From positions 1 to 64,000 of the forward strand of contig JAJYLH010000019.1 in the NCBI GenBank assembly GCA_021787845.1: a stretch of 64,000 nucleotides of DNA, written 5' to 3'. The translations under genes were made by a program, and so were the position numbers. Position 1 is the stretch's first letter; the number at the start of each line of letters is the position of its first letter. Shown in pieces: positions 1 to 64,000 of this stretch. The DNA comes from Myxococcales bacterium. Its GTDB lineage: Bacteria; Myxococcota; Myxococcia; Myxococcales; JAJYLH01. Below the pieces are notes generated by a model that was not told where the DNA came from, did not search any database, and saw only the letters and a program-made list of their open reading frames with translations.

Positions 1-528
1 GAAGGCCCAGGAGCTCTGGCCGACCAGGTCGACGCAGGACGAGATGCAGGTGAAGGGGAAGCCCTGCGCGAGCGAATCGACGCAGGTCGAGGTACAGGAA
101 AACGGCTGGAATTCCTGGATCTCGATGTCGTAGCCGAGTTGTTTGGCCGCCGCGACGTAGGAAGCGCGACTTTGATCGCCGCGAAACGAGAGGCGCGCGA
201 CGAGAGCCGCCTGGCGGTCCAATATCAACACGGGAGCGAAGTAGGCATCCGGCAGGCCGGCGACGCGCTCCCAGTCCGGCAGGAGCTCGAGGGCCTGGGA
301 TGGATCGGCCTCTTCGAGAAGACGGTCGGCGCGAAGATGAACACGAAGGAGCTCGAAGGCGAGCGCCCGGATGAGCTTGGTCAGCTCGGCATCGAGCTCG
401 CGCGTCCAGGGGGCGCCCGGTGGAAGGAGGCCCTGGAGCACGTCGAGAAAGTTGGGGGCAGGCGATAGCGCTCCCGCGAGGGCCAGGGGGACGGGAGTGA
501 GGCCGCCGCTGAGATAGTCGTTCGCCAC
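1..528 (-). CDS. Mu gp48-like tail protein (DUF2313/YmfQ family), 3' part cut by window edge
   Basis: Translated by hand from a GTG at 526-528 that directly follows the TAG of the upstream gene at 529-531; the frame stays open to base 1. The start reads VANDYLSGGL and continues with LPPGAPWTRELDAELTKL and LLPDWERVAGLPD, the pattern of the DUF2313 baseplate/tail family that follows gp47 in Mu. About 176 residues are visible. The visible C-terminal part carries two Cys pairs (CTSTC and CISSC), unusual for a cytoplasmic virion protein. Function is inferred from family and position; the tail-fibre genes should follow to the left. Confidence 0.8.
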   Translation of the reverse strand, partial: MANDYLSGGLTPVPLALAGALSPAPNFLDVLQGLLPPGAPWTRELDAELTKLIRALAFELLRVHLRADRLLEEADPSQALELLPDWERVAGLPDAYFAPVLILDRQAALVARLSFRGDQSRASYVAAAKQLGYDIEIQEFQPFSCTSTCVDSLAQGFPFTCISSCVDLVGQSSWAF

Positions 529-918
529 CTACATCATCTCCGAGATCGAGAATAGGAGCTGTCCCTGCTGGATGGTCACCATATCGCCCTCGGCGGCCCA
601 TCCCGGAGGCCCGAATGGGCCGCAGCAAAGGAGGTCGCCTCCCTCCTGCGCGTCGAAGAGCGCCCATCCGACCGCGGCGACGCCGCCGCCCGGCGCGCCG
701 AGCGGGCCGAAGACGAGATCCTGGGCGTTCGCCTTCGCGGCGGCGCTCGGAAACGCCGCGTCCTCCCATCCGGGGAGCATTTGCCTCGCGCAGGCCTCGA
801 CGTAGCCAGAGCCGTCGGAGGAGGTCGGAAGGGCCTGAAGGAGGCCGACGTAGAGCGGCGTCGAGAAGAACGTTCCGCCGAGAAACATCTGCGCGCCGAG
901 ATGAGTGAAGCCCTGCAT
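529..918 (-). CDS. Small tail-fibre-type protein
   Basis: 129 aa from an ATG at 918, just after the baseplate J stop at 923. The pattern PLYVGLLQA, GYVEACARQ, VGWALFDA, GDLLCCGPFGP, GDMVTIQQGQLLFSI resembles the short beta-rich phage tail-fibre proteins that describe a slab of repeated strands. It sits between gp47-like and gp48-like genes, which Mu itself does not show, so it is probably an extra baseplate or fibre attachment component. The longer frame reaching 1218 is Arg/Ser-rich shadow sequence inside baseplate J and was not used. Confidence 0.65.
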   Translation of the reverse strand: MQGFTHLGAQMFLGGTFFSTPLYVGLLQALPTSSDGSGYVEACARQMLPGWEDAAFPSAAAKANAQDLVFGPLGAPGGGVAAVGWALFDAQEGGDLLCCGPFGPPGWAAEGDMVTIQQGQLLFSISEMM

Positions 919-922
919 GGAA

Positions 923-1978
923 TCAGCTCCAGGTGATTGCGCCGGGCACGATGATGTGTCCGAGCGCCGCGATGGTGTCCGCCGTGGGGGAAAGCAGCGT
1001 GAACCGGGTAACGCCTGGGGCGATACTGATGGCCTCGAGGATGTCCGAGAGGTAGATCGTCCCTTCGGGCTTCGCGCGGCGCCGGATGATGTCGGCGATG
1101 CTCGAGCTGACCGCGGCCTGGATAACGGAAGTGTTCGGCGTGAGGGCGATCTGGAGCGCGAGCGGGTCGGCGATCGGGGCGAGCGCGTACGCGATGGCGG
1201 TAACCGGCCTCTTGGCATCGAGCTCGGCCTGGACGGCGGCGATGGTCGTCGCGCCCGGGATGATGGAGCCGGCCTGATCGTCCATCACGAAGAACACGCC
1301 GACGGTACCGAGCCCGAGGTAGTTCGGGACCTCCCAGGCGCGCGTGACGCTCGGGACGGACAGCGCCCAGTTGGCATAGTCGCCGGGACCGCCGCCGGAG
1401 GGCGGCTTCTGGATGGCCGAGAGCATCCGCGCCCGATAGTCATCGTCGCTCTCGAGATCTGCGCCTCCCGAGAGGCCGTCATCCGCGACCATCACCGAAG
1501 ATGCGACGCCGGCGACGGGAGAGACGAGCGACAGCGGGCTTCCGGCATCGGTGTTGCCGCCGGCGCCATTCTCGGTGGCCGTGGCCGCCGTCGTCGTCGA
1601 CCCGCCGGCGATGGTCGCATCCGCATCAGTGGCGAAGGTGGTGCCGTCGTTGCGCTGGACCTTCGTCGCCGCGGGCACGTCGGACCCATCGGTCCCGGTG
1701 AAGGTGAGGTTGCCCTTCGCCGGCGTCGCTGGCTTCGGCGCTCCGACAAAGAGCCGCGCCCAGCGGGCGAGGTACTGATGTTCGGCCGTGTCGGGGATGA
1801 TCTGGTCGGCGATCCAATCCATGTGACCATGGAGGCCGTGCGACGCGCCTGCCAGCACGGCCCCCAGGACCCGCTCGACGGACCGCCGGAGCTGAGCATC
1901 GGCGCCCGGGAGCTGCGACTCGATATCGCGCTGGATGCGGGCGTTCAAGGTCGCGAGCGATGGGCGGTTAAACGGCAT
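923..1978 (-). CDS. Baseplate protein J-like (Mu gp47)
   Basis: 351 aa, start ATG at 1978 (MPFNRPSLATLNARI), overlapping the end of the gp46-like gene by 11 bp. The N-terminal half has the Baseplate_J signature, including LARWARLFVGAPKPATPAKG and DLESDDDYRARMLSAIQ with PPSGGGPGDYANWAL, a typical wedge protein. The C-terminal 100 residues are the variable part (LQIALTPNTSVIQAAV). In Mu and P2 this protein forms the baseplate wedge with the gp46/W and gp48/I proteins; here all three are adjacent. An upstream extension to 2023 is basic and lies in the neighbour, so it was rejected. Confidence 0.9.
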   Translation of the reverse strand: MPFNRPSLATLNARIQRDIESQLPGADAQLRRSVERVLGAVLAGASHGLHGHMDWIADQIIPDTAEHQYLARWARLFVGAPKPATPAKGNLTFTGTDGSDVPAATKVQRNDGTTFATDADATIAGGSTTTAATATENGAGGNTDAGSPLSLVSPVAGVASSVMVADDGLSGGADLESDDDYRARMLSAIQKPPSGGGPGDYANWALSVPSVTRAWEVPNYLGLGTVGVFFVMDDQAGSIIPGATTIAAVQAELDAKRPVTAIAYALAPIADPLALQIALTPNTSVIQAAVSSSIADIIRRRAKPEGTIYLSDILEAISIAPGVTRFTLLSPTADTIAALGHIIVPGAITWS

Positions 1979-2402
1979 TCGATCGTGCCTCCCAGAGCCG
2001 AGCGTACGGCGCCGCGGCCGCATCGGGCCTCTGAATCGAGACGCTCAGCCCGAGCACTCCCGAGGCGACCCGCGACGCGATGACCGCGACCGACTTCGCG
2101 ACGCCGTCGTCGACGAGCCACTGAAGCGCCTCGAGCGCGTATTGGCGCGCCTTGTCGAGGGTGGTCTGAAGCTCGTTCTCGCGTCGCAGCATCCACAGGC
2201 GCGAGCCTATCTGATCTCCGAAGATCGAATCGCCCCACCAGCCTCGGCGCGAGCCCTCGACCTTGTCGTCCGGATCGGCACGGCGGTCGGTGAACAGGCT
2301 AATCATCACGGCGGCGTCGAGGCCATCGTCATCATAGAGAAGATTGCCGCCCTCTCGAACGAGGTCGGCATCGCCGATGGCGGGGATCTCGAGGCGCAGC
2401 AT
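1968..2402 (-). CDS. Mu gp46-like baseplate protein (GPW family)
   Basis: 144 aa starting MLRLEIPAIGDADL. It has the gp46 layout: an N-terminal beta region, then LLYDDDGLDAAVMISLFTD, RRGWWGDSIFGDQIGSRLW and a helical C-terminal half with LQWLVDDGVAKSV. The GWWGD element is characteristic of this T4 gp25/lysozyme-like wedge family. It abuts the gp45-like gene (both use base 2402) and overlaps baseplate J, so translation is probably coupled. No unusual feature is seen. Confidence 0.88.
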   Translation of the reverse strand: MLRLEIPAIGDADLVREGGNLLYDDDGLDAAVMISLFTDRRADPDDKVEGSRRGWWGDSIFGDQIGSRLWMLRRENELQTTLDKARQYALEALQWLVDDGVAKSVAVIASRVASGVLGLSVSIQRPDAAAAPYARLWEARSNAV

Positions 2403-3010
2403 CAGTCGCTCACCGAGACCTTTCCGCTTCCGGAGGTGACCGTCCCGGTCACATCGATCGGAGCCGGATTCGGAACGCCGACGGCCGGCGCGCCGCTTCC
2501 TCCCGTGACCGAGATGACGAAGGTATTCGCGGGGATCGTGACTTTGACGGAATCCCCTTTGCGCGCGGCGCCCTTGGACGCGTCCGATGAGCCGATGCGC
2601 AGCGCATCCGCAGTGAGCTCGAGCGACTTGTCCGCTTTGGCATAGAGACGGAGACCATCCCTTGTGTAGAGGGCGATCTCCCCCTCTGCGAGGCTCTTGG
2701 GCCTCAGCTCGCGATTGCCGGCCAGGATCGCAACACCGCCATTCCGCGCGCCGCCGACGCTCAGGAACAGCGCCTCGGCACCCTTCGGTGGCACCCAGGT
2801 CAAGCCGTAGGGCTGGAAATGCTCGACGCCGTCCTGCACTTCATCGGCGAGGAGCTGGAGCTGGAGCTGCTGGTACTTCAAAGAGTCGTCGACGAGCTTG
2901 ACGACGGCGCGGCTGACGAGGAGCTTGACGCGCCTTTCAACGGGCGCGACTGCGCGCTCGATGAGGGTCTTGACCTGTTCGACAAGGTGGCGCAGATCGT
3001 CCGGCCTCAT
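2402..3010 (-). CDS. Mu gp45-like baseplate/spike assembly protein (gpV type)
   Basis: 202 aa, start ATG at 3010 overlapping the TGA of the preceding hub gene (ATGA). The N-terminus has a charged helix (VKTLIERAVAPVERRVKLL), then a beta region (YGLTWVPPKGAEALFLSVGG, VAILAGN) and a repetitive C-terminus (PANTFVISVTGGSGAPAVG). Family knowledge: gp45/gpV forms the membrane-piercing spike under the tail tube. A longer frame beginning at 3277 lies inside the hub gene and is ignored. Confidence 0.87.
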   Translation of the reverse strand: MRPDDLRHLVEQVKTLIERAVAPVERRVKLLVSRAVVKLVDDSLKYQQLQLQLLADEVQDGVEHFQPYGLTWVPPKGAEALFLSVGGARNGGVAILAGNRELRPKSLAEGEIALYTRDGLRLYAKADKSLELTADALRIGSSDASKGAARKGDSVKVTIPANTFVISVTGGSGAPAVGVPNPAPIDVTGTVTSGSGKVSVSD

Positions 3011-4053
3011 GCGCTTTCTCCGATAAAACTCGTCGTCTTCGGGGGCAGTTCGAGGACGGTATACGCCTCCCTCTCGGTCAGCTCGAGCTGGGTTCGAGCA
3101 CCTTGCCCGTCGAGGATGAGGGTCGCGGACACGACAAGGAGCTCGGCGTCCACGCGAAGGATCTCGTCCTCGACCTTGACGAGGAGATTCGGCTCCCAGA
3201 GACCGCCCTGGCGCTCCCAGCCGCGGACGATGTAGGTGAGCTTGCGGGCGCGGCCGGCGCGGACGTTCCGCTCCCATGTTGCCCGGTTCTGAAGGACGTC
3301 GCCTGCGCCCTGATCATCCGCGAGAACGATCAGCGTTCGCGACCGGGAGACTGCCGGGTCGGTGGCCGTCGCCTGCGGCGTTGCCGCATCGGCGCCTGAG
3401 AACTGATCGGAGCCTCTCGACTGCGCCTTGACGATGTACTTGCTAAACCTCCCACTCCAGCTTCCGCGCCGGCTTCCGCGCTCGATGTTCGATCCGAGTC
3501 GAAGGACGGTCGACGTCCGCTTGCTGCCCGCCTCGGCGAAATGGAGGGAGCCGTCCGAGCCGCTCGTCAGGAGGCAGCCATACATCCGCGCGCCGCGTTC
3601 GAGCGCGTCGAAGACCTTCTCCCCCTGTTCGAGCGCGAACTGTGGGAGCGGCTTGGAGACGTCCGCATCCGCGAAGACGGAGACGCCGTAGGGATCGCAA
3701 AGATCTTTAGCGATCTGGAGAAGGCCCTTGTTTGCCCATTGCCCCGAGTCGTGGACCGCGCTGCAATCGACCAGATCGCCGGCCTTCGAGCGGCCGCGCA
3801 CGTCCATCGTATGCTCGGTCGCCGAGTAGGTGATGTTCGAGTCGTCGATGTAGCCGGTGACCGCGAGCTTGCCTCTGACCTTGACGGTGCAAGCGTCGCC
3901 CTCGTCGATGGGGACCGGCCGGCGCTCGCTTGACCATCGTTCGGAGAAGGAGAGCGTAAATGCGGCCGCCGCCTGCTCGATGGAGCGCGTCAGGCGCATC
4001 GAGAGCCAACCCTCGTAGCACTTCCCTCCGACGAAGAGCTGGACCTCAGGCAC
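3007..4053 (-). CDS. Mu gp44-like baseplate hub protein (gpP/gpD type)
   Basis: 348 aa starting MPEVQLFVGGKCYEGW. It shows the hub fold of T4 gp27 relatives: SIEQAAAAFTLSFSERW, GDACTVKVRGKLAVTGYIDD, MDVRGRSKAGDLVDCS and NKGLLQIAKDLCDPYGVSV. In Mu the hub trimer joins tube to spike and lies between the N (gp43) and gp45 genes, exactly the order here. It overlaps the gp43-like stop by 8 bp and the gp45 start by 4 bp. Confidence 0.9.
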   Translation of the reverse strand: MPEVQLFVGGKCYEGWLSMRLTRSIEQAAAAFTLSFSERWSSERRPVPIDEGDACTVKVRGKLAVTGYIDDSNITYSATEHTMDVRGRSKAGDLVDCSAVHDSGQWANKGLLQIAKDLCDPYGVSVFADADVSKPLPQFALEQGEKVFDALERGARMYGCLLTSGSDGSLHFAEAGSKRTSTVLRLGSNIERGSRRGSWSGRFSKYIVKAQSRGSDQFSGADAATPQATATDPAVSRSRTLIVLADDQGAGDVLQNRATWERNVRAGRARKLTYIVRGWERQGGLWEPNLLVKVEDEILRVDAELLVVSATLILDGQGARTQLELTEREAYTVLELPPKTTSFIGESA

Positions 4054-5500
4054 TCAGCACCTCCAGAGCGACGCCGCCAGGCACGAAGCAGGGATGGCCG
4101 ACGTCGTTGCGACGGCAGATCTCCTCGTCGCGGAAAGCATCGCCATAGAGCTCGTAAGCGATTGCGAGAGCGGGGAGGGTCTTCGCCGGCCTGAAAGAGC
4201 TGAGAGAGGGAAGCGTGCCCGCGGCGCTCTCGATGTGAGCGATGATCGCGGCCTTGAGGTCGAGGAGCGCCTGAAAGAGGTTGTCGCTTGCGACGCTCCC
4301 CTCGAGCGTTTCGGCGACAGAGACAACGTTGTCCCGAAACCCCTCCGCCTGATCGACGCTCTCGAAAACAAGATCGGGGAGGGCATCGGAAACGGCGCAT
4401 AGCGCTCCGATCGCGCAGGCGTCGGCGATGAGCTGGTCGTTCGACGCCTGCGTAACGGCAGTCGCTGACGCCGTGGAGGCCAGGGCCACCGGCGGCGCCG
4501 GCGCGAAGGTCGCGAGGAGAGCGAGGGCCGATTGGATGATCTTCTTATCCTGAGCCGATGCCGCGCTGCCCGATGGTAGAACGGGAGGGGAGAAGGATGA
4601 GGACGCCGCGGAAACAAGGGCCGACGATGAAGAACGCGTCGTCGAGGAGCTCCCAGATGCTTGCGCAGAATCCTGAGACGCGGCATCCGACTTCCGAGTC
4701 GCCTCGGCTGCGGCGGACGTCTTCAGCGCGTCGCCGGCGGCGGTGAAGAGTCCCCAGATTCCCAGCGCGAGCTGATAGGGATCTTCGATTAGGGACAAGA
4801 GGTTCCCGAGGAAGTCGCCGACGCTCAACTCCAGATCGTCGAGGACGCCGAGGATGGCTGCCTCCGCCCCCTCCCACGATGCGATCTTGTCCGCCGCGGC
4901 GGAGATGGCCTTTTCTACATCCGTCACGACCTCTGCGATCTCTCCTTTGACCGCGAGACGGTCCCGGAAGTCCGCGACGGCAGAAGGCGCGACGCCCGAG
5001 AACGTCGAGATGCTGTCCGGGACCGTGCCGCCATAGCTTATGGCCGTCGGCGCCCCGGGCTTTCCGATAGCCTGAAGGTTCGCGGCATTCCGCACCGCGG
5101 CCCCCGAATCGGTGATGACCCGAGGCGTCGGCTCGTTCCCGATCTCGATGAACTTGCAAGAGAACTTTGCGATACCGCCTTTGGCCGTCGACTCTCGAAT
5201 GCGCACCGGCCCGTCGAGAGCGACGACCAGCTCTCCAAGGAACGGATGGACCAGCTTGCCGGCGCCGGGCGTCTCGAGGGCCTCTCGAAGCTTGTCCCGC
5301 GCGTCCATGTAGGTCGGCCCGACGACTAGCAGATCGACGTCGAAACGAGGCGCGCGCTTGCCGAGGTCCTCGACCATCGGGACGCTTCGGAAGGGGAACT
5401 CGACGGCAGCCGTGCGCCGGCCGACCTCGGTGCTCGAGGTGTCGATGTAGAAGGCCGCGCCACGAAAGGACCCCGACCGAAGCTGGTCTCGCCAACTCAA
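4046..5500 (-). CDS. Mu N-like tail protein (DNA circularization N-terminal family, gp43)
   Basis: 484 aa starting MSWRDQLRSGSFRGAAFYID. The N-terminal ~150 residues match the DNA_circ_N family (GRRTAAVEFPFRSVPMVEDLG, ARFDVDLLVVGPTYMDARDKL by eye). The middle is Ala/Ser-rich and low complexity (residues about 290-350), followed by a helical end. In Mu this protein is a tail/baseplate component; the name dna circularization comes from work on phage APSE/P22-type relatives and should not be taken literally. It overlaps the tape measure stop by 4 bp. Confidence 0.86.
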   Translation of the reverse strand: MSWRDQLRSGSFRGAAFYIDTSSTEVGRRTAAVEFPFRSVPMVEDLGKRAPRFDVDLLVVGPTYMDARDKLREALETPGAGKLVHPFLGELVVALDGPVRIRESTAKGGIAKFSCKFIEIGNEPTPRVITDSGAAVRNAANLQAIGKPGAPTAISYGGTVPDSISTFSGVAPSAVADFRDRLAVKGEIAEVVTDVEKAISAAADKIASWEGAEAAILGVLDDLELSVGDFLGNLLSLIEDPYQLALGIWGLFTAAGDALKTSAAAEATRKSDAASQDSAQASGSSSTTRSSSSALVSAASSSFSPPVLPSGSAASAQDKKIIQSALALLATFAPAPPVALASTASATAVTQASNDQLIADACAIGALCAVSDALPDLVFESVDQAEGFRDNVVSVAETLEGSVASDNLFQALLDLKAAIIAHIESAAGTLPSLSSFRPAKTLPALAIAYELYGDAFRDEEICRRNDVGHPCFVPGGVALEVLSA

Positions 5501-8214
5501 TAGGCACTCCTCATCGAAAGGCCGGTGTCGACGCTGATGTCCATCGGCCCTTCCCGCGAAAGCGAGGCGACCGCCGGGACGCCGTCATGGTCGATCGTGA
5601 TCCTTAGCTCTCCGCCCACACGTGTCCCGACACGCGGAGGCAGACCGGAGGCGGCCTTCCGCGGCCCGATCGTCTCCACTCTCTTCCCGAGCTCCCGCGC
5701 CTTCGGTCGAGTCATCGAATCGGCGAGCCTCTCCATGCGCTGCCCTCCAGCCACGTCCGCATGGCTGGTCTCGAGCAGCTTCCCGCCTGCACGCACGAAG
5801 CCGGCGCCGAGCGCATGGAGTATCTTGCCGATGTCGTGCCACAGGTCGACGAAGAACTTCTTCACGGGCGTCCAGTGCTTCACGATCAGGGCCGGGATGC
5901 CGACAAGCGGGTTGAAAACAGCGACCCATCCCGCGTGCGACTCGATCCATGCCCAGAGGCCAGAGAAGAACGTCTTCACCGCCGACCAGTGCTTGACGAT
6001 GAGAAGGGGAATCCCGACGAAAGGGAGGAAGACCGCGACCCACCCCGTATGCGCCCAGACCCAGCCCCAGAGGCCGACAAAGAACCCCTTGACCTCCGCC
6101 CAATGGTTGACGATGGCGATCGGAATCAGAAGGAGCGGCATGAAGATGACGAGCCACTCATGGGCTTTTAGCCACTCCCAGACGCCGATAAAGAACTTCT
6201 TTACCGCGGTCCAGTGCTTCACAAGGAGGACCGCGCCGGTGATGAGCAATCCGATGCCGACGACGATCCAAGTGATCGGATTGGCCAGCATCGCAACGGC
6301 GAGCGCCCAGAACGACGTCGCGGCCGTCCCCACCGAGGCCGAGAGAAGGTACATGCCGAGCTGCGCGAGATTCGTGACAATCGGAAGCGCGCCTATCGCG
6401 ATCTGGACCAGGCCAACGAGACCAGCCAGAGACGCGAGCAGCCCGAGCCCGGTTGCCACCGCCGTGAAGAGGAGAACGAACGCCGCGGCGGCAATGCCAA
6501 CGACGAAGGCGAGTACGCGATGCCGCTCGAGGAAGCGCCCCACCCACGAAACCCCTGACTTGATGGCCTCGATCACCGGGCCGAGGACCGGCTTGAGGCT
6601 GTCGTTGATGATGATGGAGAGGTTCTGGAAGAGGTTGCCGAGCTCCTTGAGCGCGCTCCACTGATTCGAGCTGACCGTTCCCGCGACCGCGGCCGCCTTC
6701 CCCTGGATGGTCTTGTCGTTGAACTCTTTATTGAAGAGGTCGAGCTTGCCGTTCTCGTTGGCGCGCGACTGCGCCATCAGCGCGATGACAGCCTGGGCAG
6801 CCGACTGGCCGAAGATCGCAGTGATCTTCTGGTAGCGCTCGCCGGTTCCCATCTTGCGCGTGGCCGCATCGAGCTCGTGGATGAGCTTGATGGGATCACG
6901 AAGGTTCTTGGTTACATCCTCGGAGCGAATGCCCAGGAGACGCCCGAGCATGTCACGGCCGTGCCCGGTCGCGCCCATTCTCCGCGCGCCGGTGAGGCCG
7001 ACGAAGAACTCCTGCATGGCCGTGCCGGCGCGCGAGCCCTTGATGCCGGCATTGTGCAGCGAGGCGAGCATCGCGGCCGTCTCGTTCGCCGAGATGCCGA
7101 GGGAGTGCGCAGTCGACGAGGTGTACGAGAACGCCTCTCCGAGCTCGCCGACATCCGCGGCCGATGCGTTCGCCGCGTAGGCGATGAGGTCGGCCATCTT
7201 CGCGACTTGCGTGGCCGGCATCTGGAAGCCCTCGAGCGCACTCGTTACGACCTTCGTGGCGTCGCCGAAGCTGATGTTGGCGGCAGTCGCGAGGTCGATG
7301 ATGGGCTTCGTGCCCTTGAGGATCCAGTTGGTATGCCAGCCCTGCTGCGCGAGGATCTCCATCCCTTCGGCCGCTTGGGTCGAGGAGAAGAGAGTGGTCG
7401 AGCCGAGATCGAGCGCGAGCCCTCGAAGCGCCCGGAAGGACTTCTCGGTACCATCGGTCTTCGCCCGGACCTTCGACATCGCGAAGTCGAATTCATTGCC
7501 GGTCTCGACGGCGCGCTCGAGGAAGCCCTTACCTCGCTCGGCGAACCCTGCGACCTCCCCGGAGGCCATCTGGAGATTCATGGAGAGCATGTTCGCTCCC
7601 AGGCCCCGACTCGTCGCCTCCTCCATTCCCGCCAAGATGCCTTTGAGTCCGCCGCTCCCGGGCGATGCGGCGGGGCGCGGGCGCACAGGCTCCCCGCCGA
7701 TGCCCTCCGTTGTCGGGAGGCCCGCGAACTGCTCGGAGCCGGCAACGCCAAGGCCGCCTCCGGTCGAGGCGATCTCTTCGGCCGCCTCGGACGCGGCGAC
7801 CGGCATCGTCGCGATGGCCTGGTCGAACTCGGCGGCAGCGGTCTTCGCGGCCGCGGCGAGCTCGCGACCTGCCGCTGCGACTCCGCTCGCTACGCCGCGC
7901 GCGGCAGGAACCATCGTCCCGATGGACGCATTCAGGGTTCTGGAGGAATCCTCGGCGGAGATCCCGAGCGCCGAGCTCGCGCGCCCGACTCCCTCGGCCG
8001 CCGCCGCAGCGGCCGGCGCGGTCTCCTTCGCCGAGGTCTCGAGCTCGCTTGCGGCGAGCTTCATGCCAGCGACGGCCGGCGCCGCGGCGAATCCGGAGGA
8101 GGCTCCTCGCCCCGCGGTTCGGAGGGCCTGGAAGCTCTGGGTGATGGACCGGATGGCTGACGAGGCGAGGTCCTGGACCCGGAAGACCATGCCGACCTTG
8201 AAATCAGCGGGCAT
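5497..8214 (-). CDS. Tail tape measure protein (gp42 type)
   Basis: 905 aa, the longest tail gene, in the expected place after the chaperone pair. The N-terminus MPADFKVGMVFRVQDLASS leads into a long Ala-rich helical section; residues around 215-500 show the TP901-type minor tail core (EFDFAMSKVRAKTDG, AANISFGDATKVVTSALEGF, NASAADVGELGEAF). The C-terminal third has several hydrophobic spans and about 3.5 copies of a 38-residue module, HWxxVKxFFxGLWxW...GIPxLIVK, encoded at about 5.83-6.23 kb. Tape measure proteins set tail length and can form the DNA channel in the inner membrane. The start overlaps the -1 frame chaperone extension by 11 bp. Confidence 0.92.
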   Translation of the reverse strand: MPADFKVGMVFRVQDLASSAIRSITQSFQALRTAGRGASSGFAAAPAVAGMKLAASELETSAKETAPAAAAAAEGVGRASSALGISAEDSSRTLNASIGTMVPAARGVASGVAAAGRELAAAAKTAAAEFDQAIATMPVAASEAAEEIASTGGGLGVAGSEQFAGLPTTEGIGGEPVRPRPAASPGSGGLKGILAGMEEATSRGLGANMLSMNLQMASGEVAGFAERGKGFLERAVETGNEFDFAMSKVRAKTDGTEKSFRALRGLALDLGSTTLFSSTQAAEGMEILAQQGWHTNWILKGTKPIIDLATAANISFGDATKVVTSALEGFQMPATQVAKMADLIAYAANASAADVGELGEAFSYTSSTAHSLGISANETAAMLASLHNAGIKGSRAGTAMQEFFVGLTGARRMGATGHGRDMLGRLLGIRSEDVTKNLRDPIKLIHELDAATRKMGTGERYQKITAIFGQSAAQAVIALMAQSRANENGKLDLFNKEFNDKTIQGKAAAVAGTVSSNQWSALKELGNLFQNLSIIINDSLKPVLGPVIEAIKSGVSWVGRFLERHRVLAFVVGIAAAAFVLLFTAVATGLGLLASLAGLVGLVQIAIGALPIVTNLAQLGMYLLSASVGTAATSFWALAVAMLANPITWIVVGIGLLITGAVLLVKHWTAVKKFFIGVWEWLKAHEWLVIFMPLLLIPIAIVNHWAEVKGFFVGLWGWVWAHTGWVAVFLPFVGIPLLIVKHWSAVKTFFSGLWAWIESHAGWVAVFNPLVGIPALIVKHWTPVKKFFVDLWHDIGKILHALGAGFVRAGGKLLETSHADVAGGQRMERLADSMTRPKARELGKRVETIGPRKAASGLPPRVGTRVGGELRITIDHDGVPAVASLSREGPMDISVDTGLSMRSAY

Positions 8215-8341
8215 GGTCGAATCTCCGCGCCTGGCCGTGCCAGGCCAGCATCTCCTCGACGGTCAGCTCGGCGAGCTCAGATGGCGCCCAGCCGAAGACG
8301 AACGCTAGGTCTCCGAGGACGTCTCGCCAGTTGGCTGGCGT
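8204..8341 (-). CDS. -1 frame extension of the tail assembly chaperone (gp41/gpE-E' type)
   Basis: The 45-residue -1 frame segment reads TPANWRDVLGDLAFVFGWAP then SELAELTVEEMLAWHGQARR, closely resembling the P2 E' type chaperone end (phage GpE family). It has no start of its own and begins exactly at the GGGAAAA slip site at 8341-8347, so the product should be a 145-aa fusion with residues 1-100 of the upstream gene. The end overlaps the tape measure start. This is how tail chaperone pairs are made in many long-tailed phages; the fusion itself is inferred from sequence. Confidence 0.8.
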   Translation of the reverse strand, partial: TPANWRDVLGDLAFVFGWAPSELAELTVEEMLAWHGQARRFDHAR

Positions 8342-8640
8342 TTTCCCATGTAGGAGTTGATCACCTCGTCGACGTTCGCGAAGTCCTCCGCTTCCAGTTC
8401 GCCCAGGTCGTTCACCGTCACGTTCGTGAGCGCCTCCATCAGGCGCAGCTCCTTGCCGACGTTGCCCTTGGCCTCGTCCATCTTCCTGAGATCCTTCGCC
8501 TTCGGACGCTTGACCGTTAGCCGGTCGACCGTCGCCTTGCCGTCGGTGATCGGGTAGTGCAGCCGCACGGTGGTGCTGCCGTCCTCGTTCGAGGTGTTCC
8601 GCTCGGCCTCGGGAAAGTCGAGCCGTTTCGGACCTGGCAT
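8305..8640 (-). CDS. Tail assembly chaperone, 0 frame (gp41-like)
   Basis: 111 aa, start ATG at 8640 (MPGPKRLDFPEAERNTS). The body VRLHYPITDGKATVDRLTVKRP, DLRKMDEAKGNVGKELRLM and TNVTVNDLGELEAEDF is the P2-E/Mu gp41 tail chaperone pattern. The frame ends 12 codons after a slippery site, giving a short form of 111 aa and, by -1 slippage, a long form of 145 aa. It lies between tube and tape measure as expected. Confidence 0.85.
   Translation of the reverse strand: MPGPKRLDFPEAERNTSNEDGSTTVRLHYPITDGKATVDRLTVKRPKAKDLRKMDEAKGNVGKELRLMEALTNVTVNDLGELEAEDFANVDEVINSYMGKRQPTGETSSET
8325..8347 (-). promoter_or_regulatory. Programmed -1 frameshift signal: slippery heptamer plus hairpin
   Basis: On the minus strand the 0-frame codons GGA AAA with the preceding G form G GGA AAA (8347-8341). 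The very next bases are CGCCAG CCAA CTGGCG, a perfect 6-bp stem with a 4-base loop (8340-8325). Slipping back one base opens the frame encoding the GpE-like extension. Heptamer, hairpin and conserved downstream protein agree. The hairpin starts directly after the slip site rather than 5-8 bases away, which is closer than textbook examples. Confidence 0.8.
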
Positions 8641-8667
8641 GACGATGCTCCTTTCGAACTTGGATGG

Positions 8668-9024
8668 TTAGGCGCTCGGATCGACCGGATCGCCGCTGAA
8701 GGCGACGGCGAGATCGCCGCTGCCGCCGGTCAGCTCGAGCGCCTTGGTGCAGAAGGCGTTGCGGACGATGTAGACCGGGCCGGTGTCGCACTCGAACTCG
8801 AGCGTCTCGCTCGTCATTGCGTTGAGCGACTGCGGATCGAGGTCCGCGGTGTGCGCGATGGTGAAGTCGACCTCGGACGGCACTACCTTCTCGGTGTAGC
8901 CATACACCTTGAACCCGGTGACGGCCTCGCGCTCCTTCCCGCCGAGCTTGAGCTTGGCGTCCTCCTTGGACCGGTAGAGATTGCCGTTGATCTTGATCTT
9001 GACGATCCCGGTGACTTGCGCCAT
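8668..9024 (-). CDS. Tail tube protein (Mu gp40/M type)
   Basis: 118 aa starting MAQVTGIVKIKINGNLYRSK. The small beta-rich protein with GKEREAVTGFKVYGYTEKVVPSEVDFTIAHTADLD and FECDTGPVYIVRNAF matches phage tail tube proteins of Mu-like myophages (about 115 aa). It follows the sheath gene by 15 bp, the standard sheath-tube-chaperone-tape measure order. No anomalies. Confidence 0.88.
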   Translation of the reverse strand: MAQVTGIVKIKINGNLYRSKEDAKLKLGGKEREAVTGFKVYGYTEKVVPSEVDFTIAHTADLDPQSLNAMTSETLEFECDTGPVYIVRNAFCTKALELTGGSGDLAVAFSGDPVDPSA

Positions 9025-9039
9025 GGGAACACCTCTGAA

Positions 9040-10515
9040 TTAGAGCAGGAACTGGATCTGGCCGGCGAAGACGCGGAACTGGTTGATGAGGTTCGGAGCC
9101 AGGAGGGCGTTGACCCGTTCGGGGTCGGAGGCGTCGCGCTCGACGACCAGGTCCTTCTTGAACTGGGTGAAGTCCTCGACGTAGCCGGCCTCCTCCCAGT
9201 CGTGGAAGAGGTTGATGAGGTCGGCCTTGATGGACGACGGGGTGACGATGGGCTGCCCGGGCCCGAAGCTGGTGCCGTCGTCGGCGAGCTTCATGCGCGG
9301 GAACCTGAGCGCGATGCGGCTGCGCACGGCCCACCGCAGATACGCCAGGGTGCGCATGGTCGTCAGGTCGAGGTAGCTCTCGTCCGGGACCCCGAAGGCG
9401 TTCGTCTCGTAGGTGGTGATGAGCCGCTCGATGAGGACGTTGCCGCCCGCATCCACCATGAAGGTCGACACGCCATCGTGGAGGAGGAGGTCCCGTTCGT
9501 CCCTGGTGAAGAGCTTGGTCTGGGCCGGTGCGAGAAGCCCGGGGAGCGGGAGGGTCTGCCGCGGCCGAGCCGGGTCGGGCTCGCCCGCATCGACCGCCGC
9601 GGCCACCGCGGCCCAGACCCAGGGCGGCGTCGGCGACAGGCCGCCGCCCACGATGGTGATGAACTGGGAGTCGATGCCCGTGCCGAGCGTCTCGAGGTTC
9701 GAGAGCGTGTCGCAATCGCCGACGAAAGCCTGCCCTTCCTCCATGACCATTGGGCCCCACCGGCGCAGGAGCTCCGTATGGAGCGCCTGGAGACTGGCGC
9801 CGTCCTTGTAGGCCGTGACGATCGTGCCGTACTTCACATCGCCGAGCGCCGCGATGACGGTCGAGATGTCCGGGTCGGTCGCGCCCCCGGCCATGGCGGT
9901 GATGGTCACCGCCGCGCCGATCTCCGCTCCGGAGGTCTCGCCCTGGTAGTACGCCTCGCGCAGGTCGATGGCGTTCCCGGTCGTGCCGCCCCACCGGCAG
10001 GTGAGGTCGACCTTGGTGGTGTCCAACGCGTCGACCGCCGCGGTCACCGGAAGGTCGGTCATGGCGTTGATGGCGGCCGCGACGTTCGTCGCGATTTGGG
10101 CGGCGGTATCGCCGGAGGTCACGGGCACGACGATGCGCTCGCCACCGATATAGAGGAAGAGCGAGCCGTTCGCGACGGCCGGTCCGCCGAAGCCGAGCGC
10201 GCCGGCAGCCTTCGCCGCGCCGGCGGCATCGTCGAGGGCGATGGCCCACAGCTCGGTGTAGGCGTTCGCGGCCTTGAAGGCGTTCGCCATCGCCGCGACG
10301 AGCGAGCCCCGACCGAAATAGGCCTCGGCATCCTTCGCGCCGGCGATCTGCATCGGGATGGCCGCCACGACCGGCGCGGTCGCGGCTCGCTGGCCGATGA
10401 CCAGGGCCTTCATGGGCATCCCGGGAAGCCCGTTGATCGCCCGAGAATTGTCGAACTCGATGAACTGGCCGCCGGTTCGGACGTCCGCCGGGATGGAATT
10501 GAAGCCGATCGCCAT
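9040..10515 (-). CDS. Tail sheath protein (Mu gp39/L type)
   Basis: 491 aa starting MAIGFNSIPADVRTGGQFIE. The N-terminus is the sheath signature (IEFDNSRAINGLPGMPMKALVIGQR). The middle contains GDTAAQIATNVAAAINAM and the C-terminus LNDLTTMRTLAYLRW-like sequence (DLTTMRTLAYLRWAVRSRIALRFPR, seen here) ending NLINQFRVFAGQIQFLL, where the sheath wraps around the tube. Contractile sheath means a myovirus. Length is normal for Mu-like sheaths (about 490-500 aa). Confidence 0.93.
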   Translation of the reverse strand: MAIGFNSIPADVRTGGQFIEFDNSRAINGLPGMPMKALVIGQRAATAPVVAAIPMQIAGAKDAEAYFGRGSLVAAMANAFKAANAYTELWAIALDDAAGAAKAAGALGFGGPAVANGSLFLYIGGERIVVPVTSGDTAAQIATNVAAAINAMTDLPVTAAVDALDTTKVDLTCRWGGTTGNAIDLREAYYQGETSGAEIGAAVTITAMAGGATDPDISTVIAALGDVKYGTIVTAYKDGASLQALHTELLRRWGPMVMEEGQAFVGDCDTLSNLETLGTGIDSQFITIVGGGLSPTPPWVWAAVAAAVDAGEPDPARPRQTLPLPGLLAPAQTKLFTRDERDLLLHDGVSTFMVDAGGNVLIERLITTYETNAFGVPDESYLDLTTMRTLAYLRWAVRSRIALRFPRMKLADDGTSFGPGQPIVTPSSIKADLINLFHDWEEAGYVEDFTQFKKDLVVERDASDPERVNALLAPNLINQFRVFAGQIQFLL

Positions 10516-10553
10516 CGGGAGCTCCTCGTGCCGCGTTCAGACGCGGCGGGCAG

Positions 10554-10853
10554 TTACTTCTTGGCGGGCGCCTTGGCCGGCGCCGGGATGTGGATGACCT
10601 CGCTCCCGTCCGGCTGGACCTTGACCTGGACGTTCTCGGTCGCCGGCGGAGCCGGCGAGCTCGCTGCGGCGCTCGGCGGGGCCGGAGCCTTGGGGGCCGG
10701 CGTCACGACCTTCACGTCGCCGTCGGCGATACGCCGGAGCCAGTAGGGCGTGCGCCTCTTGCTCTCGCCGTCGGCCGCAAGCTTCTGGCGCGTCGCCGGA
10801 TCTCGCACGACGAGCCCGGCGCGAGCTGGCTTGACGAAGATGGTGTCGCTCAT
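10554..10853 (-). CDS. Mu gp38-like protein (DUF2635)
   Basis: 99 aa, ATG at 10853 overlapping the stop of the gp37-like gene. The N-terminal 50 residues, MSDTIFVKPARAGLVVRDP with RRTPYWLRRIADGDV, fit the DUF2635 family found just before sheath genes in Mu-like phages. The rest is a Pro/Ala-rich tail. Its role is unknown; position suggests a tail-completion factor. Confidence 0.78.
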   Translation of the reverse strand: MSDTIFVKPARAGLVVRDPATRQKLAADGESKRRTPYWLRRIADGDVKVVTPAPKAPAPPSAAASSPAPPATENVQVKVQPDGSEVIHIPAPAKAPAKK

Positions 10854-11398
10854 GATTGCTCCATCGCGACCTGGTCGGAGGCGTCGATGACGCCGTCGGG
10901 CGGCGCGAGATCGAACTGGTCCACGAACGTGTTGAACGAATCGAGCTGCTCCGGCGTGAGCGGCTGAAGAGGGAGCGCCTGGCGCCAGACGGTCATCCAG
11001 AGCGCGACGCCCATCTTGTCGAGGTCGGCGTTGTAGATGGACCGGCCGACGACCTCCTTGCTGTTGCCGGCGCCGTCGACGCCCCACCGCTGGCTGGCGA
11101 CGACGCGCGTCACCTCGGCGCCGATGAGCAGCGCCGTCTCTGACCGGTCCCCCGCCTTGCTGCCATCCTTCGCGACGACCGCGGCGACCCAGTCGAAATG
11201 TGCGTAGGGCTCGCCGCCGAGCACCTCGGTCTTGCTCGCGCCGAGGCAAGCGACGAAGACCGCCGGCATCTTCGCCGTATAGCGCTTGATCTCGTCGGGC
11301 CCGAAGTTGCCGCCGTGGACCTGGACCGACTGCACCAACGCGCCGAGGTCGGCCGTGAGCCCGTCGACGATGGCCTTGCGCAGGTCGACGATGCTCAC
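10850..11398 (-). CDS. Mu gp37-like tail terminator-type protein
   Basis: 182 aa starting MSIVDLRKAIVDGLTADLGA. The sequence has TAKMPAVFVACLGA, FDWVAAVVAKDG and ALWMTVWRQALPLQP, the pattern of the gp37/DUF1834 group placed between the gp36/G genes and the sheath. Such proteins are proposed tail completion or terminator factors. It overlaps the DUF2635 gene by 4 bp and the virion morphogenesis gene by 4 bp. Confidence 0.75.
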   Translation of the reverse strand: MSIVDLRKAIVDGLTADLGALVQSVQVHGGNFGPDEIKRYTAKMPAVFVACLGASKTEVLGGEPYAHFDWVAAVVAKDGSKAGDRSETALLIGAEVTRVVASQRWGVDGAGNSKEVVGRSIYNADLDKMGVALWMTVWRQALPLQPLTPEQLDSFNTFVDQFDLAPPDGVIDASDQVAMEQS

Positions 11399-11847
11399 GA
11401 CGCCAGCCTCCGCTCGAAGAACTTCTCCACGACCGCACTCAGCTCCTGCTCGTTCTCGTCGGAGAGCCCGAGGTAGGGACGGGCGACCATCCAGGGCCTT
11501 CCGATCGCATCGCCCCCGAACTGGTGGATCGCCGCGTAGATGAGGTTCGAGCCGACCACCACGCTTTCACCCTCGTCGACCTCGTGGTCGATCGATTCGA
11601 GAAGGTGCCCAGCCGCTTGGAGAAGGGACTGGCTCCCGCGCCGCGTCCTCGCGTACTTCTCGCTCCAAGGCGCCCAGGGCATGCCTTCGGCGGAGGTCTT
11701 CTCCTCCTGGATGCGGCGCTTCGTCTGCGTCTCCGCCTCGGCGCCGACGATGTCGAGGAGCTCCCGGGCCCCCTCGGCGCAGAGCCACCGGAGCTTCTCG
11801 GCGAGGAGCTCGTCGCCTTGCAGCGAGATTTGGATGCCGCCGCTCAT
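11395..11847 (-). CDS. Virion morphogenesis protein (Mu G / gp31 family)
   Basis: 150 aa, ATG at 11847 (MSGGIQISLQGDELLAEKL). The motif AETQTKRRIQEEKTSAEG, MPWAPWSEKYARTRR and VVVGSNLIYAAIHQFGG is characteristic of the phage virion morphogenesis (tail completion) family. In Mu this gene lies before I; here it has moved downstream of the gp36-like gene, a common arrangement in other Mu-like phages. The upstream frame extension to 12069 overlaps the gp36-like gene and is ignored. Confidence 0.87.
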   Translation of the reverse strand: MSGGIQISLQGDELLAEKLRWLCAEGARELLDIVGAEAETQTKRRIQEEKTSAEGMPWAPWSEKYARTRRGSQSLLQAAGHLLESIDHEVDEGESVVVGSNLIYAAIHQFGGDAIGRPWMVARPYLGLSDENEQELSAVVEKFFERRLAS

Positions 11848-12272
11848 CGGAGTCCCCTCATCGCATCTCGGGTGAAGAGACGGGTGCCCGACCGCACCAC
11901 CGTGACGCCGCCTCCAACGCTCTCCTCTTCCTTCTCCGCGATGCCGAGCGACGCCTTGCGAGCGGAGATCGCCTTGAGCAGCGCGATCGCGTCCTCGTAT
12001 CGCTTCCGCTTCTCCTCGGTGAGCTTTCCCGCCGTGAACGAGAGCTTGTAGAACGCGATGTCGCAGCACTTGTCGACGACGATGTCCGGGACCTGGGGCA
12101 GGGGAAGCCCATAGCGCTCACCGACCCAGGCGTCGATCTCGTTCGTGGCCTGGTCGAGCGCCTTCTGGACGGCCGTCGCGTCGATGACGCCGTCTCCGTC
12201 CAGGTCCGCGGCGATGAGCAGCTCGCTCTCGCCGAACCGGTCGACCAGGTCCTGTTGCACCGCGTAGGACAA
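11844..12272 (-). CDS. Mu gp36-like neck protein (DUF1320)
   Basis: 142 aa starting MSYAVQQDLVDRFGESELLI. The family hallmarks are the YAVQQDLVDRFGE start, EIDAWVGERYGLPLPQVPDI and CCDIAFYKL, giving DUF1320 (Mu J, head-tail connector). A DLDGDGVIDATAV stretch near residue 25 has the D-x-D-x-D-G spacing of a calcium-binding EF-hand loop; several phage neck proteins show this, so it may be structural. It overlaps the G-type gene by 4 bp. Confidence 0.86.
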   Translation of the reverse strand: MSYAVQQDLVDRFGESELLIAADLDGDGVIDATAVQKALDQATNEIDAWVGERYGLPLPQVPDIVVDKCCDIAFYKLSFTAGKLTEEKRKRYEDAIALLKAISARKASLGIAEKEEESVGGGVTVVRSGTRLFTRDAMRGLR

Positions 12273-12275
12273 GGG

Positions 12276-12590
12276 TTAGCCCACGACATCCCTGACGACG
12301 AGGAACGAGCAGTTCTTGAGGCGCTCGAGCTGGTCGGGCTTGAGCTCGCTGAACGCGATGGTCGTCGGCTCCGGCGTGAAATGTCGCTGGATGCAGTTGT
12401 AGCCCTCGCGCAACTTGCTCGTCACCAACACCTTGTGGGGGTACTTCTGATCCGCCCTCAGCTTTGGCTCCTCCTCGCGAGGCTCGCTCGTCGCTGACGC
12501 CGGCGTCACTTCGTGGACCGGCTCGACCGCCGGCTCCGGCGTCACTTCGTGGACCGGCTCGACCACCGGCTCCGGCTTCGCCTTGGCCAT
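12276..12590 (-). CDS. Mu gp35-like (HI1506-related) protein
   Basis: 104 aa. The N-terminal 35 residues contain two copies of a 14-residue repeat (EPVVEPVHEVTPEP / EPAVEPVHEVTPAS). The C-terminal half, KVLVTSKLREGYNCIQRHFTP followed by LKPDQLERLKNCSFLVV, matches the short HI1506-type proteins coded between the major head and gp36 genes. Role unknown. The DNA repeats are in phase, so repeat number could vary. Confidence 0.65.
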   Translation of the reverse strand: MAKAKPEPVVEPVHEVTPEPAVEPVHEVTPASATSEPREEEPKLRADQKYPHKVLVTSKLREGYNCIQRHFTPEPTTIAFSELKPDQLERLKNCSFLVVRDVVG

Positions 12591-12714
12591 CTCGTCACCT
12601 CTTCAGAATGCCGGGTCGCCCGCTCCCACGCTCCCGGTCAGCGCGGCCGTCGTCGGCCTCCACGCTCCCGCTGCCGCAAGGCAGCTCGCCGAGCTATCCC
12701 ACGCGCGCCTTCTG

Positions 12715-12746
12715 CGCCTCTTCCGGAAGCCTCCCCGGAAGAGGCG
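12715..12746. repeat. 12-bp perfect inverted repeat (strong hairpin)
   Basis: CGCCTCTTCCGG (12715-12726) and CCGGAAGAGGCG (12735-12746) flank an 8-base loop, 28 bp past the stop of the exported protein gene. No T-run follows on either strand, so it is more likely an mRNA-stabilising or attenuating hairpin than a standard intrinsic terminator. It lies in the 183-bp gap before the gp35-like gene, which otherwise shows nothing recognisable. Confidence 0.7.
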
Positions 12747-12773
12747 AATGCGTGTTGGCGCGCGCGGTTGGGT

Positions 12774-13436
12774 TCACCAGCGCAAGTAGCCCGGAGGCTC
12801 GCGCTTCGGAGGCGCAGGCGGCATTGGCGCGGCGCGCGCCGGCGGGATGAAGACGGCTCGCAGCCTCGACAACGCGGTGACGGGACTGGCGGCCGCGGCG
12901 GGGGGCGCAGGCGTTTCCGCCTTGGTCAGCAGTCCTCCGATGTCGAGGTTCAGGCCCAGCATGATGACGAAGGCTCCATCTGCCCTGCTCGGGCGATAAA
13001 GGAGCCCGCTCGACGGAGCGCTCCCCAGCCCCACATTGAGAAGCGACTCCTGGTAGCCGATGCTGATCAGCCGGTTGTAAACGCCGATCCCGGCTCCGAC
13101 GCTCACGTCGAATGCCTGCCCGGGCCCGGTCAAGTCGCTCCCGATGCCAGTCGTTCCAAAGACGAAGATCGAGAGGTAGCGAACCCCGTTCTCGCCCGGG
13201 ACGAAGTTCCAGTTCAGCGAATAGCCCGGGTTCACCAGGGCGGCCGGCACCAGATCACCGGTCTTCGTGAAGCCGATCTTCACCGCGGAGAGCACGGGCC
13301 CCTGGCTGAACGTCGGGGCCGCCGCGAAGTTGGGCGGCGCGATGTCGGCCGCGCGCGCCCGGGGCGCGAATGCCGCCTGGACGCCGAGAAGAGCGCAAAA
13401 CGAGAGCATTCCGATCAAGCCGCATCGTCTGAGCAT
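12774..13436 (-). CDS. Putative exported protein inside the head operon (possible moron)
   Basis: 220 aa, ATG at 13436 with a good AAGGAGAAGG ribosome site 5-14 bases upstream. The N-terminus has a signal peptide: MLRRC, a hydrophobic core LIGMLSFCALLGVQ, and an AFAPRARA-AD type cleavage site. The mature part alternates Gly/aromatic beta-like stretches (NPGYSLNWNFVPG, RYLSIFVFGTTGIG, VGAGIGVYNRLISIGY), then a Pro/Ala tail. Virion proteins are not exported this way, so this looks like a host-affecting gene inserted between major head and gp35. It may be an outer-membrane or periplasmic protein for superinfection exclusion; that role is inference. Confidence 0.65.
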   Translation of the reverse strand: MLRRCGLIGMLSFCALLGVQAAFAPRARAADIAPPNFAAAPTFSQGPVLSAVKIGFTKTGDLVPAALVNPGYSLNWNFVPGENGVRYLSIFVFGTTGIGSDLTGPGQAFDVSVGAGIGVYNRLISIGYQESLLNVGLGSAPSSGLLYRPSRADGAFVIMLGLNLDIGGLLTKAETPAPPAAAASPVTALSRLRAVFIPPARAAPMPPAPPKREPPGYLRW

Positions 13437-13500
13437 CTTGCCTTCTCCTTTGGGGCCGAGCCCCGGAAAGCGTTTCGCGACTCTCGTGAAGGTCCTGGGC

Positions 13501-14382
13501 TTACGTCAGCCAGGGCACCACGAGGACGTCGACGACCTGGAAGTTGATGTTCGAAGCGCCGCTCGCCTTGCGCTCCGCCTTGACGACGTTGTACGCGGCG
13601 GCGCGGTTGGAGGGCCCGCAGACGAGAAGCGACGGGGTCAGGTTGAGCGGACGGCCTTGGTCCGACTTGCGCCCGAGCAGCGCCGCGTACGCCGAGTTGA
13701 AGGCGTCGTCCGTCAGGTCCTGCTTGCTCCCGTGGGCCTGCTGCCAGAACCCGAAGCCGACGTTGCAGCGCCCGTCCGTGCCGTACCGGAACTTGTTCTG
13801 GACGTAGACGCCCTCGTCGTCCGGCTTGGTCTTCGCCACGAATTCGAACGGGCGCCGATTCTGAAAGATCATCGGCTTGAGCGGGCGCTTGGCATCCATC
13901 AGGACCCAAGGGTTGCTTGCGCCGCCGTCGTCGTTCGAAACGAACGTCCCGTTCGGCATCGGATGCGAGTCGGAGAAGAACGCCTGCCCGTCGTAGCAGA
14001 GGTTCGCCCAGCCGGCCGCGAGGAGCTGGAACACCAGCAGGTCCGGGAACGTCTTGACCGCGAAGCCCATCTCGGCCATCAACGGCTTGTACACGCCGTA
14101 TTGGTCGTCCTCGATGCTCGGCCGCGGAACGGAGACGCCTCCAGCATACTCCTTGTTCTTGATGGAGTAGCCGTACTGCTCCATGTCCTTCTCGACGCGC
14201 TCGCCGATCCACTCCTCGATATCGGGGAACTGCCCGAGCCAGGAGTAGTTCTCGACGAGGGTCCCCGACGGGATCTCGGTCGCGACCTTCGGCCAGTAGA
14301 CCGGCGCGTCGCGAAAGCCGGCGTTGAACGCCGCCCTGAAGCCGTTGTTCAGCACGGCCATGTTCGGCTTGTTGATGATCAT
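13501..14382 (-). CDS. Major head subunit (Mu T-like)
   Basis: 293 aa starting MIINKPNMAVLNNGFRAAFN. The sequence matches the Mu-like major capsid family: FNAGFRDAP with VYWPKVATEIPSGTLVENYSWLGQ, PRPSIEDDQYGVYKPLMAEMG, YDGQAFFSDSHP and the end NFQVVDVLVVPWLT. It is preceded by the decoration and protease/scaffold genes as in Mu. It should form the HK97-fold shell. Length is close to Mu T (305 aa). Confidence 0.93.
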   Translation of the reverse strand: MIINKPNMAVLNNGFRAAFNAGFRDAPVYWPKVATEIPSGTLVENYSWLGQFPDIEEWIGERVEKDMEQYGYSIKNKEYAGGVSVPRPSIEDDQYGVYKPLMAEMGFAVKTFPDLLVFQLLAAGWANLCYDGQAFFSDSHPMPNGTFVSNDDGGASNPWVLMDAKRPLKPMIFQNRRPFEFVAKTKPDDEGVYVQNKFRYGTDGRCNVGFGFWQQAHGSKQDLTDDAFNSAYAALLGRKSDQGRPLNLTPSLLVCGPSNRAAAYNVVKAERKASGASNINFQVVDVLVVPWLT

Positions 14383-14440
14383 CGACTTGCTCCTCGCGCC
14401 TTGGCGCCGGCCGCCCTTTCGCGGCCCGAAAGGTTTCCGG

Positions 14441-15298
14441 TTACGACTTGGCGATGACGGTGACTTGGCAGACCTTGGCGGCGGCCGGGGCCGCGCCCAT
14501 GAGCTGCTGGATCTGGTCGGCGACCGTGATGGTGGCCTCGAAGTCGGCCGTCACGTCCGTGAGGTCCGAGAGGTCGATGACGCTGAGAACCTTGTCGCCG
14601 ATCTTCAGGCCCACGCACGCGTCCGCTTTGGCGCCTCCGCTCGCGTCCTGGCTGGTCGCCAGCTTGATGCGCAGGCTCTTCGTCTCGTCGATCTTCGTAC
14701 CGTCGACCGCGGCCGCCGCGAGGCGCCCGTTGTCGATCTTGCCCGCGCCGATGGTCATCGCGCCGTTCTTGTCGACCGTGACGTCGCCGGAGAGCGTCTT
14801 CGGCGAAGGCATGGCCGCCTTCTGGCCGATGAGCACCTGGCCGTCCTGCATGTCGTCGAGGGTCGGGGTCGCCATCGGGCGCCCGAGCTCGACCCAGACG
14901 CCGTCGGCGTCCACGTCGACGATGGGGCCGCACTCGCTGTACTGCGCGCCTGCGCCCAGACCGGCGTCGCCGTTCGTCAGCGTCACCGTATGGTCGTCGA
15001 GGACGAAGCACTTCATGCCCTTGTGCGCGAGCGTGATCGTGCCGTCGTTGTCGAATCGGAAGACGCCTCGGTCGACCTTGATCGACAAGGCGCCGTCGGC
15101 GCCCGCGGTGTTGTCGATCTGCTCCTCGGCGCAGCCCGCCGTCACCTGGCCGGCCCCGGGCGCCCCCGGCTGCGCGTAGCCGCCCGCGCTCAGCTGCACG
15201 AGGGAGCCGGCGAAGACCTTCTTGCCGCCGCCCATCGGGATGATGACGATTCGCCCGTCCCTCTTCGGAGCGACTCGGTCTTGGGTCAACCCTGCCAT
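14441..15298 (-). CDS. Head decoration / DUF2190-like structural protein
   Basis: 285 aa between protease and major head. The first 90 residues (VFAGSLVQLSAGGYAQPGAPG, VTAGCAEEQIDNTAGADG, VDRGVFRFDND) resemble capsid cement proteins. The middle (LSGDVTVDKNGAMTIGAGKIDNGRL) resembles repeats of tail-fibre or phage surface proteins, and the end is a compact domain. So this may be a decoration protein with an added surface-exposed fibre-like segment. The combination is inferred by eye. Confidence 0.65.
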   Translation of the reverse strand: MAGLTQDRVAPKRDGRIVIIPMGGGKKVFAGSLVQLSAGGYAQPGAPGAGQVTAGCAEEQIDNTAGADGALSIKVDRGVFRFDNDGTITLAHKGMKCFVLDDHTVTLTNGDAGLGAGAQYSECGPIVDVDADGVWVELGRPMATPTLDDMQDGQVLIGQKAAMPSPKTLSGDVTVDKNGAMTIGAGKIDNGRLAAAAVDGTKIDETKSLRIKLATSQDASGGAKADACVGLKIGDKVLSVIDLSDLTDVTADFEATITVADQIQQLMGAAPAAAKVCQVTVIAKS

Positions 15299-15347
15299 CT
15301 CGGTTCCTCTCTTCCGGCCGCCGGCCGGGAATCAGACGAGGCCGCGG

Positions 15348-15845
15348 TTAGTCGCGCGCCTTGACGAACTCCTCTTCGGAAATGCCCATCCGCTTGCACA
15401 CGTCGCGCTCGTCCGCCGTGAGCGCCTTGTTCGTGGCGACCTGTTCGGGCGACTTGCCGTCGAGCCCCGACGCGGGCGCGATGGTCGGAGCCGCCTTCAC
15501 GAACTCCCGGAACCGCTCGAGGCCGCCCTCGACCATGCACTGCGCCTTGTGGTAGGCGACCGTCGCCGGCGTGATTTTCCCGGCCTTCGAGGCCGCCTCG
15601 AGCTCGGCGTCGACTTCCTTCTCCAGCGTCTGGCGCCGCGTCGCCGCCAACGCCTCCTCGGCGTGGGCCGCCCGCTGCAGCGCCAGGTCGTGGTCCGCCC
15701 GAGGCACGAACTTGTCCAGCGAAGGCGATTCCGCCTTGTGCATCGCGATCTGGAGATCGCTGCGCAACTTCTCCGCCGCCTGGACGGCGTCCTGGTCGGT
15801 CGCGCTTTCGGACAAGCCGAGAGCCTTGCGAAGCTCCGGGGTCAT
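15348..15845 (-). CDS. Nested scaffold protein (Mu Z-like), same frame as protease
   Basis: An internal ATG at 15845 gives a 165-aa protein MTPELRKALGLSESATDQDA followed by long charged helices (HAEEALAATRRQTLEKEVDAEL). An AGAAGGA-like ribosome site (AGAAGG, about 10 bases upstream) supports separate initiation. In Mu, gene Z is nested in I in the same way and encodes the scaffold. The evidence is the start signal plus the analogy. Confidence 0.7.
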   Translation of the reverse strand: MTPELRKALGLSESATDQDAVQAAEKLRSDLQIAMHKAESPSLDKFVPRADHDLALQRAAHAEEALAATRRQTLEKEVDAELEAASKAGKITPATVAYHKAQCMVEGGLERFREFVKAAPTIAPASGLDGKSPEQVATNKALTADERDVCKRMGISEEEFVKARD

Positions 15846-16313
15846 GGAGTCGTTTCCTTCTGCGCGATTGAGCGCGGTTAGATGAAGGTTGGGACGGTGA
15901 ACCAGGCCGGCGCTCACGAGACGCCGGATGTTCCCTGGCTTGTCGTGCATGAACGCCGGAGAGAGGTAGCGGTAGCTCTTCCTCCGTATGTCCTCGGCGC
16001 CATCCTCGTTCCAGGTGACATGTCCCCAGACGGCGCCATTGCGTACTTCGAGCTCGTCGATCCACCCCGCCGCCGGTGAACGCTCTCCCCGCTCACCCTT
16101 GATCTGGGTTCCATGTTCCCAGTCGATCGGGAGCTTGAGCCCCTGCGCCTTGAACTCGTCGACGAGGTCCTGAGGGTTGTCGAGCCGGTACTTCCGTCCG
16201 TCCCGGCCCTTGATCTCGGGACCGGCCGGGAGCAGCTCTATCCACTCGGGCGCCACGCCGTTCGCCGGCGCGAGCTCGCGGAAGAAGACTGCCCTCTGGA
16301 GGACCTCGCCCAT
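15348..16313 (-). CDS. Prohead protease with C-terminal scaffold (Mu I-like)
   Basis: 321 aa starting MGEVLQRAVFFRELAP. The protease half has the Mu I family sequence EWIELLPAGPEIKGRDGRKYR, LPIDWEHGTQIKGERGE, AAGWIDELEVRNGAVWGHVTW and YRYLSPAFMHDKPGNIRRLVSAGLVHRPNLHLTALN-type end. The last 165 residues are helical scaffold sequence. The gene is the first of the head group after the central non-coding block, suggesting a transcription or DNA-structure boundary upstream. Confidence 0.9.
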   Translation of the reverse strand: MGEVLQRAVFFRELAPANGVAPEWIELLPAGPEIKGRDGRKYRLDNPQDLVDEFKAQGLKLPIDWEHGTQIKGERGERSPAAGWIDELEVRNGAVWGHVTWNEDGAEDIRRKSYRYLSPAFMHDKPGNIRRLVSAGLVHRPNLHLTALNRAEGNDSMTPELRKALGLSESATDQDAVQAAEKLRSDLQIAMHKAESPSLDKFVPRADHDLALQRAAHAEEALAATRRQTLEKEVDAELEAASKAGKITPATVAYHKAQCMVEGGLERFREFVKAAPTIAPASGLDGKSPEQVATNKALTADERDVCKRMGISEEEFVKARD

Positions 16314-17152
16314 CGTCGCGAGAGAGGATTCCAGGAGCGCCGAGGGCCATACAGACCGAAAGGCTTCAGCGCCTACCGATCGGCTTTCGCGAGGATGCCC
16401 CTACCCAAGCGCCGAATGGCTCCCGCGTCAAGCCCCTTCCCCTTCGGGCCCTCCCTCCGAGCGCCTCGAGCGGTCTCGGTTGACGACCCGCGGGGTCGTT
16501 CCTACCGTCTGACAGGTCGCCTCCCGGCGCTCCAGGGTCGCTATTCCATGCAAAGCGTAAAAACGCCGTAAACGCCCCAGGACGATCGGCGCCGGACCGG
16601 GTCGGCCAGAACTACGTCTCTGTCGGCATCATGCCGGCGCGACCCCGTTTCCGTTCGATTAACGACGGGTGGGGTGCCGTGGGGTCGGTCGCACGACACC
16701 TCGCGGGGACCGTCCGAGACCGAAATCGCGGAGAGGAGCAGCGCTACCGTCTAGCTTTTTGGCGTGTAGCGGGACCGCTCTCGCTTGCCGATGCAAGTGA
16801 TAGCTGAACCGGTGCCGCACCCCGGGAGCCACCGCGATGGTCGGCACCGGTACCGGTCCCGGTATCCTGGAGCGCTAGAGGAGGCACGAAGACGGGACCG
16901 GTGCCGGATAGCAAAAGCGCCTGCTCGACAGTAAAGCAGGAGCGGTCTCGGGCTCGAACCAAGACCGCTACCGGTTAGCCCCGCAAGGTGAACCCGAGAC
17001 CGCTTCCGCTCTCCGGCTCCCGTCTCGCCCTCGACCGACATCGGTAAGCAGGACCGCTAGCGCTCATCATGATCCAACTAACCCGAGACCGCTGCCGCTC
17101 TCCGGTTCCGGTACCGTTCTCGATTGTGAAGCTGAGCAGGAGCGGTACTGCT
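16314..17152. other. 839-bp non-coding block with repeated ACCGCT/ACCGGT motifs; SGS-like position
   Basis: No convincing gene is seen on either strand. At least eight copies of RGACCGCT or its complement occur: 16468, 16771, 16940, 16961, 16996, 17051, 17085, 17140 (approximate starts). Four ACCGGT palindromes occur near 16808, 16846, 16897 and 16970. A 30-bp near-identical pair starts at about 16991 and 17081 (CCGAGACCGCT plus CCGCTCTCCGG). The block lies between the F-side genes and protease I, where Mu has its central strong gyrase site between G and I. It may also hold a promoter for the head genes. Confidence 0.6.
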
Positions 17153-17404
17153 CTAGGATTGCGGAGCGGCGGCCTTTGCGGCGTCGAGCGCGTCCAGGCG
17201 GTCGGCTTCGGCGAGCGCAGCGAGCAACTCGGGCGAAGGGACACCCGAGGCGCGGTTGGCCAGGCCCTCGAGGTAGCCGGACTGATCGCCACGGATGCCG
17301 GGCTCATCCGCGATGCGCTCGGCCTCGCGAAGATGCTCCCACACATTCGACGGAGTCGACGTGTAGAGCAACTCGCGGATTCGCTCGGTAACCGCCTCCG
17401 ACAA
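17153..17404 (-). CDS. Small hypothetical phage protein
   Basis: 83 aa, MSEAVTERIRELLYTSTPSN, mostly helical and acidic (EADRLDALDAAKAAAPQS). Its start at 17404 is 12 bp after the F-type gene stop, so it is in the same transcript. It occupies the slot of Mu G before the central non-coding region but does not resemble G. Function unknown. Confidence 0.6.
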   Translation of the reverse strand: MSEAVTERIRELLYTSTPSNVWEHLREAERIADEPGIRGDQSGYLEGLANRASGVPSPELLAALAEADRLDALDAAKAAAPQS

Positions 17405-17415
17405 GACCCCTCCTC

Positions 17416-19185
17416 CTACCCTTCAAGATGCCAGGAGGCCCGCTGGACGTCAACCTTCGTCGCGGCGAGCGTCCTCTCGATCATGCTGATGGCCTCCGAA
17501 AGCGGATGCTTTGCCGTAGCCGGCAATGCCTTGATCAGCGCCTCGATGGCCTTGACCTTTCGGGCCTTGAGCTCGCCCGGATCGCTCGCGGCCCCTTTTT
17601 CGACGATGGCCTCGGCGATCCGCGCCGGCCGCTCGGACGGCTTCCATTCGTGGAGGAGCCCCTCGAGCATCTTCTCGCTCGCGGCGCTCGCCACCGGCCC
17701 GGGGCCATCCTCGCCGGCGCCCATCCGGCAGACCCTCTCGACGAACGCCACCTCGTTCAAATAGACGTGGTTCGCCTTGACGAGGCGTCCGCCGTCGTAT
17801 TCGCGGCCCTGGCCCATCGCCTCCGGGAAGACGAGCCCCTGCTCTCGTGCGATCTCTCTCCAGGAGCGAACCGCGCTCAGCTCGACCGCGCCCTCCTCGA
17901 GCGCGAGTCCCCAGCCGGTCTGATAGGTCTGGAAGAGGTCGTTCTTGGCGACAAGGGCTTCCACGCGAAGCAGTTCCTCCCTCGCCGCTTTCCTGACGGC
18001 CCAGTCCGGCGAGACGAGGTCGAGCTTCAGCCGCCCTTCGTCGTAGCCCGGCGCGACGATCCGCTTCCACGGGCCGAGCGCGTGAAGGTTCTCGTGGACG
18101 AGGGTGACGACGGCGCTCGACGCCGCCTCCGTCGGCTTCCCGGTCGCCATCATCGTCTCGAGCGCGTCTCCCTCGCTCTTGACGACGCGGATCTTGCCCG
18201 AGACCGGATCACGCTCACCGAGCCGTCCGGCCTTGAGGATGGCATCGCCCTTCACCTCCGCGACGTCGACCGTCGTGCCGTGCCTTTCGCCCAGGAGATC
18301 GGCCGTTCTCGTCGCGAACCCTCCGACGGTCGAGGGCTTCGCGGGAGGCGGCACCGGTGGCGTTGGGATGGATGGCGCTGGCTGAGGCAGAGCGGTAGGC
18401 GTCGCGCTCGGCGGCGGCGGTGCTGGTGGGAGCGGCGGCGCGGCCGGCGGAACGTTCGGGGCGGTCGAGCGAACCATGCCGGGGTTCGACTCCCAGCCGG
18501 GGTCGATGCCGCGGGGAACCTGCTTGACCTCGCCGGTCCGCGGGTTGGTCCAGTCGACGTAACCGTCGTCCGGACGCGCCGTGACGCCTCCGCGCCTCTT
18601 CGTCTCCCGCTCGTCGACCTGGCGCACGTGGCAGTGGCAGCGCCAGCCGTTCGGAGGGAAGTGCGAGACCCACCAGGGGTCATCGGCGGGCAGGAGCGTT
18701 CCTGACCAGGCGACATGGAGCGGCCGATGATGCTCGGCGGGCCCGAGCTCGTAGAGGAGGTAGGGCAGGAACTCTTTCGTCCGCTGGATGCGCTGCCACT
18801 GACCGGCAGCCCTCGCGGTCCTCATGTTCGCGTCGAAGATGAGCTCGAGCCTCCTCGGGCTCCCGAGTTGGACCTTGCGAACCTTCCCCGTCAGCGGGTC
18901 GACCGCTTCCGTCTGTCCCCACCAGCCGAGCTTTTGGAGTCGCGGCGTCAGATCCGTCCGGAACTGCTTGAGCGTCTGGCCCTGCGCGAGCGCCTTCGTC
19001 ACCGCGTCATGGAGCGTGCGCAGGACGTCGTTGCTCATCGCCTTCGCCGCGGCGAAGGCGAACGCGTGCTCCTCGGCGTAGACCTCGGCCCAGCCGAACG
19101 AAGGCCTGATGCCCTTCGACTCGAGGAACGCGAGCGCGTCCTTCGGTATCGGTCCCGGAAAGCTCGGCGTGACCGTCGTCGCCAT
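17416..19185 (-). CDS. Minor head protein F-like (SPP1 gp7 family) with C-terminal zincin-like domain
   Basis: 589 aa. Residues 1-190 are the Mu F/SPP1 gp7 domain: the helical start, LELIFDANMRTARAAGQWQR, YLLYELGPAEHHRPLHVAW and the Cys/His end PPNGWRCHCHVRQVDE. A Pro-rich linker (about 240-285) joins a second domain containing VVTLVHENLHALG, an HExxH motif at 364-368, and LEEGAVEL at 429-436, fitting a glutamate zincin third ligand. F homologues are usually about 400 aa, so the last 300 residues are an addition. Such polyvalent fusions may carry an injected effector; that role is inference. Confidence 0.85.
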   Translation of the reverse strand: MATTVTPSFPGPIPKDALAFLESKGIRPSFGWAEVYAEEHAFAFAAAKAMSNDVLRTLHDAVTKALAQGQTLKQFRTDLTPRLQKLGWWGQTEAVDPLTGKVRKVQLGSPRRLELIFDANMRTARAAGQWQRIQRTKEFLPYLLYELGPAEHHRPLHVAWSGTLLPADDPWWVSHFPPNGWRCHCHVRQVDERETKRRGGVTARPDDGYVDWTNPRTGEVKQVPRGIDPGWESNPGMVRSTAPNVPPAAPPLPPAPPPPSATPTALPQPAPSIPTPPVPPPAKPSTVGGFATRTADLLGERHGTTVDVAEVKGDAILKAGRLGERDPVSGKIRVVKSEGDALETMMATGKPTEAASSAVVTLVHENLHALGPWKRIVAPGYDEGRLKLDLVSPDWAVRKAAREELLRVEALVAKNDLFQTYQTGWGLALEEGAVELSAVRSWREIAREQGLVFPEAMGQGREYDGGRLVKANHVYLNEVAFVERVCRMGAGEDGPGPVASAASEKMLEGLLHEWKPSERPARIAEAIVEKGAASDPGELKARKVKAIEALIKALPATAKHPLSEAISMIERTLAATKVDVQRASWHLEG

Positions 19186-19188
19186 CGG

Positions 19189-20766
19189 CTAGTCCTGGTC
19201 GGTGGCGTCGCCCAACATGTGGGCCTCGAACATGTACCTTGCGAGCTGGTCGGCAAGCGCGGAGGTGTCGAGCTGGCCAGCGAGCTGGGCGAGACCGGCC
19301 TTGAGCTCCTTCATCGAACGCGCCCGCTGGACGAGCGCCTTCACCGGCTCGAGCACCGGATCGGCCAGCTTCTGCCAGCCGTCGAGCGCCTCATCCTCCA
19401 TCTCGTCGAGCTGGTCGGCGGCCGGACCGCTGCGGTGGAGCGCAAGGCGGTTGCCGGCCGGCGCCGGCGCCGGCGAGCTCGCCGCGGTGAGCAGCTCGGC
19501 ATCCGGCGCTGGCTCGGCCAGCTTGAACTTGTCCCGGATGGCGCTCGCCTCGACCTTGAGCCCGCGGTCCAGAAAGGGCGGCAGCGCTTTCGCCAGGCTC
19601 ACGAGGTCTTCTGGCTCCTCGATGGAGAATGACGCGGAGGGGTAGCGTTTTCGAGGACCGTGATTCAGATCGACGTAGGCGCGGATCAGATCGCGATCGA
19701 GCGTCGTCGCGAGCTTGACCGCATCGTCCGCGCGGATGTCGTTGCGGACCTCGTCGTGTACCTTGGCCTGAGCGAGACCGCTGCTGTGCCCCGAGTCGGA
19801 CGTCATCGTCTGGCCGAGAACCGCCTTCGAGGTCTGATGGTCGAGCCATGTCGCGAGCTTCTCGAAGAGCGCCTCCCCTCCCGCTGAGCTTGCCGCCGCC
19901 ACCAGCTCCAGCGTCATCGACTGAGGGATGACCGCGGCCGCATCCGTCCCGAGGTTCGCGACGGCGTTGATGAGCGTCCGGATGTCCTTGTCGGTGGCCT
20001 GCGGACCGTACTTCCCGATCCGCAGAGGCATTCCGTAGACTTCGGCGAACGCCATCCAGTCGCGCAAGGTGAAGCTCTTGCAGAGGTAGCTTGCGGCCGC
20101 CAACCGAGCGAGACCGCCCCTGATCTGCAAGCCGGACTTCATCCGGGGCCGATGCACCACGAACTTGTAGGGCGCGAGGGGAACGCTGGCCGGGTCGAGC
20201 ATGGCGTGGAGATCGTCCGCGGCGGCCGGCGGCGCGTTGAGCGTGAGCATCCGGAGCTCGCGACCCTCGACGCGATCGAACCGAAAGAACCGCGGGTCGC
20301 GCCAGATGTACTCGCGCGGTTCCCACCGCGAGAGCGAACGCTCCCACATGATCTCGCAGACCGAATAGCCCTTGCCGATCGCGTCGAGGAGGTCGGAGAT
20401 CAGCTCCCCTGCCGATGGGCGCGCGAACAGCTCGCGTACCTCGTCGGTGATCTTCACGTCCTCCGGGTCATCGCTCGGCGACTCGATGGCGACCGGCAGG
20501 CTCGAGACGGCGAGCTTGCGCACGCGCATCACGGAGCTGTAGTGCGGCTCACGTTCTTCCATCTCCTCGGCGAGCGTCAGATAGGCGGTCGCCTCCCCGA
20601 GCTCCGCATCGTGCAGGAGCGCCGCGAGCGTCGACGGCATGAGAGTCGTCGCGACCGGGTCCTGCCAGACGGTCCGAAGGCCGGCGATCTGCGCCGAGGC
20701 GATCTCCTCGCGCAGGAGCGCATCCTCCACGGGACGCCCGTACTGGTCGAGGAGCTTCGAAGCCAT
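19189..20766 (-). CDS. Portal protein (Mu gp29, DUF935)
   Basis: 525 aa, ATG at 20766 (MASKLLDQYGRPVEDALLRE). DUF935 features: LHDAELGEATAYLTLAEEMEE, the DPHYSSV-like EREPHYSSVMRVRKLAV, IGKGYSVCEIMWERS, RDWMAFAEVYGMPLRIGKYG and TSDSGHSSGLAQAKVHDEV. Portals form the dodecameric DNA gate and dock terminase. The longer upstream frame lies in the terminase gene and is ignored. It follows the terminase by 14 bp. Confidence 0.93.
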   Translation of the reverse strand: MASKLLDQYGRPVEDALLREEIASAQIAGLRTVWQDPVATTLMPSTLAALLHDAELGEATAYLTLAEEMEEREPHYSSVMRVRKLAVSSLPVAIESPSDDPEDVKITDEVRELFARPSAGELISDLLDAIGKGYSVCEIMWERSLSRWEPREYIWRDPRFFRFDRVEGRELRMLTLNAPPAAADDLHAMLDPASVPLAPYKFVVHRPRMKSGLQIRGGLARLAAASYLCKSFTLRDWMAFAEVYGMPLRIGKYGPQATDKDIRTLINAVANLGTDAAAVIPQSMTLELVAAASSAGGEALFEKLATWLDHQTSKAVLGQTMTSDSGHSSGLAQAKVHDEVRNDIRADDAVKLATTLDRDLIRAYVDLNHGPRKRYPSASFSIEEPEDLVSLAKALPPFLDRGLKVEASAIRDKFKLAEPAPDAELLTAASSPAPAPAGNRLALHRSGPAADQLDEMEDEALDGWQKLADPVLEPVKALVQRARSMKELKAGLAQLAGQLDTSALADQLARYMFEAHMLGDATDQD

Positions 20767-20780
20767 CTGCCGCCCTCCGT

Positions 20781-22286
20781 CTAGAGCGCGCCGTGGCGCG
20801 CGCGGAATCCGGCGGTCGCGTGCACCGTCCGCTCGCGCCGATCGTCGTCCTTTCCGAGCACGGTCTTGACAGGGTAGTAAGCGAACTCTTGCATCTCCAT
20901 CCGGCTCGCGGCATAGCCGAGCGCGAGCGCGATGGCAGCGTCCCCATGGCGCTTCTTTCCCCCGGCACCCTTCTCGCGAGACTTGGGCAACTTGGGAACG
21001 CCGTCGATCACCTGGAGCGCTCTCAAGTCCCCCAGCACATCCGCGTCGCGAGGCAGCACGAGCGTGCCGTCCTCGAAAGCGGCCTTGAACGGCGGGAGGT
21101 TCTCCGCGTACCACTTGTCGCTGAGCTTCACCTGGGCGATCACCTGGCCGTAGCGCTGGGCCGCGACCTCGGCCAGGTACTGCCCATTGCCGGTGGCATC
21201 CATCGCGCCGCCGACGAGCCGCGGAAGCCGGTCGACGACATAGAAGAGCACCTGGCGCTGCTGCTCGAAGGGCAGGTTTCGCAGCTCGACCAAGAAGGGC
21301 ACCTTCCTGTCGAGGCTCTGCTCGAGCTCGAACGGCGCGATGACCGTCAGGTCCGCATTGCGCCCGAAATCCTCGCCGAAGGAATGGAGCCTGTCCTTCC
21401 GAAGGTCGGCCAGAGGCGCCGCGAGCTCGCGCGCACACCAGAGGTCGACGTGAGCGGTCCTGCTCGCCTCATCCCATTGCGCGAACTCATCCGGCACCTC
21501 GAGCCGAAGGACCGGCGCCGTCACCATCCGCGACTCGATGGTCACCCGGCTCAGGTAGGCGCCCCCCGAGTTGCGCGGGACGCAGAAGAGCTCCTCGTCC
21601 GCGCCGGCGCCGTAGAAGTCGATGAGCTCCTGGCGCCAGCGCTGCTGCTCGACGGCCGTCCACTTCCTGGGCGGCTTCGCCGTCAGGCAGATTCGCTTGA
21701 ATAGCCCCTCTTCGAGCGCGTCATCGAGCGTCGTGCGGTGCAGCGAGAAGGGCCGCTTCCCCGCACGCACGTCGGTGACGAGCTCATTGAAGGGGTTGTC
21801 GACGCCGTTGTGCGTCGAAACGATGGCCACCCGGCCGCCCCACATCAGGAGCGCCAGCGCCGCCTTCAGAAGCTCGTCGAGCCCCTCGTGGAATGCCGCC
21901 TCGTCGATGACGACGTAGCCCTGCTTGCCACGGAGGTTGCTCGGCCGGCTCGAGAGCGCCGTCACCCGAAAGCCGGACGAGAATCGGATGACGTACGTGA
22001 GGATGTCCTTGTCCTCGTCCTTGAAGATCTCCTCTTGCATCTCGGCCGCCGCGAGCTGGAAGTGGCGCGCCCAGAAGGCGGCGTCGCGGATGAATTCCTC
22101 CGCCATCTCCTTGTTGTAGCCGACGTACCAGCAATCCATGCCGTCGCGCGCGGCCGCGAGAAGAGTCGCCTCCGACGCCGTCGCCCAGGAGACGCCGACG
22201 CGCCTGCTCTTCTCGTAGAGCTTGACCGGGCTCTCGTCCGCGACCCAGCGCTGCTGGTAGGGCAACAGGACGGAGGGCACGCTCAT
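20781..22286 (-). CDS. Terminase large subunit (Mu gp28-like)
   Basis: 501 aa, ATG at 22286 (MSVPSVLLPYQQRWVADESP) overlapping the gp27-like stop. ATPase part: KSRRVGVSWATASEATLLAA (Walker A-like), GKQGYVVIDEAAFHE (Walker B with catalytic Glu). The nuclease part begins FGEDFGRNADLTVIAPFEL and includes GGAMDATGNGQYLAEVAAQRYG. The enzyme cuts and packages DNA headful from the Mu end. A longer frame to 22418 starts in the gp27-like gene and was rejected. Confidence 0.92.
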   Translation of the reverse strand: MSVPSVLLPYQQRWVADESPVKLYEKSRRVGVSWATASEATLLAAARDGMDCWYVGYNKEMAEEFIRDAAFWARHFQLAAAEMQEEIFKDEDKDILTYVIRFSSGFRVTALSSRPSNLRGKQGYVVIDEAAFHEGLDELLKAALALLMWGGRVAIVSTHNGVDNPFNELVTDVRAGKRPFSLHRTTLDDALEEGLFKRICLTAKPPRKWTAVEQQRWRQELIDFYGAGADEELFCVPRNSGGAYLSRVTIESRMVTAPVLRLEVPDEFAQWDEASRTAHVDLWCARELAAPLADLRKDRLHSFGEDFGRNADLTVIAPFELEQSLDRKVPFLVELRNLPFEQQRQVLFYVVDRLPRLVGGAMDATGNGQYLAEVAAQRYGQVIAQVKLSDKWYAENLPPFKAAFEDGTLVLPRDADVLGDLRALQVIDGVPKLPKSREKGAGGKKRHGDAAIALALGYAASRMEMQEFAYYPVKTVLGKDDDRRERTVHATAGFRARHGAL

Positions 22287-22831
22287 GGCGCGCTCGCGAT
22301 GCCGAGGATCTCCGCCTTCATCATCTTGACGAGCTCGGGAGAGGCCCCTCCGCGCTTCGCCAGCGTGGCCACTTTCTCCGCCGCTTCCTTCGCCCGGTCG
22401 CGCACGAGCTGCTGCCACTTCTTCTGCGCGATGCTCGCTCGGCCGAGGTCGGCCGCCAGGTGGCCGAGCTTCACGATGTCGACCTTGGACGGATCGACCT
22501 CGAGCTCCAGGACGAGCTTGAAGAGCTTGTTCTGGATGAGCCGCTGGACAGCATCATTCAGCTCGCCGGCGTCATCGCCCGCCTCGGTCGCGATCATTCG
22601 CGCGACCTCGGTCGATTTCTTGAGCGACGCGATGCGCTCCTCGACCGACTTGCCGAAGTTGTGCACCGCCGTCCGCGAGACGGAAATCCCGAGCTGGAGC
22701 TCCTCCATCTTCCGGTTGAGCTCCCGCGTGAGCTTGCGGTAGTCGGAGAAGTGGTGCCGGACGAGCCACCTCTCGATCCACTCCTTCAGCTCGTCAGGGA
22801 GCTTGGTCTCGATGCGGCTGCGCGGCGGCAT
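22283..22831 (-). CDS. Mu gp27-like protein (DUF3486)
   Basis: 182 aa starting MPPRSRIETKLPDELKEWIE. It has the DUF3486 layout: LPDELKEWIERWLVRHHFSDY, an HTH-like ISVSRTAVHNFGKS and a long helical C-terminus. It lies directly before the large terminase and is a good small-terminase candidate; in Mu its function is not firmly established. Overlaps the terminase start by 4 bp. Confidence 0.86.
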   Translation of the reverse strand: MPPRSRIETKLPDELKEWIERWLVRHHFSDYRKLTRELNRKMEELQLGISVSRTAVHNFGKSVEERIASLKKSTEVARMIATEAGDDAGELNDAVQRLIQNKLFKLVLELEVDPSKVDIVKLGHLAADLGRASIAQKKWQQLVRDRAKEAAEKVATLAKRGGASPELVKMMKAEILGIASAP

Positions 22832-22835
22832 CGGC

Positions 22836-23150
22836 TCAGCCCCGCTTCGGCGGCCGCGCGATGCCCGGCTTGCACTCGATGGTGTACTCGACCACGTCGA
22901 TCCCGAGCTGGGTCAGCGACGCCTCCCAGAAGTCGTCGTCCTTTCCCTTCATCTCGACCAGCTTGCGCAGCCCGAGATAGTCCAGCTCGCGCCGCAGCTC
23001 GTGGATCGTGATCGGGAAATCGGCGCCGTCCAGCGTCCGGAGGAGGATGTCCTCGTTCACCGGCATCGGCCGGCCAGCATCGAGCGCGCGCAGGATGTAC
23101 CAGCGGACGCTCTCGACCGTCGCCTTGTGCAGGTCAAGCGGCGCGGGCAT
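22836..23150 (-). CDS. Mu gp26-like (VpaChn25_0724-type) winged-helix protein
   Basis: 104 aa starting MPAPLDLHKATVESVRWYIL. The pattern LHKATVESVRWYILRALDAGRP, NEDILLRTLDGADFPITIHELRRELDYLGLRKLV is typical of the small wHTH-like protein coded before gp27 in Mu-like phages. Family function unknown; it may assist packaging. Its start overlaps the end of the neighbouring gp25-like gene by 17 bp. Confidence 0.78.
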   Translation of the reverse strand: MPAPLDLHKATVESVRWYILRALDAGRPMPVNEDILLRTLDGADFPITIHELRRELDYLGLRKLVEMKGKDDDFWEASLTQLGIDVVEYTIECKPGIARPPKRG

Positions 23151-23436
23151 TCAGCTTCTCCTTGATGTTGTCGATGGAGGCGTAGAGGCTGTCGAGCTTG
23201 CGATCGATGCCGACGGCCATCTGAATCCAGTCCTCACGCCGGACGTAGTCTCTCGCGAGCTCCTCTCGCAGCCGGAGCATCGTCTTGTCCGACTCGATCG
23301 CATGCGCCTCTTGAACGGAGAGCCGCTGCTCGGTCTGCTTGGCGTTCCGTTCGAGGAGCCACTTCATCGCCCAGAGCGATGCGGCCTGGAGAACGCCGAA
23401 CGCGACCACGAGCTCGGCGAGCGAGAGCAGGTCCAT
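23134..23436 (-). CDS. Mu gp25-like membrane/coiled-coil protein (DUF2730 type)
   Basis: 100 aa starting MDLLSLAELVVAFGVLQAAS, one N-terminal membrane segment (residues about 5-25), then a charged coiled coil (NAKQTEQRLSVQEAHAIE, MLRLREELARDYVRRED). This fits DUF2730. A spanin-like (Rz) role is possible from topology, but position before gp26-like favours gp25. Confidence 0.7.
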   Translation of the reverse strand: MDLLSLAELVVAFGVLQAASLWAMKWLLERNAKQTEQRLSVQEAHAIESDKTMLRLREELARDYVRREDWIQMAVGIDRKLDSLYASIDNIKEKLNARAA

Positions 23437-23454
23437 CCGTCGAACCCTCCAGAA

Positions 23455-23589
23455 AGCTCCGGTCTCTCCCGGATGTCACGCCTGGTTCCCCGCCGGCGTT
23501 CGCTGGTCTTGCGCGCTGAAGGGCCTCATGTCCCGGGCCCGGAGGAATTCAAAGAGCTCCGGTCTCTCCCGGATGTCACGCCAGGTTCC
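23455..23589. repeat. 35-bp direct repeats exactly 100 bp apart
   Basis: AGCTCCGGTCTCTCCCGGAT plus TGTCACGCC occurs at 23455 and again at 23555, followed by GGTTCC after one mismatch. They fill most of the 201-bp gap between holin and gp25-like genes. No gene is seen between them. Such an exact spacing suggests a recent duplication or a paired regulatory element. Confidence 0.85.
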
Positions 23590-23605
23590 GGCGGCGTTCC
23601 CACTC

Positions 23606-23640
23606 CTGGGTGGTCACCCAGCGGGCCCCGTTGGGCCCTA
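23606..23640 (-). terminator. Two back-to-back hairpins at the holin stop codon
   Basis: CTGGGTG-GT-CACCCAG (23606-23621) and GGGCCC-CGTT-GGGCCC (23623-23638) follow the holin gene; the second contains part of its TAG stop. No T-run follows, so a factor-independent terminator is uncertain; they could limit read-through from lysis genes into the DNA-packaging genes. Confidence 0.45.
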
Positions 23641-24114
23641 GTCGCTCGCGGCCGCTGCCTCGGCCGCGGGCTCGGACTTCGCTGGCGTCGGCGGCGACCC
23701 GCCGCCGCCGCTGACATAGGCGACGTCGAGCTTCAGGTCGTGCACGGCCGCCTCGATCTTCGCGTCGATGAAGGCCTCGACCTGCGTCGGGTCGAGCCCG
23801 AGGACGCTCTCCATCTCGGCCACCGTCTTCGTTCCGAGCAGGCTCTTCACTGCCCCCTTCGCCTTGGTCTTCAGAGCCGTCGCCTGCGCCGCGCTGATGG
23901 CGCCCAAGGCATCCCTGACCTTCGGCGCCTCCGTCTCCTCGAACTGCTTGACCACCGTCATGATCGCGCCGTTCACGAGCGAGAGCAGATGGCTCACCTT
24001 CTCGCTCTTCGCCTTCGCCGCGGCGAAGGAGGCGAGCTTCGCGATCAGGTAGAGGGCGAGCGTGAGCCCGACGGAGACGATCAGGTCCTGGTACTGCGCG
24101 AGAAACGGCTGCAT
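23638..24114 (-). CDS. Putative holin (LLH-like)
   Basis: 158 aa, ATG at 24114, 7 bp after the endolysin stop. One strong N-terminal membrane segment (DLIVSVGLTLALYLIAKLASF), a helical middle (VSHLLSLVNGAIMTVVKQFEE) and an Ala/Pro/Glu tail with a glycine run. The LLH holin family has this shape, and the position next to the endolysin supports a lysis role. The upstream frame to 24387 overlaps the endolysin and is rejected. Confidence 0.65.
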   Translation of the reverse strand: MQPFLAQYQDLIVSVGLTLALYLIAKLASFAAAKAKSEKVSHLLSLVNGAIMTVVKQFEETEAPKVRDALGAISAAQATALKTKAKGAVKSLLGTKTVAEMESVLGLDPTQVEAFIDAKIEAAVHDLKLDVAYVSGGGGSPPTPAKSEPAAEAAAASD

Positions 24115-24121
24115 GGTTCCC

Positions 24122-24622
24122 TCACTGGAGGACGTGCTTCGCCTTCGGCACCATGCCGGCCGCGAGCCAGTCCGGAACGTCGAACCCCGGGCACGTCTTC
24201 GCCGGGTTGACCTGCCGATGACCGATGATCTTGATTTCCCGAACGAACGACCCGACCTTGACGCCGCGGGCCAGCTCTTCCTTGAGCTCCGCGATCTTCC
24301 GCTTGAGCGCATCCCACTGCGCCATGCGGAACGCGTCGCGCCCGATGAGGCAGATGCCGATGCTCGGCGTGTTGTAGCCGGCGGCATGCGCGCCGACCTC
24401 GAAGATCCCCCTGCCTGGCATCACCATGCCGTCGGTGTAGATCACGAACTGGTACCCGATGGAGGTCAGCTCCGGCTGGCAGAGCTTCCGCTCCGCCTCG
24501 CCGCGCTTCCAGCCGCGCGCCCGATGCCAGTCATCGATCTCGTCGACCGTCGTCCAGCGCCCGTTCGGCGTGTCCGCGCAGTGGATGATGAGGGTGCCGA
24601 TCTGGTCCAGTGACCTGAACAT
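24122..24622 (-). CDS. Endolysin, N-acetylmuramoyl-L-alanine amidase
   Basis: 166 aa. The T7-lysozyme/Amidase_2 fold is visible: LIIHCADTPNG (zinc His14), YQFVIYTDGMVMPGR, FEVGAHAAGYNTPSIGICLIG (His79) and IIGHRQVNPAKTCPGFDV (His135, Cys144). It cuts the amide between muramic acid and the stem peptide at lysis. No signal peptide, so a holin is needed; a candidate follows directly. It is the first gene after the Mor-type activator, consistent with middle/late control. Confidence 0.93.
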   Translation of the reverse strand: MFRSLDQIGTLIIHCADTPNGRWTTVDEIDDWHRARGWKRGEAERKLCQPELTSIGYQFVIYTDGMVMPGRGIFEVGAHAAGYNTPSIGICLIGRDAFRMAQWDALKRKIAELKEELARGVKVGSFVREIKIIGHRQVNPAKTCPGFDVPDWLAAGMVPKAKHVLQ

Positions 24623-24660
24623 GGTCCGGACCCTACGCGCGAGGGCGAGGGCCGAGAAGA

Positions 24661-24674
24661 CTGAAACGCTTCAG
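24661..24674 (-). promoter_or_regulatory. Dyad between activator and endolysin genes, candidate Mor/C operator
   Basis: CTGAA-ACGC-TTCAG lies in the 56-bp gap between the mor-like stop and the endolysin ATG. In Mu, Mor activates a promoter just downstream of its own gene through an imperfect dyad. On the minus strand a TAGGGT sequence some 25 bases further could be a -10. Only the dyad is directly visible; its use is inference. Confidence 0.35.
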
Positions 24675-24678
24675 CGGA

Positions 24679-25056
24679 TTAGAACAGCTCGCCCTGGCCC
24701 CGATCGGCTGCCTTGCCAACGATGTTCCAGACCTGGCGCTCGGTCAGCTTGTATTTCAGCGCGAGGCGCCGGACGCCGAAGTCGGGCTTCCTGTCGGCGA
24801 TTATCCGCCGATTCCGCTCGGCGAGCAAGAGCGCATGGCACCTGGGGAGGTGAACCCAGTCGCCCCCGAACTGCTGGGCGAGCTTCCTCGCCGCGATGTG
24901 CCCTACGGTCTTCACCAGCTCGTGATCGTCAGGCACTTCCTTCGGTGCGTGGAAGCCTACGCCGCCACGCCAATCGACGAGCTTCATCGCCGCATCGAGC
25001 CCGACGAGCTCGACCAGCTCACGCATCGAGGGGGGAAGCTCGACGACAGGAATCAT
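24679..25056 (-). CDS. mor: Middle/late transcription activator (Mor/C family)
   Basis: 125 aa, ATG at 25056 (MIPVVELPPSMRELVELVG). Mor hallmarks: ELVGLDAAMKLVDWRGG, FHAPKEVPDDHEL, IAARKLAQQFGGDWVHLPRC and a C-terminal helix-turn-helix FGVRRLALKYKLTERQVWNIV (about 92-113). Mor/C dimers replace the -35 contact at weak promoters. Only one such gene is visible, so it may serve as both middle and late switch. A longer frame to 25239 lies inside the previous gene. Confidence 0.9.
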   Translation of the reverse strand: MIPVVELPPSMRELVELVGLDAAMKLVDWRGGVGFHAPKEVPDDHELVKTVGHIAARKLAQQFGGDWVHLPRCHALLLAERNRRIIADRKPDFGVRRLALKYKLTERQVWNIVGKAADRGQGELF

Positions 25057-25433
25057 CGCGGCTTCGCGGCCTTCACGATGTCCGCGAAAATGCCTTCGCT
25101 GTTCCACTCCTCTGCATGGAACCCGTGCGCGAGCGCGAACCGCGCAAGGACCCTCGCATCGGGCTCCGCCATCGCGCAGGATTCCCAGAACATGTTGCCG
25201 GCCCAGTGACTCCAGCCCCGACAGATGGCTACGACGCACGTTACGTCGGCCGTCTTGAGCTGGACCAACTCGTCCGTCCTTGCCATCGCGAGCCCATTGC
25301 CGAGGGAGCCGATATCCTCGTGATAGGCGCGCAGCTCGGTCTCGAAGGGATCATCCGCCGTGAAGTCGAGCATCAGGACGTGCCCGGCGAAGTGGCCCCG
25401 GGAGTCGTTGCATGCAAAGCTGACTTCGATCAT
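25053..25433 (-). CDS. Hypothetical phage protein
   Basis: 126 aa starting MIEVSFACNDSRGHFAGHVL. Beta-rich first half and a helical end (ARVLARFALAHGFHAEEWNS). No family recognised. It overlaps both neighbours by 4 bp, so it is co-translated with the gp16-like and Mor genes. Confidence 0.6.
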   Translation of the reverse strand: MIEVSFACNDSRGHFAGHVLMLDFTADDPFETELRAYHEDIGSLGNGLAMARTDELVQLKTADVTCVVAICRGWSHWAGNMFWESCAMAEPDARVLARFALAHGFHAEEWNSEGIFADIVKAAKPR

Positions 25434-25849
25434 CGCGTCCTCCGACCGTACTTCTCGGCATCCTTGATGAGCGCGGTGAGAACCGCGCGGAGCTGGTCGG
25501 GCGTCAACCAGGCGCAGCGGGCGATCCCGAACATGTGCCGCGCGATCCCGTCGGCGTAGGCCCAGGACCGCCCGGCCTCGGCGAGGAGCGCTTCGATCTT
25601 CGTAAGCTCGGGCTTCTTGTCCATGTTGTGCGGCCGCCCGCGGGTCGCCTGCGCCCGCGGCGCTCCCTTGGACCGCAGATGGTCGAGGACGTTCCGCCGC
25701 CCGCCCTCGTCCAGCTCCGCCGCCGAGCCGACGCCGGCGATCTGGCGCAGCATCTCACGATAGGTCCCGTCGTCGAGCCCGAGGTCCCGCTTCGCGCAGT
25801 GGATCGCCGCGAGCTCGCGCCTGCGCAGATCATTAGAGTCCAGCGGCAT
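25430..25849 (-). CDS. Mu gp16-like protein (DUF1018)
   Basis: 139 aa starting MPLDSNDLRRRELAAIHCAK. The family pattern is clear: RRRELAAIHCAKRDLGLDDGTYREMLRQIAGVGSA and the C-terminal TKIEALLAEAGRSWAYADGIARHMFGI, with LTPDQLRAVLTALIKDAEKYGRR. Mu gp16 is an early protein of unknown role present in nearly all Mu-like phages just before Mor. Confidence 0.9.
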   Translation of the reverse strand: MPLDSNDLRRRELAAIHCAKRDLGLDDGTYREMLRQIAGVGSAAELDEGGRRNVLDHLRSKGAPRAQATRGRPHNMDKKPELTKIEALLAEAGRSWAYADGIARHMFGIARCAWLTPDQLRAVLTALIKDAEKYGRRTR

Positions 25850-26117
25850 GGATGCTCCTCAGGATGCTCGAATGCACCTTGGCGTGCGAGACGCCCGTCG
25901 TGTGACACGTCACGCAGAGCCGGTTCGGGCTCTCCCGCACCAGGATCAGCATCGGCCGGCCGCAGCGTGGGCAGGCCCGCGTCCGCGCGCGCCCGAGCGC
26001 CCGGTCACGGTAGCGCTCGCAGCCACTCTCTGCACATGCCCCGCGGCCGAAGTAGTGCGCATCCCGCGGATGGCCGCAGGACTTGCAGGGAGTCGTGGCG
26101 TCGGTCCGGAGGTCCAT
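25833..26117 (-). CDS. Small zinc-ribbon protein
   Basis: 94 aa from the ATG at 26117, chosen because GAGAGG lies 6 bases upstream; a GTG two codons earlier is possible. Metal motifs: CKSCGHPRDAHYFGRG, ACAESGC, CPRCGRPM and CVTCH, making up to three zinc sites. It may bind nucleic acid or a host protein. Family not recognised. Confidence 0.65.
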   Translation of the reverse strand: MDLRTDATTPCKSCGHPRDAHYFGRGACAESGCERYRDRALGRARTRACPRCGRPMLILVRESPNRLCVTCHTTGVSHAKVHSSILRSIHAAGL

Positions 26118-26225
26118 GGTCACCTCTCGAGGTCCATCCCTCGCGTCTCGGCCCTCGGAGTCGGTCGAAGGCCGGGAAGCGAGAGGGCGCGTCTCCGCGC
26201 CTCCTCGCTCGAAGGGCGTTACCCC

Positions 26226-26447
26226 TCACGGCGGCATGGCGTCCTCCTGCATCACCTCGGTCGCGCTACCGGGGCAGACCCGATCGTCAGGAGCCAGGTG
26301 GACTCCGACGAAGACGTGCTCGTTGGGGGACGGGCGGAAGTCGAGCGCCGTCCTCTCCACTGCCCCGTTGCCAATGAAGCATGGCGGGCTCAACACGACG
26401 ACGGGCATCCGCGCGCGGCAGCGGGGACAGATAGCCTGACCCATCAT
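26226..26447 (-). CDS. Small CxxC protein
   Basis: 73 aa, MMGQAICPRCRARMPVVVL, with one CPRC knuckle and further Cys residues (PPC, RVC). It overlaps the preceding gene by 4 bp. The 108-bp gap before the next gene shows no clear signal. Function unknown. Confidence 0.5.
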   Translation of the reverse strand: MMGQAICPRCRARMPVVVLSPPCFIGNGAVERTALDFRPSPNEHVFVGVHLAPDDRVCPGSATEVMQEDAMPP

Positions 26448-26662
26448 CGCGGTGCCTCCGTTTCGTCGGTGACAACCTCACTCAAGCTTCCGATGCACGA
26501 CTTGCCACCAAGAGGAGGAGAATGAACGTCGATGAACTTCTTTCCGTTGTCCAGACGGAACGTTCTGACGCGCGTGCCGCACTCCCGGCACATCTCGAAA
26601 TCCACGGTCGGCAGCGCATCGTTCTTCGAACGACTGCGCGTCTGGAAAATCAGGTTCCCCAT
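26444..26662 (-). CDS. Small CxxC protein
   Basis: 72 aa, ATG at 26662 (MGNLIFQTRSRSKNDALPTV). A CRECGTRVRTF knuckle is followed by FRLDNGKKFIDVH and GGKSC, so a single zinc-ribbon-like fold is plausible. It starts 2 bp after the previous stop. Function unknown. Confidence 0.55.
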   Translation of the reverse strand: MGNLIFQTRSRSKNDALPTVDFEMCRECGTRVRTFRLDNGKKFIDVHSPPLGGKSCIGSLSEVVTDETEAPR

Positions 26663-26664
26663 CG

Positions 26665-26994
26665 CTACGCCTCCTTTCGCCGGGCGTCGAAGTAGGCATC
26701 GATCTCTGCCGACTTCTCGTTCCAGGCGGTTCGGGCTTCCTTGAACCCTTTGTAGGCGCGGTCCCATTGGCTCGAGAGCAAGACCCTCCTCCCGTCATCC
26801 GCGTCTTCCATCTGCTTCGTGAGCCACCCCAGCTTCTCGTCCGCGATCTCCATCCGGCGGGCGGCGCCGTAGTAGCTCACCTCCATCGCGAGCTCTTCGG
26901 CGCCGAGGGGGAAGAGCTTGGGCAACAGCGCGCCCGCGATGAACGTGACGAGGTCCCTCTTGCTCAGCTTGCCGAGCTCCTCGGTGAGGTTCAT
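26665..26994 (-). CDS. Hypothetical helical phage protein
   Basis: 109 aa, ATG at 26994 (MNLTEELGKLSKRDLVTFIA). Strongly helical, ending EARTAWNEKSAEIDAYFDARRKEA. The start overlaps the stop of the 52-aa zinc-ribbon gene. No family recognised. The longer frame to 27129 belongs to the neighbour. Confidence 0.6.
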   Translation of the reverse strand: MNLTEELGKLSKRDLVTFIAGALLPKLFPLGAEELAMEVSYYGAARRMEIADEKLGWLTKQMEDADDGRRVLLSSQWDRAYKGFKEARTAWNEKSAEIDAYFDARRKEA

Positions 26995-27149
26995 CGCTTC
27001 GCCTCCGAGAAGAACAAGAGCTGGCGCGGCTTCCTCCCGGCCTTCGGCGTCTTGTGCGCGCAGGCGTAACAGAGCGGCGTCCGCGGAGGCGCGGGGAACA
27101 TCCGCTCGCACTTCGCGCACTTGCGCCATTTGATGACCACTTCAGCCAT
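26991..27149 (-). CDS. 52-aa zinc-ribbon protein
   Basis: Found by hand translation: MAEVVIKWRKCAKCERMF, then TPLCYACAHKTPKAGRK and a stop overlapping the next ATG. Two CxxC pairs (CAKC and CYAC) 15 residues apart make a classical zinc ribbon. It follows gam by 9 bp. The basic C-terminus suggests nucleic-acid binding. Confidence 0.65.
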   Translation of the reverse strand: MAEVVIKWRKCAKCERMFPAPPRTPLCYACAHKTPKAGRKPRQLLFFSEAKR

Positions 27150-27158
27150 CGTCGGCTC

Positions 27159-27698
27159 CTACGCCTTCTTCTTGACGGGGATCGCCCGCTCGATCTCGGA
27201 CTCGAAGGGCTTGGCCACGAACATCTCGCTCTGCGTGATGGTGATGCCGGCGACACCCTTGACCGCGTCCGGCTCGGTGAGGATGGCTTCCTTGTTGGGT
27301 TCCTCCTTCGTTCGCACGAACCGCTCGAGCCCGAGCCGCTTCAGGTTGTCCACCACCGTGTCGGCGCTCTTGAACCGCACCGCCGGCGGCGTCGTCCGCC
27401 AGCTCAGCTCCCCCGTCGCCAGCTTCGCCGTCTTGCTCCCGTCGCGCAGGATGAGAGCCTTGTTCTCTTCGGCCCAGTCGTAGAGCATCGCCGTCTTCTC
27501 TTCGATCGCCGCGTTCATCGGCTGCGCTTCCGCCTCGTACTTCGCCTTGAGCACGCTCATCTTGTCGTTCATCTCCAGCTCGACGGCTTTCACCGCGCGC
27601 TGGATCGTCCCGAGCTCGCTCAGGACCAGCTCCGCCTCCTCCTGCGTCCGGATCGCCGGAGCCGTCTTCGTCGCCTTCGCCTGCTTCGCCTTCGCCAT
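27159..27698 (-). CDS. gam: Host-nuclease inhibitor Gam
   Basis: 179 aa, start MAKAKQAKATKTAPA at 27698. The Mu Gam pattern is clear: a long helical first half (ELVLSELGTIQRAVKAVELEMNDKMSVLKAKYE), then LATGELSWRTTPPAVRF, VVDNLKRLGLERFVRTKEE and PNKEAILTEPDAVKGVAGI. Mu Gam is a Ku-like dimer that binds DNA ends and blocks RecBCD-type exonucleases. A start at 27716 is possible but lies closer to the previous gene. Confidence 0.94.
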   Translation of the reverse strand: MAKAKQAKATKTAPAIRTQEEAELVLSELGTIQRAVKAVELEMNDKMSVLKAKYEAEAQPMNAAIEEKTAMLYDWAEENKALILRDGSKTAKLATGELSWRTTPPAVRFKSADTVVDNLKRLGLERFVRTKEEPNKEAILTEPDAVKGVAGITITQSEMFVAKPFESEIERAIPVKKKA

Positions 27699-27700
27699 CG

Positions 27701-27943
27701 CTACTCGAGCCTCCACTGCACGCGGCAGTTCCAGATGCGCGCCTCCATCAGCGCCTTGCCTTCCACCCGCTTCCCGGACATCTCCTTCGCCTCCGGCCCC
27801 AGACGGACTGTCAGAAGCGGTTTCTCGTTCGCCTCGATGTGAACGCTCTCCAGGTAGTAGCCCCGGCGGCTCATGTACAGAGCCGCGTGCGTCACGAGAT
27901 TGCCCACAAGGCCGAGCTCCTCGATCGGAATCGTGCTCGTCAT
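27701..27943 (-). CDS. Hypothetical early phage protein
   Basis: 80 aa, MTSTIPIEELGLVGNLVTHA, ending ALMEARIWNCRVQWRLE. The ATG overlaps the preceding stop and the stop is 2 bp before gam. Family not recognised; likely early operon accessory. Confidence 0.55.
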   Translation of the reverse strand: MTSTIPIEELGLVGNLVTHAALYMSRRGYYLESVHIEANEKPLLTVRLGPEAKEMSGKRVEGKALMEARIWNCRVQWRLE

Positions 27944-28278
27944 ACTGCCTCCTTGATGGCTGCCCTCGCCCGCCGCCGCTTGGGCGCTGGCGCGCGCAGC
28001 TCGGTCACCACGGGCTTGTCGATCTCGGCCAGCACTTCCGCGTCCGTCGCCGGCAGCCCGGTGCGCTCCGAGATCCGCGCCGCCGCATCCCGGCCCTGCG
28101 TCGTCAGCCGCGACCGGATGAGGTCCTCCATCATGTACGAGGCGCCCTGCTCGAGCCGGTTGCCCAATGCGGCCTGGACCATCGAGACGCTAACCTCAAG
28201 AGCCAGGGCCACCCGTTCGGAATCGTTGAGCTTCACCGCCAACGCCAGCGTCTTCTGGCAGTTTTCACACAACGACAT
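27940..28278 (-). CDS. Hypothetical early phage protein
   Basis: 112 aa, ATG at 28278 (MSLCENCQKTLALAVKLNDS). An N-terminal CENC knuckle and Ser/Ala-rich helical body with VALALEVSVSMVQAALGNRL that could form an HTH; the C-terminus is basic (KRRRARAAIKEA). It overlaps the preceding gene by 14 bp. Confidence 0.55.
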   Translation of the reverse strand: MSLCENCQKTLALAVKLNDSERVALALEVSVSMVQAALGNRLEQGASYMMEDLIRSRLTTQGRDAAARISERTGLPATDAEVLAEIDKPVVTELRAPAPKRRRARAAIKEAV

Positions 28279-28573
28279 GATCCGCTCCGATGATGCGCTT
28301 CTGGTTCCGGTCGTACGCGCATGCGCCGCCCCCCAGGAGCCTCGGCGCGAAGGGGCCCGTGTCGCGCGCGAGGACCCACGCGCCCGGCACACCCTGCCGG
28401 TGGTGGACGTTCTTGTTGCGGAGGATGACGTAGGAAGCGGCCTTCAGCCGCCGCACGAACGCCTTCACCGTTTCCTTCCCGAGATCCGTCGCGATCTGGA
28501 TGTCCGCCAGTGTGAACACCTGGTGGACCCTCATCGCCTCCCACATCCGCTGCTGCGCGCTGCGCATCGTCAT
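28265..28573 (-). CDS. Winged-helix-like early protein
   Basis: 102 aa, MTMRSAQQRMWEAMRVHQVF, with FTLADIQIATDLGKETVKAFVRRLKAASYVILR reading as a winged helix (recognition helix about 32-44). It overlaps the MuB-like stop (ATGA). It may be an early regulator; no closer family seen. Confidence 0.6.
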   Translation of the reverse strand: MTMRSAQQRMWEAMRVHQVFTLADIQIATDLGKETVKAFVRRLKAASYVILRNKNVHHRQGVPGAWVLARDTGPFAPRLLGGGACAYDRNQKRIIGADHVVV

Positions 28574-29283
28574 TCCGCTTCGTGGATGGAGTTGATGAAG
28601 AACCGCTTCTTCCCCCAGTCGCTCAGGCCCACGTTGCTCAGCTTGCGCCGCTTCCCGAACTCCTCGACGTTCATCAAGCCCATGGTCAAGCCGCGCATCG
28701 ACCCGCGGGTTTGCTCGAGCAACGCAGCCAGGAGGTCGTCTTCCATTCGGACTTCGCAGATCGTATCAGCCAGCACCCGGGCGTCTTCCGCGTCCGCCGG
28801 CGCGAACTCGGCCCAGTGCGCGATGCGACCGGAAAACTGCGGAAGTTGCTTCACCTGCCGCAGAAAGTTCGCCATCCCGATGAGAATCACCGCGACCGTC
28901 GATCGGTCGTGCAGATCGCGAATCGTCTCGATGAGGCCCCTCTTGTCGAGCAGGTAGTCCGCCTCGTCGATCACCACCGGCCGCTGCACGCGCTTCAGAT
29001 GGGCCGCGATCAGATGCAAGGTCTCGTCCGCCGACCGCGCCGGGGTAAGGCTGAGATGGACGCACAAGGCCGCCAGCAGGGTTCGGGGCGTCGAGACCGC
29101 ATCCGCCCGCTCGAAGATGGCATGGCTGTGGACCACCATCCGCGCGGCCGCGGTCGTCTTCCCGTAGCCCGTCGCGCCCCAGATGAGCCCGATCCCCGGA
29201 GTGCCCGCCGGGCGCTGCGTCAGCATCTCGGTCATCGACATCAGGCCCCGAACGTTCTTGACTTCCGCGATCTTGTTGAGCAT
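28570..29283 (-). CDS. Transposition ATPase (MuB-like)
   Basis: 237 aa, ATG at 29283 with GAGGAG 6-11 bases upstream. AAA ATPase features: Walker A GATGYGKT (36-43), Walker B VVIDEAD (103-109), LIGMANFL and sensor-type ARG motifs near 150-200. MuB selects target DNA, gives target immunity and activates the transposase. Unlike Mu B (312 aa) it lacks an N-terminal HTH extension, so it is a short form like those of many Mu-like phages. Confidence 0.9.
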   Translation of the reverse strand: MLNKIAEVKNVRGLMSMTEMLTQRPAGTPGIGLIWGATGYGKTTAAARMVVHSHAIFERADAVSTPRTLLAALCVHLSLTPARSADETLHLIAAHLKRVQRPVVIDEADYLLDKRGLIETIRDLHDRSTVAVILIGMANFLRQVKQLPQFSGRIAHWAEFAPADAEDARVLADTICEVRMEDDLLAALLEQTRGSMRGLTMGLMNVEEFGKRRKLSNVGLSDWGKKRFFINSIHEAE

Positions 29284-29356
29284 GATCCTTACTCCTCTCG
29301 CGACCTTCCTGGGGTCGCTTGGTGGATGGAGGCCCCGACCACCGGGGCCTCCCCTT

Positions 29357-29569
29357 TCAGACCGACGAGCGCCGCCAGGCGTTGCGTTCCGCCGCCTCCT
29401 CTTCCTCGCGGTCCATCTGTTTCTTCGTCGCTCGCGCATACGGCGAGCGCGAGAGAAGGTCCTTCATCTCTTCTCGCTCTTCAGGAGTGATCGTTCCGTC
29501 CTTTTGCTTTTCGCGCAGCGCGCGATACTCGGCCCAATGCTTCTTTACCCGGTCCAGATCGTCAGACAT
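29357..29569 (-). CDS. Acidic helical segment, probably the displaced 3' end of the transposase frame
   Basis: 70 aa from ATG 29569 (MSDDLDRVKKHWAEYRALRE), Glu/Lys-rich and coiled-coil-like. No ribosome site is visible, while the same frame stays open and coding-like to the left end of the transposase at about 29,700 (DLEEAGRAAAAFEELQRLEV then a Pro/Ala linker). I therefore read it as the C-terminal part of a frameshifted transposase; a separate small protein from GTG 29578 or ATG 29569 is the alternative. Confidence 0.5.
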   Translation of the reverse strand: MSDDLDRVKKHWAEYRALREKQKDGTITPEEREEMKDLLSRSPYARATKKQMDREEEEAAERNAWRRSSV

Positions 29570-29615
29570 TGTCGGCACGGGTACCGGCCGCGGCGCCTGC
29601 GCGAGCGCGACCGGC

Positions 29616-31013
29616 TTAGAAGTCGGCCCCGGCTGCGCGACCTCGAGCCGCTGAAGCTCCTCGAATGCCGCCGCTGCCCGCCCGGCCTCTTCCAGATCCG
29701 GCGTCGATCTCGACCTGCTCGCCGATGTGCGCTGCCAGCTCCCCGGCGATATAGAGAGCGTTGTCGATACGGATGCCCTTCTTTCCGACCATCCGCGGCG
29801 CCATCTCCATCAGGAGCAGGTCGAGCGCCCTCTCGTTCGTGATGCGGTTGACCGGCTCGGTCCACTCGCTCGCGACCTGCCAGGGCGTCTTCCCGTTCAG
29901 TCCGGCATGTGGCCGGTGCGCATAGACGGCGTCCGTCCACTGGTCGCAAAACGCCTGCAGCTCCCGCGAAGTCGTCGACACCTCGACGACGTCGCCCCGA
30001 TCCATCAGCCGTTCGGCGAAGCTCTTCCGCGCGCGAATCGCCTGGCGCTCGGCGACGTTGTGGCCGATGAAGCCGGGCCGAAGCTCCAAGAGCCCGTGCG
30101 AGAACGTCCTGAAGTGGCGCTCGATATACGGCTTCTGCTCCGAGGCGAACGGGATACAGAAGATCTGCTCCACGCGGAGCGCCCGGAGCACGGTGGTCAG
30201 ATGGATCGAGGCGTAGTCCTGGCCGTTGTCGGTACGCGCGGCTTCAGGCACACCCCAGGCCAGCAGCGCCCGCCGGAAAAGCGTCGCCACCGCTGTCGCC
30301 TTGCTCGTCTTCGAGACGAGCAGCTTCAGCCGCCGCGAGTAGACGTCGATGACGCCGAGGATCGAATGGCGCCCATCGGCCAGCATGACGTCCGCCGGCG
30401 TCGAGTCAAGCTCCCAGAGCTCATTGAGGCGGTCGATCGTCGCGTCCGCGCTCCCAAATGCGGCCTGGAGCTTGCTCTTGTAGGCATCGGGGTTCGTCGC
30501 CCGGAGCCAGAGGGCGTGATTCTCCGCCTTCCAGCGAGCCATATAGACCCGGACGCGGCGCTCGGAGGTCCGGTCGGCGAGGCCCTTTGCTTCCAGGAAC
30601 TCCCACATCCGCGCCGGTCGAATCGCCGGCTGCTTCGAGAGCGCGCCGACAATCACCTGCCTCAGCTCCTCGTCCGTGTCGAATCGGCCTCGCCCGGCCC
30701 TGTTCCCGTAGCCGTCGGCGAATGCGGCTGGCGTCCCTTCCTGGGCTCGCCTGAGCTGCTTGAGGAGCCATGAACGACTCACGTGGGGCACGTACCGCCG
30801 CGTCTTCTCGTCGATTTCGATTGCCCCCGTGTTGTAGGCGGGGCAGTATTCCTTGGCCGCGCGCCTGATCGAGCTGCCGCTCGCTCCAAAAAATCGCTTG
30901 AAGTCCTGCGCCACCCGCGCGATCGCGCGCGCCCGCTCTTGTTTCCATGCCGGAAGCTGCCCGAAGGCGACCAGCGACTTCTCCTCGGCCGCAGCCGTCG
31001 GTTCGGGCGTCAT
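29616..31013 (-). CDS. DDE transposase (MuA-like), 3' end apparently frameshifted
   Basis: 465 aa in this frame from ATG 31013. Catalytic residues: D203 in WELDSTPAD, D262 in ARTDNGQDY and E298 in KPYIERHF. An HTH-like part SRSWLLKQLRRAQEGTPAAF (80-99) precedes the integrase core, and DNALYIAGELAAHIGEQVEI (417-436) starts the C-terminal beta barrel. From residue 438 the frame becomes Gly/Arg/Ala low-complexity with poor codon use, while the +1 frame continues with coding-like sequence. Mu A normally has a C-terminal MuB-interaction domain, so loss or displacement could impair transposition. There is no separate MuA N-terminal winged helix (Mu A is 663 aa). Confidence 0.88.
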   Translation of the reverse strand: MTPEPTAAAEEKSLVAFGQLPAWKQERARAIARVAQDFKRFFGASGSSIRRAAKEYCPAYNTGAIEIDEKTRRYVPHVSRSWLLKQLRRAQEGTPAAFADGYGNRAGRGRFDTDEELRQVIVGALSKQPAIRPARMWEFLEAKGLADRTSERRVRVYMARWKAENHALWLRATNPDAYKSKLQAAFGSADATIDRLNELWELDSTPADVMLADGRHSILGVIDVYSRRLKLLVSKTSKATAVATLFRRALLAWGVPEAARTDNGQDYASIHLTTVLRALRVEQIFCIPFASEQKPYIERHFRTFSHGLLELRPGFIGHNVAERQAIRARKSFAERLMDRGDVVEVSTTSRELQAFCDQWTDAVYAHRPHAGLNGKTPWQVASEWTEPVNRITNERALDLLLMEMAPRMVGKKGIRIDNALYIAGELAAHIGEQVEIDAGSGRGRAGSGGIRGASAARGRAAGADF

Positions 31014-31279
31014 CGCCCCGCCTCCGGCAGCCGCCACTCGCCGGCGATGAAGCGCGCCCCCATCGCATAGAGGTCCCGGTTGATGCCTTTTTGCCGCGCG
31101 GCCTCCGATCCGCTGTACATCGACGGCCAGCCGTCCTCGATGGCGAGGAACAAGTCCTCCGGCGCGCAGGGAAGCAGCCGGCGAAGGATCGCGGCGCGCC
31201 GCGCGAACGCGTAGAGCGGTTCGGTGATGTCGGCGACGGTTCCGGCGCCGGCGACGAGGTAGTCGTGGGCGGTGTTCAT
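31010..31279 (-). CDS. Hypothetical early phage protein
   Basis: 89 aa, MNTAHDYLVAGAGTVADITE, overlapping the transposase start by 4 bp and the previous stop by 4 bp. The middle has DLFLAIEDGWPSMYSGSEAA. Function unknown; translation is coupled to the transposase. Confidence 0.55.
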   Translation of the reverse strand: MNTAHDYLVAGAGTVADITEPLYAFARRAAILRRLLPCAPEDLFLAIEDGWPSMYSGSEAARQKGINRDLYAMGARFIAGEWRLPEAGR

Positions 31280-31512
31280 GCCGCCACCTCGGCCGCCAGC
31301 TCGGTGAGGTCGACGGTCGGCAGGTCGTTTTCGAGCGCGAGCTCGATGAGCATCTGGACGCGGGCGAGGCGCGCGAGAATCTCCGCGATGACTGCGCGAT
31401 CGGCCTCATCGACGCGCCCCTTCCACGCGCGCAGGTGGAACTCGGCCAGGTCGAGCCCGCCCGCGAGCGCGAAGGCGTTCTCGTCCGAGAGCCGGATCGT
31501 CAGCTCGCTCAT
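31276..31512 (-). CDS. Hypothetical helical protein, first gene of the transposase operon
   Basis: 78 aa from ATG 31512 (MSELTIRLSDENAFALAGGL), ending LENDLPTVDLTELAAEVAA. Helical and acidic. A hairpin with a T-run lies 22-52 bases upstream, so the gene is the first after a possible attenuator. Longer upstream frames are shadow sequence. Confidence 0.6.
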   Translation of the reverse strand: MSELTIRLSDENAFALAGGLDLAEFHLRAWKGRVDEADRAVIAEILARLARVQMLIELALENDLPTVDLTELAAEVAA

Positions 31513-31533
31513 GCCGCTGCACCGGAGAAAAGG

Positions 31534-31564
31534 CCGGAGCCGGCCGCGTGACGACCGGCTCCGG
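31534..31564 (-). terminator. Hairpin with T-run, possible terminator/attenuator
   Basis: CCGGAGCCGG (31534-31543) and CCGGCTCCGG (31555-31564) form a perfect 10-bp stem with an 11-base loop. On the minus strand CCTTTTCTCC follows, giving an intrinsic-terminator shape between the ner-side genes and the transposase-side genes. It also lies 48 bases before the plus-strand gene start. Confidence 0.6.
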
Positions 31565-31611
31565 TTCCCGTAGGCTGGCGATGGCTGTTCGACCAACCAC
31601 GGGAGTTCGAG

Positions 31612-31899
31612 ATGGAAAACGAGAAGGCAGTGAACCGGGAAGATCTCGACGAGCTGTTCGGCTTCGTCGCGGACGTCCTGACTGGAATGACCCTCGCTTT
31701 CACGACGGTCATTCGTCAGCTCCATCCCGATTTCGACGAGCGGACGACTGCGGCGGTTCTGCAGATTCTCCTTGAGAAAGGTGCTCTCCCGAATCCGGAC
31801 AACGAGGGTCAGCAGTGGGGCCTGAAGCTTGTTCAGGCGTCGCTTTCTCTTGAGCCGGGCCAGGAGCCGCCTCGCCCGCATCTGCGACTGGTGCGCTGA
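31612..31899 (+). CDS. Plus-strand hypothetical protein antisense to the early operon
   Basis: 95 aa, MENEKAVNREDLDELFGFVA, with GGGAG 7-11 bases upstream of the ATG. Sequence is well formed and acidic-helical (DVLTGMTLAFTTVIRQLHPD, AVLQILLEKGALPNPDNEGQ). It overlaps the 3' half of a minus-strand frame. Apart from the repressor it is the only likely plus-strand gene in the prophage. It may be a lysogen-expressed moron. Confidence 0.6.
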   Translation: MENEKAVNREDLDELFGFVADVLTGMTLAFTTVIRQLHPDFDERTTAAVLQILLEKGALPNPDNEGQQWGLKLVQASLSLEPGQEPPRPHLRLVR

Positions 31900-32119
31900 G
31901 CTCGGCGGCGAGCGGAGCTGCCTTTCGCAGCGCTTCGACGCGCGCCGCGATCTTCTCCTTGAGCCCGTTGAAGAACGAAGCCGACCCGCGCGTCGGCTTC
32001 GCCGCCGGGTGGAGCTCGGCATCGAGCGCCGCCAGATACTTCTCGACGTAGGCGAGGCGGTCCGACAGCTCCGCCACGCGTAAGAGAAGTTCGTCCATCG
32101 TCGGTCGGGTCGTGTTCAT
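31709..32119 (-). CDS. Hypothetical early protein (N-terminal half best supported)
   Basis: 136 aa, MNTTRPTMDELLLRVAELSD, a coiled-coil-like start through residue about 75, overlapping the preceding gene by 4 bp. The last 45 residues overlap the plus-strand gene and are low complexity (Pro/Ser/Glu), so the true product or the plus-strand gene boundary could differ. Confidence 0.45.
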   Translation of the reverse strand: MNTTRPTMDELLLRVAELSDRLAYVEKYLAALDAELHPAAKPTRGSASFFNGLKEKIAARVEALRKAAPLAAELSAPVADAGEAAPGPAQEKATPEQASGPTADPRCPDSGEHLSQGESAEPPQSSARRNRDGADE

Positions 32120-32352
32120 CGCTTGGCTCCCTTATCGGCAGGGCTCCTGCCCTGCTCGTCGGTCGTGGTGCGGGTGGACTCGGTAGCGCTGCCGGTGCTC
32201 CCGTGAATCGCGCGCATGTCCATGAAGGTCTCGAAGTCCATGGACGTGTCGTCGGCGGCATCGACGAGCGTGTACTTGGGGCGCGAGCGCCTTTGGTCGG
32301 CCATCACCAGGTCGTTGATCTGGTCCTGCAGCCGGTTAAAACGGCGGCGCAA
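32116..32352 (-). CDS. Hypothetical early protein with a tail shared with Ner
   Basis: 78 aa from a TTG at 32352 (LRRRFNRLQDQINDLVMADQ); a GTG/ATG around 32307 is an alternative. Its last 20 residues (TTTDEQGRSPADKGAKR) closely match the end of the Ner-like protein (TTTADEQGSSPAEKGAKR). The shared DNA is about 75 bp long and contains a 7-bp hairpin GCAGGGC-TCCT-GCCCTGC (32138-32155). Confidence 0.5.
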   Translation of the reverse strand: MRRRFNRLQDQINDLVMADQRRSRPKYTLVDAADDTSMDFETFMDMRAIHGSTGSATESTRTTTDEQGRSPADKGAKR

Positions 32353-32388
32353 ACGGTTCGTAGCGAGGAAGGCGCCCTGGAGCTGCGT

Positions 32389-32556
32389 CTACCAGTGCTG
32401 CTCCTTTCTCTCCGGGCGTTCGGATAGCTCGCGAACCCGTTTCTCAAGGGCGTCGAGGACGGCCTCGGCTGGCCCTGCGTGGAGATCCGCGAGCCCGTCC
32501 GGATTGCACTGCCATCTGAACTGCTCCTCGAGCGTTGGCCAGGTTCGTTCGCTCAT
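32389..32556 (-). CDS. 55-aa early phage protein
   Basis: Hand-translated: ATG at 32556 overlaps the Ner stop (ATGA) and the frame runs MSERTWPTLEEQFRWQCN to a TAG at 32389 (ALEKRVRELSERPERKEQHW). The overlap start and acidic/basic helical composition make it credible. Too short for confident family assignment. Confidence 0.55.
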   Translation of the reverse strand: MSERTWPTLEEQFRWQCNPDGLADLHAGPAEAVLDALEKRVRELSERPERKEQHW

Positions 32557-32954
32557 CGCTTCGCTCCCTTCTCGGCAGGGCTGCTGCCCTGCTCGTCGGC
32601 CGTGGTGGTCCTGGTCTCGGTAGGGCTGCTGCTAGGCGTCGCCGCCGGCGCGGCGATGCCACCGGCGGCGCTGCCGCTATCCGGCTGCGCCTTCGCCTTG
32701 CGCCGGTGGATCGGCAGGCCGTCGGCGTCGTATCTCTCCGGCCAGATGTCCTGCGGGCGCATGTCGAGCGCCCGCGCGATCGCCGCTTCTCCCCGCCCGT
32801 AGGGCTTCCAGAGCGCGGTCTTCACGGCGCTCTGGCTGAGCCCCTCGGCGCGGCTGAGCTGGCCGAGCGTGATGTTGCGCAGCAGGAGCTGCGCCCGGAT
32901 CCACAGGCGACGATCCGGCTCGACTTGCGGTACGGTGGCGGCCAGGTTCCCCAT
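32553..32954 (-). CDS. ner: Ner-like transcription regulator
   Basis: 133 aa from ATG 32954 (MGNLAATVPQVEPDRRLWIR); ATG 32975 and GTG 32984 are alternatives but lie inside the operator. The core IRAQLLLRNITLGQLSRAEG then LSQSAVKTALWKPYGRGEAAIARAL and RPQDIWPERYD is the Ner/Nlp HTH family. It turns off early transcription after infection. A TTGACA-N17-TAGAGT promoter would start transcription 2-3 bases before this ATG, so translation may be leaderless. The Ser/Thr-rich tail is shared with the 78-aa gene downstream. Confidence 0.85.
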   Translation of the reverse strand: MGNLAATVPQVEPDRRLWIRAQLLLRNITLGQLSRAEGLSQSAVKTALWKPYGRGEAAIARALDMRPQDIWPERYDADGLPIHRRKAKAQPDSGSAAGGIAAPAATPSSSPTETRTTTADEQGSSPAEKGAKR

Positions 32955-32962
32955 CGGCGGGG

Positions 32963-32991
32963 ACTCTAGTGCCATGTTTGGCACGTGTCAA
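32963..32991 (-). promoter_or_regulatory. Early promoter candidate (Pe)
   Basis: Minus-strand TTGACA (32991-32986), 17-base spacer and TAGAGT (32968-32963). The -35 is inside the 30-bp operator, so repressor binding would block it. Predicted start near 32956. Confidence 0.6.
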
Positions 32992-32999
32992 GCATGGCA
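32970..32999. promoter_or_regulatory. 30-bp near-palindromic operator between repressor and ner
   Basis: TGCCATGTTTGGCAC and its mirror GTGTCAAGCATGGCA are symmetric at 26 of 30 positions around CACGTG. Placed between divergent c and ner genes, it fits the operator for the lysis-lysogeny switch, with half-sites read TGCCATG and centre TTGRCACG. Confidence 0.75.
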
Positions 33000-33030
33000 G
33001 CAAACGTTCGCTTTTGTGCGAGGTTTTTCG

Positions 33031-33903
33031 ATGAATTTCGCGGAACGGCTTCGGCGTTCGCTCGGAGACCGCAGCGTCTATTCAATAGCCAAGGCATCGG
33101 GACTTCAGCAGAGCCTCGTCGGCCGCTATCTCTCGGGCGCGGTCACGCCCGGCCATGCCAACACGGCCCTTCTCGCGAAAGCGCTGAACGTGCGCTTCGC
33201 GTGGTTGGCGACGGGCGAGGGTGAGATGCGCGACGAGGCCGAGCACGCCATCAGGCTGCGATTCGTGATGCCCGGCGGCGGCGAGGCTCGGGTTGCGAAG
33301 ACGGCCGGCATCGCTCCCGAGCTCCTCGCGCGCTACCTCGCCGGGAAGCTGCCGACGCCCGCGCACTTCGCCGCGCTCGCGAAGGCGCTCAACGTGCTCC
33401 CTGCGTGGCTAGAGACCGGGGCAGAGCCGATGAGCCCTCCGGGAGCGGTGCGGCCGAAGGGCACCGCCCTCCCCGAGTTCATCCCGGCGGCGAGAGAGCG
33501 CGCGCCCGGCGCCGACTTCGGCGGCGAGCAGCCGATCTACGTCGCGCCGCTCACACCGCGCGAGACCGGCCTCGTCCTCTCGAGGCGCGTCCTCGCCGAG
33601 GCCGGCATCGCGGGGCTCGACGAGCTCGCCGCGATGTGGGTCGCCGACGACTCGATGGCGCCGACCCTCCGCAGGGGCGACCGCATCATCATCGACACGC
33701 GGAAGGTGACGGGACCGCTACCGGCTGGCGTCTATGTCTTCCGCGCCGGCAAGCAGCTCCTCATCCGCCGGGTCGCGAAGAGGATGGACGGGAGCCTCGA
33801 GACGCGCGCCGACAACCCGGCCCAACCGTCCGGCTCGACCCTCACCGAGGCCGACCTTGAGCGAATAGCCGGCCGAGCGCTGCTGAAGGTCGCGGCGCTC
33901 TAA
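33031..33903 (+). CDS. Prophage repressor with tandem HTH domains and S24 peptidase-like domain
   Basis: 290 aa, ATG at 33031 with GAGG 7 bases upstream. Two homologous HTH units lie in tandem: VYSIAKASGLQQSLVGRYLS (16-35, through AWLATGEGEM) and EARVAKTAGIAPELLARYLA (85-104, through AWLETGAEPM). The C-terminus is LexA/CI-like with VADDSMAPTLRRGD (Ser208). The usual catalytic Lys position (VKRL) reads LLIRRV, an Arg, so self-cleavage may be lost or use another residue. It faces ner across the operator. Upstream frame starts at 32869 are shadow. Confidence 0.88.
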   Translation: MNFAERLRRSLGDRSVYSIAKASGLQQSLVGRYLSGAVTPGHANTALLAKALNVRFAWLATGEGEMRDEAEHAIRLRFVMPGGGEARVAKTAGIAPELLARYLAGKLPTPAHFAALAKALNVLPAWLETGAEPMSPPGAVRPKGTALPEFIPAARERAPGADFGGEQPIYVAPLTPRETGLVLSRRVLAEAGIAGLDELAAMWVADDSMAPTLRRGDRIIIDTRKVTGPLPAGVYVFRAGKQLLIRRVAKRMDGSLETRADNPAQPSGSTLTEADLERIAGRALLKVAAL

Positions 33904-34450
33904 TCTTCGTCATTCCTCTCGGCGCGCGCCCCTCGCTGAGCCCCACGGCAGCGCTCCCGGACTCCGATTGTAGGAATGGCACGATCGCATCGCCGATTGG
34001 CTTGCCGGCGAGCGAGATCCGAGAGTGTCGACGACAACAATCAACCCGGCGACTTCGCACTTATTATGTCAACTTGGGGCTCATTTTCGCGCTTCGCCTT
34101 TATTTCTCGGTCTTTCGCGCTTCGCACTTTCTCCTCCAAGCGGCCGTAAATCTTGCAGATGGTTGGAGCCCCACGCTTAGAGCAAAAGACAATCATGTGG
34201 CCGTTGAATGCAGGGCTTCGATGCTGGTCGCGCGCCTTTCACCGCGCGCCACTTCCGGCGCGGCCGCTTCGCACTTCGGCCTCTGCGAGCCACATCCATC
34301 TGCAAAGGCCGGCGGTGGCCGCGCCTCGGTGGAGGCAGGGCAGCCGTCGGCGGCGCCGCGCCGTCATCCGCCCTCCGCGGACGCGCGAAAGCCCTTGCCC
34401 TAAGCCCCTTTGATGACCTCCAGGGCCGCCGCGACGCCGGCTCGTGGTTC
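33904..34450. other. 547-bp gap spanning the prophage end
   Basis: No gene is supported. It holds the transposase-site repeats at 34047-34130 in an A/T-richer stretch, the predicted prophage end at 34138, and about 310 bp of host flank before the next gene. A further CTTCGCACTT occurs at 34267. Confidence 0.7.
34047..34130 (-). repeat. Three transposase-binding-type end repeats
   Basis: Read on the minus strand: AAAGTGCGAAGCGCGAAAG (from 34130), AAAGGCGAAGCGCGAAAA (from 34101) and ATAAGTGCGAAGTCGCC (from 34064). The core GAAGCGCGAAA aligns with the Mu end-site core GAAGTACGAAA. With Mu spacing, a terminal TG falls at 34138-34137. Confidence 0.65.
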
Positions 34451-37400
34451 TCATAGTCCGATCGCGTCCGCGGTTGTCCAACTTTCCGCCGGCGGGTCGA
34501 ACGCCACGGCCTCGTGCAAGATCACACACGATTTCCGATCCTCAAGGATCCTCGCTGCGCCTCCCCAACGATCCACGATGCCGAAGACGGTCTCGGCGGC
34601 CTCGAACGCGGTGAGCCGGCCCGCGCGCAGCGCCTGCCGGGCGAGGCGAGCGAACGGACCTGCCATCCGGTACCGGATGAGGACCGGTCGAACGACGGGA
34701 TCCTCGAACCGCGCGACCTGCTCTTCCTGCGGAAGCTGTTCGACGGCCCATCGGCGCGCCTGTCCCGCGGCGCCCCTTTCGAGCGTGTCCAACGCGATCT
34801 GATGCCGCTCGTCCGCCGGCCAGTCCTCGACGAGCTTCACCAGTGCCTCGGCGACCGCCGCGAACCTGCCTCCGAAATCTTCCGCTAGCGCCTGAAAGAA
34901 CATCGAGCGCACCCACTCGCGCCCCTTTCCCGCCCGCACGATGGCCGCTCGGAGGCTTTGCGGGCAGGAGTAGGAGAGCTTGTCCGAGCCGGCGGTCCAT
35001 TCGATCAGCAGCTCGACGAGCGGCATCGGGTCCCACGACGCAGGCCAGGCGACACCCACCAACGCCGCGAACGAGCGCGCGGGCTCCTCGCCCTTCGCCG
35101 TCTCGTCCGCCGGCCGGGTGCGCAGACGCGACAACGCCTCTCGGGCGAGCTGCGAACTAAAGTCCTCGGGCAGAGCCTTGGCGACCTTCCCCAACGCCGA
35201 CGGCGCGTCGGTGCGAGACCAGCGTCCCTGCCAGGTCTGGACGGCCTCGCAGAGCACGGTCGCGAAGCCGCCGATCGCCGCCCATCCCGGCAAGAGCTGG
35301 GCGAGATCCTCCTCGTTCAAGAGATGGCGCTCCACGACGAGCCTCGCCGCGATGAGCGAGGTGGCCGGAGCCAGGGTCGCGAGGAGCTTCACGACCTCCG
35401 GACGACCGGAGTCGCTACCGAAGCGCGCCTCCCGAAGCGGGACCAGCGACTGGAGAACCGGGAGCGCGGCGCGAGCTTCCCCCTCGGGAATCGCGGTGAG
35501 CGGGTCGCCGGCGAAAGCCCCTTCCCACCAGGCGAGCGCGCCCGCCTTTTCCAGCCGCTCGTGCGCCTTCTTCGCCACGTCCAAAGCCAGGGCTTTCGAC
35601 AGACGCACGAGCTGCGGACGCTCCGTGGCATCGTCGGGATCGAACAGGTCGACGAGCTGCCACTGAATGGCCGGATAATCATCCTTCGTCACAAGGTCGA
35701 ACAGCTCGCCGATGCGCGTGCGATCTTGCGCAGCGAGGAAGGCGGCGGACCCGGCGACCACGGCCTCGGTGAAGTCCGAACGCAACGACCAGGGGTCCTG
35801 GAGCAGCCACGCCATGTTGGGAATCGCCTCGGTGACGCCCGAGAGCGCGCAGCTCGTCGCCCAGAGGCAGGTCAACGCCTCGCGCCCGTCGATGAAGAGA
35901 CCATTCGGCACGGTCCAACCCCAATGCCGGACTTCGCAATCCCAAAGCCGATCCACAGGACCTGCCAGCCGGCGCAGGATTTCCATCGGCAACAGCGACC
36001 GCGCCTGCCGCGGATTGCGCGTCGCGACGTAGGTCGGCTCCGGCCGCGTCACGCCCAGGCGCGCCTGGAGCCGCTCGATGGCCGTATCGACCATCGACGC
36101 GTCTTCCCCGTCGACATCCGCGAGCTCTTCGAGCAGCTCGAAATCGCTCGCGTCACCCTTCTCGGCGACGACGGACGACAGATAGGAGCATCGCTCCAGG
36201 ATGCGCTGGTCGATGACCCGCCGGCAGACGGCATCGAAGAAGCGCCGGTCCTCGGCATGCCAGGGGCCCGACCGGAAGCACGTCGCGAGATGAAGGTCTT
36301 CGATCGCCGCGTCGAGGTCGATCGCCGTCCGCAACCGGCGGATCTCATCCCACTCGGCCTCGGTCAGGGGACCGGCCCATTCCGGATGGACCGCCTCGAA
36401 CTTGGTCCGCAGCTCCACTGCGTACTTGTCCATCGGTAGCCCGCTGCCGTCCTCCCCGGAGTCGTGGCGGCGACCATCGTCTCCCCACTGGATGGTTCGG
36501 ACGCACCCGCCCCAGAGCCGGTCGACCATGAACAGCACGCTCGATGCCTCGGTCGCGTTGAGCTTGCCCTCCCGCAGCTCCTGACGCGCCCTCGCGAGAA
36601 TCTCATCTTCGAGACAACCCCCAAACGCCACCCGCCGAAACCTGGGATCATCCAGCCGCGCAAGCTTTTCCGCCATGCTGAGCTGCTTGAACGCCCAGTA
36701 GGCGAGCCTGTCGGGGACGGTTGGCGTATCCGGGCGGCGCTCCCCCTCCCCAACCCCTCCCCCGCAAGAGCGCGGGAGAGGGACTAACTGTGCCTTTGCC
36801 GAGGCACTCGTTTCCTCCCTCTCGTTGGCATCACATGGAGCCGGACACGTCAGTGTCCGGGTGAGGCACGGCGTCGAGGAAGACCCGGACACAAACGTGT
36901 CCGGCTCCATCCGCTCTTGCGGGGGAGCGCCCGGGAGGGGCGCACCCGGAGCGGAGCTGGGACCCGGGGATGCGCACCTTCGATCCAGCGCATCGACCGC
37001 GATCCGGTGGCGCTCGTCCGGCGAGAGCGTCTCGGCGAGCCTTTCGATGACCGGCGCCAGATGCTCCCATTTCCCCGTCAGCCCGTCGGCGAGCGCCTCG
37101 CGGACCAGCGGCTTGACCCAGCGCCGTCCTTTGGCGGCGCGTGTGATGGTATCGCCCAGAAAGGAGCTCGCGTCGAAGTATTCGCTTGTCTTCCCGCCCC
37201 AGTCGACCAGCGGGTCGATGAGGGGCCGCGGGTCGTCCTCGTTCGGCCAGGCTTTCGCGAGCGCCTGCGCAACCGAACGTATCGGCTTCTTGTCGGCCAG
37301 GAGCTCGGCCATCGGCGCCGCTCTGATCTTGTCGAGCAGCTCCTTCGACAGCGCGCGGCGGAAGCTCAACGGCAGAGGGACTTTGCTCAGGGCATCAGCG

Positions 37401-38221
37401 AGATTGGGATAATCCCACGGATGGGTCGTGGCGATGGCGTCGGCGACGACCTTGGCGCTTCCGGGCGTCCGCGCGATGAGCTGAACCACCGTCGCGCGAT
37501 GTTCCCCGTCGACTTCGTCCAGGCGTAGGAACGGCCCGGCGGCGGCGACCCGCGCTCGCGCTGGCATGCGGCGAAAGAGCGAAAGCAGCGACTCGGTGTC
37601 GACCTCCTTCGGGTAGTCGGCCTCCTTCGCCGCGATGTACTCCTTCAGCACCGGGCGCGCCCGCTGGGCGGTCGAAGGCGCGAGTCCGGCGAGCGGATCG
37701 GAGGAGAACTGGGCTTCCCACCACTCGAGCGGCGCGGCGTCGTTGGCTCGGTCCCGCGCCCAACGGCCGAGGAAGTAGGTGTCCGCGCCCAACTCGAGGA
37801 GCGCGGCGCGCTCGTCCGGGTTGCGAGGATCGAGCCATCGGATGAGCGCCTCCCGGAGCTTGTACCCCGGATGGCGCACCAACCGGTACAGGCGGGCGCG
37901 CAGCGCGCGGTCCGACCCTGCCAGACGCATCGCCGCCGACGCGATGGTCCCCACCGCGTCGTCTTCCTCCTCGAGCCAGCCGTCATCGACCCGGGCCAGG
38001 AGCCGATCGAACGCACCCGCATCCCCGAGCAGCCCGGCCGCCGCCGCCCACAGACGAACCGCGGCCACCCGGCCCCACTCGAACAACTGCCGTCCCTTCT
38101 CGTCGTGGATCCGCGAAACCCCGATCGACCATAGGTCGTCGAGGCGCGCCCCCAGGTCGAGGTACAAGTCGCGCGGGAGAAGCTCCGGCAGCACACGGCG
38201 AGAAACAAACGGCGCGGGCAT
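34451..38221 (-). CDS. 1256-aa internally duplicated protein of unknown function
   Basis: The protein contains two diverged copies of a roughly 500-600-residue unit. Matching elements are LEWWEAQFSSDPLAGL / LAWWEGAFAGDPLTAI, SPDERHRIAVDALDR / PADERHQIALDTLER and FMVDRLWGG / GIVDRWGGA. Composition is helical, HEAT-like. Residues about 420-495 are a Pro/Ser/Cys-rich insertion encoded by repeat DNA and absent from the second copy. No catalytic motif is seen and there is no signal peptide. It is a member of a lineage-specific family I cannot name. Its 3' end faces the prophage; it may be intact chromosomal sequence next to the insertion. Confidence 0.8.
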   Translation of the reverse strand: MPAPFVSRRVLPELLPRDLYLDLGARLDDLWSIGVSRIHDEKGRQLFEWGRVAAVRLWAAAAGLLGDAGAFDRLLARVDDGWLEEEDDAVGTIASAAMRLAGSDRALRARLYRLVRHPGYKLREALIRWLDPRNPDERAALLELGADTYFLGRWARDRANDAAPLEWWEAQFSSDPLAGLAPSTAQRARPVLKEYIAAKEADYPKEVDTESLLSLFRRMPARARVAAAGPFLRLDEVDGEHRATVVQLIARTPGSAKVVADAIATTHPWDYPNLADALSKVPLPLSFRRALSKELLDKIRAAPMAELLADKKPIRSVAQALAKAWPNEDDPRPLIDPLVDWGGKTSEYFDASSFLGDTITRAAKGRRWVKPLVREALADGLTGKWEHLAPVIERLAETLSPDERHRIAVDALDRRCASPGPSSAPGAPLPGAPPQERMEPDTFVSGSSSTPCLTRTLTCPAPCDANEREETSASAKAQLVPLPRSCGGGVGEGERRPDTPTVPDRLAYWAFKQLSMAEKLARLDDPRFRRVAFGGCLEDEILARARQELREGKLNATEASSVLFMVDRLWGGCVRTIQWGDDGRRHDSGEDGSGLPMDKYAVELRTKFEAVHPEWAGPLTEAEWDEIRRLRTAIDLDAAIEDLHLATCFRSGPWHAEDRRFFDAVCRRVIDQRILERCSYLSSVVAEKGDASDFELLEELADVDGEDASMVDTAIERLQARLGVTRPEPTYVATRNPRQARSLLPMEILRRLAGPVDRLWDCEVRHWGWTVPNGLFIDGREALTCLWATSCALSGVTEAIPNMAWLLQDPWSLRSDFTEAVVAGSAAFLAAQDRTRIGELFDLVTKDDYPAIQWQLVDLFDPDDATERPQLVRLSKALALDVAKKAHERLEKAGALAWWEGAFAGDPLTAIPEGEARAALPVLQSLVPLREARFGSDSGRPEVVKLLATLAPATSLIAARLVVERHLLNEEDLAQLLPGWAAIGGFATVLCEAVQTWQGRWSRTDAPSALGKVAKALPEDFSSQLAREALSRLRTRPADETAKGEEPARSFAALVGVAWPASWDPMPLVELLIEWTAGSDKLSYSCPQSLRAAIVRAGKGREWVRSMFFQALAEDFGGRFAAVAEALVKLVEDWPADERHQIALDTLERGAAGQARRWAVEQLPQEEQVARFEDPVVRPVLIRYRMAGPFARLARQALRAGRLTAFEAAETVFGIVDRWGGAARILEDRKSCVILHEAVAFDPPAESWTTADAIGL
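36735..36965. repeat. Nested palindromic repeats inserted in frame in the duplicated gene
   Basis: Inner part: a REP pair, GGAGCCGGACACGTCAGTGT through ACACAAACGTGTCCGGCTCC (36837-36908), head to head. Outer part: CTCCCCCGCAAGAGCG (36757-36772) and its exact complement CGCTCTTGCGGGGGAG (36912-36927). The inner element appears inserted in the outer one. The reading frame is kept. Confidence 0.8.
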
Positions 38222-38250
38222 GAGAAGCCTCCTTGGACCGTGCGAGGGAG

Positions 38251-38323
38251 CATCCTACACGCATCGGCCCCATCATGGCGGGCCGCCCGCGGACCACCCT
38301 ACAGGCATCAGCCCCATCACGGC
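38251..38323. repeat. Imperfect 29-bp direct repeat in an intergenic gap
   Basis: CATCCTACACGCATCGGCCC (38251 onward) and CACCCTACAGGCATCAGCCC (38295 onward), each followed by CATCAYGGC. The second copy covers the stop of the 299-aa gene. Purpose unknown. Confidence 0.6.
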
Positions 38324-39216
38324 TCGGCCGCCTTCGCCTCCTCGGCGGCCTTGGCGGCGGCCCTCTCCTGCTCCTTCTTCTCCTTGCGTTGCTTCTTCAC
38401 CTTGGCCCAGCGGCCGGCCTCGGAGACCGGCTGCGCCTTGCGGTACTTGGCGACGCGGGCGGACGATTGGATGGCGAGCTTCGCCTGGAGGAAGAAGTAG
38501 CGCGCCGCGGCGATGGCGGTGCACTCCCAGGCCATGACCGACTTCCGGTCGACGCCCGCATCGAGGCGGATGAACGGCGCGAGCTCGGCGAGCAGCGGCG
38601 CGATCATCTCATCGACGTAGGTCGCATCGAGCCCGGCGCTCTGGAGCCGCACGCGGTTGGGCGCGGCGTCGGGGAGCTCGTTCCCCTGCGCGTCGATCTG
38701 GAGAATGGTCAGCCGCTGCTGGCTCAGGCAATCGCCGACGGCGCGAGCGGCATTCTTGGCCTGCGACTTGACCCCGAGCGCGATCGCCAGCGGGTCGGCG
38801 TCGCCGAGACGGTCCTGGGCGACGGAGCGGGTACCGAGGAGGCGTTGCTTCGCGCGGGAGAGCAACGGCTTCGGCGTCGCGGGCACCTTGGCGGCAGCCT
38901 TCTTGCGCTGGCTCGGCATCGGGACGAGCTTGCCGCCCTCCTGCTTGAGCCGCGCGAGCGCCTCGAAGTGCGCCTCCGTCGTGCCGCGCCGCACCAGCGC
39001 TTCCCGGTCGGTCTTCGCGAGGTTCTGGATGGTCCCGAGGCGCCTGAGACAAGTCTTCTTGCCGGGAAAGTTCTTTCGCGTCTCTTGATCGCGCGAACCC
39101 TCCGCGCGCCAGCCGGCCAGGACGGATTCCGCCGTCGGTTCCGGCGGAGTCGGGCCGGCTTGCGGTGCCGGCTGGGGTACGACCGGCGGGTTGGACTTGT
39201 CTTCTTTTCGAGCCAT
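38317..39216 (-). CDS. 299-aa protein of unknown function
   Basis: ATG at 39216 (MARKEDKSNPPVVPQPAPQA). A Pro-rich N-terminus, a basic middle (MPSQRKKAAAKVPATPKPLL), an ordered helical section (DEMIAPLLAELAPFIRLDAG, MAWECTAIAAARYFFLQAKL) and a C-terminal Lys/Glu/Ala coiled tail (KKQRKEKKEQERAAAKAAEE). No family recognised; the basic ends suggest nucleic-acid contact. It lies directly downstream of the 21-bp array, which could carry its promoter. Frames extended upstream through the array are periodic shadows. Confidence 0.6.
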   Translation of the reverse strand: MARKEDKSNPPVVPQPAPQAGPTPPEPTAESVLAGWRAEGSRDQETRKNFPGKKTCLRRLGTIQNLAKTDREALVRRGTTEAHFEALARLKQEGGKLVPMPSQRKKAAAKVPATPKPLLSRAKQRLLGTRSVAQDRLGDADPLAIALGVKSQAKNAARAVGDCLSQQRLTILQIDAQGNELPDAAPNRVRLQSAGLDATYVDEMIAPLLAELAPFIRLDAGVDRKSVMAWECTAIAAARYFFLQAKLAIQSSARVAKYRKAQPVSEAGRWAKVKKQRKEKKEQERAAAKAAEEAKAAEP

Positions 39217-39353
39217 CGGAGGACCTCGCGCGCCGGAGCGGGCACCACGCCCGCAGCGACGTGCCGTAGTTTCGCATGATCGAGCCACTTGCGTCAAGAA
39301 AACGGGTCCTGGTGCGGCCGTCACCCGGATTCGTGTGCGCGATCGCCTGGCCT

Positions 39354-39633
39354 GTGCGCGCCAACGAAGCAGCCGTGCGCGGACCTCGATTACCGGTGCG
39401 TGACTATCAAGCAGTCGTGCGTTACCTTCGAGTTGTGGTGCGTGATAACCGACGAGCCGTGCGCGATCTGCAAGACATTGTGCGTGTCTTCCGGCCGCTT
39501 GTGCGTGATTTACTGGCTGTTGTGCGTTGTCATCGAAGTGCTGTGCTCTCTCATCAGGATGATGTGCGTGCAGGAGCTGTGACATGTGCGCGACCTCGAC
39601 GTCGTTGTGCGTAAAGGTCGGTAAAGTTATGCG
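39354..39633. repeat. 14-unit array with GTGCG every 21 bp
   Basis: GTGCG (or GTGCT/ATGCG) starts at 39354, 39375, 39396, 39417, 39438, 39459, 39480, 39501, 39522, 39543, 39564, 39586, 39607 and 39629; the first eleven are exactly 21 bp apart. The consensus extends weakly to GTGCGYGAYYT. The other 16 bases vary and are less GC-rich than the surroundings. Two more loose matches lie at 39312 and 39335. The spacing is two helical turns, so the motifs face one side of DNA. Confidence 0.85.
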
Positions 39634-39744
39634 CGATCGATAGCTAGTTGCCTCCGAGCGGCACCAAGTTGTAATGCCCACGAAGGTATCGGTACCTCGG
39701 CTCGACATCGTGGCACCGGCGCGCTCGCCTGTGCCAGCCACGAC

Positions 39745-39963
39745 CAAGGCTAGAGGGGGTATCGGCTTCGTTCAGGTTCGAGCCTTCAGCGAATATCCGC
39801 TCACCCTGAGGGGAGGCCGACGGTTCTTGGTCGGCCGGACTCGAAGGGCGGGCGGATATTCCCGCGCTCCGCTCGTCCTTCGAGTCCGCTCGCAAGGAGC
39901 GCTCGCTCCCCTCAGGATGAGCGGGGTGCGACCTGAACGAAGCCGATACCCCACAAGGCTAGA
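39745..39963. mobile_element. MITE-like element, 199 bp, with 10-bp target duplication
   Basis: CAAGGCTAGA at 39745-39754 and 39954-39963 flank an element with perfect 22-bp inverted ends (GGGGTATCGGCTTCGTTCAG plus GT at 39756; its complement ends at 39952). Inside are further inverted pairs GAATATCCGC / GCGGATATTC (39791, 39852) and GGACTCGAAGG / CCTTCGAGTCC (39837, 39877). It codes for nothing visible. Confidence 0.8.
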
Positions 39964-40068
39964 CCCGGCGGGTGTCTGGCGCAGGTCAGGTGGCAGCGGC
40001 GACAACCCGAGAGGCGTGGATACCTCTGCCCTCGCCGCTCGAGGGGCTTCGCTTACACTTCACCCATC

Positions 40069-41115
40069 CTACTGCTTCGCGGCGGAGACAAACCTCTGGA
40101 GATTGGTGTTCCCGACGAGATGGTCCAAGGTTGCCAGGGTAAAGACCTTCCCCTGCGTCACCCGCAGGATGTCGCGCATGTCGTTGCGTCGCACGCCGAA
40201 CCCGCGTCCATCGATGCAGGCGACGACCTGAAAGGCTGGCTGCCCTTCGCGCAGGCGCTGGTCCCGCATCGCGCCGAGTCGCAGAATCCGCGCGACCTTG
40301 TCCCGCGCAGTGCCATCGTCGCTCGTGATCTTCGCCTCGATGATCACGGATGCGGCAGACGTCGTGGGAACAAAGAAATCAGGAGCTTGTTCAAAGCCGA
40401 GAACGCGTTCCGCGCGGCGGGTCTTCTGGTAGGTGATGCTCGCGTGCGCCAGGCGATCTTCGACCGCGTTCTCCATGATGTCACCAACGAGCCCCGAAAC
40501 AGCATCGCGATGGCTGGCGAACGGCCGACCGAGATAGCGTTCGTAGAGGAGCACCGGGTAGGGAACGTGAACCGATGCGACGAACCTGAGCGAATCGAGA
40601 CCGCGCGAGGTGTCCTCCTTGTCGAGCCGGTGGACCGTGTTGGCGGCAACGCTGGGCGCGCCACGGAGAATCTTCTCAACGGCCACGTCGATCAGCGCTT
40701 CGACACGCCGTAAGGTCAGACCGTTGTCCGCCTTGACGCGAGACATATACGCCCGGTCCGTGCGAACCATCCTGTCATTGCCACGTGCGGCGCCTTGGTC
40801 GACATCACTGCCCTGCTCGCTCCGTGCCAGTTCGGCCCATTCCGGAGGTGAAAGCCCGAGGATCGTACGCAGGACCAGGAACGAAAGCGAGTCTTCCTCC
40901 AGCGCCGACCAGACGCTTTCGGGTGAGAGACGTGCGAAGCTGGTCGTATGACGCTTGAGAACTTCGTAGGCATCCTGGAAGGCGGGATACGGAATGAACC
41001 CCTCTCCCTTCGGAAGCACCAGAAACTGTGACTGGAGGTCGGCAAAGGTGACGTTGACCATCTCCTCGATGCGCTCCTCCAACGTTGCCGGATCGAGCTC
41101 GTAGGGGCGCGGCAT
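40069..41115 (-). CDS. PD-(D/E)XK nuclease, putative restriction endonuclease
   Basis: 348 aa. The ATG at 41115 directly follows the TGA of the methylase gene. The helical N-terminal 240 residues are followed by EQAPDFFVP (D246) and SVIIEAKITSDDG (E260-x-K262), the classical D...ExK active site on a beta hairpin. The C-terminal part FQVVACIDGRGFGVRRNDMR completes the fold. Adjacency to a DNA methylase makes a type II restriction enzyme the likeliest role. Target site unknown. Confidence 0.78.
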   Translation of the reverse strand: MPRPYELDPATLEERIEEMVNVTFADLQSQFLVLPKGEGFIPYPAFQDAYEVLKRHTTSFARLSPESVWSALEEDSLSFLVLRTILGLSPPEWAELARSEQGSDVDQGAARGNDRMVRTDRAYMSRVKADNGLTLRRVEALIDVAVEKILRGAPSVAANTVHRLDKEDTSRGLDSLRFVASVHVPYPVLLYERYLGRPFASHRDAVSGLVGDIMENAVEDRLAHASITYQKTRRAERVLGFEQAPDFFVPTTSAASVIIEAKITSDDGTARDKVARILRLGAMRDQRLREGQPAFQVVACIDGRGFGVRRNDMRDILRVTQGKVFTLATLDHLVGNTNLQRFVSAAKQ

Positions 41116-43353
41116 TCAGGCATCCCTCCGGGTCGCAGTTCCAGCCGCGCCGAGCGCGCGCATCAATCTCTCCACGTCGCAGCGGACGGCGAGGGTCTCG
41201 AGCGTTCGACGCGCCAGCGACATCCGTTCCCTGAGCGGAGCCGCCGCGTCCCACGAAGGTCCCAACCTGCCAACCGCGATCCTCGCGAGGTGCCCCGCGA
41301 GAAGACATCGAAGATCACCGCGTGTGAGGCGCACTTCCGAATCGCGCATGGCGCGCATGTCCGCTTCCAGCGCGCGTCGGCAGGAGGCCGCGACCTCGAA
41401 TTCCAGAGAAGTCTGCCTGTCTTCCGTTCGAGAACGCAGCGTGCGCCGGCAGACGAAGATCGTGTCCAAGACCGACGAGCCAGTCCGCGCGATGTGAAGG
41501 GAAGCAGTCATCTCGGCGGCGGCCGGGAACGTCTTGGTGCAGGTCATCCGGGAATCCAGGATGGCCACGACCAAGGGCACATAGGCCGCTGGATCGTTGT
41601 GGTGGTACGTGAAGACGAACGGCGCGTTCGGCTTGAGCGCGTCGGCGTAGTGCTGGAACACCGCGGACAGTCCTTCGGTGAAGTGCTCGAGCCCGCGGCC
41701 GAGCGTCTCATTCCCGGTCAGCTCGCGGCTCGTCCTGGTCGTGGTACCGGCGAACTCAGAGAACTCGTGTCGCAGGCCCACACGAAGCCAGGCGAAACAG
41801 AAGTCCATCAGCTCAGCGTACTGCACGTTGTCAAAGTAGGGCGGGTCGGTGAAGACACCATCCAAGGAATTTCGAGGCAGCGGCAAATCCGTAGCGGGCG
41901 ACGCCTGGATGAGAGCCTGCGGGTCGAGCCCGCGGGGCAGCTCGTTGACGAGCGCCGCCGCGATGCGCTCGCCGGGAATCGGGACGAGCTTCTTGCGCCC
42001 GGCCACGTGCCGCGTCTCGAACGGCTGCCGGCAGTACTCCTTCGCCCGACGGTATTTCTCGATGAAGTGACGATAGGAACCCGAGCCGACGCGGGGAATC
42101 CCGAGCAGGTTGTTTTCGCATTGCACGAGGGCGACGGGGAATCCGTGAACGCTGAAGATGTCCTGGCACTTCAGCGCGTAGGTGTCGTACCGGCAGAGCA
42201 TGTTCTGATACCGCAAGAAGTCGGAGAACACCGTGAGCAAGGCATGACGAACCGCAGCGTCACGGACTTGCATCAGCCGCCGTAGCAACGTGCCGAGCCC
42301 GAAGAGTTGCCGGTCGCTGAACATCTGCCGGTACTTCGAGTACCCCCAGCGGTGCAGCCGGTCGCTCTCGTCACCCGGCGGGATGTCGTCGTCGGGAATC
42401 GGGAGATCCCTCGCGTCCGCCAGGAGCTTGGCAGCTCTGTCCGCGCGCTCGAGATCGCCCGCATCGGGCGCCTTGAAGAACCGACCCTGGTGCCCGCTCT
42501 TGCAGGTGTCGCAATGGTATTCCAACGCCCAAAGCCGGTGCCGGAAAGGCTCCTGTGCGTCCCCGCTCCCGACCGAGAACTTCCTCTGGCACTGCCAGCA
42601 TCGCAAGCTTCCGTGCCGGACGTTGCCCTCGACGTGTACGTCGCTCGAGCATCGCTTGCAGGCCGCTGGAGTGGCCAAGGTCGGAATCGTCTCGTACTCG
42701 TTGAGGTCCCCGCAAGCCGGGCAGGCAAGGACCGGCCGCGGATGCCGCTCGGCCTCGGCGAGCAGGTACCCTGGAAACAGGTCGTTCGCGGCTCCGCAGG
42801 CCGGGCACGCGGATACCTTCACCCAGACGAAGTACTTGACCGTCGCCCAGCGGCCACACTCCAGGCACCTGGTCCGATACAGATCGCCGATCACCTGTTC
42901 GACATCCGCGACGGCGGACTGCGCCTCCGCGGCGAACGCGCTCAGGTCGAGGTCGGCGAGCGATTGGCGGACGATCCAGAACGCCATCGGGTTGACGTCG
43001 GTCCCGATCGTGTGAAGCCCGAGGCGGTTCGCTTCGAACGTCGGCGTGCCCCCGCCCATGAACGGATCGGCGACAACGCCGTGGAGCCTGTGGGGTGAAA
43101 AGAACGAGGATGAAAGCGGCTCGTCGCCAGCGAACTCGGAAAGCAGCAGCGAGCGGAAGACAGTGCCGGGCCGACGCGCAAACCACTTGTGGATCCCGAT
43201 GACGGGGCGGTAGTTCTGCTGCACCTGCTTTTCCCGCATCGCGAGGCGGGTGACGAACGCCGCATCGAAGGCCGCTTCCAGCGTGCCGCCCGGTCCCTGG
43301 TCCGCCTGGCTGCCGAAAGCTGGCTTGGCCTCGACCGAGACGCTCTCCATCAT
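41116..43353 (-). CDS. Zn-ribbon adenine-type DNA methylase (COG1743-like)
   Basis: 745 aa from ATG 43353 (ATG 43350 is equally possible). Motif I DPFMGGGT is at 96-103 and the catalytic DPPY at 503-506, order I then IV. Between them lie six CxxC pairs (C163/166, C183/186, C211/214, C232/235, C252/255, C281/284), giving several zinc ribbons. The motifs indicate an N6-adenine (or N4-cytosine) methylase acting on DNA. It precedes the nuclease gene without a gap and follows the SMC gene by 136 bp on the same strand. Confidence 0.85.
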   Translation of the reverse strand: MMESVSVEAKPAFGSQADQGPGGTLEAAFDAAFVTRLAMREKQVQQNYRPVIGIHKWFARRPGTVFRSLLLSEFAGDEPLSSSFFSPHRLHGVVADPFMGGGTPTFEANRLGLHTIGTDVNPMAFWIVRQSLADLDLSAFAAEAQSAVADVEQVIGDLYRTRCLECGRWATVKYFVWVKVSACPACGAANDLFPGYLLAEAERHPRPVLACPACGDLNEYETIPTLATPAACKRCSSDVHVEGNVRHGSLRCWQCQRKFSVGSGDAQEPFRHRLWALEYHCDTCKSGHQGRFFKAPDAGDLERADRAAKLLADARDLPIPDDDIPPGDESDRLHRWGYSKYRQMFSDRQLFGLGTLLRRLMQVRDAAVRHALLTVFSDFLRYQNMLCRYDTYALKCQDIFSVHGFPVALVQCENNLLGIPRVGSGSYRHFIEKYRRAKEYCRQPFETRHVAGRKKLVPIPGERIAAALVNELPRGLDPQALIQASPATDLPLPRNSLDGVFTDPPYFDNVQYAELMDFCFAWLRVGLRHEFSEFAGTTTRTSRELTGNETLGRGLEHFTEGLSAVFQHYADALKPNAPFVFTYHHNDPAAYVPLVVAILDSRMTCTKTFPAAAEMTASLHIARTGSSVLDTIFVCRRTLRSRTEDRQTSLEFEVAASCRRALEADMRAMRDSEVRLTRGDLRCLLAGHLARIAVGRLGPSWDAAAPLRERMSLARRTLETLAVRCDVERLMRALGAAGTATRRDA

Positions 43354-43489
43354 CGCCCCCACGAGGCGGCCCGTCCGCCTGGGGAGAGCATAACTCGAGG
43401 GTCGGACACGCATCCGTCTCCGTCATCCGCGGCCCGCAGACGCAGCAAACGAAATGACCGGGACAACCGCGGATGGTACTGCATGCGTC

Positions 43490-46276
43490 CTACTTCCTGA
43501 TGAACACCGGGGCCGGGGCCTGGTCTTCGCTGGGCTTCTTCTTGCGCAGCGCGACGGTGAGGTGGCTCGGGTTGAAGACGTTGTGGTTGTGCGTCGTCGG
43601 GGTGGTGAGGATGAACTGGCTCTTGGTGGCCGAGAGGAAGTCGGCCACGTCGTCGATGCGTTCGACCGAGAGGTGCGCGAACGGCTCGTCGAGGATGAAG
43701 AAGCCGGTCGAGTCTTCGCTCCCGTCGGCGAAGGTCATCCCGAGGAGCAGGACCAGGCTTGTCAGTACCGACTGACCACCCGACAGGTCGGGGTCATCGA
43801 TGTTCACATAGTGCTTGCCGTCGTAGGCGACGCGAACCACGAGCCCCGCATGCTCCAGCGCGTCATCGTCGTCCGAAAGCCCGAGCGCCGGGACCTCGAT
43901 GTCGAACCCCGCCTTCTCCGACAGCCGCACCACCGACCGCCGATAGAACTCGACCGTCTGCTCGATGACCCGCTTGTAGCTCTTGCGCGCGAGCCCCAAC
44001 TCGTCCGCCCATCGTGCGTGCTCAGCCTTACGGAGATCCAGGAACGACTTGAACTCATCGAACTCCGCTTTGACCTTGTCGTACACCTCTTTGGCGGCGA
44101 GGTCGCGGCAGCCGGACCAATTGGTGACTTCCTCGTCCAGTCTCACGATGAGCGACTCGGCCACTTCCTTGGTCGGAATCGCTTCCAGGGCCTCCGGCGT
44201 GCGTCGTTCCGGCGGCAGATCGTCCTCCATGCGCCGCATCGTCTCCAATTCAGCGACTGCCTTGGTCCGTTGCGCCGGGAGCGTCCGCTCCAGGTCCGCG
44301 CGCTCCTGCTCCACGCGCTCGCGCTTCTCCGATAGCTCGCCGCGCTTGAGGGCCCGCTCCGACCGCGCCTTCTCGTAGACCTCGATGTGCCCGTCGTTCT
44401 CGATGATCTTTTCGGTGAAGCGGCGGCGTTCCTGGACCAGCTCGTCGCGGCGGGTGTTCTTGAACGCGAGCAGCGCCTCCTTCTCCCGCCATTCGGCGAG
44501 CTTGCGCTGGCGCGTCAGGCGCTGGGCCAGGTCATGGATGCTGCGCTCGGTCGCCTCCCGGTCGCGGGCGATCGCGTCGCGCTGTCCGGTCGCGCCGGGC
44601 AGCTCGATGTCCCTGATGACCTTGAGCCGTTCGCTCGCCGCGCTGCGCCCGCAGTAGAGCCGGTCGACCGCGGCGAACACCCCGCCGCGATGGTCTTGCT
44701 TGTACCCGTCGCGGGTCATCGAGGTCGCGTTCTTGCCGAGCTTCAGCCCCTCTTCCACCGAGTCGACCAGACGCATGCGCGAGAGGTTCTGGACAATCCA
44801 GTCGGGCAGATCGGCTCGCCCCAGCTCGGTCACCGCCAATGCGGTCCCGGCTGGCGCGTCGAGGGTGCGCGTCACCGGCTCGAACTCGCTGACGAAGTAC
44901 CGATACTTCTTCTGCCGCGCTATCTCTCGCGCCTTGAGACTGTCCTTCTTGTCGACGACGATCGCGAACCGCGACGCGCCCAGGGTGGACTCCACCGCCA
45001 CCTGCCAGGTCGGATCCTTGACCTCGATCATCTCCGCGACCAGGACGTGCTTCACTTGTTCCTGATCGAGGGCTCTCCGGATCTCGGCGACCTCTCGGGG
45101 GAAGACGATTCCCTTCTCGTTTTCCAACGACCGCGCCTCTTCGCCGAGCTGGAGGACCTTGTCGTGCGCTTCGTCGTACTGATTGGCGAGCTTGAGCGAG
45201 GTCTTGCGCGTCTCCTCCAGCTCCTTGGCCACCCGATCGCCGTCCTCGGGCGCGATGCTCGCCACCTCTTCCCGGAGCTTCTCCAGTCCCTCCAGCTCGC
45301 GGACGAGGCCACCGTACTCCAGGTCGTACTTCTCCTTCTCCTTGGCGAGCCGGCGGCTCGTCTCCCGCACCTGCGCGGTCGCGGTCAGGGAGTCCTGGTC
45401 GTCGCTCATCAGCCGCGCGATCTGATCATCGAGCGAGTCGCGCGTATCTTTCAGGGCCTTGAGCTTGTTCTCCTCGACCCCGATGAGGTCGTTCAGCTCC
45501 TGGGCCCGGCCCTTGATGTCTTTGTACGTCGCCGCCGGCAACGTCTGCGTCCGCAGCCGGTCCAGCTCCGTCACCTTGGCGTGATAGGTGTCCGCATCGA
45601 CCGCTCGCCGCTCGTTCTCGAGAACGTTGTGCTCCATCGCCAGCGCCTTCTGGGCCTGGACGAAGAGCTCCTTCTCGCTCGCGCGGTAGTTCTCCAGCGC
45701 GTCCGAGTAGCGATCGAGCGTCTGCTGGTCGCCCTGGATTTCCAGGAGGTACTTCAAGAGCTCGCGCGGGCTCTTCTCGCACAGCTTGTTGGTCTCCCCT
45801 TGCTCCAGCGCGAGAATCTTCAAGAGCGTCCGCGGCAGTCCCGCCGTGTGGAGGTTGCGTCCGTACTCCTCCGAGCCGGTCCACTTGTCCGCCGCCTGGA
45901 TGGACTCGGTAGACGCGTTGCCCGGGAGGATGGCAAAGCGCTTCTCCCAGGTGCCGCTCTTGTTCTCGAGGAGGCAGACCAGGGTCACCTCGTCGGTCGA
46001 GAAGCCGAGGTGGCGGAACGGTCGCGACCCGTGGCGCAGGTGGTTCGTGACCACGCCTTTGACCATCGCCACCCGGTCGCCCGAGCGCAGGTACTTGGAC
46101 ATCTTCCGCCCGGTGGAGAGTTGCTTGGCGCCCAAGAGGAGCCGCAGCGCATCGAGGAACGTGGTTTTCCCCGACCCGTTGGGACCGGCGAGCATGATGA
46201 TGCGCTCGTCGAACGGCAGCTCGAAGTGCGGCCAGTAGTCCCAGTTCATCAGCTCGATGGACTTGAAGGTGAACAT
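43490..46276 (-). CDS. SMC-family ATPase (JetC/MksB-like)
   Basis: 928 aa. Walker A GPNGSGKT at 31-38, ABC signature LSGGQ at 831-835, Walker B FFILDEP at 859-865. Two coiled-coil arms flank a hinge-like middle (HVLVAEMIEVKDPTWQVAVE, LGASRFAIVVDKKDS, about 405-580). The arms are shorter than in chromosomal SMC (about 1150 aa) or MukB (about 1490 aa). It follows kleisin-like and JetB-like genes, the order of Wadjet and Mks operons. It should form a loop-extruding or DNA-entrapping complex; defence versus chromosome role cannot be told from sequence. Confidence 0.88.
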   Translation of the reverse strand: MFTFKSIELMNWDYWPHFELPFDERIIMLAGPNGSGKTTFLDALRLLLGAKQLSTGRKMSKYLRSGDRVAMVKGVVTNHLRHGSRPFRHLGFSTDEVTLVCLLENKSGTWEKRFAILPGNASTESIQAADKWTGSEEYGRNLHTAGLPRTLLKILALEQGETNKLCEKSPRELLKYLLEIQGDQQTLDRYSDALENYRASEKELFVQAQKALAMEHNVLENERRAVDADTYHAKVTELDRLRTQTLPAATYKDIKGRAQELNDLIGVEENKLKALKDTRDSLDDQIARLMSDDQDSLTATAQVRETSRRLAKEKEKYDLEYGGLVRELEGLEKLREEVASIAPEDGDRVAKELEETRKTSLKLANQYDEAHDKVLQLGEEARSLENEKGIVFPREVAEIRRALDQEQVKHVLVAEMIEVKDPTWQVAVESTLGASRFAIVVDKKDSLKAREIARQKKYRYFVSEFEPVTRTLDAPAGTALAVTELGRADLPDWIVQNLSRMRLVDSVEEGLKLGKNATSMTRDGYKQDHRGGVFAAVDRLYCGRSAASERLKVIRDIELPGATGQRDAIARDREATERSIHDLAQRLTRQRKLAEWREKEALLAFKNTRRDELVQERRRFTEKIIENDGHIEVYEKARSERALKRGELSEKRERVEQERADLERTLPAQRTKAVAELETMRRMEDDLPPERRTPEALEAIPTKEVAESLIVRLDEEVTNWSGCRDLAAKEVYDKVKAEFDEFKSFLDLRKAEHARWADELGLARKSYKRVIEQTVEFYRRSVVRLSEKAGFDIEVPALGLSDDDDALEHAGLVVRVAYDGKHYVNIDDPDLSGGQSVLTSLVLLLGMTFADGSEDSTGFFILDEPFAHLSVERIDDVADFLSATKSQFILTTPTTHNHNVFNPSHLTVALRKKKPSEDQAPAPVFIRK

Positions 46277-46324
46277 CGTGTCCTCACAGATTCCGATTCG
46301 CGCATGGCGCGCAGATCGGGAGCT

Positions 46325-47068
46325 CTAGGTCTCTTCCGGCTCGCTGTCGCCGAGCTCGGCCAGCTCTTCCGGGGTCGGCGGCAGGTCCGGGTTGTCGTCC
46401 GGGGCCTCGTCGATTTCCGCCGACATGCCCGCGTACGGCGGTTCGCCCTTGCGGCCGAGCACGTCCCAGAGCGCGCTGTTCTTCAGCTTGATGGCCATCT
46501 GCTGGCCGTCGATCAAGAGATCGAGCAGCGGGCCTTCGGTGATGTGATCGAGCCTCGAGTACTCGATGAACCCATGTCGTTTGAGCTGGCTGAGATAGAT
46601 TTGCAGCTTGGCACCGCCGCACTTGCGGCCGAGCTCCGCCCGCAGCGCCGCCTCGCTCGTGAACACGTCGACGTCGGGCATCGGCTCGCTCGCGGGAAAC
46701 AGCGGCCGGACGTTGTCGCCGGGCTGCTCGCGCCGCTCCTGCGCCACCCGCTTCGGGAAGACGAGCTTCGCCCAGAGCACCACCAAGAGCGCGACCGCCG
46801 GCTTCTCCAGATTGAAGTTCGCCGCCCAGGACAGCGACGCGTCGCGCTCGATCTCGTCGGCCAGCCGCACCGCGAAGAACTTCGAGTAGTAGTTGTCGAC
46901 CAGGATCAGCCCGACCGTGCGCAGCCGGGCCTCGACCTCGCGCCGCAGATCGTCGTCGACGATGAGATCCTTGAAGTCGTTCTTCGCGATGTACGGCTTG
47001 ATCATCAGCCGCGAGCAGATTTCCTCCGCCCGCGAACGGCCTTCGACGACGATGGGGGTGTCATCCAT
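46325..47068 (-). CDS. MukE/JetB-like winged-helix (KITE) subunit
   Basis: 247 aa from ATG 47068, chosen because AGGG lies 6 bases upstream; the longer frame to 47134 begins in a REP repeat. Start MDDTPIVVEGRSRAEEICSR, then ARLRTVGLILVDNYYSKFFA, VALLVVLWAKLVFPKR and two winged-helix-like stretches (EAALRAELGRKCGGAKLQIY, LSQLKRHGFIEY). The C-terminus is acidic. It is the small subunit expected between kleisin and SMC. Confidence 0.75.
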   Translation of the reverse strand: MDDTPIVVEGRSRAEEICSRLMIKPYIAKNDFKDLIVDDDLRREVEARLRTVGLILVDNYYSKFFAVRLADEIERDASLSWAANFNLEKPAVALLVVLWAKLVFPKRVAQERREQPGDNVRPLFPASEPMPDVDVFTSEAALRAELGRKCGGAKLQIYLSQLKRHGFIEYSRLDHITEGPLLDLLIDGQQMAIKLKNSALWDVLGRKGEPPYAGMSAEIDEAPDDNPDLPPTPEELAELGDSEPEET

Positions 47069-47076
47069 GGGAATCC

Positions 47077-47679
47077 CTAGGTCGTGCGGTCGGAAGAGTT
47101 GGAGCCGGACACGTGAGTGTCCGGGTACAGGCACACCGCTCGCACTTGATCGACGCCGGACACGAGAGTGTCCGGGTTTGCCACTGCCACCAGCGACCCT
47201 CGGACGGTTCCAGGTGCGACCTCACCCTGGCCTTCCAAAACATGGGCAAGCACCGCGCGCAAGTCATCGGAGTCAACCACGATTCGCGTGCTGCCATTGC
47301 TGGTCCAAACCGGTCGGTTCTGTTTCGTCAGTCCAGCCTCACGCATCTTGCGCGTGGCCCATGCCTTGGCCGCTTGCATGATTCGCCACGACGGCACATC
47401 AGCGCCGACCAAAGCGTGCACATGCGCTTGCCGGACATTCACCACGCACAGCTCCCAACCGTAGTACTGGCATGTCGCTTCGATGGAGTTGGCACACGCA
47501 GCCCGTTGCTCCTCATCCAAGTACATCGGTGCAGCACGCAGGTTCTTGGCGCTGAACGTGTCGAGGGGGCCTTGTGGCTGCATCGCACTGTGAGTCTTCG
47601 CGCTTGCCCAACCTCGTTCATCGCCAGGCAGCCAAGTTCCGTAAGTGGTCCAGGTGAGGAAGTGAATCGTCGCTGGCAT
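47077..47679 (-). CDS. RAYT-type (IS200-like Y1 family) protein, catalytic Tyr replaced
   Basis: 200 aa from ATG 47679 with GGAGGTG 5 bases upstream. Family pattern MPATIHFLTWTTYGTWLPGD, WELCVVNVRQAHVHALVGAD (HVH = HUH motif) and VWTSNGSTRIVVDSDDLRAV. In relatives the catalytic Tyr is in a RYV-type motif followed by a Gly-Gln-Gly turn; here the sequence is LAHVLEGQGE, with His at that place. The last 30 residues read through REP DNA. It is flanked by REP sequences, as RAYTs usually are. The Tyr replacement makes activity doubtful. Confidence 0.8.
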   Translation of the reverse strand: MPATIHFLTWTTYGTWLPGDERGWASAKTHSAMQPQGPLDTFSAKNLRAAPMYLDEEQRAACANSIEATCQYYGWELCVVNVRQAHVHALVGADVPSWRIMQAAKAWATRKMREAGLTKQNRPVWTSNGSTRIVVDSDDLRAVLAHVLEGQGEVAPGTVRGSLVAVANPDTLVSGVDQVRAVCLYPDTHVSGSNSSDRTT

Positions 47680-47925
47680 CCGCACCTCCGGCCCGCCTAT
47701 CCGCGGGTTCAGCCACGGTACTCCGGGGGACGGACATGGTGCCTGTACCCGGACACTCACGTGTCCGGCTCCTACGGCGCTCGTACGCTCTGCCTGTACC
47801 CGGACACTCACGTGTCCGGCTCCAACGACGCTCGCACGCCCTGCCTGCACCCGGACACTCACGTGTCCGGCTCCAACGGCGCTCGCACGCTCTGCCTGTA
47901 CCCGGACACTCACGTGTCCGGCTCC
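47101..47925 (-). mobile_element. 825-bp RAYT/REP element inserted in the SMC operon
   Basis: A 32-bp REP unit at 47101-47132 is the exact reverse complement of units at 47741, 47792, 47843 and 47894. Thus the RAYT gene has one REP (plus a degenerate one near 47156) on one side and four on the other. Outer ends are therefore 32-bp inverted repeats. The element fills the gap between the kleisin-like and JetB-like genes. No target duplication is evident. Confidence 0.85.
47741..47925. repeat. Four tandem REP units, 51-bp period
   Basis: Units start at 47741, 47792, 47843 and 47894, each carrying ACCCGGACACTCACGTGTCC followed by GGCTCC. Within a unit GGACAC-TCAC-GTGTCC forms a hairpin. The 51-bp (17-codon) period keeps frames open on both strands, which creates false N-terminal extensions of the RAYT gene. 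Confidence 0.92.
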
Positions 47926-49262
47926 GTTTCTGGCAAGGTCGTCAACCTAGGCACAATCCATCCGCTGGTCATCTCGCTGGCGAACTCGCTATCGAGGCGG
48001 TCGCGCTCGTGATGATCGAACTCCACGTCGACCGGCAGGCTGGCGAGGATGCGTCCCGGTCCGGCGGCCTCGGGTGGCGCGTCAGTCTCCTCCATTCGTC
48101 CGCCGGCGAGCGCGAGGAGCGTGAAGCGATGCGCGGTCGTCGCCCAGTTGTCCTTGGTGACAAACTTCGACGCCCGGACCGATCGCCCTTCGGCGACCAC
48201 CTGTTTCAAGTCGATCACCAGCTCTTCCGCCGGCCCGCCGCCCGCCAGCTCGGGCTCGATGCTCTCTGCCGGCGCCGGATCGCTCCACCCGCGCCGCTCG
48301 TCGTCCGGTAGCTCCCGAACGCAGATCTCGTACTCCGCCTCCGACAGCATGTTGTCGACGATCACGAACTGCTGCTCGACTGGGAAGTGCAACACGCCGT
48401 CCGCCAGCGCCACCAGCGTCGCCACGTCGCTCCTCGCGAGGAACGCGGTGATGTCGCGCATCGACAGGCCGCCCTCGCCCAGATGGATGCGCCGCTTGCC
48501 GATGTCGTTGAGCGCCCGCTGCAGCGCGCTGACCCAGTGGTGCAGCTTCGAGAGCAGGTCGTGCGCCGCCCGGACCCGCTCGTGCTCCTCCGGCGTGTCC
48601 AGCGCGTACTTCTCCAAGACCTGCCGCGCCGCCTCCACCCAGGGCAGCGAGCTGTCGAGGAGCTTGCGCGCCTCGAGAATCGCGTGCTCGCTCTTCGAGT
48701 CGTACGCCCGCTCCATCTCCTCGCTGATCTTGGCGAGCTTGTTGCGCAGTTGGTCGAGCTGCGCCCGGGAGTCGAGGCCGTATTCCTTGGCGAGCTTGAG
48801 CGATTGCACGACGAGGCCCAGGTCGCCGGCGCGATGCGCGAGGTCGCCGAGGAGTCCGGTCAGCGCGGTCGCGGCTTCCCCGAGCGGCGTCACCGAATAG
48901 CGGCCGTCGTTGAACGCGAGCCAGCCGCCCCGCGCGAGTCGCCGGATGATGTCGCGCCGCGGCTCGTCGGCGAGGTGGCCGAACTTGTTCCCGAGCGTCT
49001 CCTGCGTCCAGCTCGTCTCCAGGTCCGAGCTGAGCGCGCGCATGACGTAGAGCCGCACCCAGAAGTCGTCCGGTCCGCCGAGGAGGAGCTCGCGCAAGAG
49101 CGGCTGGAACACGCGCACCGGCGCGATATCCGCGAGCGCCTGGATGTCCGGGGCGCCGACGCCGGGCGCGAGGTAGTCCTCGATCGGCTTCTGCCGGCTC
49201 TCCTCCGGCGACTCGACCGCTTCGTCTGCGCGAAGCGCGAGCACGTCCGCCGCGTCGCTCAT
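47910..49262 (-). CDS. Kleisin-like subunit (MksF/JetA-like)
   Basis: 450 aa from ATG 49262 (MSDAADVLALRADEAVESPE). N-terminal winged-helix part APVRVFQPLLRELLLGGPDD, YVMRALSSDLETSWTQETLG, KFGHLADEPRRDIIRRLARG; a long helical middle (RKLLDSSLPWVEAARQVLEK); beta end (TAHRFTLLALAGGRMEETD). The last codons and the stop (GAG CCG GAC ACG TGA) lie inside a REP unit, so the original C-terminus may have been replaced. It starts 14 bp after the glpB-like stop. Confidence 0.72.
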   Translation of the reverse strand: MSDAADVLALRADEAVESPEESRQKPIEDYLAPGVGAPDIQALADIAPVRVFQPLLRELLLGGPDDFWVRLYVMRALSSDLETSWTQETLGNKFGHLADEPRRDIIRRLARGGWLAFNDGRYSVTPLGEAATALTGLLGDLAHRAGDLGLVVQSLKLAKEYGLDSRAQLDQLRNKLAKISEEMERAYDSKSEHAILEARKLLDSSLPWVEAARQVLEKYALDTPEEHERVRAAHDLLSKLHHWVSALQRALNDIGKRRIHLGEGGLSMRDITAFLARSDVATLVALADGVLHFPVEQQFVIVDNMLSEAEYEICVRELPDDERRGWSDPAPAESIEPELAGGGPAEELVIDLKQVVAEGRSVRASKFVTKDNWATTAHRFTLLALAGGRMEETDAPPEAAGPGRILASLPVDVEFDHHERDRLDSEFASEMTSGWIVPRLTTLPETEPDT

Positions 49263-49276
49263 CGCCAAAGTCTCCT

Positions 49277-50572
49277 TCACCGTTCGCTCGAGCCGGTCGT
49301 TGCGCGCGAGAGGCTGGTCTTGGTCGCGGCGGCTTCGCCTGCGACGAGCGCCGTCACCGCAGCGACGCCGAGCCCGGTCGCATCCCGCGCCGCCTCGTAG
49401 CCACCGATGACCGCGCCCGCCGCGAAGAGGTTGTCGTAGACCGCTCGTTGCCCGTCGTCGACGGGTCGCATCCGCGCGTCGACCTGAACACCTGCGCGCA
49501 TCGCCGGTTGATCGTTCGCCGCGTGCTTGTCGAGCAGGTCGCCCGTCCACATGTCGCCCACGTCGCGGCCGTCGACGAAGACCGGCAGCCCGAAGACCGG
49601 CTCCCGGAACCGCTCTTGGTGCACGATGCCGCCGCCGAGGAACCGCCCGGTCGCGAGGACGAACGCGTCCGCCGACAGCTCGCGATCGTCGAGCAGGAGC
49701 TTGTCGATTCGCCCGGCGTTCGCGCTCGTCGACTTCACGTCGCCGATGACGACCGTGACGCCCGCCTCCATCAACCGATCGTTGAGCGCGCGGTCGAGCC
49801 GCAACCCCGCGATGGACGGCGGCGTGTTCATGAGCTCAGCGGCAGCGCTGAAGTTCATCGCGCACAACGCGTCGCAGACCGCGTCGGGATGATCGAAGCC
49901 CGCGGTCGGTAGCAGCACGTGCGTCGCACCGACTTCCTTCGCCGCCAGCGCGATGCGCGTCAACACCGCGTCCTTCGTCGGACCGTCGAGGAGCCGCGCG
50001 AGGTCCGCGAGCGCCGATTGCGGATCGAGTTCGAGCTTGACGTACACCTCGACCGCGTCGCGCCCTCCTGCCCGGAGGCCGTTCGTCACGAGCGACGGGT
50101 CGGTCGCCGCGTGGCCCACGATGCCGACGACGCCGATGCGCGCGTCCGACGGCCACGACGCGAGGTCCCCGCGAGCGATGCTGCCCTGCGCGAGCGCCGC
50201 CTCCTTCATCGCGCCGAGCGGCGTGACCAGCTCCAGGTTACGCGAGTCGTTGTCAGCGCCGCGAACCCCCAGCGCCGCAAGCTCCTCGACGAGCAACGCG
50301 CGCGCGCGGGAGAGCGCGTCCGCGAGGGACGATCCCAGGCACGCGTACGGGTGTCGCGGATGCTCGCGCGCGATGACCTGCGCGGCCCGGGGCATCGCCA
50401 GGCGGCGGCCCTCCTGGTCCACGCCCGCCGCGAAGTCGAACGCGCCCGACGAGACCGACGTCGCCCCCAGCGCGCGCCGTACGAGCGTTACCTCGGCGCC
50501 CTTGCGACGCGCCGCAAGGGCCGACAGCGCTCCCGCTGCCCCTCCTCCGATGACGATCACCCGACCGGCCAT
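49277..50572 (-). CDS. glpB: Anaerobic glycerol-3-phosphate dehydrogenase subunit B-like flavoprotein
   Basis: 431 aa from ATG 50572 (MAGRVIVIGGGAAGALSALA), a Rossmann dinucleotide fold with GxGxxG. GlpB-type blocks follow: GATSVSSGAFDFAAG, FSAAAELMNTPPSIAGLRLD, FVLATGRFLGGGI and DNLFAAGAVIGGYEAARDAT. In GlpABC, GlpB holds FMN and links the dehydrogenase to the membrane anchor; glpA and glpC are not next to it here. A GTG or longer start at 50614 is possible. The SMC operon begins 14 bp later, which could share transcription. Confidence 0.8.
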   Translation of the reverse strand: MAGRVIVIGGGAAGALSALAARRKGAEVTLVRRALGATSVSSGAFDFAAGVDQEGRRLAMPRAAQVIAREHPRHPYACLGSSLADALSRARALLVEELAALGVRGADNDSRNLELVTPLGAMKEAALAQGSIARGDLASWPSDARIGVVGIVGHAATDPSLVTNGLRAGGRDAVEVYVKLELDPQSALADLARLLDGPTKDAVLTRIALAAKEVGATHVLLPTAGFDHPDAVCDALCAMNFSAAAELMNTPPSIAGLRLDRALNDRLMEAGVTVVIGDVKSTSANAGRIDKLLLDDRELSADAFVLATGRFLGGGIVHQERFREPVFGLPVFVDGRDVGDMWTGDLLDKHAANDQPAMRAGVQVDARMRPVDDGQRAVYDNLFAAGAVIGGYEAARDATGLGVAAVTALVAGEAAATKTSLSRATTGSSER

Positions 50573-50744
50573 CCGCACACGCCTTCGAAGGCTCGCCCGA
50601 AGGCATGCCCTCACGCCCGTTCAGCGGCCGGCAGCCTTACCAGATATGGCGTACGGGCACAAGGCGCCCACAAGAGCTTGTGGATATCCTGTGGGCGGCT
50701 CCACCGCTGGACGAGACGGCCAGCACTGACCAACGCCGCCCGTT

Positions 50745-50807
50745 CTGAGCGCCAGTCGAAGGATGAGCGCCCCCGCGAAGTCCCGCTCGCCCTTCGACTG
50801 CGCTCAG
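50745..50807. repeat. Dispersed-type inverted repeat between glpB and CBS genes
   Basis: CTGAGCGCCAGTCGAAGG (50745-50762) and CCTTCGACTGCGCTCAG (50791-50807) pair with one bulged base. Similar CTTCGA/CTCAGG sequence occurs inside the MITE at 39877. The rest of the 299-bp gap shows nothing clear. It may act as a transcript-end hairpin for the CBS gene. Confidence 0.6.
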
Positions 50808-50871
50808 GACGAGCGGGTTCTTCTGTGCCGCCTCTCAGGCACGCGCAGGGGTCGAACGCCCCCGCCCGCCG

Positions 50872-51297
50872 CTAGAAGGTCGCCTCTCGGTGGCTGATCT
50901 CGCGCAGCGTGTCGGCGGCGCGGGTGCCCGGCGAGTGCTGGGCGATGTCCGAGAGGCTGATGACGCCGACCAGCCGCCCGCCGTCGTCCAGACACATGAT
51001 CCGCGACTTGCGGTTCTGGGCCATCCGCTTCTCCGCCTTCTGCACGTCGTCGAGCGCAGAGCAGGAGATGACTTCGCGGGTCATCACGTCCTCGACCAGC
51101 GTGTCGCTGTCCTTCCCGCTCGCCACGACCCGCAGCGCGATGTCGCGGTCCGTCAGCGTCCCTTGGACCTTCATCGACTGGTCGCAGACCGGCAGGAACC
51201 CGATGTTCTCGTCGCGCATCTTGCACGCGGCGTCCTCGACCGTGTCGCGCGGCGAGATGCACTCGATGTCCTTCTTCATGATCTCTTGGCATTTCAT
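50872..51297 (-). CDS. Tandem CBS-domain protein
   Basis: 141 aa, ATG at 51297 with GGGAGGG about 8 bases upstream. MKCQEIMKKDIECISPRDTV, CKMRDENIGFLPVCDQSMKV, GTLTDRDIALRVVASGKDSD form CBS 1; VEDVMTREVISCSALDDVQK, GRLVGVISLSDIAQH form CBS 2. Stand-alone CBS pairs sense adenine nucleotides; the target is unknown. Confidence 0.9.
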   Translation of the reverse strand: MKCQEIMKKDIECISPRDTVEDAACKMRDENIGFLPVCDQSMKVQGTLTDRDIALRVVASGKDSDTLVEDVMTREVISCSALDDVQKAEKRMAQNRKSRIMCLDDGGRLVGVISLSDIAQHSPGTRAADTLREISHREATF

Positions 51298-51546
51298 GGG
51301 GTTGCCCTCCCTTTCGAGGTCGTCGTGACCTTCGGTGATCGTCGTGCGCAGTCGACTCAAGCTAGGGTCCTGGGTCGGGAATTCGATGCGCGAGAGCTTT
51401 CGGGCGCTGCCCCAATCGGGAGCCGTGCTGGTGGGCAGCGGCCAGACCAAGAGGCGCTCACCGGGCGAACGTCGCGCCAGCGCCCGCGTCGGTCGCTCGT
51501 CTTCGCGCTGGCGCCCGTGCTCCCCTTCGGGCTATGAGCGGCGCCG
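51298..51546. promoter_or_regulatory. Divergent intergenic region
   Basis: The 249 bp between the minus-strand CBS gene and the plus-strand PHP gene must hold promoters for both. No clear -35/-10 pair or operator is visible by eye. Confidence 0.4.
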
Positions 51547-52263
51547 ATGCTGATCGATCTCCACGTCCACGCGCCGCCTTCCGATTCCGCTCTCGCTCCC
51601 TTCATCGCGCGCGCGGCCGAGGTCGGGCTCGATGGCTTTGCGGTCCTCGGCGACGATGCGTTTGCCGGAGTCGCCGCGTTTCGTGCTCGCGACGATGTCG
51701 TCGTCTTCGGGGGCGCCGAGGTAGTGACCGACCGCGGCCACTATCTCTTGTTCGTTCCGGAGTTCGAACGGCTGCCGCCGCTCGACGAGCTGCTCGGGCC
51801 GCGGGTCGAGGGCGTGTGGCCGGTGCGCGACGTGCTCGTTCGCGCCCAGGCGCTCGGCGGAGCGGTCGTCGCGGCGCATCCGTACGACGTCTCGGTCGAC
51901 CACCCGGGCGGCGACATCCTCTTCACGGTGCCGTACGTGTCGGCTGTCGAGGCTGTCTTCTCCGCACGCCCGCCAGGCTTCTCGCGTCCCGCGGTCGAAG
52001 CCGCGGACGTCCTCGGGCTGCCCTGCGTCGGCGGTTCTGGTGCCCGAGAGCCGGACATGCTTGGCGATGCGGCGACGCTCTTCGCGGACGAGTTTCGCGA
52101 CGAGGCGGGTCTCGTGAAGGCATTGCGCTCGGGCTCGTGCTGGCCGGTCGATCGGAGCGCGCCGCCGCCGGCGCTCCTGCACCCGTGCTCGCGACCGTCT
52201 TCGGGCGCAGCGGACTCATCGCACCACGACGGCGCTCCCGCCTACCCTCGCCGCCGACGCTAG
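51547..52263 (+). CDS. PHP-domain phosphoesterase
   Basis: 238 aa, MLIDLHVHAPPSDSALAPFI (metal ligands in DLHVHA). Further PHP motifs: GGAEVVTDRGHYLLF, VVAAHPYDVSVDHPGG and CVGGSGAREPDMLGDAATLF. It should be a metal-dependent phosphoesterase, substrate unknown. The last 40 residues are Pro/Ser/Arg-rich. It converges with pyrE with 10 bp between the stops. Confidence 0.88.
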   Translation: MLIDLHVHAPPSDSALAPFIARAAEVGLDGFAVLGDDAFAGVAAFRARDDVVVFGGAEVVTDRGHYLLFVPEFERLPPLDELLGPRVEGVWPVRDVLVRAQALGGAVVAAHPYDVSVDHPGGDILFTVPYVSAVEAVFSARPPGFSRPAVEAADVLGLPCVGGSGAREPDMLGDAATLFADEFRDEAGLVKALRSGSCWPVDRSAPPPALLHPCSRPSSGAADSSHHDGAPAYPRRRR

Positions 52264-52273
52264 CCGAGAATCC

Positions 52274-52831
52274 TCACGGGAAATCATCGCGCGTGAAGAG
52301 CGACGCGACCTTCAAGCCCTCCGTCTCCAGCCTCTCGCGGCCGCCCTCCTGGCGATCGACCAGCGCCGCGACGCTACCGACCAGGAGCCCTGCCGCCCTC
52401 GCGCGCTCCACCGCCTTCCAGCTCGAGCCGCCCGAGGTGATCACGTCCTCGACCACGACCGCCCGGGCGTTCGCGGGCAGGAGCTCGAGCCCCTCGACGT
52501 AGCGCGCGGTGCCGTGGTCCTTCGGCTCCTTGCGGACGAGGAATGCGCCGAGCGGCCGGCCCTCGATCCAACTCGTCAGGCTGACCGCGCTCGCGAGCGG
52601 GTCCGCCCCGAGCGACATCCCGCCCACCGCCTCGACGCCGGGGTCGAGCGCCACCGCCAGCCGGAAGAGCAGCCGCCCGATGAGAGCGTGGCCCTCCGCC
52701 GAGAGCGCTACCCCTCGGCAATCGATGTAGAAATCGCTCTCGCGACCGCTCGCGAGGATGACGCGCCGCCTGGCGTAGGCGTGCCGGACGAGCAGCTCGA
52801 GCAGCCGCGCGCGGTCTTGATCGAGGCTCAC
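52274..52831 (-). CDS. pyrE: Orotate phosphoribosyltransferase
   Basis: 185 aa from GTG 52831, overlapping the TGA of the hydrolase gene (GTGA). ILASGRESDFYIDCRGVAL, AVGGMSLGADPLASAVSL, FLVRKEPKDHGTARYVEG and the PRPP loop AVVVEDVITSGGSSWKAVE are diagnostic. It makes OMP from orotate and PRPP in pyrimidine synthesis. Length is normal. Longer frames to 53710 are shadows in the hydrolase gene. Confidence 0.94.
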   Translation of the reverse strand: MSLDQDRARLLELLVRHAYARRRVILASGRESDFYIDCRGVALSAEGHALIGRLLFRLAVALDPGVEAVGGMSLGADPLASAVSLTSWIEGRPLGAFLVRKEPKDHGTARYVEGLELLPANARAVVVEDVITSGGSSWKAVERARAAGLLVGSVAALVDRQEGGRERLETEGLKVASLFTRDDFP

Positions 52832-53700
52832 GCCCGATGGCCCAGGTGCTGGTCGAGCCACGCGATCGCTTCCGCGATGGGCTTGTCGCGCTCGACCTCG
52901 TTCAAGACCTCGTGGAACATGCCGGGGTAGACGGTCAGGTGCTTGTCGGGCGATCCGCAGACGTCGAGGAAGTCCTGCGCGCCAGACGGGTCCGCCACCG
53001 GGTCGTCGCCGCCCTGCAACATCAGGAGCGGCGTCGTCAGCTTCGCGGCGTTCTCGAACAACGCCCGCTGCGCCGCGTTCGACTCCGAGAACCAGCGCGG
53101 CGTCACCACGTCGTGGCGCAGCGGATCGAGGTCGGTCGCCTCGCGCATCTGCTCGTCGTGGGTGAGCATCGCGCTCGTGACCGGGTTCTTCACCGACAGC
53201 GCCGGAATCAGTCGCCCCACGACCTTCGCCTGAAAGAGCTGAAACGCGCTGGGCACGATGCGCAGCCGGAAATAGGGCCCGGTCAGCACGGCTCCCTGGA
53301 CCGCTTTCGGTTCCCGTTCGAGCAGCGTCGCCGCGACGAGCGCCCCGTTCGAGTGCGCGAGGAGGAACAGCGGCCCTTCCGGAGGGCTTGCCTCCACCCG
53401 CGCCAGCGCGACCTTCACGTCGTTCAGGTAGTCGTCGAACGTCCGCACGTACCCGCGGCGCCCGGACGCGCGGCCGTGCCCGCGGTAGTCGAGCGCGTGC
53501 GCCGCGTAGCCCGCCTGCGCCAGTGCCTCCAGCACGTGCCGGTAGCGCAGCGCGTGATCGGCGTAGCCGTGCAGCACCAAGACCCGCGCCTTCGGCGATG
53601 GCGGCGCCATCGAGGCAAGGTAGAGCTGCACGCCGTCGGTCGACGGGAAGTAGGACTCGTCGAGCGAAGGCGAGGCTTGGCTGGGCTCGGTCGCGGGCAT
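52828..53700 (-). CDS. Alpha/beta hydrolase, monoacylglycerol lipase type
   Basis: 290 aa. VLVLHGYADHALRYRHVLEA (oxyanion HG), LDYRGHGRASGRRGYVRTFDD, nucleophile elbow LAHSNGALVA (Ser), acid GGDDPVADPSG (Asp) and GMFHEVLNEVERD (His) complete the triad. The pattern is of serine aminopeptidase S33/monoglyceride lipases. No signal peptide. It sits just before pyrE in the same transcript. Confidence 0.9.
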   Translation of the reverse strand: MPATEPSQASPSLDESYFPSTDGVQLYLASMAPPSPKARVLVLHGYADHALRYRHVLEALAQAGYAAHALDYRGHGRASGRRGYVRTFDDYLNDVKVALARVEASPPEGPLFLLAHSNGALVAATLLEREPKAVQGAVLTGPYFRLRIVPSAFQLFQAKVVGRLIPALSVKNPVTSAMLTHDEQMREATDLDPLRHDVVTPRWFSESNAAQRALFENAAKLTTPLLMLQGGDDPVADPSGAQDFLDVCGSPDKHLTVYPGMFHEVLNEVERDKPIAEAIAWLDQHLGHRA

Positions 53701-53722
53701 CGGTCTTCACCTCGAGGGGAGC

Positions 53723-55033
53723 TTACTCGCGCCGCGCGCTCCTCGGGGCAGGTCGGCGAGCGGGACGCTGGGCCGGCGAGCCGAGATGGCTTTCGGCGAG
53801 CTTCTCCAGCGCGACGTCGCCGCGGGCGCGCGCCAGCGTTCGCGCCCGTTTCCAGGCGAGCCGGGCGAGGTCAGGGCGCCCCCCCGCGCGCGTGCGCGCT
53901 CGCGCGAGGCCCACCGCGATCGCCGGATCGTGCGGGTCGAGCTTCGCCGCGAGCTCGAACTGGGCAAGCGCCCTCTGGCAGCGGTTCTGCCGTTCGAAAA
54001 GCCCGCCGAGCACCAGCAGCGGTTTGGTGTCCTGCGGTGCCAGCGCCCGGGCCGCGTCGAACGCCCGCTGCGCGCGGTCGAGCTGATTGCGGTTCTCGAA
54101 GGCGCTACCGAGTGCCAGGAGCGCTTTGGCTTCACGTCCGGGCACGACGCCCGCGTGCGCGATCGCGTCGATGTAGGCGGCCGCGACCGGTGCCTCGCCG
54201 GCGTCGAGGTAGAGGCGCGCCGCTTTCGCCATCAGGGCGGGGTCGTCGCCGGAACGCGAGATCGCCTGCGCATACGCTTCGGCCGCATCGCGCGACTGCC
54301 CGCGGGTCTCGAGGAAGGCGCCGAGCGCGGCGAACCGCGGGGCGGTCGGTTCGAGCGTCGCCGCCTTCCGGTAGAGCGCCAGGGCCGCCGCGTCGTTTCC
54401 CGCCGCCGCTTCCGCGTCGGCCACGTCCGCGCACAGCCGCCCTGCCGCCCGCCGGTCGCGCCCAGTGCCCGAGGCGGCATCGACATCCGCGAGCTGCTCC
54501 AAGCGCGACCGCGCCTCGCCCAGGGCATGGCGCGCGAGGCTCACCCGTACGGCGAGCTCGAGCGCTGCCGCCTGGCGTGGAGCGAGAGCCAGCGCCCGCC
54601 GGGCGGCGGCCATCGCCCGCGCGTGATGCCCCTCGGCCTCGTCGACCCGCCCGAGCACCACCCACGCCCGCGCGTCGTGCGGCGCCATCTCGAGCGCCCG
54701 GCGAGCCTCCTGCCGCGCGGCGGTGAAGTCGCCCTCGTCGAGGAGCGCGGCGGCGAGCGCGTCGTGCGGGTAGGCATTTTCGGTCTCGTAGAGCGCGGCC
54801 AGGCGCAGCTCGCGCAGGGCACCTTCGCGGTCGTGCCGCTGGGCGACGATGACCGCCCGCAGGTAGTGGTAGAGCGACTGCGCGGAGACCCACCGATGCG
54901 GGGTTTCCAAGGCGCGGGTCGCGTCGCGGATGGCCGCCGGGTCCGGGGCCGAGCGCGCCCGACCGACCGCGGGGGCGAGCACGAGCGCCGAAGAGACCAG
55001 GAGCCCAACCGCTTTCCGAAGGCGCTGCGTCAT
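53723..55033 (-). CDS. Exported TPR-repeat protein
   Basis: 436 aa from ATG 55033 (MTQRLRKAVGLLVSSALVLA), signal peptide ending near GRARSAPD. At least eight TPR-like helix pairs follow (LYHYLRAVIVAQRHDREGAL, ALRELRLAALYETENAYPHD, ARQEARRALEMAPHDARAWV and others). A basic tail ends the protein. Likely a periplasmic scaffold; partner unknown. Confidence 0.82.
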   Translation of the reverse strand: MTQRLRKAVGLLVSSALVLAPAVGRARSAPDPAAIRDATRALETPHRWVSAQSLYHYLRAVIVAQRHDREGALRELRLAALYETENAYPHDALAAALLDEGDFTAARQEARRALEMAPHDARAWVVLGRVDEAEGHHARAMAAARRALALAPRQAAALELAVRVSLARHALGEARSRLEQLADVDAASGTGRDRRAAGRLCADVADAEAAAGNDAAALALYRKAATLEPTAPRFAALGAFLETRGQSRDAAEAYAQAISRSGDDPALMAKAARLYLDAGEAPVAAAYIDAIAHAGVVPGREAKALLALGSAFENRNQLDRAQRAFDAARALAPQDTKPLLVLGGLFERQNRCQRALAQFELAAKLDPHDPAIAVGLARARTRAGGRPDLARLAWKRARTLARARGDVALEKLAESHLGSPAQRPARRPAPRSARRE

Positions 55034-55089
55034 CGCCCGAGCCCGACGACCAGACTTCGCCGCGGTTCGGCTGCCATCGCTCGCCTTGG

Positions 55090-55515
55090 TCAGACCTTCT
55101 CGCTCATCTTGGCGATGTTCGCCCGCGCCTCGTCCAGCGGCGTCAGCTTGAACAGCTCCTCGCCGTTGGGGCCGAAGTCCATCTCGCAGACGCCGCGGCC
55201 CATCAGCGCGTGCATCTTCTTCTGCACCTCGGCCTGGGTGAGGCCGGTGTGCGAAACGAGCTGGGTCAGCGCGACCTGGCCGTTGCTCTTCGCCGCCAGC
55301 TCCCGCACGGTCTGCTCGAAGTCGGCGTCCATCGAGGCGTCGGCCTGCGCGCCGAACTTCTTCGCCTGCTTGAAGGTCAGGTAGGAAAGGCCCCCGAGGA
55401 CGACCGCGGGGACCAGCCACACCGGCCAGGCCAACGGCCGATACCACAGGAGGATGATCGCCCCGAGGCCGAACACCGCCGCCCAGAAATACAGTGAACC
55501 CTTGAGCACGCCCAT
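55090..55515 (-). CDS. Membrane protein with C-terminal winged helix
   Basis: 141 aa, two N-terminal membrane segments (FWAAVFGLGAIILLWY and VWLVPAVVLGGLSYLTF), then a soluble winged-helix-like part VRELAAKSNGQVALTQLVSH, TGLTQAEVQKKMHALMGRGV. Probably an inner-membrane anchored regulator. Family not recognised. Confidence 0.65.
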   Translation of the reverse strand: MGVLKGSLYFWAAVFGLGAIILLWYRPLAWPVWLVPAVVLGGLSYLTFKQAKKFGAQADASMDADFEQTVRELAAKSNGQVALTQLVSHTGLTQAEVQKKMHALMGRGVCEMDFGPNGEELFKLTPLDEARANIAKMSEKV

Positions 55516-55546
55516 CGAGAGCCTCCGTCGCGCGTTCTAACGCAAC

Positions 55547-56293
55547 TCAGCGGCGCGCGGCGACCAGGATTTCGAGGTTGCCGGCCGGGCCGAGAATCGG
55601 GCTGTCGACGTGGCCGAGGACCGAGAGCCCGCGCCCGGCGAGGAGGCTCTCGACCCGCGCGACCGCGCGCGCCCGCGCTTGCGGATCGCGCACCACGCCG
55701 CCCTTCTCGACCGCCTCGCGACCGCACTCGAACTGCGGCTTGACGAGGGCGACGAGGACGCCGTGGGGGCTCAGACGCTCGATCGCCGGCGGCAGGACGA
55801 GCTCGAGCGAGATGAACGAGACGTCGACGACGATCGCGTCGAACACGCCGAGGTCGGCCGGCAGCTCGCGGGCGTTGACCTTTTCGCGCGACTCGACCCG
55901 CGCGTCCTGCCGGAGCTTCTCGTGGAGCTGCCCGTGGCCGACGTCGACCGCGACCACCTTCGCAGCGCCGCGCTTAAGCAGGCAGTCGGTGAACCCGCCG
56001 GTCGAGGCGCCGACGTCGAGGCAGCGCGCGCCCGTCACGCCGAGCCGGAAGTGATCGAGCGCGCGTTCGAGCTTGAGCCCGCCGCGGGAGACGAACTTGA
56101 GGCCCTCGCCCTTGAGCCGGAGCTCGACGCCGCTCGGCAGCAGCTCGCCGGGCTTCTCCACCCGACGCTCACCGAGACCGCCACCGCTGACCACGACCTC
56201 GCCGGCCAAGATCAGCGCTTGCGCTTTCGCTCGGCTCTCGCACAGGCCGCGTGCGACGATGAGCAAGTCTGCTCGCTGTTTCGGTGAGCTCAT
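55547..56293 (-). CDS. tlyA: TlyA-family rRNA methyltransferase / hemolysin-like
   Basis: 248 aa from ATG 56293 (MSSPKQRADLLIVARGLCES); ATG 56407 would overlap the response regulator. N-terminal S4 domain (QRADLLIVARGLCESRAKAQ, LILAGEVVVSGG), then the RrmJ-like core LDVGASTGGFTDCLLKRGAA, VVAVDVGHGQLHEKLRQD, DAIVVDVSFISLELVLPPAI and VKPQFECGREAVEKGGVVRD. TlyA 2'-O-methylates ribosomal RNA. Confidence 0.93.
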   Translation of the reverse strand: MSSPKQRADLLIVARGLCESRAKAQALILAGEVVVSGGGLGERRVEKPGELLPSGVELRLKGEGLKFVSRGGLKLERALDHFRLGVTGARCLDVGASTGGFTDCLLKRGAAKVVAVDVGHGQLHEKLRQDARVESREKVNARELPADLGVFDAIVVDVSFISLELVLPPAIERLSPHGVLVALVKPQFECGREAVEKGGVVRDPQARARAVARVESLLAGRGLSVLGHVDSPILGPAGNLEILVAARR

Positions 56294-56357
56294 CGGATCC
56301 AGAGCCAGCGCCGCGGACCGAGGTGCCGGACGCACCTCGGCTGCGCTGCTACGGTCG

Positions 56358-56780
56358 CTATCGCGCGGAGGGGCGTCCTTCTTCGGCTTGGGCGCGCGTG
56401 GAGGCATCGTCGCCGACGAGCTGCCGCAGCCGGTTCGCGAGCTGGTCGGGGTCGAACGGTTTCGTGAAGTAGTCGGCCGCCCCCGCGTCTTTCCCGCGTT
56501 GCACGTCTTCCGGCAGCTTGCGCGCGGAGACGAAGACCACCGGGATGTCCTTGAACTCGTCGTTCTGCTTGATCGCCCGGCACAGCTCGAACCCGTCGAT
56601 CCACGACATCATCACGTCGAGCAGGATCACGTCCGGCTTGTCGACGTGGAGGGTCGAGATCAGCCGCAGGCCGTTCGCCGCCTCGCGCACCTCGAAGCCT
56701 TCGGCCTCGAGCGCGAGCGTGATCATCTCGCGCGTCTCGCGGTCGTCGTCGACGATGATGACCTTGTGCTTCTGCGCCAT
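56358..56780 (-). CDS. Single-domain response regulator
   Basis: 140 aa, MAQKHKVIIVDDDRETREMI with acid pocket DDD, phospho-acceptor VILLDVMMSWID and the Lys switch ADYFTKPFDPDQLANRL. No output domain, so it acts through protein contacts. No histidine kinase is adjacent. Confidence 0.9.
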   Translation of the reverse strand: MAQKHKVIIVDDDRETREMITLALEAEGFEVREAANGLRLISTLHVDKPDVILLDVMMSWIDGFELCRAIKQNDEFKDIPVVFVSARKLPEDVQRGKDAGAADYFTKPFDPDQLANRLRQLVGDDASTRAQAEEGRPSAR

Positions 56781-56837
56781 TTCCGGTCCGAAAGGCCGCC
56801 CGCCATCGGTTGGATGCCGGGCCCCAGCCCCCGATTT

Positions 56838-57137
56838 TCAGAACGCTATGTCCGGATCGTCCGGCGCGCCGCGATGAGCGGCCTTTCCCCCCGCCGGCGG
56901 GTGGCTCGTCGACTGCTCGAACGGCTGCACCCGGTCATGCTCGAGAAGGATCTCGATGCGCTTCTCCGCCTCGTCGAGCTTCCTCGCGCCTGCCCGCGCG
57001 AGCTTCACCCCTCGCTCGAACGCCTCGATCGCGTCCTCCAGCGACAGCGAACCGCTCTCCAGGCGCTCGACGATTCGGCCGAGCGCCTCCACGATCTCCT
57101 CGTACTTCTGCGGCAGCTCGGTCGTTTCCTGGGCCAC
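56838..57137 (-). CDS. xseB: Exodeoxyribonuclease VII small subunit
   Basis: 99 aa. PQKYEEIVEALGRIVERLES, GSLSLEDAIEAFERGVKLAR and LDEAEKRIEILLE are diagnostic XseB helices. A Pro/His/Gly tail extends beyond the usual 70-80 aa. It follows xseA by 128 bp on the same strand. Confidence 0.95.
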   Translation of the reverse strand: MAQETTELPQKYEEIVEALGRIVERLESGSLSLEDAIEAFERGVKLARAGARKLDEAEKRIEILLEHDRVQPFEQSTSHPPAGGKAAHRGAPDDPDIAF

Positions 57138-57265
57138 TTCGCGGGCGCCTCCTCGAAAAAACGGCGCGGTGCTTTACACTCCCTTGTCCGCCTCGGTCAA
57201 ACCCGCCGTTTCATCGTGTTCCTCGCCGGCGCTCGCCCGGCGTCGGGCCGGGAAGCTTCCGATTC

Positions 57266-58654
57266 TCAATCGGCGTCCCCCGGCGCTTCTTGCTCCGCCC
57301 TGACCTCCGTCACCTGGGCCTCGAACGAGCCCTTCGCCACCCGCACCCGGACCGGCGAGCCGAGCTGGAGCGCCGCCGCATCCTGGATGAGCTCTCCTTG
57401 AGCGCCGTAGGCGAGAGCGTACCCGCGGCCGAGCACCTTGAGCGGCGAGAGCGCGTCCAGCCGCCCAGCGAGAGCGCTCAGGCCCTCCTTCTCGCGCGCG
57501 AGCCGGCCGCGCGCCAGTCGGGCGGAACGTTCCTCGAGCTTGGACATCCGCTCTCGCCAGGCGGCGAGGCGCGAGCGCGGATGCGCCCGTCCGAGCGCCT
57601 GATCGAGCACCAAGAGCGAGCGCTTCTCGCGTCCGAGCCGGTCCTGCAGGCTCTTCTCGGCGCGGGCGAAGAGGCGGTCGAGCCCATAGCGCCGCTCGCC
57701 CACCAGCCGGCGCGGATCCGAAAGGCCGCGTCGAAGGGCGACGACCCCCGCCCGCCGCCGGTCGAGCTGCCCGCGCCAGGCGCGCGCGAGGCGGCCGCGG
57801 CTCAAGCGAAGCTGCTCGGCGAGCTCGTCGCGGACCGGGACGACGAGGGAAGCGGCAGCGCTGGGGGTCGGCGCGCGGGCGTCGGCGGCCAGGTCGCTCA
57901 GGGTCACGTCGACCTCGTGCCCGACGGCGCTCACCACCGGTACCGGGGAGCGTCGAATCGCCCGGACCACCGCCTCCTCGTTGAACGTCCACAGGTCTTC
58001 GAGCGAGCCGCCGCCGCGGGTGACGACGATCACGTCGACGTCGGGAATCGCAGAAAGGCGGGCGATGCCCCGGCAGACCTCGGCGGCAGCGCCGTCGCCC
58101 TGCACCCGGGCGGGCGCGATCAAGACCGGCATCGACGGCCAGCGCCGGGAGAGGACGAGCAGGAAATCGTGGATCGCCGCGCCGGTCGGGCTGGTGACCA
58201 CGCCGACGCGCCGCGGGATGAAGGGCAGCGGGCGTTTCTTCTCCAGGTCGAAGAGCCCTTCCGCCTGGAGCGCGCGCTTGAGCTCTTCGAGCTTGAGGGC
58301 GAGCGCGCCCGCGCCCTGGGGCGTCAGCGAGTCGCAGACGAGGCTCACCTCGCCGCCGGGCTCGTAGACGGAGAGCCGCCCTCGCGCGAGGACCTGCTGC
58401 CCATCCGCCGGGCCGAAGCGCAAGAGCTTAGCTTGGCTGCGGAAGAGCACGCAGCGCAGGGCGGCGCCGTCGTCCTTGAGCGTGAAATAGCAGTGGCCGC
58501 TCGCCGAGTGGCGGCGGAAGTTCGAGATCTCGCCTTCGACGAGAATCGCCGGGAAGCGGCCTTCGACGAGCCCCTTGAGCTCCCGGGTCAGCTCGCGGAC
58601 CCGGTAGATCCGCTTCTCGCGGCGAGCGAAGAGGTCGAAGGTCTGCTCGGCCAA
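57266..58654 (-). CDS. xseA: Exodeoxyribonuclease VII large subunit
   Basis: 462 aa from a TTG at 58654 (LAEQTFDLFARREKRIYRVR); no ATG/GTG is closer to the conserved start. OB-fold GRFPAILVEGEISNFRRHSA, SGHCYFTLKDDGAALRCVLF; core IPRRVGVVTSPTGAAIHDFL, DVIVVTRGGGSLEDLWTFNE, PVVSAVGHEVDVTLSDLAAD; long helical arms; C-terminal LSPLKVLGRGYALAY. With XseB it degrades single-stranded DNA. Upstream frame to 59038 is Arg/Ser shadow. Confidence 0.94.
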   Translation of the reverse strand: MAEQTFDLFARREKRIYRVRELTRELKGLVEGRFPAILVEGEISNFRRHSASGHCYFTLKDDGAALRCVLFRSQAKLLRFGPADGQQVLARGRLSVYEPGGEVSLVCDSLTPQGAGALALKLEELKRALQAEGLFDLEKKRPLPFIPRRVGVVTSPTGAAIHDFLLVLSRRWPSMPVLIAPARVQGDGAAAEVCRGIARLSAIPDVDVIVVTRGGGSLEDLWTFNEEAVVRAIRRSPVPVVSAVGHEVDVTLSDLAADARAPTPSAAASLVVPVRDELAEQLRLSRGRLARAWRGQLDRRRAGVVALRRGLSDPRRLVGERRYGLDRLFARAEKSLQDRLGREKRSLLVLDQALGRAHPRSRLAAWRERMSKLEERSARLARGRLAREKEGLSALAGRLDALSPLKVLGRGYALAYGAQGELIQDAAALQLGSPVRVRVAKGSFEAQVTEVRAEQEAPGDAD

Positions 58655-58688
58655 GGCGCTAAGGGGACTCCGAGCCGGCCCAGCCGGG

Positions 58689-60560
58689 CTAGTTCCCCGA
58701 CCGGCAGAGCTGCGAAAAGAAGTTGCACGCGCGGGTGTGCTTGTCGTCCGACGCCGGAAGGGCCCGGCAGGCGATGTGGAACTCGGTGCACGCCGTGTCC
58801 GGGTCGGTGTCCTTGGCGACGTAGCCCTGGAGGTAGAGGTCGCGGGCGTGGGCGTAGCACTTGTCGAGCGCCCGCTGATAGAGCGGTTGCGAGGGGTCGG
58901 CGGCCATCGCGGCGCGGAAGTGCTGGCACTGGAGCGGAAGCTGCGAGTCGCCCCGGCAGTCGACGCCGAGCAGGTACTCCTGCTGGCCGAGCTTGCGCCC
59001 GACCGCCGCTCCCGGATGGCTGGGCCGCCCGTGCGCAATCTGCCGGTCGATCCTCAGCGCCCGTTTGAGCGACGGAATCGCCTCCGCCGTCTCGTTCGCC
59101 TGGAGCTTGGTGTTGGCGTCCTCGAGCGCCGCCGCGAACGCGTTCAACTCGTGCAAGAGAGGGTCGTTGTTCTGCTGGGCGATCTGGATTGCCTGCCCCA
59201 CGTCACCGGAAAGGTAGACCGAGAGCGCTGCGCTATTGCGCGCCGCCGGCGCCGAATGGGTCTTGGTCTCGTGGTGACGCTTCTTCTCGTGCCGGCCCTT
59301 CTTGTGCCGCTCTTTCCCGTGCCGCGGCTTCTTCTCGAGGCTGCTCTGGAGGTCGAGTGCGTCCTGGTTCTCCGGGTCGGCGGCGAGGATCTGCTCGATG
59401 AGCTTTTTCGCCTTGTCCCGGTCGGCCTGCTGCTGGGCGCCGCGGTCCGCGTCGGCCGCCGCGAGGGCCTCGCGCGCGGCGTCGACGGCCTGGCTGATGG
59501 CGTCGTTCACCTTGGCGAGAATCTGTTGCGCCTGCGGGAAGACGTCCGCGTCCTGGGACACTGCCGCCGCGAGCTGCTTCGCCTTCGCGAAGTCGCCAGC
59601 CTGGAGCGCGGCGTTCGCCTGCTCGACCTGCCGCTGGAAGTCCGCCTGCACCTTCACGCTCTGATAGTGAGCCTGAAGCGTCTGGTCGCTCGTCTGGCCG
59701 ATGAAGGGCTTGAGCTTCGCTTCCGCTTCGACCCAGCGGTGCTGGCGCGCGAGGTCCATCGCCTCGTTGTCGGCCCGGGCCGCGAGCTGGTCCGCGGTCG
59801 GCGCCGTCGGCGTGTTCACCGCGTTGCTTCGCTGGCGGACTTTCGCGAACACCCCCAGGAGGACGAAGAAACCGAGGACCGAGCCCGCCACCAGGACCAG
59901 CCGCTTGCGCGCCGCTGCCGCCGCCGGCCCCGCGGGCTTGGCCGCCTTCCCGGCCTTCGCCGGCTTCGCCGCCGCGGCTGGCGCCACCTTCGCTATCTCG
60001 GCCTGGGTGGGTGCGCGGTGACCGGCAGTCCTACCGCTGGGCGGCTGTGGTGCCGTCGGGCGACGCTTCGCGAGCGGCGCGCCCTCCTCGACGAGTTGGA
60101 GGACCGTGTCGCCGAGGAACATCTCGTCGCCGTGCCGGACCGGCGTCGGCGCGGTGATACGCACGTTGTTGACGGTGGTGCCGTTGCCGCTTCCCAGGTC
60201 CTCGACGAGGAAGCTGTCGTCGCCCTGGCGGGTCAGCTTGACGTGCCGGCGCGACACCGAGACGTCGGGAATCGAGACCGCGTTCTCCGCCGCGCGCCCG
60301 ACGGTGATGACGGACCCGCCGATGGGAAACTGCGCGCCCGCCTTGGGCCCGGCGAGAGCCACCAGCTTGAAGCTCGCGCGCGCCGGCGCCGCGCCCGGGC
60401 CGCCGCGTCCATCGGTCCGGTCGGCGCGCTCTTCCTGGACGTCGGCCGGGTCGGCGTCGGCGAGCTCCGCCGCCGGGTCCGTCTCGTCCGGGTCGCGCCG
60501 GTGGGACGGGGCCGACAGACGCTGGAGCGCGCTCCCCTTGCTCTTGGCCGGACCCGCCAC
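58689..60560 (-). CDS. FHA-domain membrane protein with TPR-like periplasmic part
   Basis: 623 aa from GTG 60560, chosen for GAGGAG 7-12 bases upstream. FHA domain about 65-170 (VITVGRAAENAVSIPDVSVS, RRHVKLTRQGDD, EDLGSGNGTTVNN). One membrane span follows near residue 230 (LVLVAGSVLGFFVLLGVFAK), then helical repeats with a His/Lys-rich linker (GKERHKKGRHEKKRHH). The Cys-rich C-terminus (GVDCRGDSQLPLQC) suggests periplasmic exposure. It follows the other FHA gene in the Tad cluster. Confidence 0.85.
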   Translation of the reverse strand: MAGPAKSKGSALQRLSAPSHRRDPDETDPAAELADADPADVQEERADRTDGRGGPGAAPARASFKLVALAGPKAGAQFPIGGSVITVGRAAENAVSIPDVSVSRRHVKLTRQGDDSFLVEDLGSGNGTTVNNVRITAPTPVRHGDEMFLGDTVLQLVEEGAPLAKRRPTAPQPPSGRTAGHRAPTQAEIAKVAPAAAAKPAKAGKAAKPAGPAAAAARKRLVLVAGSVLGFFVLLGVFAKVRQRSNAVNTPTAPTADQLAARADNEAMDLARQHRWVEAEAKLKPFIGQTSDQTLQAHYQSVKVQADFQRQVEQANAALQAGDFAKAKQLAAAVSQDADVFPQAQQILAKVNDAISQAVDAAREALAAADADRGAQQQADRDKAKKLIEQILAADPENQDALDLQSSLEKKPRHGKERHKKGRHEKKRHHETKTHSAPAARNSAALSVYLSGDVGQAIQIAQQNNDPLLHELNAFAAALEDANTKLQANETAEAIPSLKRALRIDRQIAHGRPSHPGAAVGRKLGQQEYLLGVDCRGDSQLPLQCQHFRAAMAADPSQPLYQRALDKCYAHARDLYLQGYVAKDTDPDTACTEFHIACRALPASDDKHTRACNFFSQLCRSGN

Positions 60561-60696
60561 GATCGACTCCTCGTTCCCGAAAACCGCTCGACTTCCCGCT
60601 CCAACGCGCCTCGCCGCGACCACGAGCGCCGCCTGCGAAACTGGCCTTTCTTCCGACGCGCCGGCGGCGGCGACGGTCTGTCGGCTTCGGCCCGAG

Positions 60697-61947
60697 CTAC
60701 TGCTGCGTCGCCAGCCTCCGCTCGACGTTCATCTTCTCTTGCGCCCGCTGTCGACAGGGATGCGCGTCGCCCGGAAACGCTTCGAGGATGAACTGGTACG
60801 CCTCCTGCGCCTGCTCGAAGCGACCGTACATCATGTCCTGCTTGGCCGCGAAGAGCTCCCGCTTGCACAGCTTGTCGAGCTCCTTCTCGATGCGGGCCGA
60901 GAGGTCGATGGCCATCTGATAGTCGGTCGGCTTCTGCGCGAGCCCCTCGAAATAGGCCCGCGCGTCCCTGAGCTCCATCCAGGCGTTGTAGAGGTTGGGC
61001 GCGGCCACGTTCTTGTTGTTGTAGAGGTTCTTGCCCAGCTCGTACGCCCTCGTCCCCTTTTCCAGGCTCGCCGCCGCGAGCGGAATCGACTCGAGGTCCA
61101 CCCGCTCCACTCCCCACTGCGCGTCCGACCCTTTCTTGTCGCGGAAGACGACGGAGTTCGCGTTGTCCTTCCCGAACTTCACCAGGTTGTCCGGGATGGT
61201 CAGGATCTGCGGGTCGGTCTGCCGCTGCGGTGCCGCCGGGGCGTAGGCCACCCGCTGTCCGTTCACCAGGATCTCGAGCTCGTCCCCGTTGACGAAGAAC
61301 GCCGCATAGTGCAGGAGGTAGCGGGTGTTGGCGGTCCCCTGGAACCCGAACCTCAGACCCTTCGCCGCCGCCTGGCAGTCGGCGTCCACCCCCCGGCCGA
61401 AGACGAACCCGCTCACCCCGTGGATGTCGATGTCGCTGGGGCAAGCCTTGAGCCCGTTGTCGTTCTTCGCCCGGAAGGCGACCGCCACGAGCACGATCGC
61501 GACGATGCCGACGAGGCCCATGCCCGCGTAGCGGATGAGGCGCGGGTCGACCCCGGGCGCCTTGGCCGCCCAGGCCGGGCTCGGCGCGGCGGCCGCTTTC
61601 GCCGGCGCCCGCTTCTCCGCCTCGCTCAAGGAGACGATCCGGGTCGACGCGCCCGTCGCCGCCGCGTCGAAGCGGAACACCGCCTGGCCGATGCCGACGT
61701 GGTCGCCGCCCTCCAGCACCTCGCTCGCGATCTTGGCTCCGTTGAGCGTGGTTCCGTTGGCGCTGTTCAGGTCGGAGAGAACCCAGTGGGTACCGTCGAA
61801 GGCGATGCGGGCGTGCTGGCGCGAGACCCCGCCGTCGTACAGCACGACGTCGTTGTCCTCGGTCCGGCCGATGGTGACCTGCTCGGCGTCGAAGTCGAAC
61901 GACTGCCCGCGCCCCTTGCCTTGCTCGATGGTCAGCTTGAAGCCCAT
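60697..61947 (-). CDS. FHA-domain membrane protein of the Tad cluster
   Basis: 416 aa. N-terminal FHA (VTIGRTEDNDVVLYDGGVSR, QHARIAFDGTHWVL, DLNSANGTTLNGAKI), one membrane span about residue 145 (LVGIVAIVLVAVAFRA), then a beta-rich domain and helical repeats (YMGRFEQAQEAYQFILEA type). FHA domains bind phosphothreonine; it starts 4 bp after the tadC stop, so it probably links secretion to a Ser/Thr kinase signal. Confidence 0.86.
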   Translation of the reverse strand: MGFKLTIEQGKGRGQSFDFDAEQVTIGRTEDNDVVLYDGGVSRQHARIAFDGTHWVLSDLNSANGTTLNGAKIASEVLEGGDHVGIGQAVFRFDAAATGASTRIVSLSEAEKRAPAKAAAAPSPAWAAKAPGVDPRLIRYAGMGLVGIVAIVLVAVAFRAKNDNGLKACPSDIDIHGVSGFVFGRGVDADCQAAAKGLRFGFQGTANTRYLLHYAAFFVNGDELEILVNGQRVAYAPAAPQRQTDPQILTIPDNLVKFGKDNANSVVFRDKKGSDAQWGVERVDLESIPLAAASLEKGTRAYELGKNLYNNKNVAAPNLYNAWMELRDARAYFEGLAQKPTDYQMAIDLSARIEKELDKLCKRELFAAKQDMMYGRFEQAQEAYQFILEAFPGDAHPCRQRAQEKMNVERRLATQQ

Positions 61948-61951
61948 GGAT

Positions 61952-62851
61952 TTAGCCGCCGCTGATGGCCTGGAAGATCAGGGGCCCGAAGAGGACCATG
62001 AAGACCGTGGGAAAAATGCAGGCGATGAGCGGAAAGAGCATCTTCACCGGCGCTTCGTTGGCGAGCTTCTCGGCCCGGTTGGTGCGGTCGTCGCGCAGTT
62101 GGGTCGACTGGATGCGCAAGACCTTCCCCAGGCTCGTGCCCATCCGGTCGGCCTGGATGAGCGCGTTGCAGAAGCTCGTGAGAGGGGCGAGCTGGTTGCG
62201 CTCGGCCATCATCCGGAGGGCTTCCTCGCGGGTCTTGCCGAGCTTGATGTTCTTGAGCATCAAGGAGAGCTCGTCGACGAGGGGCCCCTGCCGGCCTTTC
62301 TCCACCACCTTGCCGACCGCCTGCGCGAAGTCGAGCCCCGCCTCCACCGACAGGGTCAGGAGGTCCAGGTTGTACGGGAGCGCCCGGGTCATCCGGTGGT
62401 GCCGCTTCTTGACCTGGTCGCGCAGCCAAATCCACGGGTAGTACCAGCCGAGCGCGATGAAGCCGGGGATGAAGATCCAGCGCAGGTTGATCGTCGCCCA
62501 GAAGAAGGCGCCCATCAGGGTGAACGCGACGACCGAGACCTCCTGGAGACCGACGAATTCGGGGCTCGTCAGCTCGCTGGGGTTTCCCGCCTTGACGAGC
62601 GTCACCTCGATCTTCGCCAGGTAGTCGCGGGAGAAGGTGCGGGCGTTGAACGACGAGACCCGGCGCAGGATGGTCCGCCGCAGGGCCGAGAGGAAGCTCT
62701 CCCGCTCCTGCTGCGCCTTGGTGTCGAGCACCAGCCGGTAGATGAAGGCGTTCCAGATGCCGACGAAGAACATCGCCACCGCGCCGGCGAAGGCGAGGAC
62801 GGCGACCATCTGGATCGCGTTGAACCAAGCGAGGCCGGAGGAGGAGTGCAT
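61952..62851 (-). CDS. tadC: TadC-like type IV pilus/secretion membrane protein
   Basis: 299 aa from ATG 62851 with AGGAGAAAGG directly upstream. GspF-type domain (ALPYNLDLLTLSVEAGLDFA, LSLMLKNIKLGKTREEALRM, ALIQADRMGTSLGKVLRIQS) framed by membrane segments, ending FGPLIFQAISGG. TadB and TadC form the inner-membrane platform for Flp pilus assembly. Confidence 0.92.
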   Translation of the reverse strand: MHSSSGLAWFNAIQMVAVLAFAGAVAMFFVGIWNAFIYRLVLDTKAQQERESFLSALRRTILRRVSSFNARTFSRDYLAKIEVTLVKAGNPSELTSPEFVGLQEVSVVAFTLMGAFFWATINLRWIFIPGFIALGWYYPWIWLRDQVKKRHHRMTRALPYNLDLLTLSVEAGLDFAQAVGKVVEKGRQGPLVDELSLMLKNIKLGKTREEALRMMAERNQLAPLTSFCNALIQADRMGTSLGKVLRIQSTQLRDDRTNRAEKLANEAPVKMLFPLIACIFPTVFMVLFGPLIFQAISGG

Positions 62852-62859
62852 CCTTTCTC

Positions 62860-63714
62860 CTAGACGTCGATGTTGACGATCCGCTGGATGAGGAAGATGC
62901 CCAGCGCTTCCATCAAGGCGATGCCGACGAGCAGCATGTAGCCGAACCACCACTTCGGACCCTGGAACATCGGCTGCATCAGGTCCGGCCGCATCCAGTT
63001 GAGGATGAGCCCCAGGACCAGCGGCATCATCGAGACGATCCAGCCCTGCATCCGGCCCTGACTGGTGAGCGCGTCGATCTTCCCTTCCAGGCGGAAGCGC
63101 TCCCGGATGGTCTTGGCGATGGTCTCGAACATCTCGCTCATGTTGCCGCCGAGGCTGCGCGCGATGTTGGTCGAGGTCGCGACCAGCTCCAGGTCGTCCG
63201 AGCCGACCCGGCGGGCCATGTTGACGAGCCCGTCGTCGATGGAAACGCCGAGCTTGACCTCCTTGACGAAGAGCCCGAACTCCTGCTGCAAGGGCGGCTC
63301 GGCCTCCTTCGCGATCGCCTCGATGGACTGGGCGAAGGTGAGACCGGCGCGGATGGCGTTCGACATCTGCTGGAGCGCTTCGACGAGCTGCGCGTTGAAC
63401 TTCTTGATCCGCCGCTTGCGGTAGTACTTGATGGCGGTCGAGGGCGCGAAGAACCCCAGGAGGCCGCCGACGAAGAGCATGAGCGGTCCCCCTACCCAGA
63501 AGCCGAGCCCGGCGAGCAGGACCATCACCGCGATGTCCAAGACCAGGATCTGCTGCGGCTCGATGAAGAGGAACATGTCCGAGAGGTCGGACATGTTCTT
63601 GACGACGTAGCGCTCCTTGTAGCGCTCGAACGCGCGCCCCAGGATGCCCAGCACCACGAGCGAGAGGAAGAAGACGCTCCCGGTGATGAGCAGGAAGGTG
63701 ATGGCGCTCAGCAT
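62860..63714 (-). CDS. tadB: TadB-like type IV pilus/secretion membrane protein
   Basis: 284 aa. Two N-terminal spans, then the GspF domain (LVEALQQMSNAIRAGLTFAQ, VNMARRVGSDDLELVATSTN, ARSLGGNMSEMFETIAKTI) and C-terminal spans. It is placed directly before tadC. tadA should lie upstream of the window edge. Confidence 0.92.
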   Translation of the reverse strand: MLSAITFLLITGSVFFLSLVVLGILGRAFERYKERYVVKNMSDLSDMFLFIEPQQILVLDIAVMVLLAGLGFWVGGPLMLFVGGLLGFFAPSTAIKYYRKRRIKKFNAQLVEALQQMSNAIRAGLTFAQSIEAIAKEAEPPLQQEFGLFVKEVKLGVSIDDGLVNMARRVGSDDLELVATSTNIARSLGGNMSEMFETIAKTIRERFRLEGKIDALTSQGRMQGWIVSMMPLVLGLILNWMRPDLMQPMFQGPKWWFGYMLLVGIALMEALGIFLIQRIVNIDV

Positions 63715-63740
63715 CTAGGGCATGCCTCCCACGAGAGCGC

Positions 63741-64000
63741 TCACGGAGTGCCCGGCGCCTTCATCGCCCCCGGTGGCGTCGGCATCGGCGGGGCGCTCGC
63801 CGGTATCGCATGGCCACCCAGCACGTCACGACCGGTGCTCGTGCCTCGGATGATCTGCACGGTCTGGAACAGATGGTTTCGCTTGGTCTCCCAAGCCGCC
63901 GTCTGCTGGCCGGTCAACAGGGTGCTGATGTCCGTCTTCACCCTCTGACCGCTCTCGCTTCCCTCGTCGAGGTCGGTGGGGTTGCGCAACGTGAGCACCA
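63741..64000 (-). CDS. C-terminal fragment of a protein cut by the window edge
   Basis: About 85 residues, LTLRNPTDLDEGSESGQRVK, then TKRNHLFQTVQIIRG and a Pro/Ala/Met-rich end. The frame is open to base 64000. Position before tadB suggests a Tad cluster gene, but no family is recognised from this fragment. Confidence 0.5.
   Translation of the reverse strand, partial: VLTLRNPTDLDEGSESGQRVKTDISTLLTGQQTAAWETKRNHLFQTVQIIRGTSTGRDVLGGHAIPASAPPMPTPPGAMKAPGTP

Follow-up and report, generated by a model that had tools for sequence, protein, structure and literature searches.

A 21-bp phased array with a conserved GTGCGY core belongs to a genome-wide class of intergenic arrays with steps of 21 or 42 bp in a Myxococcales bacterium

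Introduction

Tandem repeats are found in both the coding and the non-coding DNA of bacteria, and for the non-coding ones we know of no evident reason why one period should be preferred over another. A locus in the genome of a Myxococcales bacterium, in which a five-base word returns every 21 bp while the DNA between its copies has diverged, raises the question of what keeps such a pattern in place, and whether it is peculiar to this locus. The window, that is, the whole stretch of 64,000 nucleotides that was analysed, had been described in a first-pass annotation as containing a single unusual array of this kind, helically phased, acting at the level of DNA and tied to the neighbouring gene. 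Here, the geometry and coding potential of the array, its neighbourhood and its occurrence elsewhere are described, and the possible explanations are weighed.

Geometry and sequence of the array

The whole array, as delimited by a unit table, column counts, lag identities and codon scores, occupies positions 39312 to 39650 on the plus strand (about 340 bp) and is a non-coding, 21-bp phased series of about 16 units with a GTGCGY core and degenerate fillers of 16 bp. On this strand, GTGCG starts at 39312, 39335, 39354, 39375, 39396, 39417, 39438, 39459, and 39480, and further cores start at 39501, 39522, 39543 (which reads GTGCT), 39564, 39586, 39607, and 39629 (ATGCG); on the minus strand, the core is RCGCAC. 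According to the unit table, 11 units are in exact 21-bp register (39354 to 39584; ten steps between the starts at 39354 and 39564), and three more, the last of which is the ATGCG unit, follow after steps of 22, 21, and 22 bp (39586 to 39650). Two additional cores lie upstream (39312 to 39353), the one at 39312 in phase, at a distance of 42 bp from 39354, and the one at 39335 off phase, 19 bp before it. The 11 exactly spaced starts and the three later motifs 21 to 22 bp apart of the first-pass annotation are thus borne out, even though one of the 11 reads GTGCT, and the 14 units that it counted are all present, but it missed the two upstream copies.

Conservation is concentrated in the core, in whose columns 13 to 14 of 14 units agree, versus a mean of 7.25 of 14 in the columns of the filler. 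The base that follows GTGCG (+5) is a pyrimidine in all 15 units scored, which gives the core GTGCGY, and the filler shows weak preferences for G at +6 and C at +12 (11 of 15 units each). The fillers had been regarded as almost unrelated, and their mean pairwise identity of 0.356 is indeed low; however, it exceeds the 0.247 obtained with shuffled letters, and the column preferences also speak against a complete lack of relationship. The identity of the array with itself is 0.45 at lag 21 and 0.46 at lag 42, compared with an expected 0.26, and its G+C content falls to 0.54–0.56 from the 0.675 of the window, as had been noticed before. No other 5-mer makes a comparable phased run anywhere in the window at periods from 10 to 59. 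With 88 GTGCG on the plus strand of the 64 kb, nine of them would fall in exact phase with a probability of about 4e-14, all words, periods, and starts being allowed for, and a chance product is excluded. The program TRF does not list the array even at a score of 30. Internal half-units of 10.5 bp were considered but are not claimed here; several arrays show elevated values at lags 10 and 11, but the harmonic test, run over 19 units, gave a weak signal (p 0.04 for purines, no significance for A+T).

Coding potential and other types of element

Three reading frames are open across much of the array, one of them being the frame of the adjacent 299-residue protein, P0001, which continues through the array as an open reading frame of 476 codons. 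Coding potential was judged by codon log-odds trained on the genes of the same genome, with windows of 100 codons from genes as the reference. The six frames of the array score between -1.17 and -0.11 per codon (-0.43 for the frame continuous with P0001), whereas genes average 0.418, with 0.175 at the 5th percentile. The array is, therefore, non-coding DNA, as first proposed, and none of the six frames has the codon usage expected of the heptad-repeat protein that had been named as the observation which would overturn this view.

An RNA element was ruled out by the fold and Rfam searches: neither strand folds better than its shuffles (z 0.89 and 0.94), and no Rfam family lies in the array, the only hits being sub-threshold hairpin matches on a neighbouring palindrome. 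The array is not a CRISPR either, a point on which the first-pass annotation was right, since such loci were taken to require repeats of at least 23 bp, unique spacers of at least 20 bp, and cas genes, and here the core spans 5 to 6 bp, the filler 16 bp, and the flanking proteins tested include no cas-type match. The sizes of the units likewise rule out a microsatellite, again as it had stated. A minisatellite (VNTR) in the sense of near-identical units does not describe the array, with its filler identity of 0.356. A search limited to promoters of the sigma-70 type found none between 39150 and 40100.

Genomic neighbourhood and the 299-residue protein

The array sits between two genes on the minus strand. 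On one side is the gene for P0001 (38317 to 39216), a basic orphan protein of 299 residues whose start codon, at 39216, is 96 bp from the array, so that the earlier placement of the array upstream of a basic protein gene of no known family is correct. On the other side is the gene for a 348-residue protein (40069 to 41115), also of no known family, whose stop codon is 419 bp from the array and which lies next to a DUF1156-type methylase gene. Between this gene and the array, and separate from the latter, is a palindromic, MITE-like dispersed repeat (39756 to 39952) with perfect 22-bp terminal inverted repeats, GGGGTATCGGCTTCGTTCAGGT; it has 68 BLAST matches in the genome, many of which represent both strands of one copy. 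The minus-strand gene run from 40069 to 49280, which includes the DUF1156-type DNA methylase (41116 to 43413) and an SMC/JetC-like ATPase (43490 to 46276), is probably a defence island with unnamed partners, and within it a 51-bp tandem repeat with CCGGACACTCACGTGTCCGG palindromes is found at 47740 to 47925 (3.6 copies, 94% alike). Further away, positions 29616 to 31409 encode a 597-residue protein with rve and Mu-transposase C-terminal domains, which matches models of TnsB (type V-K) and IS481.

Searches of Pfam, NCBIfam, and PADLOC return no match for P0001, and it has no relatives in named genome contigs, in phages, or in the other genomes of the class (147 searched). Its predicted fold has a mean pLDDT of 44, a confidence too low to judge the structure. 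Within its own genome it has one paralogue (contig C73, 90029 to 90853; 57% identical), and directly upstream of this gene there is also a 21-bp array, of 16 to 17 units, the unit of which, CCAACCGACCAAGACCTCGCG, is unrelated to that of the window. The same unit makes up an array at C153:35215, where no gene related to P0001 is adjacent. These two arrays, at distant intergenic sites (L031, 5516 to 5896, on C73; L053, 15215 to 15520, on C153), are about 88% identical, and outside them there is almost no homology. The proposed tie between the array and the 299-residue gene is not upheld, since the paralogue's array is built from an unrelated unit that recurs without any relative of the gene.

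A genome-wide class of arrays with steps of 21 or 42 bp

Because the array upstream of the paralogue has the same step and an unrelated unit, 1.79 Mb of the same genome (about 29%) was surveyed for non-coding tandem arrays with a period of at least 10 and at least four copies. Part of this sample had been picked for GTGCG arrays, but most of it had not, including nearly all of contig C153 (417 kb). The periods found in non-coding DNA were 20 (one array), 21 (12), 22 (three), 41 (five), 42 (two), and 43 (two), as well as 24, 25, 66, 71, and 83, which places 26 of 30 arrays within 1 bp of the multiples 21, 42, or 84, a separate 9-bp set being left out (binomial p 3e-17 versus uniform periods from 10 to 84). 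In coding arrays, the period is a multiple of 3 in 14 of 15 cases. An independent scan for phased conserved columns again gave 21 as the leading non-coding period. The array of the window, with its step of 21, its peaks at lags 21 and 42, and its position in a non-coding gap, belongs to this class, and the idea of a single unusual array gives way to that of a genome-wide one. The set left out comprises about 25 short arrays of a 9-bp unit (CCGATCGGT and its shifts) in the non-coding DNA of the 1.79 Mb, examples being L050 4006 to 4055 and L031 5472 to 5506.

The units of the class differ in sequence, and several unit families occur at two or more loci. Once the 15 comparisons made are allowed for, the profile of the window array matches no other array beyond column-shuffled controls. 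No copy of the array exists elsewhere in the genome, nor did the relatives searched yield a convincing one. GTGCG at a 21-bp phase is also seen in other arrays, on contigs C10, C19, C146, C148, and C152. A universal GTGCG core was nevertheless rejected, for the arrays on C6, C13, and C153, found without a search for GTGCG, have none and do not fit the profile of the window array. The closest parallel to the window array in the genome is that at C146:7522-8100 (L137), a 21-bp array of about 27 units in which a core, GCGCAG, is kept across strongly different units, some of which contain TTGCGCAGTTAGC. Another 21-bp array is part of a dispersed element of about 430 bp that is present at two loci in opposite orientation (L044, 2360 to 2773; L126, C6:25288-25720).

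Homogeneous 21-bp arrays of 8 to 15 units are common in the genome, and arrays grade into degenerate edges. They occur in every kind of gap, with no preference for divergent, convergent, or co-directional genes. The orientation of the flanking genes follows the background and so gives no hint that the class acts at promoters, a role that was rejected. Of 67 contig ends, 11 have an array within 500 bp, compared with 0.8 expected; the assembly thus breaks at arrays, and any count of them is rough. Simple scaling gives approximately 120 per genome, which would put the intergenic arrays with a step of 21 or 42, differing in sequence, at perhaps a hundred.

Genes for DNA methylases, restriction enzymes, or AbiEii-type proteins are often found beside arrays (contigs C4, C18, C29, C32, and C148, and the window), and HsdM, type ISP, Eco57I-like, and type III genes flank several of them. 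In the sampled DNA, which is biased in this regard, 5/7 methylase-type genes are within about 5 kb of an array, versus 12% of genes, whereas outside it only about one in ten methylase-type genes has an array within 1.5 kb. A link between arrays and restriction-modification genes is suggestive.

Arrays in other genomes and in viral contigs

Within the same order, two genomes of family f9 (G008 and G014) contain 21-bp arrays of 14 to 28 units; the same test classes those of G008 as non-coding, and that of G014 was called partly coding. Samples of 80 to 200 kb from five other families have almost no such arrays, and none was found in 1.39 Mb around secY from other, mostly deltaproteobacterial genomes, where the DNA is gene-dense and few would be expected. 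In viral contigs, a search for the same pattern returned 21 stretches, mostly homogeneous repeats, none of which equals the window array in both length and contrast between core and filler. Two of the viral contigs, L288 and L300, have the same five-unit, 21-bp phased array, AGG-GTGCG-AA, on the reverse strand (first core at 5254 and 11366, respectively), with A+T-rich fillers that are 47% alike and a geometry that resembles that of the window array.

Possible origins and functions

We tentatively favour, as the likeliest single account, a putative phased protein-binding array in which the core and the helical phase are kept while the filler drifts. In its favour are a contrast between core and filler that uniform decay does not give, the maintenance of phase, and the presence of a second array with a kept core at C146:7522-8100. 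The non-coding scores of all six frames, the lack of an RNA fold or Rfam family, the period bias of the class, and the precedent of BvgA~P also speak for it. When the uniform decay of an ancestral 21-mer was simulated at four divergences, which bracket the filler conservation seen, five adjacent columns as conserved as the core arose in none of 3000 simulations at each; core conservation thus exceeds uniform decay under a simple model, one without rate variation or gene conversion. Moreover, there is no net insertion or deletion over ten consecutive steps despite a filler identity of 0.356, which, going by the general expectation for indel rates, suggests that the spacing is constrained. A candidate DNA-binding protein would dock on each GTGCGY core, its copies would sit on one face of the helix (21 bp being two turns), and they may bind cooperatively along about 340 bp. 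The output might be silencing, the organisation of the nucleoid or of a domain, or regulation of the downstream gene.

The main rival comes close behind and is a serious contender: the array may be an old, functionless, decayed minisatellite, one patch of which happened to remain uniform owing to late conversion or duplication, the 21-bp steps being produced in this genome by slippage or recombination owing to the helical pitch. It draws on the abundance of homogeneous 21-bp arrays of 8 to 15 units in intergenic gaps of all orientations, on their gradation into degenerate edges, on the difference of sequence among loci, and on a filler identity that is above chance. What it does not readily account for is the sharpness of the core, a contrast of 13–14 versus 7.25 of 14 that uniform decay does not reach, and a phase held over ten steps in spite of heavy divergence.

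Binding by one sequence-specific protein, whatever its merits for the window array, cannot explain all the arrays of the class, because no unit or core is common to them. The step being all that the arrays have in common, a cause in the geometry of DNA is to be expected, so that either arrays arise in two-turn steps or an agent that coats DNA keeps them. It is conceivable, if rather unlikely, that a dedicated process in this lineage builds and maintains the arrays, perhaps a hundred or more, which are unrelated in sequence and nearly all of which have a step of 21 or 42 bp. Such a process could be a nucleoid-coating or domain-boundary protein that reads phase and not sequence, or a copying enzyme advancing two turns at a time, and the array of the window would then be a locus at which a specific core became fixed within a two-turn grammar.

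That the array is the operator or recognition array of the 299-residue protein, which would then bind in front of the gene that encodes it, is improbable. The protein is basic, and both members of its family in the genome have a 21-bp array 96 to 134 bp upstream of the start, compared with a background of 15 of 1269 genes (1.2%) with such an array within 300 bp upstream. Nevertheless, the two upstream arrays have no unit in common, the paralogue's unit makes an array at C153 with no gene relative, and the family turned up in no other genome among the 147 of the class that were searched, even though genomes of f9 have 21-bp arrays; with a mean pLDDT of 44, the predicted fold is too uncertain to be weighed.

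Still less probable is an iteron or a centromere-like array (Rep or ParR type) that an integrated replicon has left behind. The geometry is alike, with direct repeats about two turns apart and a conserved core, and mobile DNA is near (the TnsB/IS481-type transposase and the MITE-like repeat). However, no Rep or Par gene was found among the flanking proteins tested, P0001 and two neighbours being of no known family, and the genome has perhaps a hundred arrays of different sequence. Known iterons, in addition, keep most of a unit of about 17–22 bp, and only 5 to 6 columns are conserved here.

Equally remote is the proposal that the array codes for a peptide of heptad repeats or for additional N-terminal residues of the 299-residue protein (21 bp being seven codons), which has in its favour the open minus-strand frame and some 3-base periodicity in the A+T of the consensus unit, and against it the codon scores, the frame shifts caused by the 19-, 22-, and 22-bp steps, the periods of 20, 22, 41, and 43 within the class, and the lack of Pfam matches for the open reading frames.

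Comparison with known systems

At the ptx promoter of Bordetella, BvgA~P binds on the same face of the DNA every 22 bp, at weak, degenerate sites; there are six such sites, which head-to-head dimers occupy immediately in front of a known promoter (PMC7250471). The array of the window resembles this arrangement in its adjacent, degenerate units at two-turn spacing and differs from it in having about 16 direct repeats and a near-invariant core.

Two plasmid systems are similar in geometry. Iterons are direct repeats of about 17 to 22 bp at steps of 21 to 22 bp, one face of which is read by a protein; they keep most of the unit and lie with the rep gene. The array shares the direct repeats and the step of about two turns, but it keeps only 5 to 6 bases, and a search of the flanking proteins brought up no rep gene. 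ParR plasmid centromeres are tandem direct repeats as well, coated by a small DNA-binding protein; more of their unit is conserved, and they are accompanied by their genes. No parM or parR gene was found next to the array, unlike in these centromeres, and the genome has many unrelated arrays.

The intergenic minisatellites (VNTR loci) of bacteria are also tandem arrays of about ten units and of varying homogeneity. The class described here differs from them in that unrelated units share a period quantised at 21 and 42 bp, and the window array in that its core is sharply kept. A description of quantised 21-bp intergenic arrays in bacteria was not found in the open-access literature. That most arrays lie at two-turn multiples, whatever their sequence, suggests that DNA geometry shapes either their origin or the binding to them, and the shared step of 21 or 42 bases points to a common process or to a DNA-coating protein, as yet hypothetical. 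The array of the window is best filed as a degenerate member of this two-turn-stepped intergenic class, itself a variant of the bacterial minisatellites, and its combination of a kept core and a drifting filler makes it a good site at which to seek a binding protein.
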